64,000 nucleotides of DNA from Phascolarctobacterium faecium DSM 14760 (lineage in GTDB: Bacteria; Bacillota; Negativicutes; Acidaminococcales; Acidaminococcaceae), in contig NZ_QLTS01000006.1 in the NCBI RefSeq assembly GCF_003269275.1, forward strand, positions 35,386 to 99,385. The letters run 5' to 3'. Made by a program: the position numbers and the translations under genes. The notes beneath the pieces are model-generated. The model was given only the letters and a program-made list of their open reading frames with translations, did no database searches and was not told where the DNA came from. Shown here one piece after another: positions 1 to 64,000 of this stretch. Each line of letters starts with the position of its first letter. Positions within the stretch are counted from its first letter, which is position 1.

Positions 1-26
1 GAATGGCGGCTGCAGGAGGGGAATGA
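1..26 (+). CDS. 3' end of an upstream gene, probably sufC (partial)
   Basis: Only the last few codons are visible. One frame reads MAAAGGE and stops with TGA at 24-26, one base before the sufB start at 28. The identity as the SufC ATPase is inferred only from the usual sufC-sufB order. The same seven-codon tail turns up fused to the truncated permease ending at 4682, because the duplication junction lies inside it. The ribosome binding site of sufB (GGAGGGG, 15-21) sits within this tail. Confidence 0.4.
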
Positions 27-27
27 A

Positions 28-1242
28 ATGAGTGAACAGGTAAATCTGCAGGAAGCGCTGGTTAAAAAAGCTGCTTTTGGCAATGATATCGATTTGGAAA
101 AATTTGATGATAATAACGAACAGCATGTGCAAAGTACCGCCGAGCTTTCAGCAGCAGGGAAAGAACGGCTGGAGCATGTTGGTATCGATCTGGAGAGGGA
201 GAATCGCAGCGCCAGCTTTATTCAGGTCGACAATGCGCCTATTGAGGCCGAAGTAAAGCCGCAGCTGCCGCTGGAATTGATGAATACCGGCGCCGCCGCT
301 AAAAAATATCCTGAACTTGTCAAAAAATACTGGTGGAATGCCGTGAAGGCAGATACTGATAAATATACTGCTAAAACTGCATTGGAGCAGGAACAGGGAT
401 ATTTTATCAGAGTCAAAGCCGGGCAGAAGATAGAAGCTCCTCTGCAGGCCTGCGTTTTTATCGGTCACGAGGATCACCTGCAGCGTGTTCATAACATTGT
501 TATTGTAGAAGAAGGCGCTGAGCTTAATATCATCTCTGGCTGTGCCAGTGATCCCGGTGTTGAAAAAGGCGTGCATATCGGTATCAGTGAATTTTATGTT
601 GAAAAAAATGCTAAGCTGACCTTTACCATGATCCACAGCTGGGGCGAAAACATTGCTGTGCGTCCTCGCAGCGTAACGATCATCGAAGAAGGCGGCCAGT
701 TTATTTCTAATTATGTCTGCATGGAAAAAGTAAAAGATGTGCAGATGTATCCTACTACCAAGCTGGTAGGCGAAGGCGCTGTGGCACGCTTAAATTCTAT
801 TTTAGTGGCACCGGAGGGGTCGCATCTTGATATCGGCGGCAAGGCGCTGTTAGAGGTGCCTGGTACCCGTGCCGAAATCGTGACCCGTACTATTTCTACC
901 GGCGGTGAGATCATCAACCGCGGCAATCTTACAGGTCGTGCCGAAGGCATTCGTGCCCATTTGGAATGTAATGGCTTGATGCTCAGTAATAAAGGTTATA
1001 TTTCTGCCATACCTGAGCTGGATGCATTTACAGGTAATGCCGAGCTCAGCCACGAGGCTGCTGTGGGCCGCATCGCTCCTGAAGAGATCGAGTATCTGAT
1101 GGCGCGAGGAATGGACGAAGAAGAAGCTACTGCTACTATCGTCCGCGGCTTCCTCAACGTCAATATTGAAGGACTGCCGGAATCTTTGGCTAAAAAGATC
1201 AATGAAACTCTGGATACGTTCACTTATAATAAGGGAATGTAA
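28..1242 (+). CDS. sufB: SufB/SufD-family Fe-S cluster scaffold, copy 1
   Basis: This 404-residue protein is the scaffold subunit that, with the ATPase SufC, builds Fe-S clusters in the cytosol. The C-terminal half has the parallel beta-helix pattern of the family, followed by the conserved end with HEAAVGRI and then MARGMDEEEA. Cys314 in the ECNG motif is the likely cluster or sulfur ligand, by analogy with the active cysteine of E. coli SufB. At about 400 residues it is shorter than E. coli SufB (about 495) and resembles the minimal SufBC (SMS-type) systems of anaerobes. The start follows GGAGGGG by 6 bases. It is one of two near-identical copies. This one carries Asp149 and His150, where copy 2 has Glu and Gln. 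Confidence 0.9.
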   Translation: MSEQVNLQEALVKKAAFGNDIDLEKFDDNNEQHVQSTAELSAAGKERLEHVGIDLERENRSASFIQVDNAPIEAEVKPQLPLELMNTGAAAKKYPELVKKYWWNAVKADTDKYTAKTALEQEQGYFIRVKAGQKIEAPLQACVFIGHEDHLQRVHNIVIVEEGAELNIISGCASDPGVEKGVHIGISEFYVEKNAKLTFTMIHSWGENIAVRPRSVTIIEEGGQFISNYVCMEKVKDVQMYPTTKLVGEGAVARLNSILVAPEGSHLDIGGKALLEVPGTRAEIVTRTISTGGEIINRGNLTGRAEGIRAHLECNGLMLSNKGYISAIPELDAFTGNAELSHEAAVGRIAPEEIEYLMARGMDEEEATATIVRGFLNVNIEGLPESLAKKINETLDTFTYNKGM

Positions 1243-1261
1243 GAAAAAGTAAAAAAAGTAC

Positions 1262-1290
1262 TTGTCAATCGCGGCAAAGTGAGTTATAAT
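1262..1290 (+). promoter_or_regulatory. tRNA operon promoter, copy 1
   Basis: TTGTCA (1262-1267) and TATAAT (1285-1290) are separated by 17 bp. They stand about 20 bp before the tRNA-Gln gene and just after the sufB stop. This is a near-consensus housekeeping promoter. Confidence 0.8.
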
Positions 1291-1311
1291 AACCCTTGTG
1301 TTCAACACAAT

Positions 1312-1385
1312 TCCGGGATGGTGTAATGGTAGCACAGGTGATTCTGGATCATCTTGTCTGGGTTCGAGCCCTAGTCCCGGAGCCA
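1312..1385 (+). tRNA. tRNA-Gln (CTG), copy 1
   Basis: The sequence folds into a full cloverleaf. Acceptor TCCGGGA pairs with TCCCGGA, the D stem is GTGT/GCAC, and the anticodon stem GGTGA/TCATC carries the loop TTCTGGA with anticodon CTG at 1344-1346. The T arm contains GGTTCGAGCC. CCA is encoded (1383-1385). Confidence 0.92.
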
Positions 1386-1387
1386 AT

Positions 1388-1462
1388 GGCGCCATGGTCA
1401 AGCGGCTAAGACGTCGCCCTCTCAAGGCGAAATCACGAGTTCGATTCTCGTTGGCGCTACCA
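1388..1462 (+). tRNA. tRNA-Glu (CTC), copy 1
   Basis: The cloverleaf has acceptor GGCGCCA pairing with TGGCGCT (one G-U pair) and an anticodon stem TCGCC/GGCGA enclosing CTCTCAA, giving anticodon CTC. The T arm is ACGAG-TTCGATT-CTCGT and CCA is encoded. The gene lies two bases after tRNA-Gln, so the two are co-transcribed. An isoacceptor with TTC must exist elsewhere in the genome. Confidence 0.92.
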
Positions 1463-1472
1463 AACTGACAGT

Positions 1473-1507
1473 AAACCCTCTGACTTAGGTCAGAGGGTTT
1501 TTATTTT
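1473..1507 (+). terminator. Terminator of tRNA operon, copy 1
   Basis: A perfect 12-bp stem (AAACCCTCTGAC with GTCAGAGGGTTT), a TTAG loop and a following T-rich run TTTATTTT. Confidence 0.92.
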
Positions 1508-1527
1508 GGAATAGGTTTTTCATAAAC

Positions 1528-1563
1528 TGTATTGTTACAATACACCCTAAACTATTATATAAT
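1528..1563 (+). promoter_or_regulatory. merR promoter with palindromic operator, copy 1
   Basis: The perfect inverted repeat TGTATTGTTACAATACA (1528-1544, 7-bp arms, TTA centre) overlaps a likely -35, TTACAA (1535-1540). The -10 TATAAT lies 17 bp downstream (1558-1563). A regulator bound here would cover the -35, which fits autorepression. The same motif, slightly degenerate, lies in the lpdC promoter at 2450-2466. Confidence 0.75.
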
Positions 1564-1590
1564 ATAAAAAAATGGGGTGAGGTGGTCTTG

Positions 1591-2421
1591 ATGAGCACTT
1601 ATATTTCTATAAGCGAAATGGCAAAACTGCACGGAATTACCAGACAGACCCTTATTCATTACGATAATATTGATTTATTTAAGCCGGCGAAGGTCGATAC
1701 CAACGGTTACCGTTATTATTGTAAACACCAGATACCATATTTACGAGAGATTTGTTTCCTTAAATCGTTGGGAATCCGTCTGAAAGATATCCAACAGCAT
1801 TTTCAGGAACGGACGCCGGAAAACGAAATGTATCTTTTGGAGAAACAAAAACAGTATATTATGAATCAAATTGCCAAGCTCAATACTTTGCGCGAATACC
1901 TAAATCAAAGGATCGATCTGTATGAAGAAGCCGTAGATGCAGGGATGATGAGGATGTCGCTGCCTTTTGTACGCTATATAGATGCACGTCAGGCGATTTT
2001 TAAAGAGTGGCTGCAGCCTATTGATAAAGATAACCTGCACACGACATTAATGGATTTGTGGCAGCGTATCTTTGAACGTGAAATGGTTCCGTCAGGCGGT
2101 TTTGGTTCTATCATCAAAAAGTCTGGTGTGGAAAAAAATAAGTGGCTTCAGGGAGCCGGGTCCTGTATATTTTTGCCGGTATGGAACAAGGAGCACGAAA
2201 ATACACTTACGATACCGGCCGGAGAATATGTGTGCATGTATAAGTATGGTATGCCTTATGATACTGAGCATCTGGAAAAGCTGATGCAGTGGCTGGCTAA
2301 AAATAATTATGAACTGGCAGGGGATATCATCGACGTGTGTCTGCTTGATACTACCTTTTATAAGCAGGAAACAGGCGTAGATTTCTGTATGCTGCAGGCT
2401 CCTGTTACCTTAAAAAAATAA
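1591..2421 (+). CDS. MerR-family ligand-responsive regulator, copy 1
   Basis: This 276-residue protein has an N-terminal MerR winged helix-turn-helix (ISEMAKLHGITRQTLIHYD, with YRYY in the wing). A dimerising coiled coil follows at about residues 70-115, then a C-terminal domain resembling the GyrI/BmrR effector-binding fold. No metal-binding cysteine set is seen, so it probably senses a small organic ligand. ATG 1591 is chosen over GTG 1582 because the GGGGTGAGG ribosome binding site ends 8 bases before 1591 and overlaps 1582. The gene precedes lpdC on the same strand, and both promoters carry the same operator. It is therefore the likely activator of the decarboxylase operon, with the aromatic acid as a plausible inducer (inference). 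Confidence 0.85.
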   Translation: MSTYISISEMAKLHGITRQTLIHYDNIDLFKPAKVDTNGYRYYCKHQIPYLREICFLKSLGIRLKDIQQHFQERTPENEMYLLEKQKQYIMNQIAKLNTLREYLNQRIDLYEEAVDAGMMRMSLPFVRYIDARQAIFKEWLQPIDKDNLHTTLMDLWQRIFEREMVPSGGFGSIIKKSGVEKNKWLQGAGSCIFLPVWNKEHENTLTIPAGEYVCMYKYGMPYDTEHLEKLMQWLAKNNYELAGDIIDVCLLDTTFYKQETGVDFCMLQAPVTLKK

Positions 2422-2444
2422 ATAAAAATTTTTTTAAAAACCTC

Positions 2445-2475
2445 TTGACTGTATTGTTACACCACAATCTATTAT
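2445..2475 (+). promoter_or_regulatory. MerR-type promoter of lpdC, 19-bp spacer, copy 1
   Basis: TTGACT (2445-2450) and TATTAT (2470-2475) are 19 bp apart, the overlong spacing that MerR-family activators correct by twisting DNA. The operator TGTATTGTTACACCACA fills the spacer (2450-2466) and matches 15 of 17 positions of the palindrome in front of the merR gene. Confidence 0.8.
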
Positions 2476-2520
2476 CAAATTGTGAGGTAACACTCAACAA
2501 AAAGTCAGGAGGTTATTTTT

Positions 2521-4005
2521 ATGACTAAAGAAGTTATTGATTTAAGATCTGCGTTGGAATTACTGGAAAGCATTCCCGGACAAATGGTACATACTGATGT
2601 AGAGGTTGACCCTTCTGCAGAACTGGCTGGCGTTTATCGTTATGTGGGTGCAGGCGGCACTGTTGCCCGTCCTACTAAAACAGGGCCGGCTATGACTTTT
2701 GAAAATGTGAAAGGACACCCAGGTGCAAAAGTAGTTATTGGTTTATTAGCCAGCCGTAAACGTGTAGGCTATCTTTTGAATAGTAAACCTGAAAAATTAG
2801 GTTTTATGATGCGTGACGCTGTAAAAAATGCTATTGCTCCAGTGGTCGTTGATAAAGCGAAAGCTCAATGCCAGGAAGTCGTGCATCTGGCTACTGACGA
2901 AGGCTTTGATATCCGTAAATTGATCCCGGCTCCTACCAATACTCCGGAAGATGCAGGACCGTATGTAACTTTAGGTATGTGCTATGCTTCCGATGTCGAA
3001 ACCGGTGAATCTGACGTTACGATCCATAGACTTTGCCTGCAGAGCAAAGACGAAATTTCCATGTTTTTCACACCGGGGGCCCGGCATTTGGGCGCTTTCC
3101 GTGAAAAGGCCGAAGCTTTAGGCAAACCGCTGCCAATTTCCATCAGTATCGGTGTCGATCCGGCTATTGAGATCGCTTCCTGCTTTGAGCCGCCGACAAC
3201 TCCGCTTGGCTTCAATGAATTATCTATTGCCGGAGCAATCCGCGGTAAGGCTGTTGAATTAGCTCCCTGTGTGACGATCGATGAAAAATGTATCGCCAAC
3301 GCCGAATACGTCATTGAAGGCGAGCTTTTGGTAGGCGCGCGCGTTCGCGAGGACCAGAATTCCAATACCGGTAAAGCGATGCCGGAATTTCCCGGTTATA
3401 CCGGGCCTGCCAATGCAGAATTACCTGTTATCAAAGTAAAAGCTGTTACTCACAGAGTAAATCCGATTATGCAAACCTGCATTGGACCTTCCGAAGAGCA
3501 TGTAAGCATGGCCGGTATCCCGACTGAGGCGTCGATCCTTGATATGGTGGAAAGAGCTATGCCGGGCCGTGTACAAAATGTTTATGCACATTCCTCCGGC
3601 GGCGGTAAATTTATTGCCGTTATCCAGTTCAAAAAGACCGTTCCAAGTGACGAGGGTCGTCAGCGTCAGGCTGCGCTGCTTGCTTTCTCTGCTTTCCCGG
3701 AATTGAAGCAGGTGATTTTAGTTGATGAAGATGTCGATATTTTTGATACTAACGATGTGCTATGGGCGATGACTACCAGGATGCAGGCCGATGTCGATAT
3801 CGTAACAATCCCCGGCGTACGCTGCCATCCGCTTGATCCGTCTAATGATCCTGCCTGCAGCTGGTCGATCCGCGATCATGGTATTGCCTGCAAAACTATT
3901 TATGACGCGACAATTCCGTTTAATCAGAAAGCAAGATTCCAACGCGCAAAATTTATGGAAGTCGATGTAAAAAAATTCTTGCCTGATTTTACCGTACAGG
4001 ATTGA
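2521..4005 (+). CDS. lpdC: LpdC-like (UbiD-family) hydroxybenzoate decarboxylase, copy 1
   Basis: This 494-residue UbiD-family enzyme would catalyse reversible non-oxidative decarboxylation of an aromatic acid using prenylated FMN. From memory it is very close to Lactobacillus gallate decarboxylase LpdC: the DVEVDP-AEL-GVYRY-GAGGTV start, the DEGFDIRKL-APTNTP block and the SEEHVSMAGIPTEASIL block all match. Arg170 (VTIHR) corresponds to the cofactor-binding arginine. Glu233 (FNEL) sits where the metal-ligand glutamate is, and Glu262/Glu266 (AEYVIEG) lie where catalytic glutamates are found. The start follows CAGGAGG. The partners LpdB and LpdD follow only the second copy. Gallate or protocatechuate is the best substrate guess, not proven. 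Confidence 0.87.
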   Translation: MTKEVIDLRSALELLESIPGQMVHTDVEVDPSAELAGVYRYVGAGGTVARPTKTGPAMTFENVKGHPGAKVVIGLLASRKRVGYLLNSKPEKLGFMMRDAVKNAIAPVVVDKAKAQCQEVVHLATDEGFDIRKLIPAPTNTPEDAGPYVTLGMCYASDVETGESDVTIHRLCLQSKDEISMFFTPGARHLGAFREKAEALGKPLPISISIGVDPAIEIASCFEPPTTPLGFNELSIAGAIRGKAVELAPCVTIDEKCIANAEYVIEGELLVGARVREDQNSNTGKAMPEFPGYTGPANAELPVIKVKAVTHRVNPIMQTCIGPSEEHVSMAGIPTEASILDMVERAMPGRVQNVYAHSSGGGKFIAVIQFKKTVPSDEGRQRQAALLAFSAFPELKQVILVDEDVDIFDTNDVLWAMTTRMQADVDIVTIPGVRCHPLDPSNDPACSWSIRDHGIACKTIYDATIPFNQKARFQRAKFMEVDVKKFLPDFTVQD

Positions 4006-4015
4006 ATGATTCTGC

Positions 4016-4044
4016 TGGTTAAGGCGTTTTAAACGCCTTAACCA
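4016..4044 (+). promoter_or_regulatory. Intercistronic 14-bp palindrome, copy 1
   Basis: TGGTTAAGGCGTTT and its exact reverse complement are separated by one T. No T-run follows, so it is not a typical terminator. It may be an RNA-stabilising or processing hairpin that sets the ratio of decarboxylase to permease. Confidence 0.6.
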
Positions 4045-4085
4045 CATTATCTGACTTTGATTGGATATTTTTAAGGAGGACAATT

Positions 4086-4682
4086 ATGGGAAAGAATAAA
4101 CCGATTATAGGTTTTATTTTAGGTATCATCGTAGCTGTGGTCATCTTTTTTGCTAACATTCCCGGCTTGGAACGCACAGGACAGATGTGTATGGCCTTTT
4201 CTCTGATGACAGTGATTTTCTGGGCTTTTGGTATTGCTCAGCCCGGTTATGTCTCAGGTCTGTATCTTTTGCTTTTAGCAGTTTTTAAAGTTGCGCCAAC
4301 AACATTGATTTTTTCTACCTGGACTACTTCTATGATGTATCTGATCATCGGCGCTTATCTTATTGCGGTGGCGGTGAAAGAATCAGGTTTAGGTGAGAGG
4401 ATCGCTTATAAGTTCATCGTAAAATATGTTTCGTCTTTTAAAAGTATTATCGTTTCTATCTTTGCTCTGACGTTCATTCTGGCCTTATTGATTCCGCATC
4501 CCTGGCCGCGCGCTTTTCTCATTATGTCGGTCATGGCTGTTGTGGTAAAAAGCGCGGACATTCCCCGTGAAGACGCGGTTAAGATCGGTTTTACTGTTTT
4601 TACGGCTTCTATCCCGGTTTCCATGATCTTTCTGACTGGTGATGCGTCGATCAATCCACTGGCGGCTGCAGGAGGGGAATGA
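4086..4682 (+). pseudogene. Truncated DASS-type permease fused to foreign tail
   Basis: The first 195 codons are identical to the intact permease at 8742, after which the duplication junction replaces the rest with GGE and a stop (TGA 4680-4682). About five of the dozen expected membrane segments remain, and the second half of the transport core is lost, so it cannot be a working transporter. Its AGGAGG ribosome binding site is intact, so a membrane fragment could still be made. The stop overlaps the ribosome binding region of sufB copy 2, so translation may be coupled. Confidence 0.9.
4660..4669 (+). repeat. Microhomology at duplication junction
   Basis: TGGCGGCTGC here joins permease codons (left) to the sufC-sufB boundary (right). 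The same 10-mer lies at 4-13 and 9316-9325 in the two parental contexts, so the exact crossover cannot be placed within it. Confidence 0.9.
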
Positions 4683-4683
4683 A

Positions 4684-5898
4684 ATGAGTGAACAGGTAAA
4701 TCTGCAGGAAGCGCTGGTTAAAAAAGCTGCTTTTGGCAATGATATCGATTTGGAAAAATTTGATGATAATAACGAACAGCATGTGCAAAGTACCGCCGAG
4801 CTTTCAGCAGCAGGGAAAGAACGGCTGGAGCATGTTGGTATCGATCTGGAGAGGGAGAATCGCAGCGCCAGCTTTATTCAGGTCGACAATGCGCCTATTG
4901 AGGCCGAAGTAAAGCCGCAGCTGCCGCTGGAATTGATGAATACCGGCGCCGCCGCTAAAAAATATCCTGAACTTGTCAAAAAATACTGGTGGAATGCCGT
5001 GAAGGCAGATACTGATAAATATACTGCTAAAACTGCATTGGAGCAGGAACAGGGATATTTTATCAGAGTCAAAGCCGGGCAGAAGATAGAAGCTCCGCTG
5101 CAGGCCTGCGTTTTTATCGGTCACGAGGAGCAGCTGCAGCGTGTTCATAACATTGTTATTGTAGAAGAAGGCGCTGAGCTTAATATCATCTCTGGCTGTG
5201 CCAGTGATCCCGGTGTTGAAAAAGGCGTGCATATCGGTATCAGTGAATTTTATGTTGAAAAAAATGCTAAGCTGACCTTTACCATGATCCACAGCTGGGG
5301 CGAAAACATTGCTGTGCGTCCTCGCAGCGTAACGATCATCGAAGAAGGCGGCCAGTTTATTTCTAATTATGTCTGCATGGAAAAAGTAAAAGATGTGCAG
5401 ATGTATCCTACTACCAAGCTGGTAGGCGAAGGCGCTGTGGCACGCTTAAATTCTATTTTAGTGGCACCGGAGGGGTCGCATCTTGATATCGGCGGCAAGG
5501 CGCTGTTAGAGGTGCCTGGTACCCGTGCCGAAATCGTGACCCGTACTATTTCTACCGGCGGTGAGATCATCAACCGCGGCAATCTTACAGGTCGTGCCGA
5601 AGGCATTCGTGCCCATTTGGAATGTAATGGCTTGATGCTCAGTAATAAAGGTTATATTTCTGCCATACCTGAGCTGGATGCATTTACAGGTAATGCCGAG
5701 CTCAGCCACGAGGCTGCTGTGGGCCGCATCGCTCCTGAAGAGATCGAGTATCTGATGGCGCGAGGAATGGACGAAGAAGAAGCTACTGCTACTATCGTCC
5801 GCGGCTTCCTCAACGTCAATATTGAAGGACTGCCGGAATCTTTGGCTAAAAAGATCAATGAAACTCTGGATACGTTCACTTATAATAAGGGAATGTAA
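4684..5898 (+). CDS. sufB: SufB/SufD-family Fe-S cluster scaffold, copy 2
   Basis: This copy is identical to the gene at 28 except for a silent change in codon 138 and two amino-acid changes, Glu149 and Gln150 in place of Asp and His. The start is ATG 4684 behind the same GGAGGGG, although the open frame extends back to 4639. Unlike copy 1 it is not preceded by its presumed partner gene. It follows lpdC copy 1 and the permease fragment with no terminator between, so the MerR-controlled promoter at 2445 should read into it. Confidence 0.9.
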   Translation: MSEQVNLQEALVKKAAFGNDIDLEKFDDNNEQHVQSTAELSAAGKERLEHVGIDLERENRSASFIQVDNAPIEAEVKPQLPLELMNTGAAAKKYPELVKKYWWNAVKADTDKYTAKTALEQEQGYFIRVKAGQKIEAPLQACVFIGHEEQLQRVHNIVIVEEGAELNIISGCASDPGVEKGVHIGISEFYVEKNAKLTFTMIHSWGENIAVRPRSVTIIEEGGQFISNYVCMEKVKDVQMYPTTKLVGEGAVARLNSILVAPEGSHLDIGGKALLEVPGTRAEIVTRTISTGGEIINRGNLTGRAEGIRAHLECNGLMLSNKGYISAIPELDAFTGNAELSHEAAVGRIAPEEIEYLMARGMDEEEATATIVRGFLNVNIEGLPESLAKKINETLDTFTYNKGM

Positions 5899-5917
5899 GA
5901 AAAAGTAAAAAAAGTAC

Positions 5918-5946
5918 TTGTCAATCGCGGCAAAGTGAGTTATAAT
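5918..5946 (+). promoter_or_regulatory. tRNA operon promoter, copy 2
   Basis: TTGTCA-17-TATAAT, identical to the promoter at 1262. Confidence 0.8.
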
Positions 5947-5967
5947 AACCCTTGTGTTCAACACAAT

Positions 5968-6041
5968 TCCGGGATGGTGTAATGGTAGCACAGGTGATTC
6001 TGGATCATCTTGTCTGGGTTCGAGCCCTAGTCCCGGAGCCA
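5968..6041 (+). tRNA. tRNA-Gln (CTG), copy 2
   Basis: Identical to the tRNA at 1312, with the same cloverleaf, anticodon CTG and encoded CCA. Confidence 0.92.
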
Positions 6042-6043
6042 AT

Positions 6044-6118
6044 GGCGCCATGGTCAAGCGGCTAAGACGTCGCCCTCTCAAGGCGAAATCACGAGTTCGA
6101 TTCTCGTTGGCGCTACCA
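6044..6118 (+). tRNA. tRNA-Glu (CTC), copy 2
   Basis: Identical to the tRNA at 1388, with anticodon CTC and encoded CCA. Confidence 0.92.
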
Positions 6119-6128
6119 AACTGACAGT

Positions 6129-6163
6129 AAACCCTCTGACTTAGGTCAGAGGGTTTTTATTTT
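6129..6163 (+). terminator. Terminator of tRNA operon, copy 2
   Basis: Same 12-bp stem and T-rich run as at 1473. It should also stop transcripts that enter from the lpdC copy 1 promoter. Confidence 0.92.
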
Positions 6164-6183
6164 GGAATAGGTTTTTCATAAAC

Positions 6184-6219
6184 TGTATTGTTACAATACA
6201 CCCTAAACTATTATATAAT
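6184..6219 (+). promoter_or_regulatory. merR promoter with palindromic operator, copy 2
   Basis: Palindrome TGTATTGTTACAATACA at 6184-6200 over TTACAA-17-TATAAT, identical to copy 1. Confidence 0.75.
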
Positions 6220-6246
6220 ATAAAAAAATGGGGTGAGGTGGTCTTG

Positions 6247-7077
6247 ATGAGCACTTATATTTCTATAAGCGAAATGGCAAAACTGCACGGAATTACCAGA
6301 CAGACCCTTATTCATTACGATAATATTGATTTATTTAAGCCGGCGAAGGTCGATACCAACGGTTACCGTTATTATTGTAAACACCAGATACCATATTTAC
6401 GAGAGATTTGTTTCCTTAAATCGTTGGGAATCCGTCTGAAAGATATCCAACAGCATTTTCAGGAACGGACGCCGGAAAACGAAATGTATCTTTTGGAGAA
6501 ACAAAAACAGTATATTATGAATCAAATTGCCAAGCTCAATACTTTGCGCGAATACCTAAATCAAAGGATCGATCTGTATGAAGAAGCCGTAGATGCAGGG
6601 ATGATGAGGATGTCGCTGCCTTTTGTACGCTATATAGATGCACGTCAGGCGATTTTTAAAGAGTGGCTGCAGCCTATTGATAAAGATAACCTGCACACGA
6701 CATTAATGGATTTGTGGCAGCGTATCTTTGAACGTGAAATGGTTCCGTCAGGCGGTTTTGGTTCTATCATCAAAAAGTCTGGTGTGGAAAAAAATAAGTG
6801 GCTTCAGGGAGCCGGGTCCTGTATATTTTTGCCGGTATGGAACAAGGAGCACGAAAATACACTTACGATACCGGCCGGAGAATATGTGTGCATGTATAAG
6901 TATGGTATGCCTTATGATACTGAGCATCTGGAAAAGCTGATGCAGTGGCTGGCTAAAAATAATTATGAACTGGCAGGGGATATCATCGACGTGTGTCTGC
7001 TTGATACTACCTTTTATAAGCAGGAAACAGGCGTAGATTTCTGTATGCTGCAGGCTCCTGTTACCTTAAAAAAATAA
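6247..7077 (+). CDS. MerR-family ligand-responsive regulator, copy 2
   Basis: Identical in protein sequence to the regulator at 1591 (276 residues: MerR helix-turn-helix, coiled coil, GyrI/BmrR-like effector domain). The start ATG 6247 is chosen for its spacing from GGGGTGAGG. With two intact copies the cell may carry more regulator per operator set, but it also has two sets of operators. Confidence 0.85.
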   Translation: MSTYISISEMAKLHGITRQTLIHYDNIDLFKPAKVDTNGYRYYCKHQIPYLREICFLKSLGIRLKDIQQHFQERTPENEMYLLEKQKQYIMNQIAKLNTLREYLNQRIDLYEEAVDAGMMRMSLPFVRYIDARQAIFKEWLQPIDKDNLHTTLMDLWQRIFEREMVPSGGFGSIIKKSGVEKNKWLQGAGSCIFLPVWNKEHENTLTIPAGEYVCMYKYGMPYDTEHLEKLMQWLAKNNYELAGDIIDVCLLDTTFYKQETGVDFCMLQAPVTLKK

Positions 7078-7100
7078 ATAAAAATTTTTTTAAAAACCTC

Positions 7101-7131
7101 TTGACTGTATTGTTACACCACAATCTATTAT
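7101..7131 (+). promoter_or_regulatory. MerR-type promoter of lpdC, copy 2
   Basis: TTGACT-19-TATTAT with operator 7106-7122 in the spacer, identical to copy 1. This copy drives the complete lpdC-permease-lpdB-lpdD operon. Confidence 0.8.
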
Positions 7132-7176
7132 CAAATTGTGAGGTAACACTCAACAAAAAGTCAGGAGGTTATTTTT

Positions 7177-8661
7177 ATGACTAAAGAAGTTATTGATTTA
7201 AGATCTGCGTTGGAATTACTGGAAAGCATTCCCGGACAAATGGTACATACTGATGTAGAGGTTGACCCTTCTGCAGAACTGGCTGGCGTTTATCGTTATG
7301 TGGGTGCAGGCGGCACTGTTGCCCGTCCTACTAAAACAGGGCCGGCTATGACTTTTGAAAATGTGAAAGGACACCCAGGTGCAAAAGTAGTTATTGGTTT
7401 ATTAGCCAGCCGTAAACGTGTAGGCTATCTTTTGAATAGTAAACCTGAAAAATTAGGTTTTATGATGCGTGACGCTGTAAAAAATGCTATTGCTCCAGTG
7501 GTCGTTGATAAAGCGAAAGCTCAATGCCAGGAAGTCGTGCATCTGGCTACTGACGAAGGCTTTGATATCCGTAAATTGATCCCGGCTCCTACCAATACTC
7601 CGGAAGATGCAGGACCGTATGTAACTTTAGGTATGTGCTATGCTTCCGATGTCGAAACCGGTGAATCTGACGTTACGATCCATAGACTTTGCCTGCAGAG
7701 CAAAGACGAAATTTCCATGTTTTTCACACCGGGGGCCCGGCATTTGGGCGCTTTCCGTGAAAAGGCCGAAGCTTTAGGCAAACCGCTGCCAATTTCCATC
7801 AGTATCGGTGTCGATCCGGCTATTGAGATCGCTTCCTGCTTTGAGCCGCCGACAACTCCGCTTGGCTTCAATGAATTATCTATTGCCGGAGCAATCCGCG
7901 GTAAGGCTGTTGAATTAGCTCCCTGTGTGACGATCGATGAAAAATGTATCGCCAACGCCGAATACGTCATTGAAGGCGAGCTTTTGGTAGGCGCGCGCGT
8001 TCGCGAGGACCAGAATTCCAATACCGGTAAAGCGATGCCGGAATTTCCCGGTTATACCGGGCCTGCCAATGCAGAATTACCTGTTATCAAAGTAAAAGCT
8101 GTTACTCACAGAGTAAATCCGATTATGCAAACCTGCATTGGACCTTCCGAAGAGCATGTAAGCATGGCCGGTATCCCGACTGAGGCGTCGATCCTTGATA
8201 TGGTGGAAAGAGCTATGCCGGGCCGTGTACAAAATGTTTATGCACATTCCTCCGGCGGCGGTAAATTTATTGCCGTTATCCAGTTCAAAAAGACCGTTCC
8301 AAGTGACGAGGGTCGTCAGCGTCAGGCTGCGCTGCTTGCTTTCTCTGCTTTCCCGGAATTGAAGCAGGTGATTTTAGTTGATGAAGATGTCGATATTTTT
8401 GATACTAACGATGTGCTATGGGCGATGACTACCAGGATGCAGGCCGATGTCGATATCGTAACAATCCCCGGCGTACGCTGCCATCCGCTTGATCCGTCTA
8501 ATGATCCTGCCTGCAGCTGGTCGATCCGCGATCATGGTATTGCCTGCAAAACTATTTATGACGCGACAATTCCGTTTAATCAGAAAGCAAGATTCCAACG
8601 CGCAAAATTTATGGAAGTCGATGTAAAAAAATTCTTGCCTGATTTTACCGTACAGGATTGA
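7177..8661 (+). CDS. lpdC: LpdC-like (UbiD-family) hydroxybenzoate decarboxylase, copy 2
   Basis: Identical in protein sequence to the gene at 2521 (494 residues). This copy sits in the complete operon: it is followed by the intact DASS permease, the LpdB-like flavin prenyltransferase that would make its prFMN cofactor, and the LpdD-like protein. It is the original arrangement. The catalytic features are Arg170, Glu233, Glu262 and Glu266, as in copy 1. Confidence 0.87.
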   Translation: MTKEVIDLRSALELLESIPGQMVHTDVEVDPSAELAGVYRYVGAGGTVARPTKTGPAMTFENVKGHPGAKVVIGLLASRKRVGYLLNSKPEKLGFMMRDAVKNAIAPVVVDKAKAQCQEVVHLATDEGFDIRKLIPAPTNTPEDAGPYVTLGMCYASDVETGESDVTIHRLCLQSKDEISMFFTPGARHLGAFREKAEALGKPLPISISIGVDPAIEIASCFEPPTTPLGFNELSIAGAIRGKAVELAPCVTIDEKCIANAEYVIEGELLVGARVREDQNSNTGKAMPEFPGYTGPANAELPVIKVKAVTHRVNPIMQTCIGPSEEHVSMAGIPTEASILDMVERAMPGRVQNVYAHSSGGGKFIAVIQFKKTVPSDEGRQRQAALLAFSAFPELKQVILVDEDVDIFDTNDVLWAMTTRMQADVDIVTIPGVRCHPLDPSNDPACSWSIRDHGIACKTIYDATIPFNQKARFQRAKFMEVDVKKFLPDFTVQD

Positions 8662-8671
8662 ATGATTCTGC

Positions 8672-8700
8672 TGGTTAAGGCGTTTTAAACGCCTTAACCA
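8672..8700 (+). promoter_or_regulatory. Intercistronic 14-bp palindrome, copy 2
   Basis: Same perfect inverted repeat as at 4016, in the 80-bp gap between lpdC and the permease. No T-run follows. Confidence 0.6.
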
Positions 8701-8741
8701 CATTATCTGACTTTGATTGGATATTTTTAAGGAGGACAATT

Positions 8742-10127
8742 ATGGGAAAGAATAAACCGATTATAGGTTTTATTTTAGGTATCATCGTAGCTGTGGTCAT
8801 CTTTTTTGCTAACATTCCCGGCTTGGAACGCACAGGACAGATGTGTATGGCCTTTTCTCTGATGACAGTGATTTTCTGGGCTTTTGGTATTGCTCAGCCC
8901 GGTTATGTCTCAGGTCTGTATCTTTTGCTTTTAGCAGTTTTTAAAGTTGCGCCAACAACATTGATTTTTTCTACCTGGACTACTTCTATGATGTATCTGA
9001 TCATCGGCGCTTATCTTATTGCGGTGGCGGTGAAAGAATCAGGTTTAGGTGAGAGGATCGCTTATAAGTTCATCGTAAAATATGTTTCGTCTTTTAAAAG
9101 TATTATCGTTTCTATCTTTGCTCTGACGTTCATTCTGGCCTTATTGATTCCGCATCCCTGGCCGCGCGCTTTTCTCATTATGTCGGTCATGGCTGTTGTG
9201 GTAAAAAGCGCGGACATTCCCCGTGAAGACGCGGTTAAGATCGGTTTTACTGTTTTTACGGCTTCTATCCCGGTTTCCATGATCTTTCTGACTGGTGATG
9301 CGTCGATCAATCCACTGGCGGCTGCCAGCTGTGACCCGGAACCGGTAGGCTGGCTCAAATGGTTCGAAGTTATGGGTCTGCCAATGATCGTTACCAGTAT
9401 CATTACAATGGTTATGATACTGTTTATGTTCAAGCCAACCAAAGAGGTCAATGTCAATAAAACTGAAATTTTAGAGAAGCTGGAAGCTATGGGACCGATG
9501 AGCGGCAAAGAATTACGTACTGCCGTTTGGGTAACACTGGCTATTATCCTCTGGATGACTGACACGCTGCATGGCATTGATATTGGCTGGGTAACGTTAT
9601 TTATTGCTATGGGGATGGCAATGCCTAAGATCGGCGGCATTTTGACTCCGCAAAGCTGGAGTGGTGTACCGGTACAAACACTGATCTTTTTGACAGCTGC
9701 TGTCGCTATTGGCCGTGTGGGCGGTGCTACAGGCATGAATACATGGATAGCGCAAACTGTATTGCCAAGCAGTGTGCCGGAAAATATGTTCATCCTGGCC
9801 GCATTTATTACAGCCGTTTCTATTGCTATCCATATGCTGTTCGGCAGCGTTATCGCAGTTATGGGGATCGTTATCCCGGCGATGCTGGCCTTTACGGGCT
9901 CAATGGGTATCAGTACGATCATTCCTGTTATGATTGCCTATATTGCTATCAACGCTCACTTTATACTGCCATTCCATAATCTGGCGATTTTGGTCGGCGT
10001 AGGTGAAGACAACGGTATGTATACGGAAAAAGAAACGATCAAATTCGGTGTACCGTTTACGATCGTGCTGTTCATTATTACTGTCGGCGTTGCTGTACCC
10101 TGGTGGAAAGTAATCGGTCTGTGGTGA
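8742..10127 (+). CDS. DASS (SLC13-like) anion permease, intact
   Basis: This 461-residue polytopic membrane protein has about a dozen hydrophobic segments and resembles the divalent anion:Na+ symporter family. The two places where that family normally shows its SNT-type substrate and sodium signature instead read TGDASINP (about 186-193) and LPFHNLAI (about 414-421). It is therefore a divergent member, and its substrate may not be a plain dicarboxylate. The lpd context suggests uptake of an aromatic acid or exchange with the decarboxylated phenol (inference). It starts after AAGGAGG and ends 38 bp before lpdB. Known gallate operons in lactobacilli use a different permease, GacP. Confidence 0.82.
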   Translation: MGKNKPIIGFILGIIVAVVIFFANIPGLERTGQMCMAFSLMTVIFWAFGIAQPGYVSGLYLLLLAVFKVAPTTLIFSTWTTSMMYLIIGAYLIAVAVKESGLGERIAYKFIVKYVSSFKSIIVSIFALTFILALLIPHPWPRAFLIMSVMAVVVKSADIPREDAVKIGFTVFTASIPVSMIFLTGDASINPLAAASCDPEPVGWLKWFEVMGLPMIVTSIITMVMILFMFKPTKEVNVNKTEILEKLEAMGPMSGKELRTAVWVTLAIILWMTDTLHGIDIGWVTLFIAMGMAMPKIGGILTPQSWSGVPVQTLIFLTAAVAIGRVGGATGMNTWIAQTVLPSSVPENMFILAAFITAVSIAIHMLFGSVIAVMGIVIPAMLAFTGSMGISTIIPVMIAYIAINAHFILPFHNLAILVGVGEDNGMYTEKETIKFGVPFTIVLFIITVGVAVPWWKVIGLW

Positions 10128-10165
10128 TTTGTCTTAAAAAGTAAGTTTAAGAAAGGTTGGTTATT

Positions 10166-10741
10166 ATGCGCTTGATTGTAGGAATTTCCGGTGCCAGCGG
10201 TGTCATTATGGGTTATCAGATGCTCAAGGCTCTAAAGCAGCTGCCTGATATGGAAGTGCATCTGATAATTACGGAAGGTGCTGTTAAGAATTTTGAATGT
10301 GAAACTAATATAGAAATCAGCAGACTTGCAGAACTGGCCGATTTTACTCACAGTAATAAAAATCTGGCAGCAAGTATTTCCAGCGGTTCTTTTGTTACGG
10401 ATGGTATGATAATTATTCCCGCCAGTATGAAAACCGTTGCCGGGATAGCCTCAGGGTTTGCAGAAAATCTGCTGCTGCGTGCGGCTGATGTCTGTCTTAA
10501 AGAAAACCGTAAGGTGGTTTTAGTACCGCGCGAGCTGCCGTTGAGCCGTATCCATCTGCGCAATATAAAAGAATGTGCTGATAACGGCTGCGCTATAGTA
10601 CCGCCGATGCTTACTTTTTATAATGGCTCCAATTCACTGGAACAGCAGATCGATCATATTATCGGTAAGATTTTGATGCAGTTTGGGATCGAGTATAAGA
10701 AATTTGTCTCATGGCAGGGAGAAGACATATGCAGACAGTAA
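10166..10741 (+). CDS. lpdB: LpdB/UbiX-like flavin prenyltransferase
   Basis: This 191-residue UbiX-family enzyme would prenylate reduced FMN to give the prFMN cofactor used by UbiD-type decarboxylases. It begins with MRLIVGISGASGVIMG, the flavin-binding loop of the family, and keeps the PASMKTVAGIASG segment and the VPRELPLS-IHLRN segment. ATG 10166 is preferred over TTG 10157 because GAAAGG (10151-10156) is 9 bases upstream of it. It overlaps the next gene by 13 bp. It lies in the lpdC operon, so it probably serves LpdC rather than ubiquinone synthesis. Confidence 0.9.
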   Translation: MRLIVGISGASGVIMGYQMLKALKQLPDMEVHLIITEGAVKNFECETNIEISRLAELADFTHSNKNLAASISSGSFVTDGMIIIPASMKTVAGIASGFAENLLLRAADVCLKENRKVVLVPRELPLSRIHLRNIKECADNGCAIVPPMLTFYNGSNSLEQQIDHIIGKILMQFGIEYKKFVSWQGEDICRQ

Positions 10742-11115
10742 CGTTAAGCGAGGGGGACAAACCTTATACAGTTACGGCATGTGTGGTTTTATGCGGTAAA
10801 GATATCGCAGTAGTGATTGGCGGAGGCGAGGCTTCGCATATTGGTGCTGCAGCCTTGGCTTCTCCCAGGCCGAGTTTGAAAAATACTGCTGAGATTTCCG
10901 CCAGTGCCTCTGTTTTATGCCGTCTGGGACATAAGGATGATTTGCCTGCCAGAGAGGCGGCTTTGCGCCTGGCGAGTAAATTTAATACTAATGTTGCCGT
11001 AACGGCAGGCTTGCATATAGATGATGCGGACTCTGACGATATCGCAAAACTGCAGCATAACTTTCAGCAAATTTTGGAAGCAATAGAAGCATGGCTTCTG
11101 ACAATAGATATATAG
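10729..11115 (+). CDS. lpdD: LpdD-like prenylated-flavin chaperone-type protein
   Basis: This 128-residue protein matches the small third subunit found with gallate and hydroxyarylic acid decarboxylases, which has been described as a prFMN chaperone or maturation partner. A glycine-rich VVIGGGEASHIGAAALASPRPSL segment lies near residues 28-50. ATG 10729 is preferred over the upstream in-frame ATG 10711 because an AGGGAGAAG ribosome binding site lies directly before it. It overlaps the end of lpdB and ends the operon before a bidirectional terminator. Confidence 0.8.
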   Translation: MQTVTLSEGDKPYTVTACVVLCGKDIAVVIGGGEASHIGAAALASPRPSLKNTAEISASASVLCRLGHKDDLPAREAALRLASKFNTNVAVTAGLHIDDADSDDIAKLQHNFQQILEAIEAWLLTIDI

Positions 11116-11153
11116 ATATTTTGATCCTCCCATTGAGTTTGGACACTTACACA

Positions 11154-11197
11154 TCAACACAAAAAGCTCTGACTAATGTCAGAGCTTTTTGTGTTGA
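11154..11197. terminator. Bidirectional terminator, lpdD / M20 peptidase
   Basis: A 20-bp perfect stem (arms 11154-11173 and 11178-11197, loop TAAT) with T-runs inside the arms on either strand separates the converging genes. Confidence 0.9.
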
Positions 11198-11209
11198 TTG
11201 AAGCAGCCG

Positions 11210-12454
11210 TTAAAGTTGTGGAGCAGCAGTAACGTCAGTCAAACCTGCTAAAGCCAAAAGCATCAGCAGTGATTTTTGTTCACATACATATACTCCGGCT
11301 GGGTCAAACCATTCGTCTACGGTATGGGTACCATATTCAGCGCCGCCGCGTCCTAATGTAACAGCCGGAATGCCGATTGCGATCGGCATATTGCTGTTGG
11401 TGCAGCCGCCTAAACGCGGCTGCGGCGTGATGCCGCAGGCTAAGGTTGCCAGCTTGGCCGCCTGGACCATACGGCAGCTTTCGGATTGGCTGCCGGCGGG
11501 GACGTCCATGATTTTACTGAAAGTAACTTTTACAGCGCCGGGTTTCTGCCAGCGGGCATTTTCTGCGTCGGCACCCTGCTGGAAAATCGCGAGTGCCTGC
11601 TGTTCCATTTGCGCCAGAACTTCAGCGCTGTCGGAACGCATATTGATTTTAAAATTAGCGCTTTGAGCAATGCCGTGGATGGCCTGCCCGCCGTTGGTAA
11701 GGCTGACTGTAAAAGTAGTTTTAGGAGTTTCAGGCACCTGCATATCGCTTAAAGCGGCGATGGCTCGTCCCATAGCCTGCACTGCGCTGGGAGTACCGAA
11801 AGCCAGATAAGCATGACCGCCGGGACCTGTATAGGTGACGTCATAATTGATCATGCCCGTAGCATTAAAATACATTACATCATTACTGGGACCGTCGATC
11901 GAAATGGCTGCGAGTATTTCCTCAGCTTTATTATTAACCAAATATTTCATGCCGCTCATAGCTCCCAGGCCTTCTTCTGCCGCAGTGCCTGCAATCATAA
12001 TATCATGATGTGGGCGCAGGCCGCTGTTGACCAAAGCCCTGATAACTGAAAGATTTGCCGCTAAAGCTCTGGTATCATCGCAAATACCTGGAGCATAAAG
12101 CTTGCCGTCTTTTTCGATAACATCTGTAACGGTACCAAAGGAGAACACTGTATCTAAGTGCCCTTCAAGAAGAACGCTTTTACCGGTTTTACCACTGCCG
12201 TAGATTTTTCCGTAAACATTAAATTTTTCATCTATGGTCACATCCTGCAGACCGGCAGCTTTCAGCATTTGAGCGTAGTGTAGGCTGCGTTGTTTTTCCC
12301 GAAATGTTGGCGCTTCTATGACTACCAGTTCTTTTTGCTGTGCGATAGTATTGGGCGCATCCTGTTTTAAAAAATCTAAAGCTTGTTTAACTTGTCGGTC
12401 AGAAGTCAGTTTTTGAAAAATAAGTTCTAGGTCTTTATCGAAAGCTGTTGTCAT
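11210..12454 (-). CDS. M20-family zinc metallopeptidase
   Basis: This 414-residue protein is of the M20 amidohydrolase/peptidase family. The motif EGHLDTVF gives the first metal ligand His99 with Asp101. GICDDTRA supplies the bridging aspartate (about 126-127), and GTAAEEGLG supplies the catalytic and metal glutamates Glu160/Glu161. A dimerisation insert is expected at about 200-320, with the conserved late segment GGCTNSN. The family includes aminoacylases, di- and tripeptidases and carboxypeptidases, and I cannot choose among them. The start follows AAGGAGG on the minus strand. It is a single-gene unit converging on the lpd operon. Confidence 0.85.
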   Translation of the reverse strand: MTTAFDKDLELIFQKLTSDRQVKQALDFLKQDAPNTIAQQKELVVIEAPTFREKQRSLHYAQMLKAAGLQDVTIDEKFNVYGKIYGSGKTGKSVLLEGHLDTVFSFGTVTDVIEKDGKLYAPGICDDTRALAANLSVIRALVNSGLRPHHDIMIAGTAAEEGLGAMSGMKYLVNNKAEEILAAISIDGPSNDVMYFNATGMINYDVTYTGPGGHAYLAFGTPSAVQAMGRAIAALSDMQVPETPKTTFTVSLTNGGQAIHGIAQSANFKINMRSDSAEVLAQMEQQALAIFQQGADAENARWQKPGAVKVTFSKIMDVPAGSQSESCRMVQAAKLATLACGITPQPRLGGCTNSNMPIAIGIPAVTLGRGGAEYGTHTVDEWFDPAGVYVCEQKSLLMLLALAGLTDVTAAPQL

Positions 12455-12669
12455 GGGTGATGCCTCCTTAACGATATTGACTAGATTATAGCAAAGAAAC
12501 TTTGGCGAGGGAAATGCTTTTTATAATTCTTTTAATAATTACTTATAATGTATTTTTTTACTGCTGAAAGTGTAATTTTTGAACATTATTTTTAAGAAAC
12601 ATCAGAATATGATTAAGGTGTATAATAAAAATATGAAAATAATATATGTGAGTGAAAGAAGGTCGTCGT
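12455..12669. promoter_or_regulatory. Divergent intergenic region
   Basis: This AT-rich 215-bp gap lies between the minus-strand peptidase and the plus-strand DUF2284 gene. The only motif I can point to is TATAAT at 12621-12626, a likely -10 for the latter. No good -35 partner, hairpin or reading frame is evident. Confidence 0.4.
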
Positions 12670-13239
12670 ATGCAAAAAACTGCGTTGGAACATGATCTGC
12701 AGAAACTGGTTGAAAAAGCTTTGGCTTTAGGCGCTTCAGGCGCAAAAACAGTTGACGTTGCCAGTATCAGGACTGGGGCCTGGACACGCTGGAAGTGCCA
12801 GTTTGGTTGCCCTAATTATGGAAAAACATTGTGCTGTCCGCCATTTGTTCCTGATTATGCGGCAACGCAGAGGTTTTTACAGGAATTTATCAGAGGGATT
12901 ATCATTCAGTACACTTTTCCTTTGAATGGGGTGGCGGTTGAAAATTTTGCTGCGGCCGATCTGTCAATGAGTAATGGGCTGCTGGAGATTTTATTAAACC
13001 TGGAACGGGAAGCCTTTCTGCAGAATCATTATAAAGCTTTTGCTTTAAAGGCGGGACGCTGTCGTTTGTGCAAAGAATGTAATTTAAAGCAGTGTGTAAA
13101 TCCAACAAAAGCAAGACCCTCGCTGGAAGCATGCGGAATTGATGTTATGGCTTTGGCTAATGATAATGGTTATCAGGCGGAAATTCTGCAGGCGGCGGTT
13201 CCTGAACTGAAAATATATGGCCTTTTACTGGTTGAGTAA
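12670..13239 (+). CDS. DUF2284 predicted metal-binding protein
   Basis: This 189-residue protein is of the DUF2284 type. It has cysteine clusters typical of Fe-S or zinc binding: C-X3-C in KCQFGCPNYG and CC in TLCCPP near residues 37-55, and CRLCKECNLKQC near 135-146. The latter resembles one half of a ferredoxin. Biochemical function is unknown. ATG 12670 is favoured because GAAAGAAGG lies 8 bases before it, while the in-frame GTG at 12652 has no ribosome binding site. It stands alone between two unrelated transcription units. Confidence 0.8.
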   Translation: MQKTALEHDLQKLVEKALALGASGAKTVDVASIRTGAWTRWKCQFGCPNYGKTLCCPPFVPDYAATQRFLQEFIRGIIIQYTFPLNGVAVENFAAADLSMSNGLLEILLNLEREAFLQNHYKAFALKAGRCRLCKECNLKQCVNPTKARPSLEACGIDVMALANDNGYQAEILQAAVPELKIYGLLLVE

Positions 13240-13308
13240 AATTATCTGCAGACAGTTCTGTTTTTTTATAGCATAAATTGTTTGTGGTGTATTATGATGT
13301 GTCTAAGC

Positions 13309-13337
13309 TTGACCCCCTTTTGTAAAAGGGTTATAAT
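13309..13337 (+). promoter_or_regulatory. Promoter with palindrome in spacer
   Basis: TTGACC (13309-13314) and TATAAT (13332-13337) are 17 bp apart. The spacer is almost filled by the perfect inverted repeat CCCTTTTGTAAAAGGG (13315-13330). This is the position of a repressor operator, and it does not look like a Fur box. Confidence 0.7.
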
Positions 13338-13405
13338 CAAATTAGTAAGAAAAGTGCGAAAATTAAGAACAAAATTAACTCAAAGGACAAGAATGGAGGG
13401 TTTTT

Positions 13406-14455
13406 ATGAAAAAGTCAACTAAAATCATTTCAGCAGTTTTAGCATCACTGATGCTTGTTGCGGCAGGCTGCGGCAGTGACAAACCAGCAGAGAAAAAAGC
13501 CGGAGGACCGGAGGAAAAAGTACTGACAGTTTATTCTGCCCGCAGCGAGCAGCTGAATAATGCAGTTATCCCTCAATTTGAAAAAGATACAGGTATAAAG
13601 GTGAATCTTGTTGTAGCAGGTACCGGTGAAGTCCTTAAACGTGCTAAATCTGAAAAAGATAATCCGCTGGGTGATATTTTGTGGGCGGCCGATGAAACGA
13701 TGCTGTCCTCTTCTAAAGATCTGTTTATGGAATATACTTCCACTGAAAACGATAAAATGATGGATGGCTTTAAAAATAAAGCAGGTGTTTTTACACCGGC
13801 CTTTGCTGATCCAACAGTTATGATCGTTAATACTGAGCTTGCTAACGGCATGAAAATTGACGGTTTCGAAGATTTACTCAATCCGGCTTTAAAAGGAAAA
13901 ATCGCTTTCGGCGATCCTGTCAACTCCAGCTCGGCCTTCCAAAGCTTGATGGCAATGCTGTATGGGATGGGAAAAAACGGCGACCCGATGTCTCCGGAAG
14001 CGTGGGATTATGTTGATAAATTTATCGCTAATCTGGGCGGTAAAATGTGCAATAGCTCCAGTCAGGTCTACAAAGGCGTTGCCGGCGGCGAATATGTCGT
14101 TGGTCTTACCTGGGAAGACCCGGCAGCCAATCTTGTGAAAAATGGCGCTAAGGTAAAAGTAGTATTTCCGGTAGAGGGCGCTATTTTCCCCGGAGAATCC
14201 GTACAGATCCTGAAAAACTGTAAGCATCCGGAAAATGCTAAGAAATTTGTCGATTATATGCTTTCCGAAAAAGTGCAGAATGCTGTCGGTATGAATCTGA
14301 CAGTACGTCCACTGCGTAAAGGCGCCACCTTGGCTGATTATATGACTCCTAATGATAAAATCAAATTAGCTCCTAACTATGATGAAAAATGGGTTTCCGA
14401 AAATAAAGCCAAGATTACTAAAATGTTCAGCGAGCATATGGAAAAATCTATGTAA
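13406..14455 (+). CDS. Fe(III)-type ABC transporter, binding lipoprotein
   Basis: This 349-residue extracellular solute-binding protein has a lipoprotein signal peptide with lipobox ending at Cys22 (LVAAGC). The body begins VLTVYSARSEQL, the usual opening of FbpA/IdiA-type ferric-binding proteins and the related aminoethylphosphonate and thiamine binders. It retains the family segments DILWAADETM and GLTWEDPAANLV. Iron is the commonest substrate in this subfamily, but the ligand cannot be read from sequence. It is followed by a hairpin and then the ATPase and fused permease, making a full importer. The start follows GGAGGG. Confidence 0.82.
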   Translation: MKKSTKIISAVLASLMLVAAGCGSDKPAEKKAGGPEEKVLTVYSARSEQLNNAVIPQFEKDTGIKVNLVVAGTGEVLKRAKSEKDNPLGDILWAADETMLSSSKDLFMEYTSTENDKMMDGFKNKAGVFTPAFADPTVMIVNTELANGMKIDGFEDLLNPALKGKIAFGDPVNSSSAFQSLMAMLYGMGKNGDPMSPEAWDYVDKFIANLGGKMCNSSSQVYKGVAGGEYVVGLTWEDPAANLVKNGAKVKVVFPVEGAIFPGESVQILKNCKHPENAKKFVDYMLSEKVQNAVGMNLTVRPLRKGATLADYMTPNDKIKLAPNYDEKWVSENKAKITKMFSEHMEKSM

Positions 14456-14479
14456 GCAAGTGTAAATGTTATAAATGGC

Positions 14480-14505
14480 AAAGGGGACTCGCAGAGTCCC
14501 CTTTT
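14480..14505 (+). terminator. Attenuating hairpin after binding-protein gene
   Basis: AAAGGGGACTC pairs with GAGTCCCCTTT around a GCA loop. The T-run is short, so partial termination is likely, giving more binding protein than ATPase/permease. Confidence 0.75.
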
Positions 14506-14535
14506 GTCTGACTAAAATAAAAAGGCGGTTATTTT

Positions 14536-15633
14536 ATGAGTGTAGCGATTACTATCGATAATGTCGTTAAGCGGTTTGGCAAGGATACTATTATCAACGG
14601 TTTGTCAGTAGATGTCCGGCCCGGAGAATTTTTTACGTTGTTGGGACCTTCCGGCTGTGGCAAAACTACGTTGCTGAGAATGATTATCGGCTTTAACTCT
14701 ATCGAAGGCGGTACGATCAAAATAGATGACCAGATCATTAATGATATACCCACGCATTTGCGTAATATGGGCATGGTCTTTCAGAACTATGCTATTTTTC
14801 CGCATATGTCAGTTAAAGATAATGTTGCTTTCGGGCTGAAAAACCGTAAGGTAGCCAAAGAAAAAATGAATGCATTAGTCGATGAAATCCTGGAAACAGT
14901 AAAGATTGCCCATCTGAAAGACCGGATGCCGACGCAGCTTTCCGGTGGTCAGCAGCAGCGGGTTGCTTTGGCTCGGGCTATTGTTATTCACCCGCAGGTA
15001 TTGCTGATGGACGAACCGCTGTCCAATCTTGACGCCAAGCTCAGAGTCGAGATGCGTAATGCCATCAAGATTATTCAGCAGAAAATAGGTATTACTACAG
15101 TTTATGTAACGCATGATCAGGAAGAGGCGCTGGCCGTTTCTGATCGGATCGCGATTATGAATAACGGTATCATTCAGCAGATAGGTACGCCAAAAGAAAT
15201 TTATCAACGTCCGAACTGTGTATTTGTGGCTACATTTATAGGTCTTTCTAATATTCTGGAAGCGAAAGTCAAAATTACAGGCGCTGCTAAAATACTTGAT
15301 TTTGGTGCTTATGAAGTGCCGATGGATAATTTAATTCCGGAAATATCCGCAGGCAGCAAAGTGCTGGTTTCTGTGCGCCCGGAGGAGTTTGAGATCTGTC
15401 TTAACAGGTCTGATGGGCTGACTGCCGTAGTCGAGCACAGCGTCTTTTTAGGTGTTACCACGCATTATTTTATGCGTTTGGAAAATGGGCAGGAAATAGA
15501 AGTAATTCAAAATTCAGGCGTTGAAGATACTATCCCCAACAAGACCACGGTACGTTTGCTGGTACAGCCGGCTAAGATCAATGTTTTTACGGAGGATGGG
15601 AATACTCCCCTGATAGTTAGGGGGAACCGCTGA
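14536..15633 (+). CDS. Fe(III)-type ABC transporter, ATPase
   Basis: This 365-residue ATPase energises the importer from the cytoplasmic side. Walker A GPSGCGKTT is at 37-45, the signature is LSGGQQQR near 137-144 and Walker B is VLLMDEPLSNLD. A C-terminal TOBE-type regulatory domain (about 240-360) is typical of the FbpC/PotA group. It overlaps the permease start by one base (TGATG), so the two are translationally coupled. Confidence 0.9.
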   Translation: MSVAITIDNVVKRFGKDTIINGLSVDVRPGEFFTLLGPSGCGKTTLLRMIIGFNSIEGGTIKIDDQIINDIPTHLRNMGMVFQNYAIFPHMSVKDNVAFGLKNRKVAKEKMNALVDEILETVKIAHLKDRMPTQLSGGQQQRVALARAIVIHPQVLLMDEPLSNLDAKLRVEMRNAIKIIQQKIGITTVYVTHDQEEALAVSDRIAIMNNGIIQQIGTPKEIYQRPNCVFVATFIGLSNILEAKVKITGAAKILDFGAYEVPMDNLIPEISAGSKVLVSVRPEEFEICLNRSDGLTAVVEHSVFLGVTTHYFMRLENGQEIEVIQNSGVEDTIPNKTTVRLLVQPAKINVFTEDGNTPLIVRGNR

Positions 15634-17291
15634 TGAATACTGCCAAAAAATTTAATCTTTGGATGGGCATCGCCCTGCTTATTCTGTGTTTCTTTATTAT
15701 CTTTGTTGTTTATCCGCTGATTTTAATATTATATAAAAGCGTGATAGATCCGGAATCATCAAAACTGACGCTGGACTATTTTACTAAATTTTTTGCACGG
15801 AAATATTACTGGAGTACATTAGTCAACAGTTTTTATGTAACCGTATGCTCTACGATTATTGCTTCTGTTATCGGCTTACCGATGGCTTATGTGCTGCGCA
15901 GCGTCAAAATCCCCGGCAGTAAATACCTTAATATACTGATCGTTATTTCGTATTTGTCACCGCCTTTTATTGGAGCCTATGCATGGATTCAGCTTTTAGG
16001 ACGTAACGGTTTTGTAACACAGATTATTAATTCGATTTTTGGCGTTAAACTTGACGGTATCTATGGGTTTGCAGGGATCGTTCTTGTTTTTGCTCTGCAG
16101 TCGTTCCCTCTGATTTATATGTATGTATCTGGGGCTTTGAAGAATCTGGATAATTCGCTGAATGAGGCGGCTGAAAGCCTTGGTCTGACCGCTTTTCAGC
16201 GTGTGCGTCAGATTATTCTGCCGTTAGTTATGCCGTCGCTTTTAGCAGGTTCGTTACTGGTATTTATGCGTGTTTTTTCTGACTTTGGTACGCCGATGCT
16301 GATTGGGGAAGGGTTTAAAACCTTTCCGGTATTGATTTATACTCAGTTTATGGGCGAAGTCAGCACCGATGACCATTTTGCTGCATCCTTGTGTGTGATA
16401 GTTATTGTTATCACTTTACTGCTGTTTTTCCTCCAGCGTTATATCGCCGGGCACTATTCCTATTCGATGACAGCGTTGAAGCCAATGGAAGCTGTAGAGG
16501 CCAAAGGCAGCAAAAAAATTTTTGCCTATCTTTTTGTTTATGGCGTTACTTTTTTGGCAATGCTGCCTCAACTGACGGTTATTTTTACATCTTTCCTTGA
16601 GGTCAGCGGCGGTGCTGTGTACACAGGTAATTTTTCTCTGCAGAATTATATGAATACCTTATTTGCTAAAGACAATAATTCGATTACCAATACTTATCTT
16701 TTTGGTATCTGCGCGATCTTTATCGTTGTTTTTATGGGTATTTTTATTTCTTATCTTACAGTGCGGAAGCGTTCCTACGTTACGGAAGTGTTGGATACGG
16801 TAACGATGTTCCCGTATATTATTCCCGGATCGGTTTTAGGTATCTCGTTCCTGTATGCCTTTAACAAGCAGCCGCTTATTTTAAGCGGTACGGCGCTGAT
16901 CATTATTATTTCCCTGGCTATACGCCGGATGCCGTATACGATTCGTTCCAGTACGGCTATCATTACACAGATCAGTCCCAGTATCGAGGAAGCAGCGATC
17001 AGTCTGGGCGCGACAGAATTTAAATCCTTCTGGAAAGTAACCGTGCCGATGATGCTTCCGGGAGTTTTAGCCGGAGCGATTATGAGCTGGATCACCCTGA
17101 TCAGTGAACTCAGTTCTTCGATCATTCTCTATACAAGTAAAACCAGTACGCTGACGGTAGCAATCTATACCGAGGTTATTCGCAGTAACTTTGGTAATGC
17201 GGCAGCTTACTCAACAGTACTTACTTTAACGTCAATTATTTCACTGTTAATCTTCTTTAAGCTTACTCATAATAAAGACATCAGTGTCTGA
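15633..17291 (+). CDS. Fe(III)-type ABC transporter, fused permease
   Basis: This 552-residue permease is made of two homologous BPD-type halves in one chain, as in FbpB. Each half carries an EAA loop for docking the ATPase: EAAESLGLTAFQRVRQ near 188-203 and EAAISLGATEFKSFWK near 452-467. About twelve membrane segments are expected. It ends the three-gene importer operon that starts at 13406. Confidence 0.9.
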   Translation: MNTAKKFNLWMGIALLILCFFIIFVVYPLILILYKSVIDPESSKLTLDYFTKFFARKYYWSTLVNSFYVTVCSTIIASVIGLPMAYVLRSVKIPGSKYLNILIVISYLSPPFIGAYAWIQLLGRNGFVTQIINSIFGVKLDGIYGFAGIVLVFALQSFPLIYMYVSGALKNLDNSLNEAAESLGLTAFQRVRQIILPLVMPSLLAGSLLVFMRVFSDFGTPMLIGEGFKTFPVLIYTQFMGEVSTDDHFAASLCVIVIVITLLLFFLQRYIAGHYSYSMTALKPMEAVEAKGSKKIFAYLFVYGVTFLAMLPQLTVIFTSFLEVSGGAVYTGNFSLQNYMNTLFAKDNNSITNTYLFGICAIFIVVFMGIFISYLTVRKRSYVTEVLDTVTMFPYIIPGSVLGISFLYAFNKQPLILSGTALIIIISLAIRRMPYTIRSSTAIITQISPSIEEAAISLGATEFKSFWKVTVPMMLPGVLAGAIMSWITLISELSSSIILYTSKTSTLTVAIYTEVIRSNFGNAAAYSTVLTLTSIISLLIFFKLTHNKDISV

Positions 17292-17340
17292 CAACTATAT
17301 AAAACAGTCAGGTGGTTAGACTGACTGTGGAATAAGTGTT

Positions 17341-17375
17341 GGCTCCGGTTTCCGTTTGCAGCGGAAACCGGGGCT
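17341..17375 (+). terminator. Terminator-like hairpin after importer operon
   Basis: CCGGTTTCCG (17345-17354) pairs with CGGAAACCGG (17362-17371) and the stem extends by a few weaker pairs. Only a short T-run follows. A weaker hairpin, CAGTCA/TGACTG, precedes it. The remaining stretch to 17528 is AT-rich and shows no gene. Confidence 0.6.
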
Positions 17376-17528
17376 TTAAGTACTACATTTTAATATATAA
17401 AGTAATTTTGCAAGGATAAAAGGCTAATATTATCTGTTTTACCAGCAAGACACAAATGGGTTTATTTACACGAAAAAGTAAATGTATTGCGGGGGAATAT
17501 GGAGAAATTATATTCATGAAATTTGTTT

Positions 17529-17569
17529 AAACTAAAAGTGCAGACCATATTGGTCTGCACTTTTAGTTT
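17529..17569. terminator. Bidirectional terminator
   Basis: A perfect 19-bp stem (17529-17547 with 17551-17569, loop TAT), with A/T-rich arm ends that give T-runs on both strands. It ends transcription toward the pentapeptide gene from either side. Confidence 0.88.
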
Positions 17570-17601
17570 TATAAGAATTATTTTAAGGTGATTTTATGTA
17601 T

Positions 17602-18345
17602 TTATTCAAATATTGCTTCTGTTTTAAAGGCTGTGCCAAAGTCAGTAAAGTTCATGCTGGCGCCTTTAAAATCGGTTTGATTAAGCACTGCTTTGTCCAG
17701 CATAGCATTATTAAGATTGGCGTTCTGTAGCAAAGCCTGACTCAATGTAGCACCGGTAAGATTGGCATTGCTCAGATTAGCATTGTTCATTTTGGCGTTG
17801 AAAAGATTGGCGTAGACCAAAACGGCTTCGTGCAGATTGGTGTTGTAAAGCCAGGCATAAGATAAATTAGCCTGTGTAAGATCGGCTTCCAGACAATTAC
17901 TGCTGTCAAGTGTTGCTTCCTGAAGATTTGTCAGATAAAAGACGGCAAATTGTAAATCGCAGTTGGCGAATTTAGCTCTGAAAGCATTGGCTTGTGTAAA
18001 ATCTGCTGTTTTTAAGTCACTGCCGCTGAAATTTGTATAGTTCAGCTGTGCTGCTTTGAAACTGGTATTGGCAAGTTCAGCATCGGTCAGCACAGTTTTG
18101 GTCAGTACTGCTTTATCGAAAACAGCTCCTGCTAATTTTGTTTTAATCAGCCTGGCACCTGTCAAATTACTGCCGGTGAGATTTGCTCCGGTAAGATCCA
18201 GGCTGCTTAGATCAGCACCCGATAAATCACCGTAGGCGCAGCTGCCGCTGCTCATGAGCTGGTTAAGGTCAGAACTGTTATAGGCAGCTGCCGGCGTTGT
18301 AGTAAATAGTAAAGTCAGCAGCAGTCCGTAGAAAAGATTTTTCAT
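17602..18345 (-). CDS. Secreted pentapeptide-repeat protein
   Basis: This 247-residue protein has an N-terminal signal peptide (MKNLFYGLLLTLLF, likely cut after TTTPAAA). It is followed by almost continuous A(D/N)LXX-type pentapeptide repeats from about residue 40 to 240, which should form a right-handed quadrilateral beta helix. The role is unknown. The exported location argues against the gyrase-protecting Qnr type. The start at 18345 is set by TAAGGAGA directly upstream, although the frame stays open to 18408. It follows the HAD gene by 22 bp on the same strand. Confidence 0.85.
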   Translation of the reverse strand: MKNLFYGLLLTLLFTTTPAAAYNSSDLNQLMSSGSCAYGDLSGADLSSLDLTGANLTGSNLTGARLIKTKLAGAVFDKAVLTKTVLTDAELANTSFKAAQLNYTNFSGSDLKTADFTQANAFRAKFANCDLQFAVFYLTNLQEATLDSSNCLEADLTQANLSYAWLYNTNLHEAVLVYANLFNAKMNNANLSNANLTGATLSQALLQNANLNNAMLDKAVLNQTDFKGASMNFTDFGTAFKTEAIFE

Positions 18346-18367
18346 AGTTATCTCCTTAAAATACATG

Positions 18368-19060
18368 TTAGTTTTTGTCAAGTAAAGCTGCAAAATCCCT
18401 GGGGTCATCAGGCAATTCTGGGATGATTTGCCAAGGGTTGTAACTTTTCAGCTCCTCTGTGTTATACGTAGAACCGGCAAGGATTATTAAACTGCGTGCT
18501 TTTATGGCTTGAGCACAAAGAATATCGTTAGGAGTATCACCTACAATGATAACGTTGTCTGGTGTAAGGTCAGGTTCGAGCAAATAAAGTCTTTGATAGG
18601 CTGTTTTTGCAAGCTCACAGCGGTCTTCACTTAACTCACCGCAGGCGCTGTAACGGCTGTCGAAGTATTGCGCGATCCCGTAATGCCGCAGTTTGGCAAA
18701 GGCACCGGCCCTAGTATTACCAGTGAGCAGACATGTTTTATAGTTCGTCTGCTGCTTGGAAAAATACTGCAGAGTTTCTTTGACGTTAGGCATCAGGCTG
18801 CCGTGATGCGAGGGCAAATATTTTTCCAGCAGCTGATGATAATGGATCAAAAGGCCTGCGGCGTCGGCGGCATTGCAGCTGCCCTTGATATCCTTTATTG
18901 TTTGTTTAAAGATAAAGGAGTCTGTCATTCCGGCCAGCGGATGAGAGAATTGAAAATTTTCGATGCCAAAGCGGCATTTGATTGCATCGCGCAAAGCGTC
19001 GACACCAGCTAATCCTGTTTTCAAAAGCGTACCGTCTATGTCCCAAAAAATATATTTCAT
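18368..19060 (-). CDS. HAD-superfamily phosphatase (Gph-like)
   Basis: This 230-residue hydrolase has all HAD motifs. Motif I is WDIDGT (Asp7 nucleophile and Asp9), motif II is LLTGNT, and motif IV is VGDTPNDILCA. A helical cap lies between about residues 15 and 85, as in phosphoglycolate phosphatase-type members. The substrate is not predictable. It is the first gene of a probable two-gene unit with the pentapeptide protein. Confidence 0.85.
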   Translation of the reverse strand: MKYIFWDIDGTLLKTGLAGVDALRDAIKCRFGIENFQFSHPLAGMTDSFIFKQTIKDIKGSCNAADAAGLLIHYHQLLEKYLPSHHGSLMPNVKETLQYFSKQQTNYKTCLLTGNTRAGAFAKLRHYGIAQYFDSRYSACGELSEDRCELAKTAYQRLYLLEPDLTPDNVIIVGDTPNDILCAQAIKARSLIILAGSTYNTEELKSYNPWQIIPELPDDPRDFAALLDKN

Positions 19061-19129
19061 AGTTTACTCCAAAATAGTTTAATTATATATTTACCTATTA
19101 TTTTAACAGAGAATTTGCTCTAGGAACAG

Positions 19130-19164
19130 AAAAAAAGAAAAAAGCTGCCTGAAGGCAGCTTTTA
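19130..19164 (-). terminator. Terminator of speD-like gene
   Basis: The hairpin AAAGCTGCCT/AGGCAGCTTT overlaps the stop codon and is followed on the minus strand by a long T-rich run (plus-strand A-tract 19130-19143). Confidence 0.85.
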
Positions 19165-19623
19165 CATTGAACGTGGTTTCATCATAAGTTTAGAAAGTTT
19201 ATTACCGATAGTACGGGCACGGCGTATAGTTTTGATGTTGGATTTACGGCGTGGTTTCATATCGCTTTCACTGCCGAAATCACCGCGGTCAAGGTAAGTG
19301 ATCTTCGATTTGTCAGGATCAAAATAATTACGCAGGAAACGCGCTAATCCGTCTGGGTCGGCATCTTTGAAACAGGTGAAAACATCAATAGTGACAAAGC
19401 CAAGATCCGGATATAGATGCAGGGTCACATGACCTTGCTTGCAATGTGAAAAAACAGAATATTCGTTGATGCCTTCTTCGCAGTTGATATAGGTTTCCCG
19501 CGGCTGCATGGCGAAATCTGCGGCTGCGCTTTGAATGGTTGCCTGAACGCCGGAAGCGTCGCTTAAAAGCAGATCGCTGCAGTTATACATATCTATAGCT
19601 ATTTGTGTTCCAATTGATTTCAA
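19162..19623 (-). CDS. SpeD-like protein lacking the pyruvoyl serine
   Basis: This 153-residue protein has the fold signature of bacterial S-adenosylmethionine decarboxylase: HVTLHLYPDLGFVTIDVFTC aligns with the HLTIH-P-GYA-ID-FTC core. Using Thermotoga SpeD as guide, Ser56, His69 and Cys84 match the processing and catalytic Ser55, His68 and Cys83. However the ES/H cleavage site reads QGH, so the serine that becomes the pyruvoyl group is Gly64. Autoprocessing should be impossible, and a non-enzymatic or altered role is likely. A basic tail (about 120-153) is added. TTG is the start codon, behind AAAGGAG. Confidence 0.8.
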   Translation of the reverse strand: MKSIGTQIAIDMYNCSDLLLSDASGVQATIQSAAADFAMQPRETYINCEEGINEYSVFSHCKQGHVTLHLYPDLGFVTIDVFTCFKDADPDGLARFLRNYFDPDKSKITYLDRGDFGSESDMKPRRKSNIKTIRRARTIGNKLSKLMMKPRSM

Positions 19624-19698
19624 GGTAGTTCTCCTTTCAAAGAGGCGAGCTTTAATTTTTAAAATAAAATGTTGGTTGGAGTATAAACAACTTAATAT

Positions 19699-19727
19699 AT
19701 TATAGCTAAAAAATAGCTTGCTGTCAA
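19699..19727 (-). promoter_or_regulatory. Consensus promoter of speD-like gene with inner repeat
   Basis: On the minus strand TTGACA and TATAAT are separated by exactly 17 bp. The inverted repeat AGCTATTTTTTAGCT (19704-19718) lies inside the spacer and could be an operator. Confidence 0.8.
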
Positions 19728-19834
19728 AGTTTATTCATGGTTACAGGTGTGAAAAGAATATGGCCAAAAGTTTTGTTTTATTTGAAAACGTGTTATAATA
19801 AACGAGAACATTTGTTTTGTACGGTGGTGGAATA

Positions 19835-21994
19835 ATGCAAGAATTGCAGGGCGTTATTGATAATATAGTTTTTCAAAGTGAAGATAACCAGTTCAGTGTT
19901 TTCAGGGTGAAAACTGACCATGAAGGTAAGGTAAGTGTCGTTTACCGGGGACCGGCTCCTTTTTTGGGAGAGTCGGTAGAGCTCAGCGGCAGCTGGGGCG
20001 AACACGCCAAGTTCGGCAGACAGTTTCGTGCTGAGGTCTGCCAGGCTATAAAACCTTCAACTACCGATGGTGTGGAGCGTTTTTTGGCTTCAGGTGCGGT
20101 CAGGGGCATTGGTAAAACTATGGCCGCCCGTATCGTTGAGCATTTTGGCTCAGATACGCTGGATGTTTTATCTTTATCACCGCATCGGCTGACCGAGATT
20201 TCAGGTATCGGCAGAAAGAAGGCCGAAGCTATTGGGATGTCTTATGCAGAGTTGTCGGATATGCGGGAATTGATGGTGTATTTGGAATCGCACGGCGTCA
20301 GTGCTAATTATGCACCGAAGCTGCAGGCGCAATATGGAGCTACGGCGATGAAAAGGATTCAGGAGAATCCATATAGCCTGGCTAGTGATATTACCGGTAT
20401 CGGTTTTAGAACTGCAGATAAGATTGCCTTGGCGACCGGGATGGACGGCGCCTGTGAGGAACGGATTAAAGCCGGGGTGGAATATGCGCTAAATCAGGCT
20501 GCTTCAGCAGGGCATACCTGTGTACCTGAGGAGTTACTGCTGCGCGAAACAGTGAGGCTACTGCAGGTCAGTAGCAGCGTTGTCAATGATGTTTTTCAAA
20601 AGCTTTTGGCAGAGGACATGCTGCGTACGGAAGAAGTTGGCGGTTTACGGCTGATCTATCCTGAGTATTTGTATCAGGCGGAAGTTCAGACTTCTAAAAG
20701 GCTGCTTAAATTACGCGATCTGGCTGATGCGTTGGAAAAAGTCAATGTTGATAAGATTATTGGGCAATGGGAGTCTGAAGCCGGTATTGTATTGGCTGAG
20801 GCACAGAAAGAAGCTATTCATGCTTCTTTAAAATATGGTGTGTTTGTTCTTACAGGCGGGCCTGGTACAGGTAAAACGACTGTAATCAAGGGGATTTTGG
20901 CAGTGCTGGAAAAAGCTGGCTGTCGGATACTCCTGGCAGCGCCTACGGGACGCGCTGCCAGGAGGTTGGCCGATTCATCCGGGCATCCTGCGGTAACAGT
21001 ACATAGGTTACTGGAATATACGCCGAATGGCGGCGGCTTTAACTTTGGCAAGAATGACGGTGATCCTCTGGATGCCGATGCAATTATAATCGACGAAGCT
21101 TCGATGCTGGATATTACGCTTACTTATCATCTGCTGAAAGCGGTTCAGGGCGGCTGTCGGCTGATTTTTGTCGGCGATGTCGACCAGCTTCCGTCTGTTG
21201 GTGCCGGATCTGTTTTAAAGGATATTATCCGTTCGCAGAAAATGCCTGTTGTAAGATTAGAAAATGTTTTTCGTCAGGCTGAGATAAGCCCTATTGTGCG
21301 TAATGCACATAGGATAAACCGCGGGCAGATGCCTGAGTGGGAGCCGAGCAGCGATTTTACTTTTGTAGAGATCGAGAATGAATTTGATGCGGCGGAATAT
21401 GTGGCTAATATTTATGCTAGATTGACGCAGCAAAGTGACTGGCAGTCCGTACAGGTCTTATCGCCTATGCATAAGAATCCCTGTGGCGTTCAGAACCTTA
21501 ACCATTTGCTTCAGCAGCGGATCAATCCTCCGGAGCTGAATAAAAGTGAGGTCAATACGCCTGGAAATGTTCTGCGGGCCGGTGATAAGGTGATGCAGAT
21601 TCGCAATAACTATGAGAAAGAGGTTTTCAATGGTGATATTGGCAGGATCGTGTATATAAATGGCCGCAATGTTACTGTTGATTATCCTGAGCGTGCTGAT
21701 GGTGAGTATGTAACTTATACACCTAATGAAATTGATGAATTGCAGCTTGCATACGCGATGAGTGTACATAAATCGCAGGGGAGCGAGTATCCGACGGTTA
21801 TTTTGCTGATGGTTCCAGGGCACTATATCATGCTGCAGCGGAATTTGTTGTATACAGCAGTAACGCGTGCACGGCAGAAGGTTATTTTAGTAGGAACGAA
21901 AGCGGCGGTACAGACTGCGGTGGATAATGACAGAACGAGAAAACGTTATTCGCTGTTGGCGGAACGACTGCAGGAGCAGGGAGATATTTTTTAA
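19835..21994 (+). CDS. recD2: RecD2-type ATP-dependent DNA helicase
   Basis: This 719-residue SF1 helicase acts 5'-3' on single-strand tails in DNA repair. It has an N-terminal OB-like domain, tandem helix-hairpin-helix motifs (ISGIGRKKAEAIG and DITGIGFRTADKIA, about 130-210), Walker A GGPGTGKTT (about 344), Walker B IIDEASMLD and the C-terminal UvrD-like block YAMSVHKSQGSEYPTV. RecB and RecC partners are not nearby, consistent with RecD2. ATG 19835 follows GGTGG; TATAAT at 19794 is a likely -10. The comF-like gene follows 40 bp downstream. Confidence 0.93.
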   Translation: MQELQGVIDNIVFQSEDNQFSVFRVKTDHEGKVSVVYRGPAPFLGESVELSGSWGEHAKFGRQFRAEVCQAIKPSTTDGVERFLASGAVRGIGKTMAARIVEHFGSDTLDVLSLSPHRLTEISGIGRKKAEAIGMSYAELSDMRELMVYLESHGVSANYAPKLQAQYGATAMKRIQENPYSLASDITGIGFRTADKIALATGMDGACEERIKAGVEYALNQAASAGHTCVPEELLLRETVRLLQVSSSVVNDVFQKLLAEDMLRTEEVGGLRLIYPEYLYQAEVQTSKRLLKLRDLADALEKVNVDKIIGQWESEAGIVLAEAQKEAIHASLKYGVFVLTGGPGTGKTTVIKGILAVLEKAGCRILLAAPTGRAARRLADSSGHPAVTVHRLLEYTPNGGGFNFGKNDGDPLDADAIIIDEASMLDITLTYHLLKAVQGGCRLIFVGDVDQLPSVGAGSVLKDIIRSQKMPVVRLENVFRQAEISPIVRNAHRINRGQMPEWEPSSDFTFVEIENEFDAAEYVANIYARLTQQSDWQSVQVLSPMHKNPCGVQNLNHLLQQRINPPELNKSEVNTPGNVLRAGDKVMQIRNNYEKEVFNGDIGRIVYINGRNVTVDYPERADGEYVTYTPNEIDELQLAYAMSVHKSQGSEYPTVILLMVPGHYIMLQRNLLYTAVTRARQKVILVGTKAAVQTAVDNDRTRKRYSLLAERLQEQGDIF

Positions 21995-22016
21995 GGACGT
22001 TATAAATTTAGGGAAA

Positions 22017-22050
22017 GGTGATGCATAATCACCCATGTTTATACGGTTGA
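22017..22050 (+). promoter_or_regulatory. Hairpin and overlapping mini-frame before comF
   Basis: GGTGAT and ATCACC form a 6-bp hairpin between the AAAGGTG ribosome binding site and the ATG at 22035. The site is better placed for ATG 22021, which opens a 9-codon frame (MHNHPCLYG) overlapping the comF start. Translational coupling or partial occlusion of comF is possible. Confidence 0.35.
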
Positions 22051-22721
22051 TAAAAAAATGGTATGCGCTGTTACTATCGGTATTTTGGGCACGAAAGTGC
22101 GCCGGCTGCGGTCAGATCTCTGAAGACGGTTTGTTTTGCAGTGTTTGCAGAGAAGTGTTATTGCAGCCTTTGTGGCTGTCGGGTCGTGAAGCTTTAGATG
22201 GTGTGGGGATGTTGTTCAGGTATAACGGCGCTTTAAAAACGGCATTACAAAATGTAAAGTTTAAGAACCGCAGGGATATTTTGGAGCTGTTGGCAGAAGA
22301 ATGCTGCCGGATTAGTGTTGACGGCTGGCCGGAATTTCTGCGGAATATTTTAAGTAAGCGTGATGTAATGATTGTACCAATACCAACGTCAAGGCAAAGG
22401 ACAAGAGCGAGGGGATTCGAGATCCCGCTGGTTTTATTTAAAAATACTGATGCCGAATATTGTTTGACTCCGGCTCTGACGAGAAGGCGTGAAACTGTTC
22501 CCCAGTATGATTTAAGCCCGCAGGAACGAAAAATGAATTTAGAAGATTGTTTTGCTGTTACACAAAATGTTACCGGTAAAACTGTGATTGTTGTAGATGA
22601 TATTTTTACTACTGGAGCGACAATGGAAGAGGCTGCCCAAACTTTGAAAAATGCTGGAGCTGTAGAAGTTTATGGACTTGCCTTTTGCGGCAGTATCGAA
22701 AATTATGGACAAATACAATAA
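22035..22721 (+). CDS. comF: ComF-family phosphoribosyltransferase-like protein
   Basis: This 228-residue protein has an N-terminal four-cysteine zinc ribbon (Cys22, Cys25, Cys35, Cys38) and a C-terminal type-I phosphoribosyltransferase domain with the PRPP loop VVVDDIFTTGAT. ComF proteins support DNA uptake in naturally competent bacteria but are widespread outside them, and some may handle DNA in repair. The recD2 neighbour suggests DNA metabolism. A ComEC-like hydrolase lies further on at 40396, but no complete competence set is present. Confidence 0.88.
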   Translation: MFIRLIKKWYALLLSVFWARKCAGCGQISEDGLFCSVCREVLLQPLWLSGREALDGVGMLFRYNGALKTALQNVKFKNRRDILELLAEECCRISVDGWPEFLRNILSKRDVMIVPIPTSRQRTRARGFEIPLVLFKNTDAEYCLTPALTRRRETVPQYDLSPQERKMNLEDCFAVTQNVTGKTVIVVDDIFTTGATMEEAAQTLKNAGAVEVYGLAFCGSIENYGQIQ

Positions 22722-22725
22722 AAAA

Positions 22726-22750
22726 CTTGCTGCCAGTGTCTGACAGCAAG
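22726..22750. terminator. Hairpin between comF and HD-GYP gene
   Basis: CTTGCTG-C-CAG pairs with CTG-A-CAGCAAG around TGT, with one mismatch. It lies between converging genes, with A/T tracts on either side. Confidence 0.6.
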
Positions 22751-22768
22751 TACAAGTAGTCGATATTA

Positions 22769-23386
22769 TTATTTTTTTTGTTTGATAATTTTACTGGGAA
22801 TAACTGATTGCATGAACGCTTTTACAACATTAGGGTCAAAATCAAGCCCTGCTTTGTTTTGCAGTTCGATAATTGCTTCGCTGTGTGTTTTCTGCCATTG
22901 CTGGGTGCAGGGATTAATAAATTTATCATAGTGGTCTGCTACAGAAATAATTCTGGCTCCCAGAGGAATGTTTACGCCTTTAAGGCGTTTGGGATATCCG
23001 GTGCCGTCCCATTTTTCATGGTGGGCATGAATGATGGGGATAATATGGCTGAAACCTTGGATATTTTCAAGCATGCTTGCGCCAGCCTGGCAATGCCGTT
23101 TGTAGATAGACATTTCGCGGGTGCTCAGGTAAGGGGCTTTCATAAGGATCATGTTGGGCACGGAAAGACTGCCTATATCGTGCAGCAATGCTGCGGTTTT
23201 GATACAGGAAACTTCTGCCGGCGGTAATCCCAGCTTGGCGGCGATGCTGGCAGCATAGTTGGCGACCTGCTGGCTGTGCATATAAAGCGCCTTATTCTTA
23301 TGTTGTAGCATTTTCAAAAAGAATTCGCAGATTTCCGAAGTTTGTCCGTCGTCAGGAAAATCTAAGAATTGGGGTATGGCAATCAT
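22769..23386 (-). CDS. HD-GYP domain protein
   Basis: This 205-residue protein consists mostly of one HD-GYP domain. It has HDIGSLSVP in place of the usual HDIGK, the metal-site segment HAHHEKWDGTGYP with an intact GYP loop, and SVADHYDKF. Family members hydrolyse cyclic di-GMP or related dinucleotides, but no sensor domain is attached. The lysine normally following HDIG is serine here, so activity is uncertain. The start 23386 is chosen for GAGGA about 10 bases upstream; the frame stays open to 23458 without another ribosome binding site. Confidence 0.82.
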   Translation of the reverse strand: MIAIPQFLDFPDDGQTSEICEFFLKMLQHKNKALYMHSQQVANYAASIAAKLGLPPAEVSCIKTAALLHDIGSLSVPNMILMKAPYLSTREMSIYKRHCQAGASMLENIQGFSHIIPIIHAHHEKWDGTGYPKRLKGVNIPLGARIISVADHYDKFINPCTQQWQKTHSEAIIELQNKAGLDFDPNVVKAFMQSVIPSKIIKQKK

Positions 23387-23452
23387 AAACAATCCGTCCT
23401 CATTCACATGGTGATAATAGTATACTACGAAAAAGTTGATTAGCAAAGACAC

Positions 23453-23480
23453 TTGCAAAAATTTTTGCTTAATGTATAAT
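23453..23480 (+). promoter_or_regulatory. Promoter of the structured RNA
   Basis: TTGCAA (23453-23458) and TATAAT (23475-23480) are 16 bp apart. The predicted start is near 23487, just before the first closing-stem base of the RNA. Confidence 0.75.
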
Positions 23481-23486
23481 TATAAA

Positions 23487-23734
23487 TACAACTCAGGTCT
23501 GTGGTTGCAAGTCGAGGCCAGTTGCGGGCAAAACGATCCACGTAAGCAATCAAAGTATTGTGAGCACGGCGCAGCTTAGAAGTAAGTCCTGCCGCAAAGG
23601 CGAGAGGGGTAGTAGTGGGGAGCTCTGAAAAGCTTATGAGCGAACCCTCCAGCAGGCGAGTGTGGGGGCGAAAACCAGGTCAGCTGAGTTGTCTGTGAAA
23701 TTTGTACCGTTATTAAAAATAACGGTATTTTTTT
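23487..23734 (+). ncRNA. Structured RNA of unassigned family (6S-like size)
   Basis: This segment is GC-richer than its surroundings, has no reading frame, and is bracketed by its own promoter and terminator. CAACTCAG at the 5' end pairs with CTGAGTTG (about 23683-23691), closing a body of about 200 nt. CTG-T-GGTT then pairs with AACC-AGGT-CAG, and inner helices CCTGC/GCAGG and GAGGG/CCCTC are visible. I do not recognise the sequence as lysine, cobalamin, SAM, TPP, glycine or FMN riboswitch, RNase P, SRP RNA or tmRNA. 6S RNA fits by length and long closing stem but is unproven. A riboswitch for the downstream amino-acid binding protein is the main alternative. Confidence 0.55.
23705..23734 (+). 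terminator. Terminator of the structured RNA
   Basis: TACCGTTATT pairs with AATAACGGTA around an AAA loop and is followed by seven T's. Confidence 0.92.
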
Positions 23735-23735
23735 A

Positions 23736-23764
23736 TTGCCTGCCGTGATATTTAGTACTATAAT
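23736..23764 (+). promoter_or_regulatory. Promoter of first amino-acid binding protein
   Basis: TTGCCT-17-TATAAT lies immediately after the RNA terminator, so the downstream gene need not depend on readthrough. Confidence 0.7.
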
Positions 23765-23824
23765 AAGAAAATATTATAAATAGAAGCGGTTGGAAAGCTG
23801 CTGAATTGATTTGGAGGGGTAAAA

Positions 23825-24607
23825 ATGAAAAAGATTGGATTTTTAATGATGGCTTTATTGGCAATGCTTGCATTGCTGGCTGCCGGCTGTGGCGGTTCAC
23901 AGGAAGCTCCCAAGAAGGCAGAAACGGAAAAGGTATTAAGGGTTGGTACCGAACCGGCTTTTGCACCATTTGAGTTTCAAAAAGAAGGCTCGGATGAATT
24001 TACTGGCTTTGATATGGATCTTATTCGTGCTATTGGTACGAAGCTTGGTTATAAAGTAGAGATTTCTTCTATGGGCTTTGATGCTTTGATCCCGGCGTTG
24101 AATTCAGGAAATATTGATGTTGCGATCGCTGGGATGAGTATTACTGATGAACGTAAAAAAGTAGTGGTGTTTTCTGACCCATACTATACTTCTGGCCTGA
24201 TCGTAATGGTAAAAAAAGATGATGATACAATCAAAGGCTTCAGTGATTTGGAAGGAAAACGAATTGCTGTGCAGATCGGGACCACAGGAGCTAATAAAGC
24301 AGGCGAAGTTAAAAATGCCAAGGTAACCGCGTTTAACGACAATACTGCTGCTGCTATGGAACTGAAAAACGGCGGTGCCGACGCTGTAATTAATGACAGC
24401 CCTGTTTTGAAGTATTATTTGCAGCAGGGGGGGAGCGCTGACGCAAAGGTTGTCGGTGCGGTCATGAATTCGGAGGACTATGGTATTGCAGTAAAAAAGG
24501 GCAATGATAAGCTGGCTGCTGAAATTAATAAAGCTTTAGCCGAAATGAAACAAAACGGAGAATATGATAAATTATATAAAACATGGTTTGGTGAAGAAAA
24601 GAAATAA
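23825..24607 (+). CDS. Polar amino-acid ABC binding lipoprotein, paralogue 1
   Basis: This 260-residue family 3 solute-binding protein has a signal peptide ending in the lipobox LLAAGC and a type II periplasmic-binding fold. It has the usual VGTEPAFAPFEF, FTGFDMDLIRAIG and ALNSGNIDVAIAGMSIT blocks. It captures a polar amino acid outside the membrane for the permease/ATPase pair at 25599-26983. The ligand cannot be read from sequence; glutamine or cystine types are common. It is a close paralogue of the next gene. The start follows GGAGGGG. Confidence 0.9.
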   Translation: MKKIGFLMMALLAMLALLAAGCGGSQEAPKKAETEKVLRVGTEPAFAPFEFQKEGSDEFTGFDMDLIRAIGTKLGYKVEISSMGFDALIPALNSGNIDVAIAGMSITDERKKVVVFSDPYYTSGLIVMVKKDDDTIKGFSDLEGKRIAVQIGTTGANKAGEVKNAKVTAFNDNTAAAMELKNGGADAVINDSPVLKYYLQQGGSADAKVVGAVMNSEDYGIAVKKGNDKLAAEINKALAEMKQNGEYDKLYKTWFGEEKK

Positions 24608-24625
24608 TATTCGTATAACTTTAGG

Positions 24626-24654
24626 TTGCGCCAGGCCGTTTTTAGTTATATAAT
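24626..24654 (+). promoter_or_regulatory. Promoter of second amino-acid binding protein
   Basis: TTGCGC (24626-24631) and TATAAT (24649-24654) are 17 bp apart, giving the second binding protein its own start of transcription. A 7-bp hairpin (GGGCTGC/GCAGTCC) follows in the leader. Confidence 0.65.
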
Positions 24655-24714
24655 TAACAAATATAAAGGGCTGCGTGTTGAGTGCAGTCCAGATATTTTT
24701 CTGGAGGTTGTAAA

Positions 24715-25494
24715 ATGAAAAAATATTTACTTATGGCAATGGCTGTTTTAGCAGCTTTGTCCTTAATGGTAGCCGGTTGCGGCGGCAAAGAAGAAGCTAA
24801 AAAAGCTGAACCTGCAAAAGTTCTGCGTGTGGGCACTGAACCTACTTTTGCACCGTTTGAATTCCAAAAAGAAGGCTCTAAAGAATATACTGGTTTTGAT
24901 ATGGACCTTATCCGGGCCATTGGCAAACAGATGGGTTACAAGGTTGAAATCATGAATATGGGGTTTGATGCGTTGATCCCTGCATTGAGTTCCGGTAATA
25001 TTGATACCGTAATTGCTGGTATGAGTATTACTCCTGAGCGTCAGGAGGCAGTACTGTTCTCCGCCCCTTATTACAGATCCGGTTTGGTAGTTATGGTACA
25101 GAAGAACAATGATACCATTAAAGGTATCGAGGATTTGGTAGGTAAAAGAATTGCTGTCCAAATCGGTACTACCGGCGCAGCTAAAGCAGAAAGCGTAAAA
25201 GATGCCAAAGTAACGGCATTCAACACGAATACAGAAGCTGCTATGGAATTAAAGAATGGCGGCGTGGATGCTGTTATCAACGACAGCCCGGTAGTTGGCT
25301 ATTATTTGGCACAAGGCGGTAGTGCTGATGCCAAAACTGTAGGCGATGTGCTTGAAGCTGAGGAATACGGCATTGCAGTTAAAAAAGGCAATGATAAATT
25401 AGCTGCTGAAATCGATAAAGCTCTGGCCGAATTGAAGAAAAACGGCGAGTATGACAAGATTTACAAAACCTGGTTTGGTGAAGTAAAGAAATAA
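24715..25494 (+). CDS. Polar amino-acid ABC binding lipoprotein, paralogue 2
   Basis: This 259-residue family 3 binding protein is very similar along its whole length to paralogue 1 (VGTEP-FAPFEFQKEGS, DMDLIRAIG, NDSPV). It has the lipobox LMVAGC. It arose by gene duplication, and the differences lie mainly in the substrate-facing stretches between the blocks. ATG 24715 follows CTGGAGG; the frame extends to 24682 without a better site. A hairpin separates it from the permease. Confidence 0.9.
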   Translation: MKKYLLMAMAVLAALSLMVAGCGGKEEAKKAEPAKVLRVGTEPTFAPFEFQKEGSKEYTGFDMDLIRAIGKQMGYKVEIMNMGFDALIPALSSGNIDTVIAGMSITPERQEAVLFSAPYYRSGLVVMVQKNNDTIKGIEDLVGKRIAVQIGTTGAAKAESVKDAKVTAFNTNTEAAMELKNGGVDAVINDSPVVGYYLAQGGSADAKTVGDVLEAEEYGIAVKKGNDKLAAEIDKALAELKKNGEYDKIYKTWFGEVKK

Positions 25495-25514
25495 TATGGT
25501 CATATCTGGATGCG

Positions 25515-25555
25515 GAGTACATCAACGGTGACGGTGGTGTGCTCCGTATTTTCTT
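25515..25555 (+). terminator. Attenuating hairpin before permease
   Basis: A stem of about 12 bp, CGGAGTACATCA with TGGTGTGCTCCG including two G-U pairs, is followed by TATTTTCTTT. Partial termination would favour binding protein over membrane components. Confidence 0.6.
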
Positions 25556-25598
25556 TGGTGAATTTTAAAGAGCTGACAATGAAAGGGAGACAAACTGC

Positions 25599-26255
25599 AT
25601 GGATATTAATTTCAGCTTGATTTGGGATGCCTTGCCCTTGCTGCTGGCTGGTGCCGGTATTACGATCGAAATAACGGCTTTAAGCGTAGGCTTTGGCCTT
25701 TTGATAGGTATGACAGTCGGTATAGCACGTCTTGCCAGTATAAAACCGGTGCGTTATTTTGCTAATTGTTATGTGGATTTTATTCGTGGAACGCCGCTTC
25801 TGGTACAGATATTTTTGGTTTATTTCGCTTTGCCGGGAATTATTGGGCACCGCGTGGATCCCTATTTTGCAGCAATTTCTGCCTGTTCTATCAATAGTGG
25901 TGCTTATATTGCGGAAATTTTCCGTGCCGGTATCCAATCAATTGATAAGGGTCAAATGGAAGCTGGCCGTTCTTTAGGAATGAGCTGGGCGCAGACTATG
26001 CGTTATGTTATTATGCCGCAGGCCTTTAAACGCATTATTCCGCCTTTGGGCAACGAGTTTATTGCAATGTTGAAGGATTCTTCATTGGTTTCTGTTATTG
26101 GGTTTGAAGAACTTACGCGTCGTGGTCAGTTGATTATCGCCCGTACATATGCATCCTTCGAAATTTGGATGGCTGTAGCTGTTATTTATTTGATTATGAC
26201 TTTTACGGTTGCCCGTCTCGTAGGGATGTTGGAACGGAGGTATGATACGAAATGA
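25599..26255 (+). CDS. Polar amino-acid ABC permease
   Basis: This 218-residue inner-membrane permease of the HisM/GlnP type has about five membrane segments. Its ATPase-docking loop is near residues 120-150 ([23 protein letters not shown]). The early [11 protein letters not shown] segment is also typical. As the only permease here it should work as a homodimer, shared by both binding proteins. The start follows AAAGGGAG. It overlaps the ATPase by four bases (ATGA). Confidence 0.92.
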
Positions 26256-26983
26256 ATGAAGCAATGATTAAAATAACTGATCTGCGAAAAAGTTATGGTA
26301 ATCTAGATGTTTTAAAGGGTATTGATTTGACAATTGCTGAACGCGAAGTTGTGGTAATTATTGGACCATCTGGCAGTGGTAAAAGTACTTTACTGCGTTG
26401 TATAAATTATTTGGAAGAACCGACAGGCGGCAGTATAGTTATTGACGGTATACCGTTGACAGGGGAAGCAAATATTAATGAAATACGTAAAGAAGTCGGG
26501 ATGGTATTCCAGCGTTTTAATCTGTTCCCGCATATGACTGTTCTTGAAAATTTAGTGCTGGCGCCAATGAAGGTGCGTGGTATCAGCCGCAGTGAGGCAG
26601 AACAAACGGCACAGGAACTGTTGATAAAAGTTGGCTTGGATGATAAAGCAAATGCTTATCCTGATCAGCTTTCCGGTGGACAGCAGCAGCGTGTAGCGAT
26701 TGCAAGGGCTTTGGCAATGAAACCTAAAGCATTGTTGTTTGATGAACCCACTTCTGCTCTCGATCCGGAAATGATCAATGAAGTATTGGATGTCATGAAA
26801 AGCCTGGCCAAAGAAGGTATGACAATGGCAGTGGTAACTCATGAGATGGGGTTTGCCCGTGAAGTCGGTGACAGGGTCATTTTTGTAGATGGCGGAGTTA
26901 TCGTAGAGCAGGGAGAACCAGAAGAGGTTTTTTTGCATGCGAAAGAAGAACGCACGCGCAGCTTTTTATCCAAAATATTATAA
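26252..26983 (+). CDS. Polar amino-acid ABC ATPase
   Basis: This 243-residue ATPase of the GlnQ/HisP type has Walker [10 protein letters not shown] near 36-44, signature [14 protein letters not shown] near 139-152 and Walker [15 protein letters not shown]. The H-loop is VVTHEMGFA. It lacks a long C-terminal regulatory domain. It is the last gene of the amino-acid importer, and a terminator lies at 27043. Confidence 0.93.
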
Positions 26984-27042
26984 GTGTTACTAAGGTTAAT
27001 TGGGTGTTTTATTACCCGAAGTGTTACATTAGTATCAATTGT

Positions 27043-27081
27043 AAACTCGCATGTGAAATTTTTGAGACATGCGAGTTTTTT
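27043..27081 (+). terminator. Terminator after amino-acid importer
   Basis: AAACTCGCATGT pairs with ACATGCGAGTTT around a 12-base loop and is followed by a T-run. Confidence 0.9.
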
Positions 27082-27187
27082 GTTACTTTATCAGCAGGAG
27101 ATTTGCGGAGCGCGGCGAATTACTATATTAAAGCAAGCAGAGAGCTTGCGATCCCATCACCTTGGGGAATTCAAGGAGGTATGAATT
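27082..27187 (+). promoter_or_regulatory. HPF leader region
   Basis: The leader has the hairpin GCAAGC-AGAGA-GCTTGC (about 27132-27148). CCTTG can pair with CAAGG of the AAGGAGG ribosome binding site. TTGCGG-15-TATATT (27103-27129) is a weak promoter candidate. Modulated translation of HPF is possible. Confidence 0.4.
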
Positions 27188-27724
27188 ATGAACGTAAACG
27201 TACGTGGTAAAAACATTGATGTAACTCCGGCATTAAAAGATTATGTCGAAAAAAAGATTACGAAAGTAACGAAACAGTTTAAAACTGTCGGTGATATTTC
27301 AGCAGTTTTGAAAGTGGAAAAAGGTAATCATATTGTGGAAATTACTGTACCGGCGAGTGGGATCTTGCTGAGAGCACAGGAAACGACCAAAGATATGTAT
27401 TCCTCCATTGATTTGGTAATAGAAAAAATCGAACGCCAGATCCACAAATATAAAACCCGCCTGATGAAGAGAAAATACAATAACTTCCAGGATGCCGTGG
27501 TCCCAGCTTCTGTAGAAACAGTTGCAGAAGATGATGGTGAATTCAAGATTATTAAGAATAAATCTTTTGCTATGCATCCAATGACTGCAGAAGAAGCTAT
27601 TTTACAAATGAACCTTTTGAATCATGATTTCTTCGTTTTTTATGATCCTGATTTTGGTGGCGTGAACGTGGTTTATCGTCGTAAAGATGGTAATTACGGT
27701 TTGTTGGCTCCGGAATTAAAATAA
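27188..27724 (+). CDS. hpf: Ribosome hibernation-promoting factor, long form
   Basis: This 178-residue protein binds the 30S subunit and pairs ribosomes into inactive 100S dimers in stationary phase. The N-terminal RaiA/YfiA domain (about 1-100) has the opening MNVNVRGKNIDVTPALKDYV. The C-terminal dimerisation domain (about 120-178) includes MTAEEAILQMNLLNHDFFVF. The length shows the long form used by Gram-positive-type lineages. The start follows AAGGAGG by 8 bases. A terminator separates it from secA. Confidence 0.95.
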   Translation: MNVNVRGKNIDVTPALKDYVEKKITKVTKQFKTVGDISAVLKVEKGNHIVEITVPASGILLRAQETTKDMYSSIDLVIEKIERQIHKYKTRLMKRKYNNFQDAVVPASVETVAEDDGEFKIIKNKSFAMHPMTAEEAILQMNLLNHDFFVFYDPDFGGVNVVYRRKDGNYGLLAPELK

Positions 27725-27765
27725 GCGGCAATATTAAATAGGAAAATAATTTACTGAAAGTTCAC

Positions 27766-27797
27766 AAAAAGCCTGGGGTTGAAGCCCCGGGCTTTTT
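27766..27797 (+). terminator. Terminator after hpf
   Basis: AAAAAGCCTGGGG pairs with CCCCGGGCTTTTT around TTGAAG. Confidence 0.93.
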
Positions 27798-27875
27798 GAC
27801 TTTTGCAGGCTTTTCTGCTAAAATTTTAAGTTAGGTATAGTGTTTTTTATTGTAAAAATTTAAGGAGTGATTATT

Positions 27876-30398
27876 TTGCTCGAAGGTTTGTTGAAAAAAA
27901 TTTTTGGTGACCCGAATGAAAAAGAATTAAAAGAGATCGGAGTCATTGTCGATAAAATCAACGCATTAGAAAAAGATATGGTAGGCTTAAGCTCTGCAAA
28001 TCTGGCCGCTAAGACAGCTGATTTTAAAGTACGGTTATCTAAAGGTGAAACATTAGATGATATTTTACCTGAAGCATTCGCAGTTGTCCGTGAAGCGGCC
28101 AAACGTGTCTTAGGCATGCGCCATTTTGATGTGCAGCTTATTGGCGGTTGTGTTCTGCATCGTGGTAAAATTGCTGAAATGCGCACTGGTGAAGGTAAAA
28201 CTCTGGTAGCTACTTTGCCGGCATACTTGAATGCGTTGACAGGAAAGGGCGTTCATGTCGTTACGGTCAATGAATATCTGGCTCGCCGTGACAGTGAGGA
28301 TATGGGGCGTGTTTTTAAATTTTTAGGCCTTTCCGTAGGTCTTATTGCGCATGCGCTTGATTATCCGGACCGCAAAGCTGCTTATGCTGCTGATATTACC
28401 TATGGCACTAATAACGAGTTCGGTTTTGATTATCTGCGTGATAATATGGTCGTTGACGAAGATCAAATGGTACAACGGCCTTTAAATTATTGTATTGTCG
28501 ATGAAGTTGACAGTATTTTGATTGATGAAGCGAGAACTCCGCTTATTATCTCCGGACCTGGCGAAAAATCTACTGATTTGTATAAAGTTTTGGCTCAGGT
28601 AGTTGCTAAAATGGATGAAGGGGAAGATTATACTGTTGATGAAAAGCTGAAAACAGTTGCCCCTACTGAAATTGGTATTGCTAAAGCTGAAAAAATGCTG
28701 GGCATAGAAAATATGTATGATACTGAACACGGCGTTGATTTTTCACATCAGCTGATGTGTGCTTTGAAGGCCAAAGCTATTATGCACCGTGATAAAGATT
28801 ATGTTGTAAAAGACGGCGAAGTTATCATTGTTGATGAATTTACAGGCCGGTTAATGTTTGGCCGTCGTTTTTCGGAAGGCTTGCATCAGGCTATTGAAGC
28901 TAAAGAAGGTGTTAAAGTTGAGCGTGAAAGTCAGACTTTGGCGACTATTACCTTCCAGAACTATTTCCGTATGTATGAAAAACTTTCCGGTATGACTGGT
29001 ACTGCTAAAACAGAAGAACAGGAATTCCAGAAAATTTACGGACTTGACGTTGTTGTTATTCCTACCAATAAACCTATGGTCAGGATTGATTATCCTGATG
29101 TTATTTTGAAAACGAAACGCGCTAAATATAAAGCCGCTGTTAATGAGATTGAAGAATGCCATAAGTCTGGACGACCGGTACTGGTGGGTACTACTTCCAT
29201 CGCTCAGTCAGAAGAATTATCGGCGATGCTGAAACGGCGCGGGATTCCGCATAATGTTTTGAATGCTAAATATCATGAAAAAGAAGCTGAAATAATTTCC
29301 GGAGCCGGTCAATATGGCGCTGTTACCATTGCTACGAATATGGCTGGCCGTGGTACGGATATTGTCTTGGGTGAAGGCGTTCCAGAATTAGGAGGTCTTC
29401 ACATCATTGGTACGGAAAGGCATGAAAGCCGCCGTATTGATAATCAGCTGCGTGGCCGCTGCGCTCGTCAAGGTGATCCTGGTTCTTCAAAATTTTTCTT
29501 GTCTTTGGAAGATGACCTGATGCGTTTGTTCGGTTCTGATAATATTTCCAGTATTATGGACAAACTGGGGATGGAGGAAGATGAACCGATTGAACATAAG
29601 CTTGTTACCCGTTCTATCGAATCGGCTCAGAAAAAAGTTGAAGCCAGAAACTTTGCTATTCGTAAACAGGTTTTGGAATATGACGATGTTATGAATCAGC
29701 AGCGTGAGGTTATTTACGCCCAGCGTAAAAAGATCCTGCAGCAGGCAAATCTGCGTGATACTATTATGGATATGATACATAAAGTTGTAGACCGTACGAT
29801 GGCGATGTATGCGCCGCCGGAAGTTTATTCAGAGGATTGGGATTTGCAGGCATTAATTGCTTATGCTGAGGAGTTCTATGCTCCGGCTGATTTGCTGCAG
29901 ATTGATTATCTGCAAAACCTCAGTCGTGAAGAGCTGGAAGAATATCTGCATAAAGTTGCCGATGAACATTACGCTGAACGCGAGGATGCTATTACACCTG
30001 AATTAATGCGCGAACTGGAAAATCTTGTAATGCTTAAAGTTGTCGATAACCATTGGATGGAGCATTTGGATTCTATGGATTTGCTGCGTGAAGGTGTAGG
30101 TCTGCGGGCTTATGGACAGAAAGATCCGTTGGTTGAATATAAATTTGAAGCCTATGATATGTTCCAGGCGATGATTGACGCTATTCAAGACGATGTAGTA
30201 CGCTATATTTACCGTGTAAATGTTGTGGCGCAGCCTAAGGTTGAAAATCGGTTGGAAAACGCATCCACTAACAACCCGGGGGAAGGCGATGATATTAAAA
30301 AACAGCCTCTGGTAAAAGGTGAAACGACCGGACGAAATGATCTTTGTCCCTGTGGCAGCGGTAAAAAATATAAAAATTGCTGCGGGCAGGATAAGTAA
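27876..30398 (+). CDS. secA: Preprotein translocase ATPase SecA
   Basis: This 840-residue motor drives secretory proteins through SecYEG. Walker A is [11 protein letters not shown] (near 100), the DEAD-type motif is [15 protein letters not shown] (near 208), and the NBD2 motif MAGRGTDI is near 490. The C-terminal zinc-binding tail [14 protein letters not shown] binds SecB or ribosomes. TTG 27876 is taken as start because AAGGAG (27862-27867) ends 8 bases before it; the in-frame GTG at 27867 overlaps that site. prfB follows, the common order in Firmicutes. Confidence 0.96.
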
Positions 30399-30430
30399 GA
30401 TTTACAGAAATTTATAGTTGGTTTTAGTTA

Positions 30431-30464
30431 CAGTAAAGTTGAAGCGGTAAGTTTCAACTTTACT
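30431..30464 (+). promoter_or_regulatory. Hairpin between secA and prfB
   Basis: A perfect 13-bp stem, CAGTAAAGTTGAA with TTCAACTTTACTG, lacks a T-run. It may stabilise or process a shared transcript. Confidence 0.5.
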
Positions 30465-30492
30465 GGTGTTATTAAGAGAGGATGTGAAGTTA

Positions 30493-31600
30493 GTGTTGAT
30501 TGAGGAATATAAACCGGAGATTGCAGCATTAAAACAGAAACTAGAGGAAATGAGGGGATCTCTTTGACGTAGTTGTCAAAGAGGACCGTATTGCAGAATT
30601 AGAACATAAAATGGGTGCACCTGGATTTTGGGATGAACCTGAAACGGCGCAGAAAACTGCTCAGGCTGTAACGCAGTTGAAAGAAGAGGTAGAAACATTT
30701 CGTTCTTTGGAAACCAGAGTAGAGGACATGGAAGTTTTGTGCGAACTGGCGCTGGAAGAAGATGACGAAAGTCTGTTACCTGAAATGGAAGAAACGCTGG
30801 TTTCTATTCGTACTGATGTTGAACATTTAGAATTAGGCATGCTTTTGAATGGCGAGTACGACGCCAATAATGCTATTCTTACATTACATGCCGGTGCCGG
30901 CGGAACAGAAGCGCAGGATTGGACTTCTATGCTGCTGCGTATGTTTTCCCGCTTTGCTGAACGTGAAGGCTATGAAGTGGAAATGCTCGATTATCTTCCG
31001 GGAGATGAAGCTGGTGTTAAAAGTGCTACGCTTCAGATTAATGGACATAATGCTTACGGATATTTGAGAAGTGAAAAGGGTGTACATCGTCTGGTGCGTA
31101 TTTCTCCGTTTGATGCGAATGCCCGCCGGCATACTTCTTTCGCCGCGGTGGATGTGATGCCGGAACTGGATGACAGCGTTGCAATTGACATCAATCCTGC
31201 AGATTTGAAAGTTGATACCTATCGAGCTAGTGGTGCTGGTGGACAGCATGTAAATAAAACGAGCTCTGCTGTGCGTATGACGCATCTTCCTACTGGAATA
31301 ATAGTACAGTGCCAGACGCAAAGATCACAGATCCAGAACCGGGAACGGTGTTTGCAGCTTCTTCGTGCAAAGCTATATGAATATGAACGAGCTAAGCAGG
31401 ATGCTTTAAAAAGCGATATCGCCGGTGACTATCAGGACATAGAATGGGGCAGTCAGATCCGTTCATATGTATTCCAGCCTTATAAACTGGTTAAAGATCA
31501 TCGTACTAATGCTGAAACAGGTAATGTGCAGGCTGTCATGGACGGTGGTTTGGAAATGTTTGTTGAAGCGTATCTGCGCAGCCAGCAAAAGAAACTGTAA
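30493..31600 (+). CDS. prfB: Peptide chain release factor 2 with programmed +1 frameshift
   Basis: RF2 releases peptides at UAA and UGA. The first 24 codons (from GTG 30493; TTG 30496 is the alternative) end at an in-frame TGA, 30565-30567. The slip site is CTT-TGA-C, preceded by the internal Shine-Dalgarno-like AGGGGA at the same distance as in E. coli. Skipping T30565 joins codons 1-24 to the frame 30566-31600, giving 368 residues. The rest has RISPFDANARRHTSF and the catalytic GAGGQ loop in RASGAGGQHVNKT. Low RF2 lets ribosomes pause at the UGA and shift, so the gene is autoregulated. Confidence 0.95.
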
Positions 31601-31640
31601 TTATTGAAAAAGAAATTTTGAATTAGGTGGAGATCAGCTG

Positions 31641-33743
31641 ATGAAAAGCCGTTATAACCCGGTACTTATTGCGATAATAGCTATAGGACTGATAGTTTCA
31701 TTATGGTTGAACTATCAGCGTCATGAAATTGAGCAGCGCAACGATACTGTTGAAATGGCAATGGAATATGAAGGGCTGGAACATATAGCGAACTGGGAAG
31801 GCTTGTCTTTAAATGACGTTCTGGCAGGATTTAAAAAGGCCGGAGTTACAAGTCTGGTAGTGTTTGATACTACCTTAGAGAAGCTTAACAACAACGGTTC
31901 TATTGTAGCTGTTACTGGGGAGGAGCTGCTAAAAGGCTCTGCTTTGGGCGGCGACGGTGGTAAATTTGCTCCTGTACTTTCCGAAGGTATTGTAGTGCCT
32001 AATGCTGTCTATGTGACTGTCGGAACGTCATATGATGTTTTGACAGAAGTGGTGGAGGATCTGTATCTGCGTTATGGCAAGGACCGTTTGCGGATAGTAA
32101 ACAACGAACCGCAGATAATTGAGATTTTAGGTAATCCAATGGTCATTACAGAAGAAAATTATGACAGCAAGCCTGGCGTTATGCAAGCTCCTTTAGGCCT
32201 TTCAACAGAAGAAATGCGCAAAGCAAAAGCTTTCGGCTTTAATGTTATCGTCAGACCAATGAATTATTTGCCTAATGATTATGATAAAATCAGGAGTATT
32301 TTTCGTAGGATCGATAAGTCTGGTGCCAATGTAACCGGGTATATAGGCTGTGGTCGTGAAGTAGTTGGTTATCCGGATTACATTGCCTATATGGCTCATA
32401 AGTTAAAGAAACAGAATATGACTTTTGGAATGGTAGAACATTATACACAGCTGCAGTTTGCTGCAATGGACGGACTCCTTCCGTTAGCTGAGCATATGGA
32501 TTATCGTGTTGCACGTACATATATTATTGACAAAGCCGAGCAGAGAAAACTGAAAATGCCAGAAGCTTTGAGACGTTGGGCTCTTACAGATGAAGAACGT
32601 AATATCCGTATCAACTATATCAAACCGTTTATGATCCCTCAGGAAGGCAGGGATATTTTAGAGCTTAATTTAGATTATGTTTCGAAAATTGCCGACGATG
32701 TACAGGCAAGAGGATATAAGCTTGGACCGGCAGGAGTTTTTTCTAAAAATACTACTGACGGTAAGTTTGTTCCATATTTCCCAGAACGGGCCTGGTTAGT
32801 GCCGCTGGCATTTGCTATTCTGGCCGGTGGGATTATGTATTTAACCTTGCTGTTTAATTTCAGTAAAAAAATACAGTATATGTTATTGCTGACTGGCGGT
32901 ATTGTTGCCAGTGTAACTTTGCTGAAATTTGGCGGAATCCTTACACGTCAGTTACTGGCTTTGATTGCGGCAACTGTTTTCCCAGTATTATCGATGACAG
33001 TTATTGTCGAACTTTGGGAGTCCTGCAAAAAAAATACCCCAAACACGCTGAAGATTATTATCAGTGCTACATGGCAGCTGGCTTTGGCTGTGATACTTTC
33101 TTTAATTGGAGCATATTTTGTAGCGGCTGTTTTAGGCGACAGCAGGTTTTTCCTGGAAATTGATATTTATAAAGGGGTAAAATTAACGTTTATTTTACCT
33201 GTGCTGTTGATTTCTCTATGGTATATGCAGCGATTTAATGTTCTCAGCAAAGGCCAGATTGGAAATATTGCTGTGCACCTGAAAAATTTTTTCAGTACCA
33301 GGATAACAGTAAAACATGTTGCATTTTTGGGTGTATTGGCTTTTGTAGCATATATTTTTGTTGGTCGCAGCGGTCATACCGCTGGGGTTCCGGTTCCGGC
33401 TCTTGAAATTAAAATGCGTCTGTTCCTTGAGCAGATGATGTATGCACGCCCGCGTGAAAAAGAATTTATGATTGGACATCCCGCGTTTTATTTAGCGGCA
33501 TTTGCGGCGTATAAACAGGCACCGCGTTTATGGCAGATGCTGTTAGTGGTTGGAGCTACTATTGGGCAGGGATCTTTAGTGCAGACTTTTGCACATATGC
33601 GTACTCCTGTTATCATGAGTTATATTCGTGCCGTCGACGGCTATGCTCTGGGTGCTGTATTAGGTATCATTGCTGTTATCGCCGTTTCTATTTTGCTGCC
33701 TTATGTGCAGAAATGGCAAAGGAGATTCTTAGAGCATGAGTAA
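31641..33743 (+). CDS. DUF5693 membrane protein
   Basis: This 700-residue protein has one N-terminal membrane segment (about 8-25), a large external domain (about 30-385) and a C-terminal half with eight or so hydrophobic segments. It matches the DUF5693 family as I recall it, whose genes commonly sit beside csaB. The function is unknown, but a role in assembling or modifying a cell-wall polymer is plausible. It overlaps csaB by 8 bp, so the two are co-translated. The start follows AGGTGGAG. Confidence 0.8.
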   Translation: MKSRYNPVLIAIIAIGLIVSLWLNYQRHEIEQRNDTVEMAMEYEGLEHIANWEGLSLNDVLAGFKKAGVTSLVVFDTTLEKLNNNGSIVAVTGEELLKGSALGGDGGKFAPVLSEGIVVPNAVYVTVGTSYDVLTEVVEDLYLRYGKDRLRIVNNEPQIIEILGNPMVITEENYDSKPGVMQAPLGLSTEEMRKAKAFGFNVIVRPMNYLPNDYDKIRSIFRRIDKSGANVTGYIGCGREVVGYPDYIAYMAHKLKKQNMTFGMVEHYTQLQFAAMDGLLPLAEHMDYRVARTYIIDKAEQRKLKMPEALRRWALTDEERNIRINYIKPFMIPQEGRDILELNLDYVSKIADDVQARGYKLGPAGVFSKNTTDGKFVPYFPERAWLVPLAFAILAGGIMYLTLLFNFSKKIQYMLLLTGGIVASVTLLKFGGILTRQLLALIAATVFPVLSMTVIVELWESCKKNTPNTLKIIISATWQLALAVILSLIGAYFVAAVLGDSRFFLEIDIYKGVKLTFILPVLLISLWYMQRFNVLSKGQIGNIAVHLKNFFSTRITVKHVAFLGVLAFVAYIFVGRSGHTAGVPVPALEIKMRLFLEQMMYARPREKEFMIGHPAFYLAAFAAYKQAPRLWQMLLVVGATIGQGSLVQTFAHMRTPVIMSYIRAVDGYALGAVLGIIAVIAVSILLPYVQKWQRRFLEHE

Positions 33744-34839
33744 AATTTTGATTTCCGGTTACTACGGGTTTGCTAATGCCGGTGACGAAGCCATGCTTAC
33801 TGCTATTATAGAATCGTTGCGGCAAGTGGAGAAAAACGTAGAACTGACCGTGTTGTCAGGCAATCCGGAAGACACTGCGGCTAAACACCAGGTTTGCAGT
33901 GTATATCGCTTCAATCCGTTAGGGATTATTCGGGCGATGAAAGATTCTGAATTGATTATTTCAGGAGGCGGAAGCCTGCTTCAGGACGTGACCAGTAAAC
34001 GAAGTTTATTATATTATCTTAGCATTATTGGATTGGGAAAATTTTTTGGTAAAAAAGTAATGCTTTTTGCTCAAGGCATTGGACCTATTAGAGCCAAATG
34101 GGCTCGAAAATTGACAAGTTTGGTTTGCAATGAGGCAGATTTGATTACAGTAAGAGATAGTGAGTCTGCAGCGGAACTTATTGAAATGGGCGTAAAACCC
34201 GAGAAGATAACGGTTACGGCTGATTCAGTACTTTCGCTTAATCCCGTAACTAAAGAATGCGGGCAGTACCTGCTGCAGGAGGCTGGTGTAGATTTAACCA
34301 AGCCCGTCATAGGTATTTCTGTACGTCCTTGGTCTGGTGACAGTCAATGTTTTCAGGTTTTGGCTGAAGCTGCTTCCAAATTGCAGCAGAGCTATGGGGC
34401 GCAGCTGATTTTGTTGCCGCTGCAGTATTCTGTTGATGTAAAAGCCTGTGAGAAACTGCGTAAAGCTTTGGTTTGCCAAAAGGATATATTTTTATTGAAT
34501 GAAAAATATAATACTGAGGAATTTCTTTCTATCATAGGAAATTTTGACCTTTTGATTGGAATGCGGCTGCATGCATTGGTTTTTGCTGCTGTAATGCAAA
34601 CGCCGCTGCTGGCAATATCTTATGACCCTAAAGTAGATAGCTTTGTAAACGCTATTGGTGAAAAACCTATTGGAACGGTTGAAAAAATTGATAGAGATAC
34701 GATTGTTCAGGCTGCTGTAGCTGGTTGGCAGAAAACTCCGCTTGAACAAAATAAGAATATTGAAATTTTGCGGCATAAAGCGCAGATCAACTCTGATAAA
34801 GCTTTTGCTTTGCTAAAAAAGGTTGAAGAAAAACGATGA
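33736..34839 (+). CDS. csaB: CsaB-type polysaccharide pyruvyl transferase
   Basis: This 367-residue enzyme would transfer pyruvate from phosphoenolpyruvate to a wall polysaccharide, making the ketal that SLH domains recognise in Gram-positive bacteria. Conserved pieces are SGYYGFANAGDEAML at the start, ISGGGSLLQD near 75-84, FAQGIGPI near 111-118 and MRLHALVFA near 275-283. In Negativicutes, SLH-domain outer-membrane proteins tether the outer membrane to peptidoglycan, so this enzyme may act on the wall component of that link (inference). Confidence 0.88.
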   Translation: MSKILISGYYGFANAGDEAMLTAIIESLRQVEKNVELTVLSGNPEDTAAKHQVCSVYRFNPLGIIRAMKDSELIISGGGSLLQDVTSKRSLLYYLSIIGLGKFFGKKVMLFAQGIGPIRAKWARKLTSLVCNEADLITVRDSESAAELIEMGVKPEKITVTADSVLSLNPVTKECGQYLLQEAGVDLTKPVIGISVRPWSGDSQCFQVLAEAASKLQQSYGAQLILLPLQYSVDVKACEKLRKALVCQKDIFLLNEKYNTEEFLSIIGNFDLLIGMRLHALVFAAVMQTPLLAISYDPKVDSFVNAIGEKPIGTVEKIDRDTIVQAAVAGWQKTPLEQNKNIEILRHKAQINSDKAFALLKKVEEKR

Positions 34840-34908
34840 ATTGGGATTTGTCGTGATGATAAAGACTGACGTAATTGTTTGAGTGTTGAAGAGAAGGGAG
34901 CTTTCACC

Positions 34909-35595
34909 ATGCTTTTAATGACCGATGTCAGTAAAACATATCCAAGCGGTTCAGTAGCTTTGCGTGATGTCAATATCCATATCCAGCCTGGCGAATTTGT
35001 TTTTGTGGTCGGGCCGAGCGGTGCCGGAAAATCCACTTTTATTAAGATGCTTTTTCGTGAGGTAATACCAACTACTGGCAATATATATGTAAATGGTGTG
35101 GATCTATTGGAGCTTAAAGAAAAGGAAATTCCTTATTTGCGCAGACAGTTAGGGATTATTTTTCAAGATTACAGGTTACTTCCTGATCGCACTGTTTATG
35201 ACAATGTTGCTTTTGCTATGCAGGTTATAGAGACTCCCTATCGTAAAATCAAGCGCCGCGTGATGAGTGTGCTGGATTTAGTTGGATTGCGTAAACGGGC
35301 CAATTCTTATCCAACGGAATTATCAGGTGGCGAACAGCAGCGTGTAGCGATCGCACGTGCGATTGTTAATGATCCGCTGCTTGTAATTGCTGATGAGCCA
35401 ACAGGTAACCTTGATCCGGAAACAAGCTGGGATATAATGCGTATTTTCAGTGAGATCAATGAAAGTGGAACTACTATCGTGATGGCGACACATGATAAAG
35501 AAATCGTTGATAATATGGAAAAACGAGTTATTGCCATTGAAAAAGGGTCGATTGTTCGTGATGATTTAAAAGGGGTATACGGTTATGAGTCTTAG
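34909..35595 (+). CDS. ftsE: Cell-division ATP-binding protein FtsE
   Basis: This 228-residue ATPase works with FtsX to control septal peptidoglycan hydrolysis. Walker A GPSGAGKST is near 36-44, signature [14 protein letters not shown] near 136-149 and Walker B VIADEPTGNLD. ATG 34909 is chosen because AAGGGAG lies 9 bases upstream; the frame is open from 34879. It overlaps ftsX by 11 bp. Confidence 0.95.
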   Translation: MLLMTDVSKTYPSGSVALRDVNIHIQPGEFVFVVGPSGAGKSTFIKMLFREVIPTTGNIYVNGVDLLELKEKEIPYLRRQLGIIFQDYRLLPDRTVYDNVAFAMQVIETPYRKIKRRVMSVLDLVGLRKRANSYPTELSGGEQQRVAIARAIVNDPLLVIADEPTGNLDPETSWDIMRIFSEINESGTTIVMATHDKEIVDNMEKRVIAIEKGSIVRDDLKGVYGYES

Positions 35596-36472
35596 TACAA
35601 AAGAATATTTTATCCGGGAAACCTATAAATCTATCAAACGTAACGGCTTGATGAGCCTTGCTTCGGTGTCTACTGTGGCACTTTCATTACTTGTTTTAGG
35701 TATGTTTCTGCTGATTTTTATCAATACCAATAATTTAGCGCAATATCTCGAAAGTCAGGTGCAGATTACTGTTTATATGGAAGATTCTGTTGAAGCCCCT
35801 GGGCTAAGCGATATGAAGCAGACACTGGAGAATTTGCCCGGTGTTCTAAGCGTGACAGAGGTCAGTAAGCAAGAAGCTCTTTCCAGATTTAAGGAACGGT
35901 TGGGGCAGCAGGAAAAGTTGCTGCATTCATTAGGAACTGATAATCCTTTTCCTAATTCATTTGAAGTGCAGGTAGACAGACCTGATAGAATTAATGAACT
36001 GGCGCCGCAGATACACGAAATGGAAGGCGTAGAAACAGCTAAATTCGGTCAGGAAATAGTAGAACATATTTTTCAGATGACGAAAATACTGCGTATTGGC
36101 GGTGTTGTTCTGGTAATTTTACTGGCTCTTGCAACATTGTTTATTATTGCTAATACTATTAGGTTAACTGTTTTTGCCAGGAGAAAAGAGGTCAATATTA
36201 TGAAATATGTTGGCGCTACCGACTGGTTTATCAGGTGGCCTTTTATTCTGGAAGGTATGACGCTTGGTTTTTTTGGGGCGTTGATTGCTAATTTTGTTAT
36301 TAACGGTACCTATGCGGCGCTTTTGTCTCGTATTTATGCGACACTGGCTTTTTTACCAATGGTTCCGGCATATCCAATGCTCACCTATGTCGATATTTCT
36401 ATTATTTTAGCCGGAACGGCAATTGGTGCTGCAGGAAGTTATATTTCCTTGCGCAAGTTTTTAAAAGTTTAA
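35585..36472 (+). CDS. ftsX: Cell-division membrane protein FtsX
   Basis: This 295-residue protein has a cytoplasmic N-terminus, a first membrane segment near 25-45, an extracytoplasmic loop (about 50-165) that recruits a wall-hydrolase activator, and three further membrane segments. The four-segment layout is standard for FtsX. The M23 hydrolase gene follows 15 bp downstream and is the likely partner. Confidence 0.94.
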   Translation: MSLSTKEYFIRETYKSIKRNGLMSLASVSTVALSLLVLGMFLLIFINTNNLAQYLESQVQITVYMEDSVEAPGLSDMKQTLENLPGVLSVTEVSKQEALSRFKERLGQQEKLLHSLGTDNPFPNSFEVQVDRPDRINELAPQIHEMEGVETAKFGQEIVEHIFQMTKILRIGGVVLVILLALATLFIIANTIRLTVFARRKEVNIMKYVGATDWFIRWPFILEGMTLGFFGALIANFVINGTYAALLSRIYATLAFLPMVPAYPMLTYVDISIILAGTAIGAAGSYISLRKFLKV

Positions 36473-36487
36473 CAGCGGAGGCCGATT

Positions 36488-37621
36488 ATGCCAAAAAAGA
36501 AAGTTTTAATGGCTGTATTGGCGTTGATATTCGCTGTTATGCAAATTTTGCCGGCTTTTGCAAATGAGCTGGAAGATAAGCAAGCGGAATATGATGACGT
36601 ACAGCAAAAAATGCAGCAAATGGAAATAGCTAAAGAACGTGCTCGTCGTGAAGCAGAAGCTGCCAGTGACAGAATGGAAGAGATTGTTGCTGAATTGAAT
36701 CGTCTGCAGGCAGAGATTAAAGAGATCGAAGCCAAACGTGATAAATTACAGCCACTGATTGACGAAAACCAAGAAGTTTTAGCTGAAAAGAAAGCTAAAA
36801 TGGAAGGCCGTATGAAGATTTATCGCCAGCGTCTGCGCGATATTTATATCAATGGACAAATCAATTATCTTGATGTATTGTTAGGTGCAAAAGATTTTTC
36901 AGATTTTTCTTCAAGAATGTTTTTGTTGCAAAAAATTATCAGCCGCGATTTGGCAATGATGGATACGATCATGAAGGAAACTGCTGAAATTGAAGCGCGT
37001 CAGAAAGAATTGGATGCGCAGATGGCTGATATTGAAAAAATGCGCAGTGACCTTGATGAAAAGCAGCAGAAGGCTGAAGCCAGCAAGGAAGAGCGTGCTC
37101 AGCTGCTTTATAGGGCTGAAGAAGAAAGTCGCCAGGCTGATGAAGATTATGACCGCTTACTTGCCATTTCTGAGAATATTGCGAGTATGTTGAGAAGCTT
37201 GGAACGTAGTTCTTCTATGCCTACGGGCGGTGGAACCGGTAAGTTTATCTGGCCAGTAACAGGTGAGATAACATCTTATTATGGTTGGCGTACACATCCT
37301 GTATTTGGCACAACAAGATATCATTCCGGTATGGATATTGCCTGTGATTATGGTACACCGATTGTAGCGGCTGACTCTGGTACAGTAATTTATTCTGGCT
37401 GGATGGGCGGTTATGGTTATGCAGTGATGATCGATCATGGCGGAGGACTTGTTTCTTTGTACGGCCATAATCAGGAACTTGCCGTCAGCGAAGGACAATA
37501 TGTAAATAAGGGTCAGGTAATTTCGTATGCCGGCAGTACTGGCTGGTCGACTGGCCCGCACTGTCATTTTGAAGTACGTATCCACGGCGAGGTAACTGAA
37601 CCGTTGGATTATTTACCTTGA
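36488..37621 (+). CDS. EnvC-like M23 peptidase with coiled coil
   Basis: This 377-residue exported protein has a signal peptide (cut near FAFA/NE), a long coiled coil (about 22-235) and a C-terminal LytM/M23 domain (about 250-375). The zinc and catalytic motifs are intact: YHSGMDIA supplies His and Asp, and GPHCHFEVR supplies the HxH pair. It therefore looks like an active endopeptidase rather than a degenerate activator like E. coli EnvC. Its position after ftsEX, plus the coiled coil, points to an FtsX-controlled septal hydrolase. Confidence 0.92.
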   Translation: MPKKKVLMAVLALIFAVMQILPAFANELEDKQAEYDDVQQKMQQMEIAKERARREAEAASDRMEEIVAELNRLQAEIKEIEAKRDKLQPLIDENQEVLAEKKAKMEGRMKIYRQRLRDIYINGQINYLDVLLGAKDFSDFSSRMFLLQKIISRDLAMMDTIMKETAEIEARQKELDAQMADIEKMRSDLDEKQQKAEASKEERAQLLYRAEEESRQADEDYDRLLAISENIASMLRSLERSSSMPTGGGTGKFIWPVTGEITSYYGWRTHPVFGTTRYHSGMDIACDYGTPIVAADSGTVIYSGWMGGYGYAVMIDHGGGLVSLYGHNQELAVSEGQYVNKGQVISYAGSTGWSTGPHCHFEVRIHGEVTEPLDYLP

Positions 37622-37651
37622 TTTAAGGGAAGATAAGCGAGGCGGGAAGTT

Positions 37652-38800
37652 ATGTTTAAAAAGCGTTTTAGTATGATGACAGTGCTTGTAGCCTGCCTTT
37701 GCGCTATAGTTGTTACGCTTGGAGCTATATTTTACAGTATGGAGCGCATTACCGGTGATGCTTTGGGAAGTTTGAAATTTCTCAAGACGTTAGTTTTGGT
37801 CCGGGAAAAATTTGTAGAACAGCCAAGTGATGGAAAATTATTTGATGGCGCAGCTACAGGTTTGGTAAAAGCGTTAGATGATCCGTATTCTGTGTATTTG
37901 GATCAGCAGAGTTTTAAAGATATCAGTAATGTAACAGAAGGTTTTTTTGGCGGTATCGGCGTAGTAGTTGGTAAAAAGGAGAATAATTTTGTTGTAGTTG
38001 CACCTTTAGAGGGAACGCCTGGAGAAAAAGCCGGTATCAAAGCCGGCGACAAAATAGTTCAGGTCGATGGAAAAAAGACGGCTGGGATGCAGCTTGAAGA
38101 TGTTGTTGCAATGATTAGAGGCACGCAGGGAACAGAAGTCGAGCTGGTCTTGGACGATAATAAAGGTAACGAACGTACGGTAAGAGTTGTACGTGGCGAT
38201 ATTAAGATCAAGTCAGTTGCAGGAGAAATGCTGCCAGATAGCAGGATTGGCTATATCAGGATTGCTATTTTTAACGAGAATACATCGGGAGAGTTTGCGA
38301 AGAAATATCAGGAACTGGAAGAGCAGGGGATGCAGGCACTGCTGTTGGATTTAAGGCAGAATCCTGGAGGAATTTTAGGAGAGTCTGTACGTGTTGCACA
38401 ATATTTAGTTCCTAAGGGACCGATCGTATCCGTTATAGACAGGGAAGGTCGCAAATATACGGAAGAATCTTATTTGGAGCAAGTGAAGTATCCACTTGCC
38501 GTATTAGTTGATCATGGCAGTGCAAGTGCTTCTGAAATCGTTGCAGGAGCTGTGCAGGACACTAAGTCCGGGAAGCTTTTTGGTACTCGGACCTTTGGTA
38601 AGGGGTCGGTACAAACTGTATATAGGCTACCTCAGAATACTGGGTTAAAGCTAACTACGGCTAAATATTATACTCCTTCTGGAAGATCTATTAATGGTAC
38701 GGGTATTACGCCTGATGAAGTTGTGGAACTGCCCGAACAGCCCACAAAGGATATACAGCTGGAAACGGCAGAGAACTATTTACGTAATCTGCAGAAATAA
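37652..38800 (+). CDS. ctpA: Carboxy-terminal processing protease (S41)
   Basis: This 382-residue protease has an N-terminal membrane anchor, a PDZ domain (about 95-180) and an S41 catalytic domain. The nucleophile lies in DHGSASASEIVAGA (near 285-298) and the lysine partner in FGKGSVQ (near 319-325). C-terminal processing proteases trim or degrade envelope proteins, including wall hydrolases. It ends the envelope gene run starting at 31641, before a strong terminator. Confidence 0.92.
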   Translation: MFKKRFSMMTVLVACLCAIVVTLGAIFYSMERITGDALGSLKFLKTLVLVREKFVEQPSDGKLFDGAATGLVKALDDPYSVYLDQQSFKDISNVTEGFFGGIGVVVGKKENNFVVVAPLEGTPGEKAGIKAGDKIVQVDGKKTAGMQLEDVVAMIRGTQGTEVELVLDDNKGNERTVRVVRGDIKIKSVAGEMLPDSRIGYIRIAIFNENTSGEFAKKYQELEEQGMQALLLDLRQNPGGILGESVRVAQYLVPKGPIVSVIDREGRKYTEESYLEQVKYPLAVLVDHGSASASEIVAGAVQDTKSGKLFGTRTFGKGSVQTVYRLPQNTGLKLTTAKYYTPSGRSINGTGITPDEVVELPEQPTKDIQLETAENYLRNLQK

Positions 38801-38806
38801 TAATTT

Positions 38807-38839
38807 AAGAACCAATGCCCTCAAGCATTGGTTCTTTTG
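38807..38839 (+). terminator. Terminator after ctpA
   Basis: AAGAACCAATGC pairs with GCATTGGTTCTT around CCTCAA, followed by TTGCTTTTG. Confidence 0.92.
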
Positions 38840-38899
38840 CTTTTGTTATATTTTTATGATAAAATATTTAAGTATATAAATAATTGATATGGTGATATT

Positions 38900-40345
38900 A
38901 TGAAATTATCTGGAGAAATAGCATTAGCAAGTGGTTTTATTTTTGATTATAGCAATATGATAAATACTGATACAATAACACCTGCAGTTATTGAAACTTT
39001 GGAGAGTAAGGCTAAAGATGCTGCAGATGCTTTACTGTTAATACGTGAGCAAGGTATGGCAAAGGCACATTTATCTAAAGATGGTACGCCGGAGCATGTG
39101 CTTTTTACGAAACTGCCTTTCGTTAAGAATGGCAATCCTAATACGCCGGAGTCTATTGCTAAATTGAAGCAGTTTGGAAGTTATCTGCAGCAGGAGATAG
39201 ATGCTGTTGTTTTTTTAGGAGTAGGGGGATCTTATCTTGGCAATAAAGTTCTGTTTGATATTTTTGCCGGTTCCGGCTGGAATGTAGGCTGTGAAAAACG
39301 CAGGCATGGTTATCCTAGGGTATATTTCTCGGGAAATAATTTAGATGTAGATCAGTATAGTGAAGTTGTGGATGAAGTGGAGTATCTTGCCACGCACAGG
39401 CTGGGGAAAAATGAGCAATTCAGAGTATTGCTTGTTCCTATTTCCAAATCTGGTACGACTTTAGAAACTTTAGCAGCGTTTTCTTATTTTTATGAGCAGT
39501 GTCAAAAGTCTTCGTTATTGCAAATGGAGGTTGCGGTTGTAACCGATCTTGATGAAGATATATCTCCTTTATATAACTTGGCCAAGGAGAATGTATGGCA
39601 GTGTTTTGATATCAAAGAAGGTATTGGCGGCCGATTTTGTATTTTCAGCGATCCAGGATTAATTACTGCTGCCGCTATAGGAATGGATATAGATGCCTTT
39701 TTATGTGGAGCAAGGGATATGGAAAATGCATGTCAGTCAGCTTCGCTTGGAGAAAACCCGGCGCTCTTGAACGCAGTCTTGAAGTATGCAGCAGCCGAAA
39801 AAGGCGTTGATATTGAAGTTTTTATGCCATATGCGGCGAAAATGAAATCTGTTGGTGAATGGTATGTACAGCTTTTGGCTGAATCTCTTGGGAAGCGTAA
39901 AGATCGTGAAGGCAATGTTGTTTATTATGGACGTACTCCGGTTTCAGCTGTTGGTTCCACTGATATGCATGCTCAAACACAACAGCATCAGGATGGAAAA
40001 AAAGATAAAGTAATACAGTTTGTTGAAATATTGGAACGTGAGCAGCAGATTGTTTTAAACAATCCCTTTACTCATATCAGCTCATTAAAAAAATATGACG
40101 GCTTGTCTGTTGACCATGCTCTGAAAATTGCACTTGCTGCTAATGAAGAGGCTTTGAATAGCGACGGGCGGTTAAATGCGAAATATATTTTGCCTCGGAT
40201 AGACGAATATTATTTAGGACAGCTGCTTTATTTTCTGATGCTTTCCGTAGCATATGAAGGTGAGTTGGCTGATGTTGACGCCTACGATCAACCGGGTGTT
40301 GAAACTTATAAGCAAATCATGAAGCAGAAAATGTCCCACCAGTAG
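38900..40345 (+). CDS. pgi: Glucose-6-phosphate isomerase
   Basis: This 481-residue enzyme interconverts glucose 6-phosphate and fructose 6-phosphate. The sugar-phosphate binding segments VFLGVGGSYLGN (near 102-113) and PISKSGTTLET are clear. The late segment GSTDMHAQTQQHQDG holds the conserved His of the family. It has its own terminator. The product feeds glycolysis and, through fructose 6-phosphate, the GlmS reaction encoded further down. Confidence 0.9.
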   Translation: MKLSGEIALASGFIFDYSNMINTDTITPAVIETLESKAKDAADALLLIREQGMAKAHLSKDGTPEHVLFTKLPFVKNGNPNTPESIAKLKQFGSYLQQEIDAVVFLGVGGSYLGNKVLFDIFAGSGWNVGCEKRRHGYPRVYFSGNNLDVDQYSEVVDEVEYLATHRLGKNEQFRVLLVPISKSGTTLETLAAFSYFYEQCQKSSLLQMEVAVVTDLDEDISPLYNLAKENVWQCFDIKEGIGGRFCIFSDPGLITAAAIGMDIDAFLCGARDMENACQSASLGENPALLNAVLKYAAAEKGVDIEVFMPYAAKMKSVGEWYVQLLAESLGKRKDREGNVVYYGRTPVSAVGSTDMHAQTQQHQDGKKDKVIQFVEILEREQQIVLNNPFTHISSLKKYDGLSVDHALKIALAANEEALNSDGRLNAKYILPRIDEYYLGQLLYFLMLSVAYEGELADVDAYDQPGVETYKQIMKQKMSHQ

Positions 40346-40351
40346 AATTTT

Positions 40352-40386
40352 AACGTGCCGATATTTTACGGCACGTTTTGTTTTTG
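40352..40386 (+). terminator. Terminator after pgi
   Basis: AACGTGCCG pairs with CGGCACGTT around an 8-base loop, followed by TTGTTTTTG. Confidence 0.92.
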
Positions 40387-40395
40387 TGAGGAAAT

Positions 40396-41280
40396 ATGAA
40401 AAAGTTTTGGAAATTTATTTTAACGATTATCATAGCAGTCGCAGCGTATGGCTATGAAGCTTATGATTTTGGGTCAGAAGCTCATGAAGCTATTTCACTT
40501 TTGCAAGGCCAGCTTGAGGTAAAATTGTTGGATGTTGGGCATGGGGATGCAATTTTATTGAGAAATCAGGCTGTTGCAATACTTGTGGATACAGGTGATT
40601 ATAAAAATAGTGATATACTTGTTCGCAGATTGAAGACTTTAGGGGTTAGAAAACTGGATGCTTTGATTATTACACATCATCATTTAGACCATTTAGGAGG
40701 AGTAATAAAAATATTAAATAATTTTGATGTTAAAAATTTTTATGACAACGGTATTGTAAATCCTCAAAGTGAAATTTCTAAAGATGTAGAGAAATTGATT
40801 CTTAACGGAATTTTAAGCCGCCAAATATTAAGTGCTGGGCAAAAACTGGAGTTTGCAGACAATATAAATTTAAAGTTTTTAGCACCTGCTAGTAAAAATG
40901 GTTTCCCTGAAAAAGATTTAAATAATAATAGTTTGGTTTTTAAATTGCAGTATGGTGAATTTTCAATGCTTTTTACAGGAGATATTGAAGCAAAGACCGA
41001 AAATGATTTGGTAAGTAGATATGGAAAAAAACTGCAGAGCACTGTTTTGAAGGTAGCACATCACGGAAGCAGTACGTCTTCCACTTATAATTTTTTAAAA
41101 GCGGTACAGCCACAGCTGGCACTGATAAGCTGTGGCGATAAAGAAAAATATAATCATCCTAATAAAAAGGTATTGGGAACATTTGAGTATTTACAGATTC
41201 CTGTTAAAGTCACCAGTCAAAATGGTGAAATTACTTTGAGGACTGACGGAGAAAAATATCAGATTATGACAGATAAATAA
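40396..41280 (+). CDS. ComEC-like metallo-beta-lactamase-fold hydrolase
   Basis: This 294-residue protein has an N-terminal membrane anchor or signal (about 5-22) and one metallo-beta-lactamase domain. The metal-binding HHHLDH motif is near residues 95-100. LDVGHGDAILL and LFTGDIEA and KVAHHGSSTS are hallmarks of the ComEC C-terminal group. The competence and membrane domains of full ComEC are absent. It is probably an exported nuclease or phosphohydrolase, substrate unknown. The start codon is only about 10 bases past the pgi terminator, so some readthrough or a promoter within the hairpin region is needed. Confidence 0.8.
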   Translation: MKKFWKFILTIIIAVAAYGYEAYDFGSEAHEAISLLQGQLEVKLLDVGHGDAILLRNQAVAILVDTGDYKNSDILVRRLKTLGVRKLDALIITHHHLDHLGGVIKILNNFDVKNFYDNGIVNPQSEISKDVEKLILNGILSRQILSAGQKLEFADNINLKFLAPASKNGFPEKDLNNNSLVFKLQYGEFSMLFTGDIEAKTENDLVSRYGKKLQSTVLKVAHHGSSTSSTYNFLKAVQPQLALISCGDKEKYNHPNKKVLGTFEYLQIPVKVTSQNGEITLRTDGEKYQIMTDK

Positions 41281-41312
41281 AAAACGTCATCTTAAATTTA
41301 AGATGACGTTTT
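41281..41312. terminator. Bidirectional terminator
   Basis: A 32-bp perfect palindrome (AAAACGTCATCTTAAA and its complement) with T-runs at both ends, between converging genes. Confidence 0.9.
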
Positions 41313-41318
41313 TGTTAT

Positions 41319-42149
41319 TTAGAATGTTGCTCCATTTGCAAGGAATACTGGTTCGGCAGAGGTTTTTTCTGCTAAAGTTGTGCCAATATAACCTCGTTTT
41401 ACCATTGTCTGCAAAACTAAACGCTGTCTTTTTTTACAGCCTTCAGGATTTTCTAGTGGATTGAGTGCAGATGGTGCATAAGGAAGAGCCGCAATAATAG
41501 CACATTCGGCAAGCTGCATCTCCTGAGGTAATTTATCAAAATAGGTAAGTGCTGCAGACTTGATGCCAGTGGCACCGGCACCAAAATAAGTTGTATTAAA
41601 ATAAATCTCTAAAAGCTGGTCTTTACTGTAATGCTGTTCCATAACCAGAGAAAGCAGCGCTTCTTCAGTTTTACGGATCAAAGTCTGCTCTTGTGACAGA
41701 AAAAGGTTTTTTGTGAGCTGTTGCGTAATTGTACTGCCGCCTTGAACTACTTCTCCGGCAGTAATATTTACTAATGTAGCACGCAGGATACCGTCAACAT
41801 CTATGGCGCCATGATTGTAAAAATTGTGATCTTCAATGGCCAGTAAGGCTTGCTGCATTTCAATAGGGATATCTGTGATAGGAACCCACTCAATATCGTT
41901 AGTGCGTTCTTGGACAGCTTCTTCAATATTTAGGCTTAGCCAGATTTTTTGTATCGGATCTGGCCAAGTTTGTTTTGGAGGTAAGATAGAAAGTAAAAAA
42001 ACGGTTGCCTTACTGTGTTCAGCAGGCGGCAGTTGCACAGAATGCTGTGTAGTTGGCGATAGAATCTCTTTTTTGATGGGGTCACCACTGGTAGGATACC
42101 AAAAAAAGATACCTACAGCTATAATGATGATAACGAATATTTTGAACAT
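41319..42149 (-). CDS. mtgA: Monofunctional peptidoglycan glycosyltransferase (GT51)
   Basis: This 276-residue protein has one N-terminal membrane anchor and a GT51 domain that polymerises lipid II into glycan strands outside the membrane. The catalytic segment EDHNFYNHGAIDVDGILRA, then QGGSTITQQLTKN and YFNTTYFGAGATGIKSAA are all present. There is no transpeptidase domain, so it is monofunctional. About 50 residues of linker sit between the anchor and the domain. The start follows AGAGGTACC-type sequence with a moderate ribosome binding site. Confidence 0.88.
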   Translation of the reverse strand: MFKIFVIIIIAVGIFFWYPTSGDPIKKEILSPTTQHSVQLPPAEHSKATVFLLSILPPKQTWPDPIQKIWLSLNIEEAVQERTNDIEWVPITDIPIEMQQALLAIEDHNFYNHGAIDVDGILRATLVNITAGEVVQGGSTITQQLTKNLFLSQEQTLIRKTEEALLSLVMEQHYSKDQLLEIYFNTTYFGAGATGIKSAALTYFDKLPQEMQLAECAIIAALPYAPSALNPLENPEGCKKRQRLVLQTMVKRGYIGTTLAEKTSAEPVFLANGATF

Positions 42150-42428
42150 AAGGTACCTCTTTAAATTATTATAATTATTGATTATATTGTATCAGAGATT
42201 TTAGAAATAATAAAATAAAAAACACTTACCAATGAATAAAAAATTGAAAAATGTTTTGAAAAAAGGCCTCTAAAGTAGTACAATATTAAATATAATAGGG
42301 TTAGTGTTTATAATAATAGACAGATTTTTTTTAAGTAGGATATTTTTAAAAATTTTTCAGAGAAATACTTGCGTGTTTATGCGATAAAGTTGTATAATTA
42401 CAAATCATAAGTTTTAGGGAGGCTGGAT
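42150..42428. promoter_or_regulatory. mtgA / argC divergent region with argC promoter
   Basis: This AT-rich 279-bp gap contains TTGCGT (42369-42374) and TATAAT (42393-42398), 18 bp apart, as the probable argC promoter. AATGAATAAAAAATTGAA (42231-42248) resembles an ArgR box but has one extra base. TGTATAATTACA overlapping the -10 is a second weak candidate. No gene is seen. Confidence 0.55.
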
Positions 42429-43463
42429 ATGAAAGCAAGTGTCATTGGAGCTACAGGTTTTGCCGGAGCCGAGCTGTTGCGATTATTGGATGGACATCCG
42501 GAAGTAGAACTTGCTGCGATAACATCTGAAAGCAGTACCGGTGAGAATATTGCTGCTATGTATCCTCATCTGTCTGTACGGATTGAAACTGCATTGGGCA
42601 GTTTACAGGATATTGAGCAAATTGCTGATAAAAGCGATGTTATTTTTATTGCTTTGCCGCATGGTCATGCGATGAAGATCGGCAGGCAGTTGAAAATGCA
42701 CGATACAAAGATAATAGACCTGGGCGGAGACTATAGATTTAAGGATATACGAGTTTTTGAAGAATGGTATAAAGTAAAACACGAAGATCCAGAAACTAAG
42801 GCAGTCTATGGCCTGACCGAATTATATAGGGGACAGGTAAAGGATGCTAAAATTTTAGCGAACCCAGGCTGTTATACAACTTGCAGTATTTTAGCCTTGG
42901 TACCTTTACTGAAAGCAGGCTTGATTGAAACCCAGGGAATTATTATAGATGCGAAATCTGGAACAACGGGTGCAGGACGGGGTTTGAAGCTGGGTAGTCT
43001 CTATTGCTCTGTGAATGAAAATTTTCACGCTTATGGTGTTGCTGGTCACAGGCATACTCCTGAGATCGAGCAGGTTTATAGTGAATATGCCGGAAAAGAT
43101 GTTGTGATTCAATTTACACCACATTTGTTGCCTGTTGATCGTGGTATTTTAGCGACTTGCTATGCCTCTCTTAAAAATGACGTCAGCGAAGCTCAGGTTC
43201 AGGAAGCTTTTGCAGAAATGTATGCTGATGAGTATTTTATTCGTTTGCGCGGTCAGGGTGCTTGCCCGGAAATAAAAAATGTCAGAGCATCTAATTATGT
43301 GGATATTGGCTGGCAGATTGATAAGCGTACTGGACGTATCATCGTTATGAGTGTGCTGGACAATTTAGTGAAGGGTGCGGCAGGTCAGGCTGTGCAGAAT
43401 ATGAATGTGATGTTTGGGATACCGGAAAATACTGGTTTGACTCAATTACCTATCTATCCATGA
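42429..43463 (+). CDS. argC: N-acetyl-gamma-glutamyl-phosphate reductase
   Basis: This 344-residue NADPH-dependent enzyme carries out the third step of arginine synthesis. It starts with the dinucleotide loop VIGATGFAGAELLR, has the catalytic cysteine in LANPGCYTT (near 145-153) and the conserved GVAGHRHTPEI. It opens the arg operon and is spaced 13 bp from argJ. The start follows GGGAGG. Confidence 0.95.
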   Translation: MKASVIGATGFAGAELLRLLDGHPEVELAAITSESSTGENIAAMYPHLSVRIETALGSLQDIEQIADKSDVIFIALPHGHAMKIGRQLKMHDTKIIDLGGDYRFKDIRVFEEWYKVKHEDPETKAVYGLTELYRGQVKDAKILANPGCYTTCSILALVPLLKAGLIETQGIIIDAKSGTTGAGRGLKLGSLYCSVNENFHAYGVAGHRHTPEIEQVYSEYAGKDVVIQFTPHLLPVDRGILATCYASLKNDVSEAQVQEAFAEMYADEYFIRLRGQGACPEIKNVRASNYVDIGWQIDKRTGRIIVMSVLDNLVKGAAGQAVQNMNVMFGIPENTGLTQLPIYP

Positions 43464-43476
43464 GGAGGCGTGAAGA

Positions 43477-44682
43477 ATGAAGAAAATTGATGGCTGGGTA
43501 ACAGCGCCTCAGGGTTTTCTTGCTGCCGGGGTTAAAGCCGGTATTAAAGCTAGTGGCAATCATGATGTGGCTGTTATTTACAGTACAGTTCCGGCATCTA
43601 CCGGTGCTGTATTTACTCAAAACAAAATGTGTGCGGCTCCTGTTTTATTAAGCAGAGAAGTTGCACAAGAGGCTGTGGCTCAGGCTATTATAGTCAACAG
43701 CGGTTGTGCGAATGCCTGTACAGGTGAACAGGGCTTACTTGATGCCAGAGAAATGCAGGCTTTTGCAGCTGATTTACTTGGTATTGAACCGCAGAATGTT
43801 TATGTTTGCAGTACTGGTGTTATAGGTCATTTTTTGCCTATGGATAAAATAAAAAATGGTTTAGCCGATGCTGTCGATGTTATGGATGAAAACGAAGGTG
43901 AAAGCTGTGCTATGGCAATTCAGACAACTGATACGTTTATTAAGCGTGCTGCTTATGAATTTGAGGTTGGAGGGAAGACTGCAAGGATTGCTGGAATTGC
44001 TAAAGGTGCAGGGATGATACATCCTAACATGGCGACAATGCTCACCTTTTTAACTACTGATGCGGCAATCGCTCCAGATGTTTTAAAAAGAGCTGTTAAG
44101 GCTGCTGCTGATAAATCTTTTAATATGGTAGTCGTTGATGGAGATACCAGTACCAATGACAGTATGATCGTACTGGCCAACGGACTGGCTGAAAATGAAA
44201 TTATATTTTCAGAGGAACATCCAGATTATCCGGCTTTTTTTGAAGCTTTGGTAACTTGTGCACAGGATCTCGCTAAGTTGATTGCCAGAGACGGTGAAGG
44301 AGCTACAAAATTTTTGGAAGTTAATGTTGTTGGTGCGGCTACATGGGAAGATGCCAAAGCAGCGGCTATGGCAATTGCCAAGTCGCCACTTGTTAAAACT
44401 GCTTTTTTTGGCGAAGACCCGAACTGGGGGCGCATTGTTTGCGCCGCAGGTTATAGTGGTGCAGCAATGAATGCAGATAAAGTTAATTTGTCAATCGGCG
44501 GCGTACGTTTAGTTGAAAATGGTATGAACTGTAATATACCGCTGACAAGCTTGACTGATATCATGAGTGAACATGATATCACAATGACCATTGATATGGC
44601 GGCAGGGAATGAGTGTGCTACAGTCTGGACCTGTGATTTCAGCTATGAATATGTCAAAATTAATGGTGAATACCATACCTGA
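43477..44682 (+). CDS. argJ: Glutamate N-acetyltransferase (ornithine acetyltransferase)
   Basis: This 401-residue enzyme recycles acetyl groups from acetylornithine to glutamate. The self-cleavage site is in GMIHPNMATMLTF, where the threonine of ATML (near 188) becomes the nucleophile of the beta chain. Whether it also uses acetyl-CoA (bifunctional type) cannot be read directly, but the absence of argA or argE here fits a cyclic pathway. The next gene is 106 bp away across a hairpin-bearing spacer. Confidence 0.95.
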   Translation: MKKIDGWVTAPQGFLAAGVKAGIKASGNHDVAVIYSTVPASTGAVFTQNKMCAAPVLLSREVAQEAVAQAIIVNSGCANACTGEQGLLDAREMQAFAADLLGIEPQNVYVCSTGVIGHFLPMDKIKNGLADAVDVMDENEGESCAMAIQTTDTFIKRAAYEFEVGGKTARIAGIAKGAGMIHPNMATMLTFLTTDAAIAPDVLKRAVKAAADKSFNMVVVDGDTSTNDSMIVLANGLAENEIIFSEEHPDYPAFFEALVTCAQDLAKLIARDGEGATKFLEVNVVGAATWEDAKAAAMAIAKSPLVKTAFFGEDPNWGRIVCAAGYSGAAMNADKVNLSIGGVRLVENGMNCNIPLTSLTDIMSEHDITMTIDMAAGNECATVWTCDFSYEYVKINGEYHT

Positions 44683-44729
44683 GATTTGTTGACGTACTGA
44701 GTCGGGAGCTTTGGCCGCCTCAAATTTAT

Positions 44730-44756
44730 AAAAATAACAAAAGGCAGTCCAGGGCC
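44730..44756 (+). promoter_or_regulatory. Hairpin in argJ-argB spacer
   Basis: GGCAGT and ACTGCC pair around a GC-rich interior (CCAGGGCCCGG) without a T-run. It is more likely an mRNA processing or stability element than a terminator. Confidence 0.4.
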
Positions 44757-44788
44757 CGGTACTGCCGTAAAAACAGGAGGAACTGTCA

Positions 44789-45676
44789 ATGTTACGTAAC
44801 GAAGAAATTAAAACTTTAGTGGAAGCGCTGCCATATCTGCGCGATTTTAAAGGAAAAACTGTAGTAGTAAAATATGGCGGTAACGCTATGCTTAATGATG
44901 ATATTAAGACTAAAGTGCTGCAGGATATTGTTTTCCTGCAATGCGCCGGATTACGTCCTGTAGTTGTACATGGAGGCGGTCCTGAAATCACTGCTATGCT
45001 TGGCAAGGCTGGCAAAAAAACACAATTTGTCAGTGGTTTGCGCGTTACTGACGCAGAATCCGTCGGGATAGCTGAAATGGCCCTTGTTGGTAAGATCAAT
45101 ACTGACCTTGTTGCCCGTTTAAATGTTCTGGGTGGACGCGCAGTTGGTTTGAATGGTAAGGATGCCGGACTTATCCGTGCTAAAAAGCATTTGGCAGATG
45201 TTTATGAAAATGGTGAGGTAAATTTAGTTGATATTGGCTATGTCGGCAATGTCGAAAAAATCAATACAGAGCTTTTAGAAGTACTGCTTGATAATGATTT
45301 TATACCGGTTATTGCACCGACTGGAGTGGGTGCTAATGGAGAAACTTATAATATTAATGCAGACAGTGTTGCCGGTGAGATCGCAGGTGCACTGAAAGCT
45401 GAAAAATTACTGGTTCTAACTGATGTTAAAGGTATTTATGCGGATTATCGTGATGAAGCAAGCTTTATTTCGACGCTGAGCTTTGAAAAAGCACAGGAAC
45501 TGATCATCCGCGGCAACATCGACGGAGGTATGATTCCAAAAGTGAAGGCCTGCATCACGGCGCTTTCCGGCGGTGCGAAAAAAACGCATATTATTGATGG
45601 ACGTGCTGAGCATACAATCTTAATGGAGATATTCAGTGATGAAGGCGTGGGGACAGAAGTAGTAAAAGAGCTGTAA
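44789..45676 (+). CDS. argB: Acetylglutamate kinase
   Basis: This 295-residue amino-acid kinase phosphorylates N-acetylglutamate. VVKYGGNAM near 28-36 and VVHGGGPEI near 63-71 form the nucleotide and substrate loops, and LTDVKGIYAD and GGMIPKVKA are conserved. The N-terminal helix LRNEEIKTLVEALPYLRDF is the type found in arginine-feedback-inhibited hexameric forms. The start follows CAGGAGG. Confidence 0.95.
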   Translation: MLRNEEIKTLVEALPYLRDFKGKTVVVKYGGNAMLNDDIKTKVLQDIVFLQCAGLRPVVVHGGGPEITAMLGKAGKKTQFVSGLRVTDAESVGIAEMALVGKINTDLVARLNVLGGRAVGLNGKDAGLIRAKKHLADVYENGEVNLVDIGYVGNVEKINTELLEVLLDNDFIPVIAPTGVGANGETYNINADSVAGEIAGALKAEKLLVLTDVKGIYADYRDEASFISTLSFEKAQELIIRGNIDGGMIPKVKACITALSGGAKKTHIIDGRAEHTILMEIFSDEGVGTEVVKEL

Positions 45677-45712
45677 AGACTGCTGAGAATAAAAGGATTA
45701 GAGGGGATCGCA

Positions 45713-46903
45713 ATGGACGCAAAAACAATTATCGACCAAACAGAAAAATATTATTTGCCGGTCTTTGGTCGATATCAGCTGGCACTTACCCATGGTAAAG
45801 GCTGTAAGCTTTATGATGCTGACGGTAATGAATATCTGGATTTTTTAGCAGGGATAGCAGTTAATTCTTTGGGACACGCACACCCTGCACTGGTAAAAGC
45901 TATTAGTGAACAGGCTGCGAAACTTATGCACTGCTCTAATATTTACTATACTGATATTCAGGCAAAAGCTGTTAAAGAAATCATTGAAACTACAGGCTTT
46001 GACAGGGTATTTTTAGCAAATAGCGGTGCTGAAGCCAATGAAGGTGCCATAAAACTTGCGCGTAAGTATGGCCATCAAAAAAATGAGGGGAAATATCGTA
46101 TTATTACGGCTGTACATTCCTTTCATGGTCGGACTATGATGACTGTTACTGCTACAGGTCAGCCAAAATATCAGCAAGGATATGAGCCATTGCCTGCAGG
46201 TTTTGATTATGTTCCTTATGGTGATTTGGAAGCGTTACGAGAAGCAATGGATGAAGATGTTTGCTGTGTTTTGCTCGAGCCTATTCAAGGGGAAGGCGGC
46301 GTTCATGTTCCCAGTGATACATACTTGCATGAAGCAAGATTACTGTGCGATAAATATGACGCACTGCTTGTTTTTGATGAAATTCAAACAGGTGTCGCGC
46401 GTACAGGAAAATGGTTTGCGTATATGCATAGTGGTGTAAAACCTGACATTATGACTTTTGCCAAAGGGATTGGCGGTGGCTTCCCTGTTGGTGGTTTTGT
46501 CGTCACGGAAAGGTTGGCGCATGTTTTTAAACCTGGTGATCATGGTGGTACTTTTGGCGGCAATGCTTTAGCATGTGCGGCTATTTATGCGACCTTAACT
46601 ACAATAAAAAATGAAAATATTCTAGAACAGACGGCAGAAAAAGGAGATTATTTCAAAAAGAAACTGGAATTTCTGATGGCTAAGTATCCGGATAAGGTTA
46701 TTGAAATACGCGGCTGCGGCTTGATTTTAGGCATGGAGTTGGCTAAAGATGGCAAAGAGGTTGTCGAAGCTTGTCTTAAGCGCCAGGTCATTGTTAATTG
46801 TACGGCTGGTAACGTTATTCGTTTAGTTCCTCCTTTGATCGTTACAAAAGAAGAAATAGATCAGGCAGTAGCTGCTTTAGATGCGGCATTGGCTGAATTT
46901 TAA
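45713..46903 (+). CDS. argD: Acetylornithine aminotransferase
   Basis: This 396-residue PLP enzyme converts N-acetylglutamate semialdehyde to acetylornithine. The PLP lysine is in MTFAKGIGGGFP (near 245-256) with the cofactor aspartate in VFDEIQTG. NSGAEANEGAIKLAR is the phosphate-binding block. It might also serve lysine synthesis (DapC role). argF follows 21 bp on. Confidence 0.94.
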   Translation: MDAKTIIDQTEKYYLPVFGRYQLALTHGKGCKLYDADGNEYLDFLAGIAVNSLGHAHPALVKAISEQAAKLMHCSNIYYTDIQAKAVKEIIETTGFDRVFLANSGAEANEGAIKLARKYGHQKNEGKYRIITAVHSFHGRTMMTVTATGQPKYQQGYEPLPAGFDYVPYGDLEALREAMDEDVCCVLLEPIQGEGGVHVPSDTYLHEARLLCDKYDALLVFDEIQTGVARTGKWFAYMHSGVKPDIMTFAKGIGGGFPVGGFVVTERLAHVFKPGDHGGTFGGNALACAAIYATLTTIKNENILEQTAEKGDYFKKKLEFLMAKYPDKVIEIRGCGLILGMELAKDGKEVVEACLKRQVIVNCTAGNVIRLVPPLIVTKEEIDQAVAALDAALAEF

Positions 46904-46924
46904 CCAAGTTTGTGAGGGTGGAGA

Positions 46925-47866
46925 ATGGGTTTAAGAAATAAAGATTTGATTTCTATTCACGATTTATCGGTGGGTGAAGTTGCGACTATTTTAGATGTCG
47001 CTAAAAAGTTAAAGCGTAAACAAAAAAATGGCGAGCCGCATCAATATCTTAAAGGCAAAACTCTTGGGATGATTTTTTCCAAGGCATCAACACGTACACG
47101 TGTTTCTTTTGAGGTTGGTTTCTGGCAGCTTGGCGGTCACCCGATTTATTTGAACGATTCTGCTTCTCAGATTGGCCGTGGTGAACCAGTACGTGATACG
47201 GCAAGAGTCTTATCACGTTTTGTTGACGGGATCATGATTCGTACCTTTTCACATGAATCTGTTTTAGAATTGGCTAAATATGCAAGTATTCCGGTCATTA
47301 ACGGTTTAACGGATATGCTGCATCCCTGTCAGGCTTTGACTGATTTATTTACTATTATGGAGTATAAAGAGGTCTTGAAAGGCAGGAAACTTGTTTATGT
47401 AGGTGATGGTAATAATATGGCACATTCACTGATGTATGCCTGTGCAAAAGTTGGTATGAATATGGTCTGTGCTTGTCCGCAGGGATATCAGCCAGATCCT
47501 GTTATCGTTAAGACAGCCCAGGAAGATGCAGTCCATACAGGCTGTACGATTGAGGTTGACGATGATCTGTTCAGAGCCTCGAAAGGTGCTGATGTACTTT
47601 ATACTGACGTTTGGGCGAGTATGGGTCAAGAGTCAGAACAATCTATCCGTCAGGAAGCTTTGGGTGAATATCAGATCAATAAAGAATTGCTGGCAGTGGC
47701 CCGGCCTGACGCTATGGTTTTGCATTGTTTGCCTGCACATCGCGGGGAGGAAATAACTGAGGATGTTTTGGAAGGACCGCAATCAAAAATTTTTGATCAG
47801 GCAGAAAATCGTCTGCATGTACAAAAAGCGATTATGGCACTTTTGATGAGTGATGAAGTGTTATAA
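46925..47866 (+). CDS. argF: Ornithine carbamoyltransferase
   Basis: This 313-residue enzyme makes citrulline from ornithine and carbamoyl phosphate. The carbamoyl-phosphate loop is SKASTRTRVSFE (near 52-63), with HPCQALTD near 134-141 and the ornithine-site HCLPAHRG near 266-273. Its position after argD, with no arcA or arcC nearby, indicates the anabolic enzyme. The start follows GAGGGTGG. Confidence 0.95.
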   Translation: MGLRNKDLISIHDLSVGEVATILDVAKKLKRKQKNGEPHQYLKGKTLGMIFSKASTRTRVSFEVGFWQLGGHPIYLNDSASQIGRGEPVRDTARVLSRFVDGIMIRTFSHESVLELAKYASIPVINGLTDMLHPCQALTDLFTIMEYKEVLKGRKLVYVGDGNNMAHSLMYACAKVGMNMVCACPQGYQPDPVIVKTAQEDAVHTGCTIEVDDDLFRASKGADVLYTDVWASMGQESEQSIRQEALGEYQINKELLAVARPDAMVLHCLPAHRGEEITEDVLEGPQSKIFDQAENRLHVQKAIMALLMSDEVL

Positions 47867-47897
47867 GTAAAAATACGGTATACATTCATAAAAACTC

Positions 47898-47925
47898 TTC
47901 CATTTTTTGGAAAATGTGGTATAAT
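47898..47925 (+). promoter_or_regulatory. argG promoter with inverted repeat
   Basis: TATAAT (47920-47925) is preceded at 16 bp by TTCCAT (47898-47903). The inverted repeat CATTTT-TTGG-AAAATG spans 47901-47916 within the promoter and could be an operator. Confidence 0.5.
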
Positions 47926-47994
47926 CATATTCGTCATTACAAGTTTATGCATGAAATCTTACATATTTAAACATCTTAGGAGGCTGTATCTACA

Positions 47995-49215
47995 ATGAAA
48001 AAAGAAGACATTAAAAAAGTCGTGCTTGCTTATTCTGGTGGTTTGGATACCTCGGTAATTATTCCCTGGCTCAAAGAAAACTATAATAACTGTGAAGTTA
48101 TAGCAGTTACGGCAGATCTTGGTCAAGGTGACGAACTTGATCCCGTACATGATAAAGCACTTAAATCAGGTGCCAGCAAATGTTATATTTTAGATTTGAA
48201 GGAAGAATTTATTGCTGATTATGTTTGGCCTGTTGTCAAAGCCGGCGCAGTTTATGAAAAGAAATATTTACTTGGTACTTCTTTTGCACGTCCTCTGATC
48301 GCTAAAAGATTAGTAGAGATCGCTGAAAAAGAAGGTGCTGATGCTGTTGCTCATGGTGCTACGGGCAAAGGTAATGACCAGGTTCGCTTTGAACTTTCTG
48401 TAAAAGCACTGGCTCCGCAGCTGGCAATTATTGCTCCCTGGCGCGAATGGAGCATCCGTTCCCGTGAAGATGCCATTGACTTTGCGGAAGCACATAATAT
48501 TCCTATTCCTGTTACCAAGGAACATGATTATTCTATGGACCGTAACATGTGGCATTTGAGCCATGAAGGTTCAGATCTCGAAGATCCCTGGAATGCTCCT
48601 AAGGACGCACTTTTTATTGTAACTAATACTCCTGAAACTGCGCCTGACAAAGCTGAGTATGTAGAACTGGAATTTGAACAGGGTGTGCCGGTTGCTGTTA
48701 ACGGTAAAAAAATGAGTCCGGCCACTATCGTTGAAAATCTTAATGAGATTGGTATCCGTAACGGCGTTGGTATTTGTGATATGGTTGAAAATCGTCTGGT
48801 TGGTATGAAATCCCGTGGTGTTTATGAAACTCCTGGTGGGTCTATTATTTATTATGCTCATAATGAACTGGAAAATCTTTGCCTTGATCGTGCTACTATG
48901 AGCTATAAACAAATGGTAGGCATTAAATATTCTGAACTCGTTTATGACGGTATGTGGTTCTCTCCGCTGCGCGAAGCTTTGGCAGCTTTTGTTGATGAAA
49001 CACAAAAAACTGTTACAGGTACAGTACGTTTGAAACTGTATAAAGGCAATATCATTTCTGCAGGCGCTAAATCTCCGTATTCCTTATACAGCCAGGAGTA
49101 TGTAACTTTTGGTGCTGATGAAGTCTATAATCAGGCAGATGCCGGCGGCTTTATTAACCTGTTTGGCTTGCCTTTGACTGTACGTGCATTGATGAAACAA
49201 GGAAAACTGAAATAA
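47995..49215 (+). CDS. argG: Argininosuccinate synthase
   Basis: This 406-residue enzyme joins citrulline and aspartate using ATP. The PP-loop [11 protein letters not shown] (near 12-22) and [13 protein letters not shown] (near 119-131) are diagnostic. The stop overlaps the argH start (TAATG), so the two are translationally coupled. The start follows TAGGAGG. Confidence 0.96.
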
Positions 49216-50627
49216 TGGCTAAGCTTTGGGGCGGCAGATTTAGTAAAAATACCAATGAACTCGTAGATGCATTTAATGCATCTATTGAGTTTGATAAACG
49301 GCTGTATCACGAAGATATCCGAGGCAGTATTGCCCATGCGCAAATGCTGGGCAAATGCGGTATTATTCCTGCTGAAGATGTGGAAAAGATTGTAGCCGGC
49401 TTGGAAACTATTCTTGCTGATATCGAAGCCGGTAATTTTAGTTTTGAAGTGGCTTTAGAAGATATTCATATGAACATTGAGGCACGCCTTACTGAGCGGA
49501 TTGGCGTTGCTGGGGCACGTTTGCATACTGCCCGCAGCCGTAATGACCAGGTTGCTTTAGACATGCACATGTATATGAAACGTGAGATTGTAGAGATCGG
49601 TGAATTGCTGCTGCAGTTTGAGAAGGCGCTTTTGGCAGTTGCCAAAAAACATGACAGAACGCTGATGCCTGGTTACACACATCTGCAGCGTGCTCAGCCT
49701 ATAACCTTTGCACATCATCTGCTGGCCTATTTTAATATGCTGCAGCGTGATTTTCGCAGGTTGCAGGGGGTGTGGTCTGGCGCTGATATGATGCCTCTTG
49801 GTGCAGGAGCCATTGCTGGAACTACATTCCCTATTGATCGTTTTGATGTGGCTGAGCAGCTGAATTTCGGCAGTGTTTATGCCAACAGCATGGATGCTGT
49901 CAGCGATCGCGATTATATTATCGAATTTTTGTCATTTGCTTCCGTTTTGATGATGCATATGAGCCGTTTGAGTGAAGAGATTTGTCTGTGGTCAAGTACA
50001 GAATTCGGGTTTATAGAACTGGATGATGCATTTGCTACAGGTTCATCGATGATGCCGCAGAAAAAAAATCCGGATATTGCCGAGCTTGTGCGTGGTAAAA
50101 CAGGTCGTGTTTATGGGCATCTGCAAGCGATGCTGGTTACAGCCAAAGGTTTGCCGCTGACTTATAATAAGGATTTGCAGGAGGATAAAGAAGGTTTTTT
50201 TGATGCGGTCGATACTGTTAAATTCAGTCTGGCAGTATACAGCGATATGATTTCTACGATGACTGTCAATGTAGAAAAAATGGAGCAGGCTGTCAGCAAA
50301 GATTTCTCTAATGCTACTGATCTTGCTGATTACCTCGTTCGGAAGGGGTTACCTTTCCGACAGGCCCATGAAGTTGTAGGTAAGTGTGTGGCTTATGCTA
50401 TCCATCAGGGAAAATTCTTGCCGGAGATTTCGCTTGAAGAATATAAAACTTTTTCAGCGTTGTTTGAAGAAGATCTACTAGAGGCTTTGCAGCCGGAAAA
50501 CTGTGTTGCGGCAAGAACTTCTTATGGCGGACCTGCTTTTTCTGAAAATGCTAAACAATTTTCACGCGGAGACGTACTGTTGGCAGAACAGCAGGTAGTA
50601 TTAGATGATTTAAAAGCAAGAATATAA
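49215..50627 (+). CDS. argH: Argininosuccinate lyase
   Basis: This 470-residue enzyme splits argininosuccinate to arginine and fumarate. The signature [12 protein letters not shown] is near 274-285. The early segments [12 protein letters not shown] and [12 protein letters not shown] are also standard. It completes the arginine pathway genes in the window, ahead of a strong terminator. No argR gene is present here. Confidence 0.96.
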
Positions 50628-50657
50628 TTAATTTAAGAAATTTTTGCAAAATATATT

Positions 50658-50697
50658 AAACTCGTGCATTTCGCATAGCGAAGTACACGAGTTTTTT
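50658..50697 (+). terminator. Terminator after argH
   Basis: AAACTCGTG pairs with CACGAGTTT, with an inner TTCGC/GCGAA stem, and is followed by TTTTGTT. Confidence 0.92.
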
Positions 50698-50747
50698 GTT
50701 ATAATATATATTAGAATATTGTTGTCTAAAAAATACTTAGGAAACAG

Positions 50748-51590
50748 GTGAAGAGTTTGTTATTGCAGCTGCAGGGATTATTAAAAACGATAAGCATTTT
50801 AGATGTTTTGGATATTTTAGTTGTTGCTTATTTCCTTTTCCGTATATACTTAATGTTAAAAAACACTCGGGCCGCAACTTTAGTCAAAGGTCTTTTGGTC
50901 TTAGCTGTTATTTTATTTATCAGTAAATGGCTGAATCTGCATGTTATTACCTGGCTTTTGGAAAAAAGTATGACAGTAGTCATGGTCGCGCTGCCTGTAG
51001 TTTTTCAGCCGGAACTGCGTCGTGCGCTTGAGCAGATTGGTCGCGGGCGTTTATTTCATAAGCATAACGAACTTGATGAAAAAGAACTGGAAGATATGCT
51101 GAATGCTGTTACTAATGCTACGGAAATTATGAGTCGTAGAAAAATAGGCGCATTGATGGTTTTTGAACGGGAGACAGGTTTGGAAGAGAGAATTGAAACC
51201 GGCGTGCCGATTGACGGTTTGATTTCAGATAGTTTGCTGCTCAATATTTTTGAACCGGATACACCCTTACATGATGGCGCTGTTGTTATACGCGGTAATC
51301 GTATCGTAGCAGCAAGCTGCCTGCTTCCTTTAACAGAAGCACGTAATCTGAGCCAGGAGTTGGGAACGCGCCATCGTTCTGCTATCGGTATTTCCGAACA
51401 GTCAGATGCTCTGGTTTTAGTCGTCAGCGAAGAGACCGGCACGATTTCTCTGGCCCGTAACGGTGAATTGCATCGCTATCTGACCGGCGAAGATATTAAA
51501 AGCTTATTAAGAGCTGCTGTAGTACAGCCTTCTCTGAATTGGAAACAGGTTATCAATGATAAAATCAAAGAGATTCGGGGTGGCAAATGA
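50748..51590 (+). CDS. cdaA: Diadenylate cyclase CdaA
   Basis: This 280-residue membrane enzyme makes c-di-AMP from two ATP. It has three N-terminal membrane segments (about 15-90) and a DAC domain with the DGAVVI motif (near 180) and TRHRSAIG motif (near 205). It is followed at once by its regulator cdaR and later by glmM, the conserved cda-glm arrangement. GTG 50748 is the best start (AGGA just upstream); TTG 50757 is the alternative. Confidence 0.95.
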   Translation: MKSLLLQLQGLLKTISILDVLDILVVAYFLFRIYLMLKNTRAATLVKGLLVLAVILFISKWLNLHVITWLLEKSMTVVMVALPVVFQPELRRALEQIGRGRLFHKHNELDEKELEDMLNAVTNATEIMSRRKIGALMVFERETGLEERIETGVPIDGLISDSLLLNIFEPDTPLHDGAVVIRGNRIVAASCLLPLTEARNLSQELGTRHRSAIGISEQSDALVLVVSEETGTISLARNGELHRYLTGEDIKSLLRAAVVQPSLNWKQVINDKIKEIRGGK

Positions 51591-52501
51591 TGGGGAATTT
51601 CTTTGATCGTGAAAATATGTTGGCACGGGTCATCGCGTTTCTTATTGCCTGTGCGTTATGGATGTATGTTATGAATGAACAGAACCCACTTGTAGAACGT
51701 AATTATGTGGTTAATTTGGAACTGCGTAATGTCCCGGAAGGTATGATTGTACTTAATACTCCTGATAAAGTGCGTGTTAAGGTTCAGGCTCAAAGAACGG
51801 TTTTAGGTGATATAACGGAAAAAGAAGTTACGGCCTATGTTGATTTTGCTGACAAAAATATAGGACAGCAGGCCTTGCCTGTTAAAGCACAGTTTAATCA
51901 GGGGACCGTGTTGGAAGTATATCCCAATAATATTTATGCTTATCTTGATTCTGTTACAGAAAAGGTAATGGAGGTTGATACGCGTGTTATCGGTATACCT
52001 GCTTCTGATTTTACTTTAAGTAAACGAGAGGTCATTCCTGACAGTGTAACTGTAAAAGGTGCTACGCATCGTATCAATGAGATGGCTAGAGTTGTGGCAC
52101 CTGTTGATGTCAGTGAGCGAGAAAATGATTTTCAAGTTGAAAGTACATTGATAGCGATGAGCGCTAATGGTTTGGAAATGCCTGATTTGCAGATTTCACC
52201 TGCTAAAGCACAGGTAAAAGCTTCATTAGTACGTCAGATGATTACAGTTGAAGTACCGGTAGTTGTAGAAACTACTGGAGCATTAACTGGCGGAATGACC
52301 ATGAAACGTGCAGTCTGTGAACCTGCAACAGTGAAATTGACAGCCGAACCTTCCATTTTGCAAAGTATAACAGAAGTAAAGACACAGCCAGTAGATTTAG
52401 GTAAATTCAGTGCTAATGGCAATGTAGAAGCGGTACTTTTGTTGCCTGAAAAAACAATGGCTGATACTCATACGGTAAAGGTACATATTGAGGCGGAATG
52501 A
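51587..52501 (+). CDS. cdaR: CdaR, YbbR-domain regulator of CdaA
   Basis: This 304-residue protein has one N-terminal membrane segment (about 12-30) followed by three to four YbbR-type repeats, each about 80-90 residues, facing outward. It binds CdaA and tunes c-di-AMP output. Its start overlaps the cdaA stop (ATGA), so both are co-translated. Confidence 0.92.
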   Translation: MMGNFFDRENMLARVIAFLIACALWMYVMNEQNPLVERNYVVNLELRNVPEGMIVLNTPDKVRVKVQAQRTVLGDITEKEVTAYVDFADKNIGQQALPVKAQFNQGTVLEVYPNNIYAYLDSVTEKVMEVDTRVIGIPASDFTLSKREVIPDSVTVKGATHRINEMARVVAPVDVSERENDFQVESTLIAMSANGLEMPDLQISPAKAQVKASLVRQMITVEVPVVVETTGALTGGMTMKRAVCEPATVKLTAEPSILQSITEVKTQPVDLGKFSANGNVEAVLLLPEKTMADTHTVKVHIEAE

Positions 52502-52514
52502 GAAAGGATTACTA

Positions 52515-54119
52515 ATGAGGTTAAAGGTGAATAATGTCAGGGTTTCGCTTTTGGAGGAAACATCTGTTAAAGAGGCAGCCGCTAAAAAACTGGGATTAAA
52601 AAAACAGAATATTGAGAATTTGCAAATAGTACGGCGGGCAGTTGATGCCCGCCGTAAAAATAATATTTCCTTAAATTACCATGTTTTGATTGATTTAGAA
52701 ATATCTTCTAAGCAGTTAGGTAGATTGGTTAAGGATAAAGATGTCACTTTATTGACAGAAGAAAGTCTTGTTGAACCTGATTTGGGTGTGGAAAAAATAG
52801 TTGGACGGCCGTTGGTTATTGGAGCGGGGCCGGCTGGTTTGTTAGCTGCATTGGAGTTGGCTCGGTATGGTTATAGGCCCTTGATACTGGAACGTGGTAA
52901 ACCTGTAGCACAAAGAGTGGATGATGTGCAGCGTTTTTGGAAAGACGGAAAATTTGATCCAGATTCTAATGTCCAGTTTGGTGAGGGAGGCGCCGGTACT
53001 TTTTCCGATGGTAAATTGACCACTCGTGTCAATGATCCGGTGATGGGAAGAATTTTAAAAGATTTTGTGCAGGCGGGTGCTCCTAAGGAAATTTTATACG
53101 AACATAAGCCGCATGTGGGCACAGATCAATTACGTGTGATGGTTATGGGCTTGACAAATGAAATACGTGCCTTTGGCGGTGAAATACGTTATAATGCCCA
53201 TGTCGTTGATTTTATAGTTAAAGAAAATAGTTTGAGCGGAGTAATTCTTTCTGACGGTGAAAAAATCATGAGCAATGCGGTTATTCTAGCATGTGGTCAC
53301 AGTGCGCGTGATACTTATTCCAGATTGCTGCAGCTTGGAATTGGTATTGAAGCAAAACCATTTGCCATAGGGGTACGGATTGAGCATCCGCAGGAACTTA
53401 TAGATAAGGCACAGTATGGTGATTTTGCAGGACATCCACGTCTGGGGGCAGCAGATTACGCATTAGTCCATCATACTCCGGATAAGAGTAGAACTGCATA
53501 TTCTTTTTGTATGTGCCCTGGTGGTATGGTCGTTGCGGCAGCATCTGAAGCAGGTGGTGTAGTAGTAAATGGTATGAGTATGTATCAGCGTGATTCCGGG
53601 ATTGCCAACAGTGCACTTGTTGTAAATGTAGGTCCTCAGGATTTTGGTACGGATCCGCTTGCCGGGATGGAGTTTCAGCGGTATTATGAAAAGCTGGCGT
53701 TTAAGGCTGGCGGAAGTTGTTATAATGCGCCGGCACAGAATGTTGCAAGCTTTTTGAAATATTTGCAGCCTGATTTACGGTGTAATATTAAAGCTACTTA
53801 CAGACCTGGATTGACCGCTTGTGCGTTAGACAGCGTTCTTCCTGACTTTGTTGCAGATACTTTACGTTCGGGAATACTTGCTTTTGACAAAAAAATTCAA
53901 GGTTTTGCGGATGGCGGCGCTTTGCTTACAGGTATCGAAACAAGGACTTCTGCGCCGGTAAGAATTATGCGTAATAATGATACTAAAGTATCAATTACTC
54001 ATAACGGATTATATCCGTGTGGTGAAGGTGCCGGCTATGCGGGGGGAATTATGAGTGCATCCTTAGATGGTTATCATGTCGCCAGGGCTGTAATGGCAAA
54101 ATTTACACCATTTTTTTAA
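52515..54119 (+). CDS. FAD-dependent oxidoreductase (COG2509-type)
   Basis: This 534-residue flavoprotein has an N-terminal domain (about 1-85) rich in charged residues, then the FAD loop VIGAGPAGLLAALELARYG (near 99-117). It contains the late FAD-contact segment YPCGEGAGYAGGIMSAS (near 502-518). The family is widespread and uncharacterised, annotated as a dehydrogenase. ATG 52515 is chosen for GAAAGGA upstream; the frame is open from 52488, inside cdaR. It lies between cdaR and glmM, so it is co-transcribed with c-di-AMP and amino-sugar genes, which may be only incidental. Confidence 0.85.
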   Translation: MRLKVNNVRVSLLEETSVKEAAAKKLGLKKQNIENLQIVRRAVDARRKNNISLNYHVLIDLEISSKQLGRLVKDKDVTLLTEESLVEPDLGVEKIVGRPLVIGAGPAGLLAALELARYGYRPLILERGKPVAQRVDDVQRFWKDGKFDPDSNVQFGEGGAGTFSDGKLTTRVNDPVMGRILKDFVQAGAPKEILYEHKPHVGTDQLRVMVMGLTNEIRAFGGEIRYNAHVVDFIVKENSLSGVILSDGEKIMSNAVILACGHSARDTYSRLLQLGIGIEAKPFAIGVRIEHPQELIDKAQYGDFAGHPRLGAADYALVHHTPDKSRTAYSFCMCPGGMVVAAASEAGGVVVNGMSMYQRDSGIANSALVVNVGPQDFGTDPLAGMEFQRYYEKLAFKAGGSCYNAPAQNVASFLKYLQPDLRCNIKATYRPGLTACALDSVLPDFVADTLRSGILAFDKKIQGFADGGALLTGIETRTSAPVRIMRNNDTKVSITHNGLYPCGEGAGYAGGIMSASLDGYHVARAVMAKFTPFF

Positions 54120-54190
54120 AGGCTTGTCACTTGGTGATAAAAAGTTTATAATAAGCTGATAATAAAAATCCTTTGTTCGGAGGTCTTGAA

Positions 54191-55531
54191 ATGGCTCGTT
54201 TGTTTGGTACTGATGGTGTGCGTGGAGTCGCTAATATTGAATTAACGCCGGAACTCGCTTTTAAATTAGGGCGCGCTGCGGCAACTTATTTTGGAAGGGA
54301 AACTACTACACCGAAAATCATTATTGGTCGTGATACGCGTTTATCAGGTACGATGCTGGAAGCTGCTTTAGCAGCTGGTATTTGCTCTGCTGGTGGTAAC
54401 GCGCATCTTTTAGGCGTTATGCCTACTCCGGCAGTATCGTTTCTGACACCGGAAGTGAAGGCCAATGCTGGAGTAGTTATTTCTGCTTCGCATAATCCTT
54501 TTGAAGATAATGGCATTAAATTTTTCTCTAAAACTGGGCATAAGCTGCCGGATGCAGTAGAGGATGAGATTGCTGAACTGGTAAGCCTGCCTGTAGAATG
54601 CAGTAAGAATCCCCGCGGTTCTTCTGTTGGGCAGGTTATTGTGGAAGAAGGCCTTGATAAGCTGTATATAGATCATGTTATTGCAGCTGCTCCATGTAAA
54701 CTTAATGGACTGAAGGTTGTGATGGATTGCTCTAACGGTGCCAACAGTGTCATTGCTCCGGTTATTTTACGCTCTTTAGGGGTTGAGGTTGTAACGATTT
54801 TTAATCAGCCTAACGGCATTAACATCAATAATGGCTGTGGATCAACGCATCTTGAAGCATTACAGGCTAAAGTAGTTGAGGTTGGTGCTGATGTTGGTAT
54901 TGCCAACGATGGTGATGCAGACCGTTGTTTGGTTGTAGATGAAAAGGGGGAAGCTCTTGACGGTGACCAAATGATGTTGATTTGCGCACTGGAACTGATG
55001 AAAAAGAAACAGCTGAAAGATAATGTGCTCGTTACAACTGTTATGAGTAATGTCGGGTTGCATCAAGCTATGAAAAAATATGGCGGTTCCTGTGTAAAAA
55101 CAGCTGTTGGTGATCGTTATGTGTTAGAAGAAATGTTGAAAAATGGATATAGTTTGGGCGGGGAACAGTCCGGGCACATTATTTTTTCAAGATTTGCAAA
55201 AACTGGTGATGGCATTTTAACCGCCGTACAGCTTCTCGGGGCGTTGGTTCAAAATAACAAACGACTCTCAGAAATGGGGGCGATGATGACAAAATATCCT
55301 CAGATTCTGCTTAATGTACGTGTTGCTGACAAGCATGGCTGGGAAGAAAAGGAATCTATAAAGAATATTATAAAAAAATATCAGGAAGAGCTTGGTGACA
55401 ACGGCCAGATTTTGGTACGGGCATCTGGAACCGAACCTTTGATCCGTATTATGGCTGAAGGACCACAGCAAGAACGCTTAGAAGAGATAGCAAGTGCTAT
55501 TGCCGAAGTTGTCAACAGCGAACTGGGATAA
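54191..55531 (+). CDS. glmM: Phosphoglucosamine mutase
   Basis: This 446-residue enzyme converts glucosamine 6-phosphate to the 1-phosphate for peptidoglycan precursors. The phosphoserine loop is VISASHNPFEDNGIK (near 98-112), the metal loop is NDGDADRC (near 240-247) and the sugar loop GGEQSGHI is near 324-331. The C-terminal phosphate loop is RASGTEPLIR. ATG 54191 follows CGGAGG. In other bacteria CdaA, CdaR and GlmM form a complex in which GlmM restrains CdaA. Confidence 0.96.
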   Translation: MARLFGTDGVRGVANIELTPELAFKLGRAAATYFGRETTTPKIIIGRDTRLSGTMLEAALAAGICSAGGNAHLLGVMPTPAVSFLTPEVKANAGVVISASHNPFEDNGIKFFSKTGHKLPDAVEDEIAELVSLPVECSKNPRGSSVGQVIVEEGLDKLYIDHVIAAAPCKLNGLKVVMDCSNGANSVIAPVILRSLGVEVVTIFNQPNGININNGCGSTHLEALQAKVVEVGADVGIANDGDADRCLVVDEKGEALDGDQMMLICALELMKKKQLKDNVLVTTVMSNVGLHQAMKKYGGSCVKTAVGDRYVLEEMLKNGYSLGGEQSGHIIFSRFAKTGDGILTAVQLLGALVQNNKRLSEMGAMMTKYPQILLNVRVADKHGWEEKESIKNIIKKYQEELGDNGQILVRASGTEPLIRIMAEGPQQERLEEIASAIAEVVNSELG

Positions 55532-55541
55532 CTGGTCAGCA

Positions 55542-55570
55542 TTGACCTAAGAGTCAAAATATAGTACAAT
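55542..55570 (+). promoter_or_regulatory. glmS promoter
   Basis: TTGACC (55542-55547) and TACAAT (55565-55570) are separated by 17 bp, about 85 bp before the ribozyme cleavage site. Confidence 0.75.
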
Positions 55571-55575
55571 AACAA

Positions 55576-55800
55576 TGGTTACAAGGACGTGCCGCGTGGG
55601 ACAAGCCAAGCCTGCGCGGCATGTTGTGTGCTCAGCATACACTTGTTACCATAAGCGCAAGTGCCGCCTTTGGCGGCAGACGAGGGAGAGGTTTATCGAT
55701 CAGTCAGCGGGTACCTCTCGGCTAGCTGCAGGCCGTAAGCAGACTACAAATTCCGGCGGTAACGACGGTGACAAAATGTCTGTGGCAGAATTGGCAATAT
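55576..55800 (+). ncRNA. glmS ribozyme-riboswitch with extra 5' stem
   Basis: The conserved core is clear: AGCGC at 55654-55658 with the expected self-cleavage before G55655. Then GGGAGAGGTTTATCGAT, GCGGGTACCTCTCGGCT, GGCCGTAAG and the 3' pseudoknot part with GGCGGTAACGACGGTGAC follow. Glucosamine 6-phosphate is the cofactor, and cleavage destabilises the mRNA, closing the feedback loop on GlmS. Upstream of the cleavage site GGTTACAAG can pair with CTTGTTACC (one mismatch), enclosing a GC-rich GTGCCGCG/CGCGGCAT stem. This gives an additional folded leader that would be the 5' product. Confidence 0.93.
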
Positions 55801-55820
55801 ACATTTAGGAGGATACAACT

Positions 55821-57650
55821 ATGTGTGGTATCGTTGGTTATATTGGTAATAATCAAGCAGCGCCGTTTTTACTGGACGGCATGAGCAAGCTTGAGTACCG
55901 CGGTTATGATTCCGCTGGTATCGCTGTTTATGAAAAAGGTAAGATCACTGTTGAGAAATGTGTAGGCCGTCTTGATTCTTTGCGTCAAAAATTGGATGGT
56001 CATATGCCTGAAGGCACCATGGGTATAGGACATACCCGTTGGGCTACGCATGGACGTCCGTCCGACCGTAATTCTCATCCGCACACTGATGCCAGCGGGG
56101 AGTTTGTTGTTGTGCATAATGGTATTATTGAAAATTATCTGGTTCTGAAGGAAGATTTGATTGCCAAAGGGCACAAATTTGTTTCTGAAACAGATACTGA
56201 AGTTGTGGCACATTTAATGGCTGCATATTATGATGGAGACTTTGAAGAAACTGTAAAAAGAGTTTTGCGTGTTATTGAGGGATCCTATTCGCTGGTGTTT
56301 ATGTGTGCCAAAGAACCGGAGAAAATAATTTGCACAAAAAAAGATAATCCTTTGGTTATTGGACTTGGTGAAGGCGAAAATTTTATTGCTTCCGATATAC
56401 CGGCTATTATTGCTAAGACACGCCGTACGTTTATTATGAGTGATGGTGAAATTGCTACTGTCACTAAAGAAAGTGTCTGGGTACAGGATATAAATGGAAC
56501 ACCGATCAGTAAAAAGGTTTTTGAAGTAAATTGGAATGCAGAGGCTGCTGAAAAAGGCGGTTTTGAACATTTTATGCTTAAAGAAATTTACGAACAACCA
56601 AAATCTATCCGTGATACAATGACTGGGCGCGTACCGAAAGATTCTCACGGAATTGAATTTACTGAACTTGGCTGGACAGAAGAAGAAATGGCAGGTATCA
56701 ATAAGATTTTTATTGTTGCCTGTGGCACTGCTTATCATGCAGGTATTGTTGGAAAATACTATTTGGAACAGCTGGCACGGATTCCGGTAGAAGTCGATAT
56801 TGCCAGTGAATTCCGTTATCGCAGTCCTTTAGTTGATGGCAACAGTTTGACGATAGTTATCAGTCAGTCAGGTGAAACCAGCGATACTTTGGCTGCTTTG
56901 AAAGAGGCTAAGCGCCTTGGTTCCCGTACTTTGGCGGTTACAAATGTCGTAGGTTCTTCTATTTCCAGAGAAGCTGATCAGGTTGTTTATACCTATGCTG
57001 GCCCAGAAATTGCTGTAGCTTCTACTAAAGCTTATACTACACAACTTTTAGTAATGCTGATGCTGGCTATTTATGTTGGACGTTTGCGCGGTACTTTAGA
57101 TATTGCCAAAGCGCATAAGCTTGTGGAAGGGTTACACGATATCCCTGAGCAGATTCATAAGCTACTGGAAAATGTAGATCAGATTAAAGTTTTTGCAACC
57201 CGTTATGGCAGCAGTGAAGATGCATTTTTCCTGGGCCGCAGCCTTGATTATGCTGTTGCGCTGGAAGGTGCTTTGAAGCTTAAAGAAATATCTTATATCC
57301 ATGCCGAGGCTTATGCAGCGGGAGAACTGAAACATGGTACTTTGGCTTTGATTGTTGAAGGTGTGCCGGTAATCGTTTTAGCTACACAGCCTGATGTTTA
57401 TGATAAAACAGTCAGCAATCTGCAGGAAGTAAAAGCGCGTGAAGCGATGGTCATTGCAATTGCTTTTGAAGGGGATGACAGTATTGCAAAATATGCTGAT
57501 CATGTTATTTTCATTCCCAGAACAGATAAATATCTAGCTCCGTTGCTTGCTGTCCTACCTTTGCAGCTGTTAGCTTATTATGCTGCTTTAACTCGTGGCT
57601 GTGATGTTGATAAGCCTAGGAATCTTGCTAAATCAGTAACAGTTGAATAA
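55821..57650 (+). CDS. glmS: Glutamine:fructose-6-phosphate aminotransferase
   Basis: This 609-residue enzyme makes glucosamine 6-phosphate. Cys2 (MCGIVGYIG) is the glutaminase nucleophile, with GHTRWATHG near 71-79. Two SIS sugar-isomerase domains follow (about 290-430 and 460-600), and the C-terminus LAKSVTVE closes the active site. Control is by the ribozyme just upstream. It follows glmM, so the two enzymes of the UDP-GlcNAc route are adjacent. Confidence 0.97.
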   Translation: MCGIVGYIGNNQAAPFLLDGMSKLEYRGYDSAGIAVYEKGKITVEKCVGRLDSLRQKLDGHMPEGTMGIGHTRWATHGRPSDRNSHPHTDASGEFVVVHNGIIENYLVLKEDLIAKGHKFVSETDTEVVAHLMAAYYDGDFEETVKRVLRVIEGSYSLVFMCAKEPEKIICTKKDNPLVIGLGEGENFIASDIPAIIAKTRRTFIMSDGEIATVTKESVWVQDINGTPISKKVFEVNWNAEAAEKGGFEHFMLKEIYEQPKSIRDTMTGRVPKDSHGIEFTELGWTEEEMAGINKIFIVACGTAYHAGIVGKYYLEQLARIPVEVDIASEFRYRSPLVDGNSLTIVISQSGETSDTLAALKEAKRLGSRTLAVTNVVGSSISREADQVVYTYAGPEIAVASTKAYTTQLLVMLMLAIYVGRLRGTLDIAKAHKLVEGLHDIPEQIHKLLENVDQIKVFATRYGSSEDAFFLGRSLDYAVALEGALKLKEISYIHAEAYAAGELKHGTLALIVEGVPVIVLATQPDVYDKTVSNLQEVKAREAMVIAIAFEGDDSIAKYADHVIFIPRTDKYLAPLLAVLPLQLLAYYAALTRGCDVDKPRNLAKSVTVE

Positions 57651-57655
57651 AAATA

Positions 57656-57690
57656 ACGCCTGCCGGAATTTTTTGGCAGGCGTCTTTTTG
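57656..57690 (+). terminator. Terminator after glmS
   Basis: ACGCCTGCC pairs with GGCAGGCGT and is followed by CTTTTTG. Confidence 0.92.
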
Positions 57691-57787
57691 TGTCCGTCTT
57701 GAAAGTTATTTTGGTAGAGTTAGCTAATAGTGCGAAAAATATGCTATAATAGCGGTAACAATAATTATTATCGAAAAGGAGTATTGT

Positions 57788-58195
57788 ATGAACAATTCTG
57801 TTGCTTTATTATATAATTTCAATGAAGAAAAGTTAAAAATGATTAAAATGGTCTGTATGATGATGCAGGTGAGGTTTAAAGAGGTTGCAAGAGCAGAGTA
57901 TGAGCAGCCGCTGGGAGCTTTATTGGGAATTTCTGGAATAGAAAATCACGGAGAAGTTTATCAGGGGGAAGAATTTCAGGAAGAAATGTTGGTGCTGCAT
58001 GGATTTGACGGCAGCAAGTTACAAAAATTTTTAATTGCTTTGCAGCGTGTAGGGGTAGGAAGAATAGAGTTAAAAGCGATGATTACGGAAAATAATAAAA
58101 GTTGGAATGGCCTGGCTTTATATGAGGAACTTTGCCAGGAAAGAGAAGCTTTTAAGAAGATGGAAGCTGAAAGACGTAATAAAGTACAAAAGTAA
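57788..58195 (+). CDS. DUF3783 protein
   Basis: This 135-residue cytosolic protein has, in its middle and C-terminal part (about 65-120), the DUF3783 pattern: a LVLHGF opening, a helix, then ELKAMITENNKSWNGLALYEEL. The function is unknown. A charged C-terminal helix follows. The start follows AAAAGGAG. It is a single-gene unit with its own terminator, and TATAAT near 57743 is a likely -10. Confidence 0.75.
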   Translation: MNNSVALLYNFNEEKLKMIKMVCMMMQVRFKEVARAEYEQPLGALLGISGIENHGEVYQGEEFQEEMLVLHGFDGSKLQKFLIALQRVGVGRIELKAMITENNKSWNGLALYEELCQEREAFKKMEAERRNKVQK

Positions 58196-58229
58196 AAGTA
58201 AAACCGCGGTTTACCGCGGTTTTACTTTT
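58194..58229. terminator. Bidirectional terminator
   Basis: AAAAGTAAAACCGCGG pairs with its complement around TTTA, between converging genes. It overlaps both gene ends. Confidence 0.9.
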
Positions 58230-59094
58230 TTTCTAAAATATTTTCAGAAATTATACAAGCTAAAATTATTACAGCTCCGCTCATACCTGTAAAAGTTAAT
58301 TTTTCATTAAGTAAAAAGTATGAGGCCGCAGCAGTTAAAATAGGTTGAGTACATTGCAGCATTGATACTAAGGAGGAAGATAAGAATTTCAAGGCAGCGT
58401 TTTGCAGAAAATAAGCCAGGCAGGTACATGTAATAGCCAGATAGATAACAACAGCCCAGGCTTCTGGTTGAATTTTAGTGATAGTGCTGATATCGTCGAA
58501 TAATAAAGCTCCTGCGATGCTGATAACTGCCGTAATAAAGGTTTGAATAGCAGAAATAGTGATAGCATCTGTTGCTTTCAGAGATTTTTCTCCAAAGACC
58601 AGTGCTCCTGCGACGCTGACTGCTGTAAGCAATGCCCATAAATCTCCCTGGTTAAAAGAAAACGTTCCTCCATTACTACAGAGTAGATACATACCGAGAA
58701 TGACTAATAGTTGTATAGGAAGATGTGAAATTTTATAAGGTCGCTGTAAGACTATTATTGACAAAAGCGGTGCGAAAATTACTGATAAGGACATAATAAA
58801 GCCAACATTCGTTGCCGTAGTTCCTTCTAATGCCAGATTACATGAAATATAAGCTGAAGCCATACATAATCCTGCTGGCAGATATTGGCTTGCAGAAAGT
58901 GCCTGCAGCTGTTTCCTTAAGCGTGTTGCAAAGAAAATTGCGAAGAGAGAAAAAGCCAGACCAAAACGAAAGGCCAGACACCATAAAGGTGTGATACTGG
59001 CAAAAGCAATTTTAGTGAGTGGATTACCTAAGCCGTATAGAAAACTTTGCAACAATATGAAAATGATATATTTATTATGTGAATTGTTTATCAT
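58222..59094 (-). CDS. EamA/DMT-family transporter
   Basis: This 290-residue inner-membrane protein has ten hydrophobic segments in two homologous EamA halves. It is a drug/metabolite-type exporter of unknown substrate; members export amino acids, nucleobases or drugs. The start at 59094 (MINNSHNKY) is set by AAGGAGAACG directly upstream, though the frame is open to 59112. It lies 89 bp downstream of the ABC-F gene on the same strand. Confidence 0.85.
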   Translation of the reverse strand: MINNSHNKYIIFILLQSFLYGLGNPLTKIAFASITPLWCLAFRFGLAFSLFAIFFATRLRKQLQALSASQYLPAGLCMASAYISCNLALEGTTATNVGFIMSLSVIFAPLLSIIVLQRPYKISHLPIQLLVILGMYLLCSNGGTFSFNQGDLWALLTAVSVAGALVFGEKSLKATDAITISAIQTFITAVISIAGALLFDDISTITKIQPEAWAVVIYLAITCTCLAYFLQNAALKFLSSSLVSMLQCTQPILTAAASYFLLNEKLTFTGMSGAVIILACIISENILEKK

Positions 59095-59183
59095 CGTTCT
59101 CCTTGAATACAAATTGCAAAATAAAATACATTGTGAGTTATATTTTAACAGCTAAATTCGACTAATGCAAACTATTTTGTAAA

Positions 59184-60773
59184 TTAAGATGATTGCTTTG
59201 ACAATAAAAGGCGTTTTTTTGCCAGTAATGATTGAAACTCTGCTTCTAATTTTTCAGTTGGATTGAGGCTAAGGTGACTGATAATTTCAGCCAGTTTATT
59301 TTCTATAAGTAAAATATCTGCTGTTGCTTCAATATACTCAGTGCTTATTTGTTTATTTGAGTAGTCGTCATATGGCCCAGGGAAAAAGTTCAGTTTTGTT
59401 CCATCAAAGACTAATAAATTTTTAGCAATGGCTTTAAGCAGGCGGCGGTCATGGGTTGTAAAAATCAAAGTTCCTGGATAATTGCATAATAATTCTTCTA
59501 AAGCAGTTACAGCATCCAGATCCAAGTGATTGGTTGGTTCGTCTAGCATAAGTACATTACAGTCACTGACTAATATTTTTGCTAAAGCAGCTTTGACTTT
59601 TTCACCGCCGCTTAAAAGCTGTATTGGTTTAAAAAAATCTTCGCGTTTGAAACGAAGTCTTATTAAAACAGTACGTAATAAAGCTTCGCTTTGTGAAGAC
59701 GTTGACTGTAGGTTACGGAGCAGGTTTTTATCAGGATCAAGAATATCAATATCCTGACTGAAGTAACCTATTTTTGCTCCGCCGGCTATTTGCACATTTG
59801 GCAAGTGTTTGTTGTGTGCTTTTAAAAATTGTTTGAGTAAAGTTGTTTTCCCGCAGCCGTTTGGTCCGATGATGGCAAGTTTGTCGCCGGATTTTACTGA
59901 AAAACTTGCTGTTTGCCAGAGCGGTTTTTTATCAATAATATAAGACCAGTTATGTGCTCTTACTAAAATTTGTCCCTGCCATAGTTTTGAAGACAGTAAA
60001 TTCATTTTTATTATTGGTAAGGATTGTCTTTTTTCTATCTGTTTAAGTTTGTCTAACCTCGTCAGTAGGGATTGACCTGTTTGCTGTAACTTTTTCTGTT
60101 TTTTAGCAAAGTAGGGTTTAGCTCCGGTAATCCTGGCTTCTGATAAAGATATCTTCGTGGTTTTAACAGCTTTTTGCGCTTGCTGCTGTTTGGCAGAAAA
60201 AGCTGTTTCTAAATGAGTTTTTTGCATAATATATTTACGATAAGCTTGATCATGAGTTTTTTCAGAAATTATCTTTTGCTGCTGATAATTACTGTAATTA
60301 CCTTGATATATTTGAAGTTGTTTATCGTCCAAAGCCCAGATTTCATTGCATAATGCATCTAAAAAATCACGATCGTGGGAAACTAATATTAAGGCTCCTG
60401 AGTAATGCCGAAGTTCCTTTTCAAGCCATAACAAATGGTCCATATCAAGATTATTAGTTGGTTCGTCTGCCAGCAGCAAACCGGATTGTTGTTTGAGCGC
60501 CTGCAGGATGTAGGCTTGAGTCGTTTCGCCACCGCTTTTGGAGAGTCTTTCTTTTAATTGCGGTAGTATAGTCATTGTTGTTTTGCAAATGATTTTTGCG
60601 GCTGCAGGAATTGGTCTTATACCTGCTAATAACTCTAATAAAGTTGTTTTTCCACTTCCGTTCAGCCCGATCAGGCCTATACGGCTTTTTGTATGTAGTT
60701 TTAAAGCAGGCAGTTTGAATAATAGTCTTTCGCCTAAATAATATTTAAATGAATTGGTTTCGAGGATGTACAT
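59184..60773 (-). CDS. ABC-F ATPase, antibiotic-resistance type candidate
   Basis: This 529-residue soluble protein has two ABC ATPase domains and no membrane segments. Walker A sites are GLNGSGKTT (near 36-44) and GPNGCGKTT (near 300-308); signatures are KSGGE (first domain) and LSGGEK (second). The ADEPTNNLD and LDEPTNHLD Walker B blocks are both complete. A basic inter-domain linker (about 180-260) is of the kind that reaches the ribosome exit site. ABC-F proteins displace antibiotics or aid translation. The regulated leader upstream, resembling those of vmlR- and vga-type genes, argues for a drug-response role. Confidence 0.85.
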   Translation of the reverse strand: MYILETNSFKYYLGERLLFKLPALKLHTKSRIGLIGLNGSGKTTLLELLAGIRPIPAAAKIICKTTMTILPQLKERLSKSGGETTQAYILQALKQQSGLLLADEPTNNLDMDHLLWLEKELRHYSGALILVSHDRDFLDALCNEIWALDDKQLQIYQGNYSNYQQQKIISEKTHDQAYRKYIMQKTHLETAFSAKQQQAQKAVKTTKISLSEARITGAKPYFAKKQKKLQQTGQSLLTRLDKLKQIEKRQSLPIIKMNLLSSKLWQGQILVRAHNWSYIIDKKPLWQTASFSVKSGDKLAIIGPNGCGKTTLLKQFLKAHNKHLPNVQIAGGAKIGYFSQDIDILDPDKNLLRNLQSTSSQSEALLRTVLIRLRFKREDFFKPIQLLSGGEKVKAALAKILVSDCNVLMLDEPTNHLDLDAVTALEELLCNYPGTLIFTTHDRRLLKAIAKNLLVFDGTKLNFFPGPYDDYSNKQISTEYIEATADILLIENKLAEIISHLSLNPTEKLEAEFQSLLAKKRLLLSKQSS

Positions 60774-60800
60774 ATAATTTCAACTCCTAACTTTCGAAGA

Positions 60801-60837
60801 CAATAAAAACCTCCCGATTCAAGACAGAATGGGAGGT
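60801..60837 (-). terminator. Leader terminator of ABC-F gene
   Basis: On the minus strand ACCTCCC-ATTC pairs with GAAT-C-GGGAGGT and is followed by TTTTTATT, about 30 bases before the ABC-F start. A terminator inside a 5' leader implies regulated readthrough. Confidence 0.88.
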
Positions 60838-61005
60838 GTAAAGGTAGACTTAGCCTCAAATCGCAGAAAATGATCCATTCTGACTTACTGATAAAAGACA
60901 ACACTTAACAAAGCTTTTGGTTTTAAGCTGTTTTTGTGTCTTTTTCAGATAAGGTGCGAAATTGGATCAGTTTTTCATTCGTTCAAGTGTCCTTTCAATA
61001 TTCAT
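60825..61005 (-). promoter_or_regulatory. Ribosome-mediated attenuation leader of ABC-F gene
   Basis: The transcript contains a leader frame MNIERTLERMKN (61005-60967), or only MKN from 60978 behind GAAAGGA. Its stop lies in TGATCC (60969-60964). TGATCC can pair with GGATCA (60876-60871). GGATCA adjoins CAGAATGG (60882-60875), which can pair with CCATTCTG (60832-60825), the 5' arm of the terminator. A ribosome stalled at the leader stop would release CAGAATGG to form the antiterminator and switch on the ABC-F gene. This is inferred from base pairing only. Confidence 0.7.
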
Positions 61006-61017
61006 AATTATATTTTT

Positions 61018-61046
61018 ATAATATAGGATTATAAAATCTTTGTCAA
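61018..61046 (-). promoter_or_regulatory. Promoter of ABC-F leader
   Basis: On the minus strand TTGACA (61046-61041) and TATTAT (61023-61018) are 17 bp apart. It begins directly after the stop codon of the radical SAM gene. Confidence 0.85.
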
Positions 61047-61943
61047 CTAAACTCCAGTCCCATCAAAGATGGGAATAAAATCAGCGCTGGCAGCGGTATC
61101 TTCCTGAACAAAGCCGTCTTCAATACCGGAATTGAAAAGGTACTGCTCAACTTTTTGATATTCTTCTGCAGTAACAACACGGTTTATTTCAGGGTATTCA
61201 GCGGCTCGGCCGCATGGAATATATTGATGCATCAGACTAAACAGGACCTGCCCCGGTTCAAAATTGTCAGCGATCCAGTCTATTACTCTTAGTGTATTTT
61301 CTAACATATTCGGTAACAGCAGATGCCTGATAATTACACCACTTTTTAATAAACCATTTTCATCGATTTGGTAGGGCCCGACTTGTTTGTACATGGTTTT
61401 TATGGCCGTTGTAGCAGTATTAAAATAATTAGGCGCATTACTGTACTTTATTGCGGCTAAATCGTCACTATATTTTAGATCGGGAAGCCATATTTGTATT
61501 TTATTTTTCAATCTGTGTATTGTATCGACAGTTTCAAAACCACTGGTATTATAAATTACAGGGACTGGCAATGGTTCCTGTAAGCTTGCGATAATAGTCT
61601 CAGTAAAATGTGTTGCTGTAACTAAATTGATATTATGGGCTCCTTGTTTAATTAAGTCAAAATAAATTTCTTTTAATCTTTCAACGGATATTTCCTGTCC
61701 TTTATTTAAACAGCTGATTTCGTAATTTTGGCAGAATGCACAATGTAAATTGCAGCCACTAAAAAAAACAGTGCCTGAACCTTTGGTGCCGCTTATGCAT
61801 GGCTCTTCCCACATATGCAGTGCCGCACGGGCAACTATTGGCTGCATACCGCAGCCGCAGGAACCGAAAATACCATTTGGACTGTTCATTGTTTCTGCCC
61901 TGTCAACTCCGCAGCGGTGTGGGCAGACGTAACAGTAAGTCAT
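61047..61943 (-). CDS. PflX-type radical SAM protein
   Basis: This 298-residue protein belongs to the PflA-like radical SAM group known as PflX (COG1313). The cluster-binding motif is CNLHCAFC (C-X3-C-X2-C, near 63-70). An N-terminal cysteine-rich segment (CYVCPHRCGV, then CGCG) may hold a second metal site. The substrate is unknown, and no glycyl-radical enzyme lies nearby. ATG 61943 is preferred because AAAGGAGATG lies just upstream; the frame is open to 61982. Confidence 0.85.
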   Translation of the reverse strand: MTYCYVCPHRCGVDRAETMNSPNGIFGSCGCGMQPIVARAALHMWEEPCISGTKGSGTVFFSGCNLHCAFCQNYEISCLNKGQEISVERLKEIYFDLIKQGAHNINLVTATHFTETIIASLQEPLPVPVIYNTSGFETVDTIHRLKNKIQIWLPDLKYSDDLAAIKYSNAPNYFNTATTAIKTMYKQVGPYQIDENGLLKSGVIIRHLLLPNMLENTLRVIDWIADNFEPGQVLFSLMHQYIPCGRAAEYPEINRVVTAEEYQKVEQYLFNSGIEDGFVQEDTAASADFIPIFDGTGV

Positions 61944-62007
61944 TAAAACATCTCCTTTGGAGTATTTTCTAAATTGTAGCATAGTTGGACAAGAGATAAA
62001 AGGATAA

Positions 62008-62036
62008 TTGACAAAAAGAGCGGTAAAAAGTATAAT
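62008..62036 (+). promoter_or_regulatory. Consensus promoter before ZTP riboswitch
   Basis: TTGACA-17-TATAAT, a full-consensus housekeeping promoter. Confidence 0.9.
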
Positions 62037-62041
62037 CTAAA

Positions 62042-62145
62042 GCAGAAGTAGGTCATATAACTGACGGAAGTGGATTAACCACGTGGAGTATGACCGGTGT
62101 TGCCGACCGTCTGGGCGTTTTACCCCAGAAGTGTCGGTTTTTTTA
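62042..62145 (+). ncRNA. ZTP (pfl) riboswitch with terminator
   Basis: The RNA has the two-part pfl layout: a first stem-loop with AAGTGGATTAACCACGTGGAG, then a linker and the conserved GCCGACCGTCTGGGC element. The latter also forms the terminator stem: CCGAC/GTCGG outside, CTGGG/CCCAG inside, then a T7 run at 62138. Binding of ZTP/ZMP, which builds up when formyl-folate is short, should prevent termination. The downstream gene uses ZMP (AICAR) and formyl-folate, so the logic fits. Confidence 0.9.
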
Positions 62146-62168
62146 TATATTTTTAAGGAGGAATAGTC

Positions 62169-63341
62169 GTGAAAGAGCTGCTATTGAAGTATGGCTGTAA
62201 TCCAAATCAAAGTAAGGCGCGTATTTATAGTAAAATAGGTGAACTGCCAATTGAGGTTTTGAACGGCCGCCCTGGTTATATTAATTTTCTGGATGCCTTT
62301 AACAGCTGGCAGTTAGTAAAAGAATTAAAGGAAGCTACCGGCCTGCCTGCAGCAGCATCTTTTAAACATGTAAGTCCAGCCGGTGCTGCCGTTGGATTGC
62401 CGATGAGCGATGTACTGAAAAAAATATATTATGTTGACGATCTAGCTCTGACTCCGTTGGCTACTGCTTATGCCAGGGCTCGGGGTGCTGACCGTATGTC
62501 ATCTTACGGAGACTTTGTCGCTTTATCAGATATCTGTGACAAGGAGACTGCAGCTATGCTGGCTCGAGAAGTTTCAGATGGCGTTATTGCCCCCGGCTAT
62601 ACAGAGGAAGCTTTGGAAATTTTAAAAACTAAACGTAAGGGCACTTATAATATTATCAAAATTGATCCGTCTTATATTCCAGAGATACAGGAAACGAAAG
62701 ATGTATTTGGTATAACTTTTGAACAGGACCGTAATGAGGCTAAAATTACGTCAGAGCTGCTTGTAAATCGTCCGACTGTCAATAAAGAAATTCCTGAGGA
62801 TGCAGTACGTGATCTTCTGATTGCGTTGATTACTTTGAAATACACGCAATCGAATTCCGTCTGCTATGTTAAAGATGGACAGGCGATTGGTATTGGTGCG
62901 GGGCAACAGTCTCGTGTTCATTGTACAAGGCTTGCCGGAAATAAAGCTGATAACTGGTGGCTGCGCCAGAACCCCAGTGTTTTAGAACTGCCTTTTAAGG
63001 ACAGTATTCGACGTCCTGATCGGGACAATACTATTGATGTGTATATTTCTGACGATTATGAAGATATACTTGCAGATGGAATTTGGGAACAGTTCTTTAC
63101 CGAAAAACCAGCTCCGCTGACACGTGAAGAAAAAAAAGTATGGCTTCATAAGCTGCACGGAGTTTCTCTTGGCAGTGATGCTTTTTTCCCGTTTGGTGAT
63201 AATATTGAACGCGCTCACCGCAGCGGTGTAGATTATATTGCTCAGGCAGGCGGAAGTATCAGAGATGATAATGTTATTGAAACATGTGATAAATATAATA
63301 TCGCAATGGCATTTACTGGTTTACGTTTGTTCCATCATTAA
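62169..63341 (+). CDS. AICAR transformylase, single-domain form
   Basis: This 390-residue protein corresponds to only the formyltransferase half of PurH. It has the catalytic Lys-His in SFKHVSPAGAAVG (near 64-76), KYTQSNSV (near 224-231) and GAGQQSRVHCTRLAG (near 245-259), plus the C-terminal QAGGSIRDD. It lacks the N-terminal IMP cyclohydrolase domain, so IMP closure must be done by another protein. The start follows AAGGAGG. Expression is set by the ZTP riboswitch. Confidence 0.9.
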   Translation: MKELLLKYGCNPNQSKARIYSKIGELPIEVLNGRPGYINFLDAFNSWQLVKELKEATGLPAAASFKHVSPAGAAVGLPMSDVLKKIYYVDDLALTPLATAYARARGADRMSSYGDFVALSDICDKETAAMLAREVSDGVIAPGYTEEALEILKTKRKGTYNIIKIDPSYIPEIQETKDVFGITFEQDRNEAKITSELLVNRPTVNKEIPEDAVRDLLIALITLKYTQSNSVCYVKDGQAIGIGAGQQSRVHCTRLAGNKADNWWLRQNPSVLELPFKDSIRRPDRDNTIDVYISDDYEDILADGIWEQFFTEKPAPLTREEKKVWLHKLHGVSLGSDAFFPFGDNIERAHRSGVDYIAQAGGSIRDDNVIETCDKYNIAMAFTGLRLFHH

Positions 63342-63347
63342 TGACTT

Positions 63348-63378
63348 TCCGCCAAAGAAAACTTTGGCGGATTTTTTT
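63348..63378 (+). terminator. Terminator after AICAR transformylase
   Basis: TCCGCCAAAG pairs with CTTTGGCGGA around AAAA and is followed by seven T's. Confidence 0.94.
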
Positions 63379-63470
63379 GAACAAAAATGACTGACAAGTC
63401 AGTTTTGTGGGCGTTGGAAGCTGTTGTGGTATTTTTTTTACATAAATCGCATAAAATTGTCTGAAAACTA

Positions 63471-63499
63471 TTGAGTTAGTAAATTTTTTGTGGTAAAAT
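63471..63499 (+). promoter_or_regulatory. Promoter of the final gene
   Basis: TTGAGT (63471-63476) and TAAAAT (63494-63499) are 17 bp apart, about 70 bp before the GTG start at 63570. Confidence 0.55.
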
Positions 63500-63569
63500 A
63501 CACAAGGTATAATGTCCAAAATATGTTTATGTTTTAGTAAGATTATGGCAAGTAGGAGATGAGTAGTTC

Positions 63570-64000
63570 GTGAGTACTGAAAATGTATCGGGAATACTTT
63601 TCTTAGTGCAATCGGCTTGTCTGGAAAGGCGCTTTTTAGATGATCCGGCGCTGAGTATAGAACAGTTAAACTGCGGCCAGATACGGATAAGTTTTTCTCT
63701 GACGGCCGGTACTGACCTTGATCATCGTGGTAAGGTCCGTAGCAGCGTTATTTATCGTCTTCTTGAATCTGTATTGCAAATCAGCGCTGTCAGCGTTGGT
63801 GTCGAAGCTGAAACATTAAATTTTTGTTGTAACATTGTAAAATACACAGCAGCTGAAAAACTTTATGCTGTCTGTAAGATTTGCCATTGCGGACGAATGA
63901 CTCTTGTGGCCGAAGCTGAGGTATATGATGAAAATGATACTCTGTTGGCAACGGTACTGACGACTTTGTTTGTTGTGGAAACAATTAAGGATATACCCCG
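63570..64000 (+). CDS. Hot-dog-fold thioesterase-like protein (partial, 3' cut)
   Basis: An open frame runs from GTG 63570 to the window end without a stop (143 complete codons and a partial one). It begins MSTENVSGILFLVQSACLER. The middle has the hot-dog pattern, a long helix with SVIYRLLESVLQ and then beta strands. The strand AEAEVYDENDTLLATVLTT resembles PaaI-type acyl-CoA thioesterases. The usual catalytic residues are not clear in the visible part. AGGAG at 63553-63557 lies 12 bases upstream. The substrate and the end of the gene are unknown. Confidence 0.65.
   Translation, partial: MSTENVSGILFLVQSACLERRFLDDPALSIEQLNCGQIRISFSLTAGTDLDHRGKVRSSVIYRLLESVLQISAVSVGVEAETLNFCCNIVKYTAAEKLYAVCKICHCGRMTLVAEAEVYDENDTLLATVLTTLFVVETIKDIP

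Follow-up and report, generated by a model that had tools for sequence, protein, structure and literature searches.

The ABC-F gene described here lies in a 64-kb stretch of DNA (the window) and is very probably an acquired Vga-like ribosome-protection gene under the control of its original ribosome-sensing transcription attenuator, as predicted from sequence comparison and RNA folding. Within this model, we infer the drug sensing, the transcription start, the kinetics, the resistance spectrum, and the co-induction of a neighboring EamA-family transporter gene.

In the proposed mechanism, transcription would start near 61011. Without drug, ribosomes would quickly complete a Met-Lys-Asn frame, and TGATCC would then pair with GGATCA to form P1, the anti-antiterminator. 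P1 would hold CAGAATGG off the terminator, so that the terminator hairpin would form and RNA polymerase would stop near 60805. A ribosome stalled by a drug on the start codon or immediately past it would cover TGATCC and prevent P1 from forming; lincosamides, pleuromutilins, and streptogramin A are the expected stalling drugs. With P1 blocked, CAGAATGG would pair with CCATTCTG before the 3' arm of the terminator is made, and the polymerase would continue into the ABC-F gene and perhaps into EamA.

The Leader of the ABC-F Gene

The leader comprises 239 nt of the minus strand (61012-60774), in the gap that separates a radical-SAM gene (stop at 61047) from the ABC-F start (60773). The initial annotation had proposed that a consensus promoter, a short leader frame, a terminator, and competing helices fit together here, and all of these elements were found on the minus strand (Table 1), with transcription predicted to start at about 61010-61012. 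The locus might instead be an unregulated gene beside an incidental hairpin, a notion favored by the ease with which AT-rich DNA yields promoter-like and hairpin-like sites (a promoter scan found 12 promoter-like sites, and 9.2 were expected). We regard this as extremely improbable, because the leader arrangement is more than chance. The fold of the 206-nt leader RNA had a z score of -4.03, and none of 200 shuffles was as stable. When the frame and the terminator were kept fixed and the 118-nt stretch between them was shuffled, a 6-nt P1 complement with an adjoining 8-nt antiterminator complement arose in 14 of 20,000 dinucleotide shuffles (0.0007; 0.07%). The orthologous anatomy of 35 leaders, described below, also argues against a chance arrangement.

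Table 1. Predicted features of the ABC-F locus in the window
Feature	Position	Strand	Basis or remark
Promoter TTGACA-17-TATTAT	61018..61046	-	11/12 consensus matches; directly after the radical-SAM gene stop (gene end 61047)
Longer in-frame ATG version MNIERTLERMKN, 12 codons	60967..61005	-	start ~5-7 nt from predicted transcription start; no Shine-Dalgarno sequence
Shine-Dalgarno sequence GAAAGGA of the sensing frame	60990..60996	-	11 nt before ATG 60978; homologues have AAAGGGTGA at the equivalent place
Sensing frame ATG AAA AAC TGA (Met-Lys-Asn)	60967..60978	-	sequence; identical in L086; M-K-[Y/F/N] in most relatives
P1 (anti-antiterminator) 5' arm TGATCC	60964..60969	-	overlaps the stop of the sensing frame
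Central hairpin closing the P1 loop	60884..60953	-	RNA folds
Antiterminator 5' arm CAGAATGG	60875..60882	-	overlaps the P1 3' arm
P1 3' arm GGATCA	60871..60876	-	sequence, alignment, folds
Antiterminator 3' arm CCATTCTG	60825..60832	-	inside the terminator 5' arm
Intrinsic terminator hairpin and T-run, ACCTCCCATTC-TGTCTT-GAATCGGGAGGT + T5	60805..60837	-	about -16 kcal/mol
Vga-like ribosome-protection ABC-F gene, 529 aa	59184..60773	-	Shine-Dalgarno sequence AGGAG at 60784-60788
EamA-family transporter gene	58222..59112	-	PF00892, 125 bits; same acquired segment
Terminator-like hairpin after EamA, strong, 16 bp	58194..58229	-	also faces the convergent DUF3783 gene

An Rfam scan of the 64-kb window found two ordinary RNA regulators, a ZTP riboswitch (62047-62123) before the gene at 62169 and a glmS ribozyme (55643-55794) before glmS. 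The window also contains a raiA RNA (23488-23692, 194 bits) and a tandem duplication of ~4.66 kb (1-4669 and 4657-9325, of which 4192 bp are exact) that includes several genes and two tRNA genes and is either a recent duplication or an assembly artefact. When sequences from several related genomes (L098, L099, L101, L106, and L111) were aligned to the radical-SAM gene beside the leader, each alignment contained one in-frame stop.

The ABC-F Protein

The gene had been likened to vga-type resistance genes. The Vga-like character of the protein was borne out, although it did not reach the curated NCBI cut-off for Vga: the Vga family NF000170 (NCBIfam) was the best-scoring family, at 611 bits against a cut-off of 725. 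The score for the ribosomal protection-like ABC-F family NF000355 (NCBIfam), 441 bits, is above the curated cut-off of 380. The best solved relative is a lincosamide-streptogramin A resistance protein (7nhl, E 5e-142); among plasmid proteins, Vga(C) and Vga(A) come closest, with 45-47% identity. The closest chromosomal relatives are ~50% identical and come from the order of genome G436, which we take to be Bacillales on the strength of the Vga-type plasmid kin. The fold of the protein is given by these relatives and by the structures solved for Vga-type proteins. A first search for relatives returned distant ABC-F proteins only, and protein-pattern scans of genome contigs and viral contigs found no close relative. 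In a tree, the protein grouped with Vga(A), Vga(C), and the Bacillales relatives (support 100/95), apart from the Vga/CplR-like genes of the window's own class; its end branch is long (1.29), and its exact place in the tree is unsure. We predict that it is a Vga-like ribosome-protection protein.

The Probable Sensing Frame

A short uORF with a Shine-Dalgarno sequence lies ahead of the P1 arm, as in vga-type attenuators. Two versions of the frame, for which the initial annotation named a stop but no start, can be read, as ATG 60978 is nested in frame within a 12-codon frame and the stop codon is common to both. The better candidate for sensing is, most probably, the nested Met-Lys-Asn frame, because GAAAGGA precedes its ATG and the short frame is conserved in homologues. 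The 12-codon frame was set aside; its start lies almost at the predicted transcription start, and it has no Shine-Dalgarno sequence. In the homologous leaders, the short frame occupies the same place and reads M-K-Y, M-K-F, M-K-N, M-W-N, M-I-N, or M-R-N, among others, followed by TAATCC, and L086 carries the identical frame ATGAAAAACTGATCC with its TGA stop. Published sensing frames of three codons include MIN, MDN, MDK, and MRK for vmlR (PMC9226507), MR[I/M] for cplR, and MK[L/Q] for vmlR2 (PMC10201436).

A different attenuator lies upstream of the ABC-F gene in L037-L047, which are Vga/CplR-like loci from other families of the window's class. Met-Arg-Asn is the sensing frame in L037-L040. 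Others have sensing frames of two codons, either ATG CGC TAA for Met-Arg (for example, L041, L043-L045, and L047) or Met-Ile (L046), which are shorter than those published (PMC9226507; PMC10201436). In this type, masking the frame draws the middle arm away from it and towards the terminator. Three further class relatives (L048, L049, and L051) have a third leader type, with a frame that starts M-Y-Y-I-F, before a more distant ABC-F gene, and each of these loci has a match to the Rfam family sRNA_1300.

Alternative Helices and Their Conservation

P1, the antiterminator, and the terminator are mutually exclusive, as in vga-type attenuators. The leader stop lies within TGATCC, whose partner is GGATCA, and CAGAATGG is complementary to CCATTCTG in the terminator arm, both as proposed in the initial annotation. 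The further proposal that GGATCA adjoins CAGAATGG was right about their neighborhood, but the two do more than adjoin, as they share two Gs (60882-60875 versus 60876-60871). The terminator stem has a bulge, and a simple terminator scanner missed it. The Vga leaders have a terminator at the same place with the same sequence, CCTCC[T/C]ATTCTG.

We found 35 Vga-like ABC-F genes whose leaders have the same order of uORF, P1, antiterminator, and terminator. Of these, 31 are chromosomal; the other four are Vga(A), Vga(C), and plasmid genes from Staphylococcus saprophyticus and Jeotgalibaca. Conservation of the pairings in homologues had been named beforehand as a check, and it was found: over 32 distinct rows, 95% of the cells in P1 and 98% of those in the antiterminator are paired, and changes in homologues are compensated. 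When the partner strand was slid by 1-4 positions as a control, 23-51% of the cells were paired. The helix strands are nearly invariant, and hence there are few compensatory changes. L070 has one base changed in all three strands and keeps both helices. P1 of the window has a G-C pair where the family has A-U, and its antiterminator also has G-C for the family's A-U, provided that one deleted base is placed accordingly. The resemblance to vga-type leaders suggested at the outset is therefore one of direct homology, given the shared anatomy and the compensated pairings.

The antiterminator of the window leader has 8 contiguous pairs versus ~10 in the relatives, its P1 is shorter, and no close orthologue was found among the leaders compared. 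A covariance model (R1) built from the other Vga-like leaders, with the window excluded, had its best match in the 64 kb at this leader, over the full length and in the right place, at a weak score (16.9 bits, E 0.21; by arithmetic, E is ~0.0004 if the search is restricted to the 239-nt leader strand). An R1 search of the genome for a second copy of the attenuator returned only a chance-level match (17.2 bits, E 6.5), and the window leader was not listed either. No Rfam family covers the window leader or the leaders of its homologues.

Control might also be mainly translational, by sequestration of the Shine-Dalgarno sequence. In the Bacillales relatives, the terminator is followed by GTCTCC...GGAGATGA, a potential sequestering element for the Shine-Dalgarno sequence of the ABC-F gene, and such an extra layer has been described for vmlR (PMC9226507) and cplR (PMC10201436). 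In the window, however, the corresponding hairpin is only CTTC/GGAG (-2.4 kcal/mol), and the terminator with its T-run is strong. We consider mainly translational control very improbable.

In Silico Switching

We folded the leader with and without a mimic of a stalled ribosome, in which bases -15 to +16 around ATG 60978 were masked. In unmasked nascent RNA with its 3' end in the loop of the terminator, the probability of P1 was 0.99 and that of the antiterminator was 0; in the masked RNA, P1 fell to 0 and the antiterminator rose to 0.99. The relatives behaved similarly: the antiterminator formed in 34 of the 35 masked leaders, and P1 was dominant in 32 of the 35 when they were unmasked. Once the terminator of the window leader is complete, it beats the antiterminator at equilibrium even when the frame is masked (0.98), and the terminator likewise wins, masked or not, in 31 of the 35 relatives. 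By analogy with established attenuation, the predicted switch would therefore have to be kinetic, with the decision made co-transcriptionally, in the window leader as in almost all of its relatives.

The dominance of the terminator at equilibrium, together with the shortened antiterminator and the weak R1 score, would also fit an inherited vga-type leader that has decayed to constitutive termination or a fixed leak, with no real drug control. Against such decay, the uORF, the position of its Shine-Dalgarno sequence, P1, the antiterminator, and the terminator are all intact despite the large divergence of the protein (50% identity), the changed pairs are compensated rather than disrupted, and switching in silico is as sharp as in the relatives. 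We thus judge a decayed leader to be improbable, and favor a working attenuator.

A Probably Acquired Segment and the EamA Gene

In the window, EamA, the ABC-F gene, and the leader lie between a DUF3783 gene and the radical-SAM gene. In four related genomes (L098-L101), these two flanking genes are adjacent, with neither the ABC-F gene nor EamA between them, and the same ABC-F gene is absent from the 58 family genomes searched. The segment has a G+C content of 0.34-0.37 versus 0.42 for the 64-kb window. As the site filled by the ABC-F gene, the leader, and EamA is empty in relatives, the simplest reading of the sequences is that all three arrived in one horizontal acquisition.

EamA had been placed 89 bp downstream of the ABC-F gene as a possibly co-induced exporter. 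That distance holds for the ATG start (89 nt after the ABC-F stop); a TTG start gives 71 nt. Between the two genes, we found no terminator and only a promoter-like site matching at 9 of 12 positions, of a kind expected by chance. Co-transcription and co-induction of the two genes are plausible, and the basis for co-induction consists of co-acquisition and the lack of an intergenic terminator. The relatives of EamA, in two family genomes, are only 36-37% identical, and this EamA was not found beside homologous ABC-F genes within the locus stretches examined, so there is no indication that EamA belongs to the system. The fuller proposal, in which promoter, attenuator, ABC-F gene, and EamA moved as one unit and the attenuator drives a two-gene operon, such that stalling would co-induce target protection and an exporter, is possible but rather doubtful.

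LpxC is a feature of diderm bacteria. The host genome has LpxC, and we infer that the host is a Negativicutes-like diderm Firmicute.

Comparison with Known Attenuators

The mechanism is already established, and what is new is the host and the acquisition. A resistance gene and its own RNA drug sensor would have traveled together and persisted in a diderm, LpxC-bearing Firmicute. An incomplete search of the open-access literature, at the level of abstracts, found no description of such a leader in Negativicutes.

The design has been proven for the vmlR leader of Bacillus subtilis, which has a three-codon uORF (MIN) in an anti-antiterminator stem, an antiterminator, and an intrinsic terminator (PMC9226507), and this design is common to the window leader. 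The vmlR protein belongs to another ABC-F subfamily, ARE2 (PMC10201436), unlike the Vga-like protein of the window, and its leader has a Shine-Dalgarno-sequestering hairpin, which is weak in the window, and NusG-dependent pausing (PMC9226507). The design has also been proven for the cplR leader, with the uORF MRI (PMC10201436). The leaders of cplR (Clostridioides difficile) and Lmo0919/VgaL (Listeria, L063) resemble that of the window in their short uORF (MRI; MKF in L063), alternative helices, and terminator. In both, however, the terminator abuts the gene start, whereas that of the window lies ~30 nt upstream of the start codon, and the L063 protein is 36% identical to the window ABC-F.

Within the window's own class, the L037-L047 leaders share the order of uORF, P1, antiterminator, and terminator, and masking shifts the pairing of their middle arm. 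They differ from the window leader in sequence, in their frames (MR, MI, or MRN), and in belonging to a separate protein clade. The 35 leaders and this class-specific two-codon type provide concrete, testable rules for the form of a sensing frame.

Staphylococcal plasmids carry vga(A) and vga(C) behind leaders (L061; L059 and L094) in which a three-codon frame (MIN, MKY) ends at the P1 arm, as in the window, and the antiterminator and terminator strings and their order are the same, with proteins that are 45-47% identical. Attenuation of vga(A) is reported to have been described by Vimberg in 2020 (cited in PMC9226507). The window leader differs from these in its MKN frame with a TGA stop, its shorter antiterminator, and its central hairpin, and, unlike its plasmid counterparts, it is chromosomal and resides in a diderm Firmicute.
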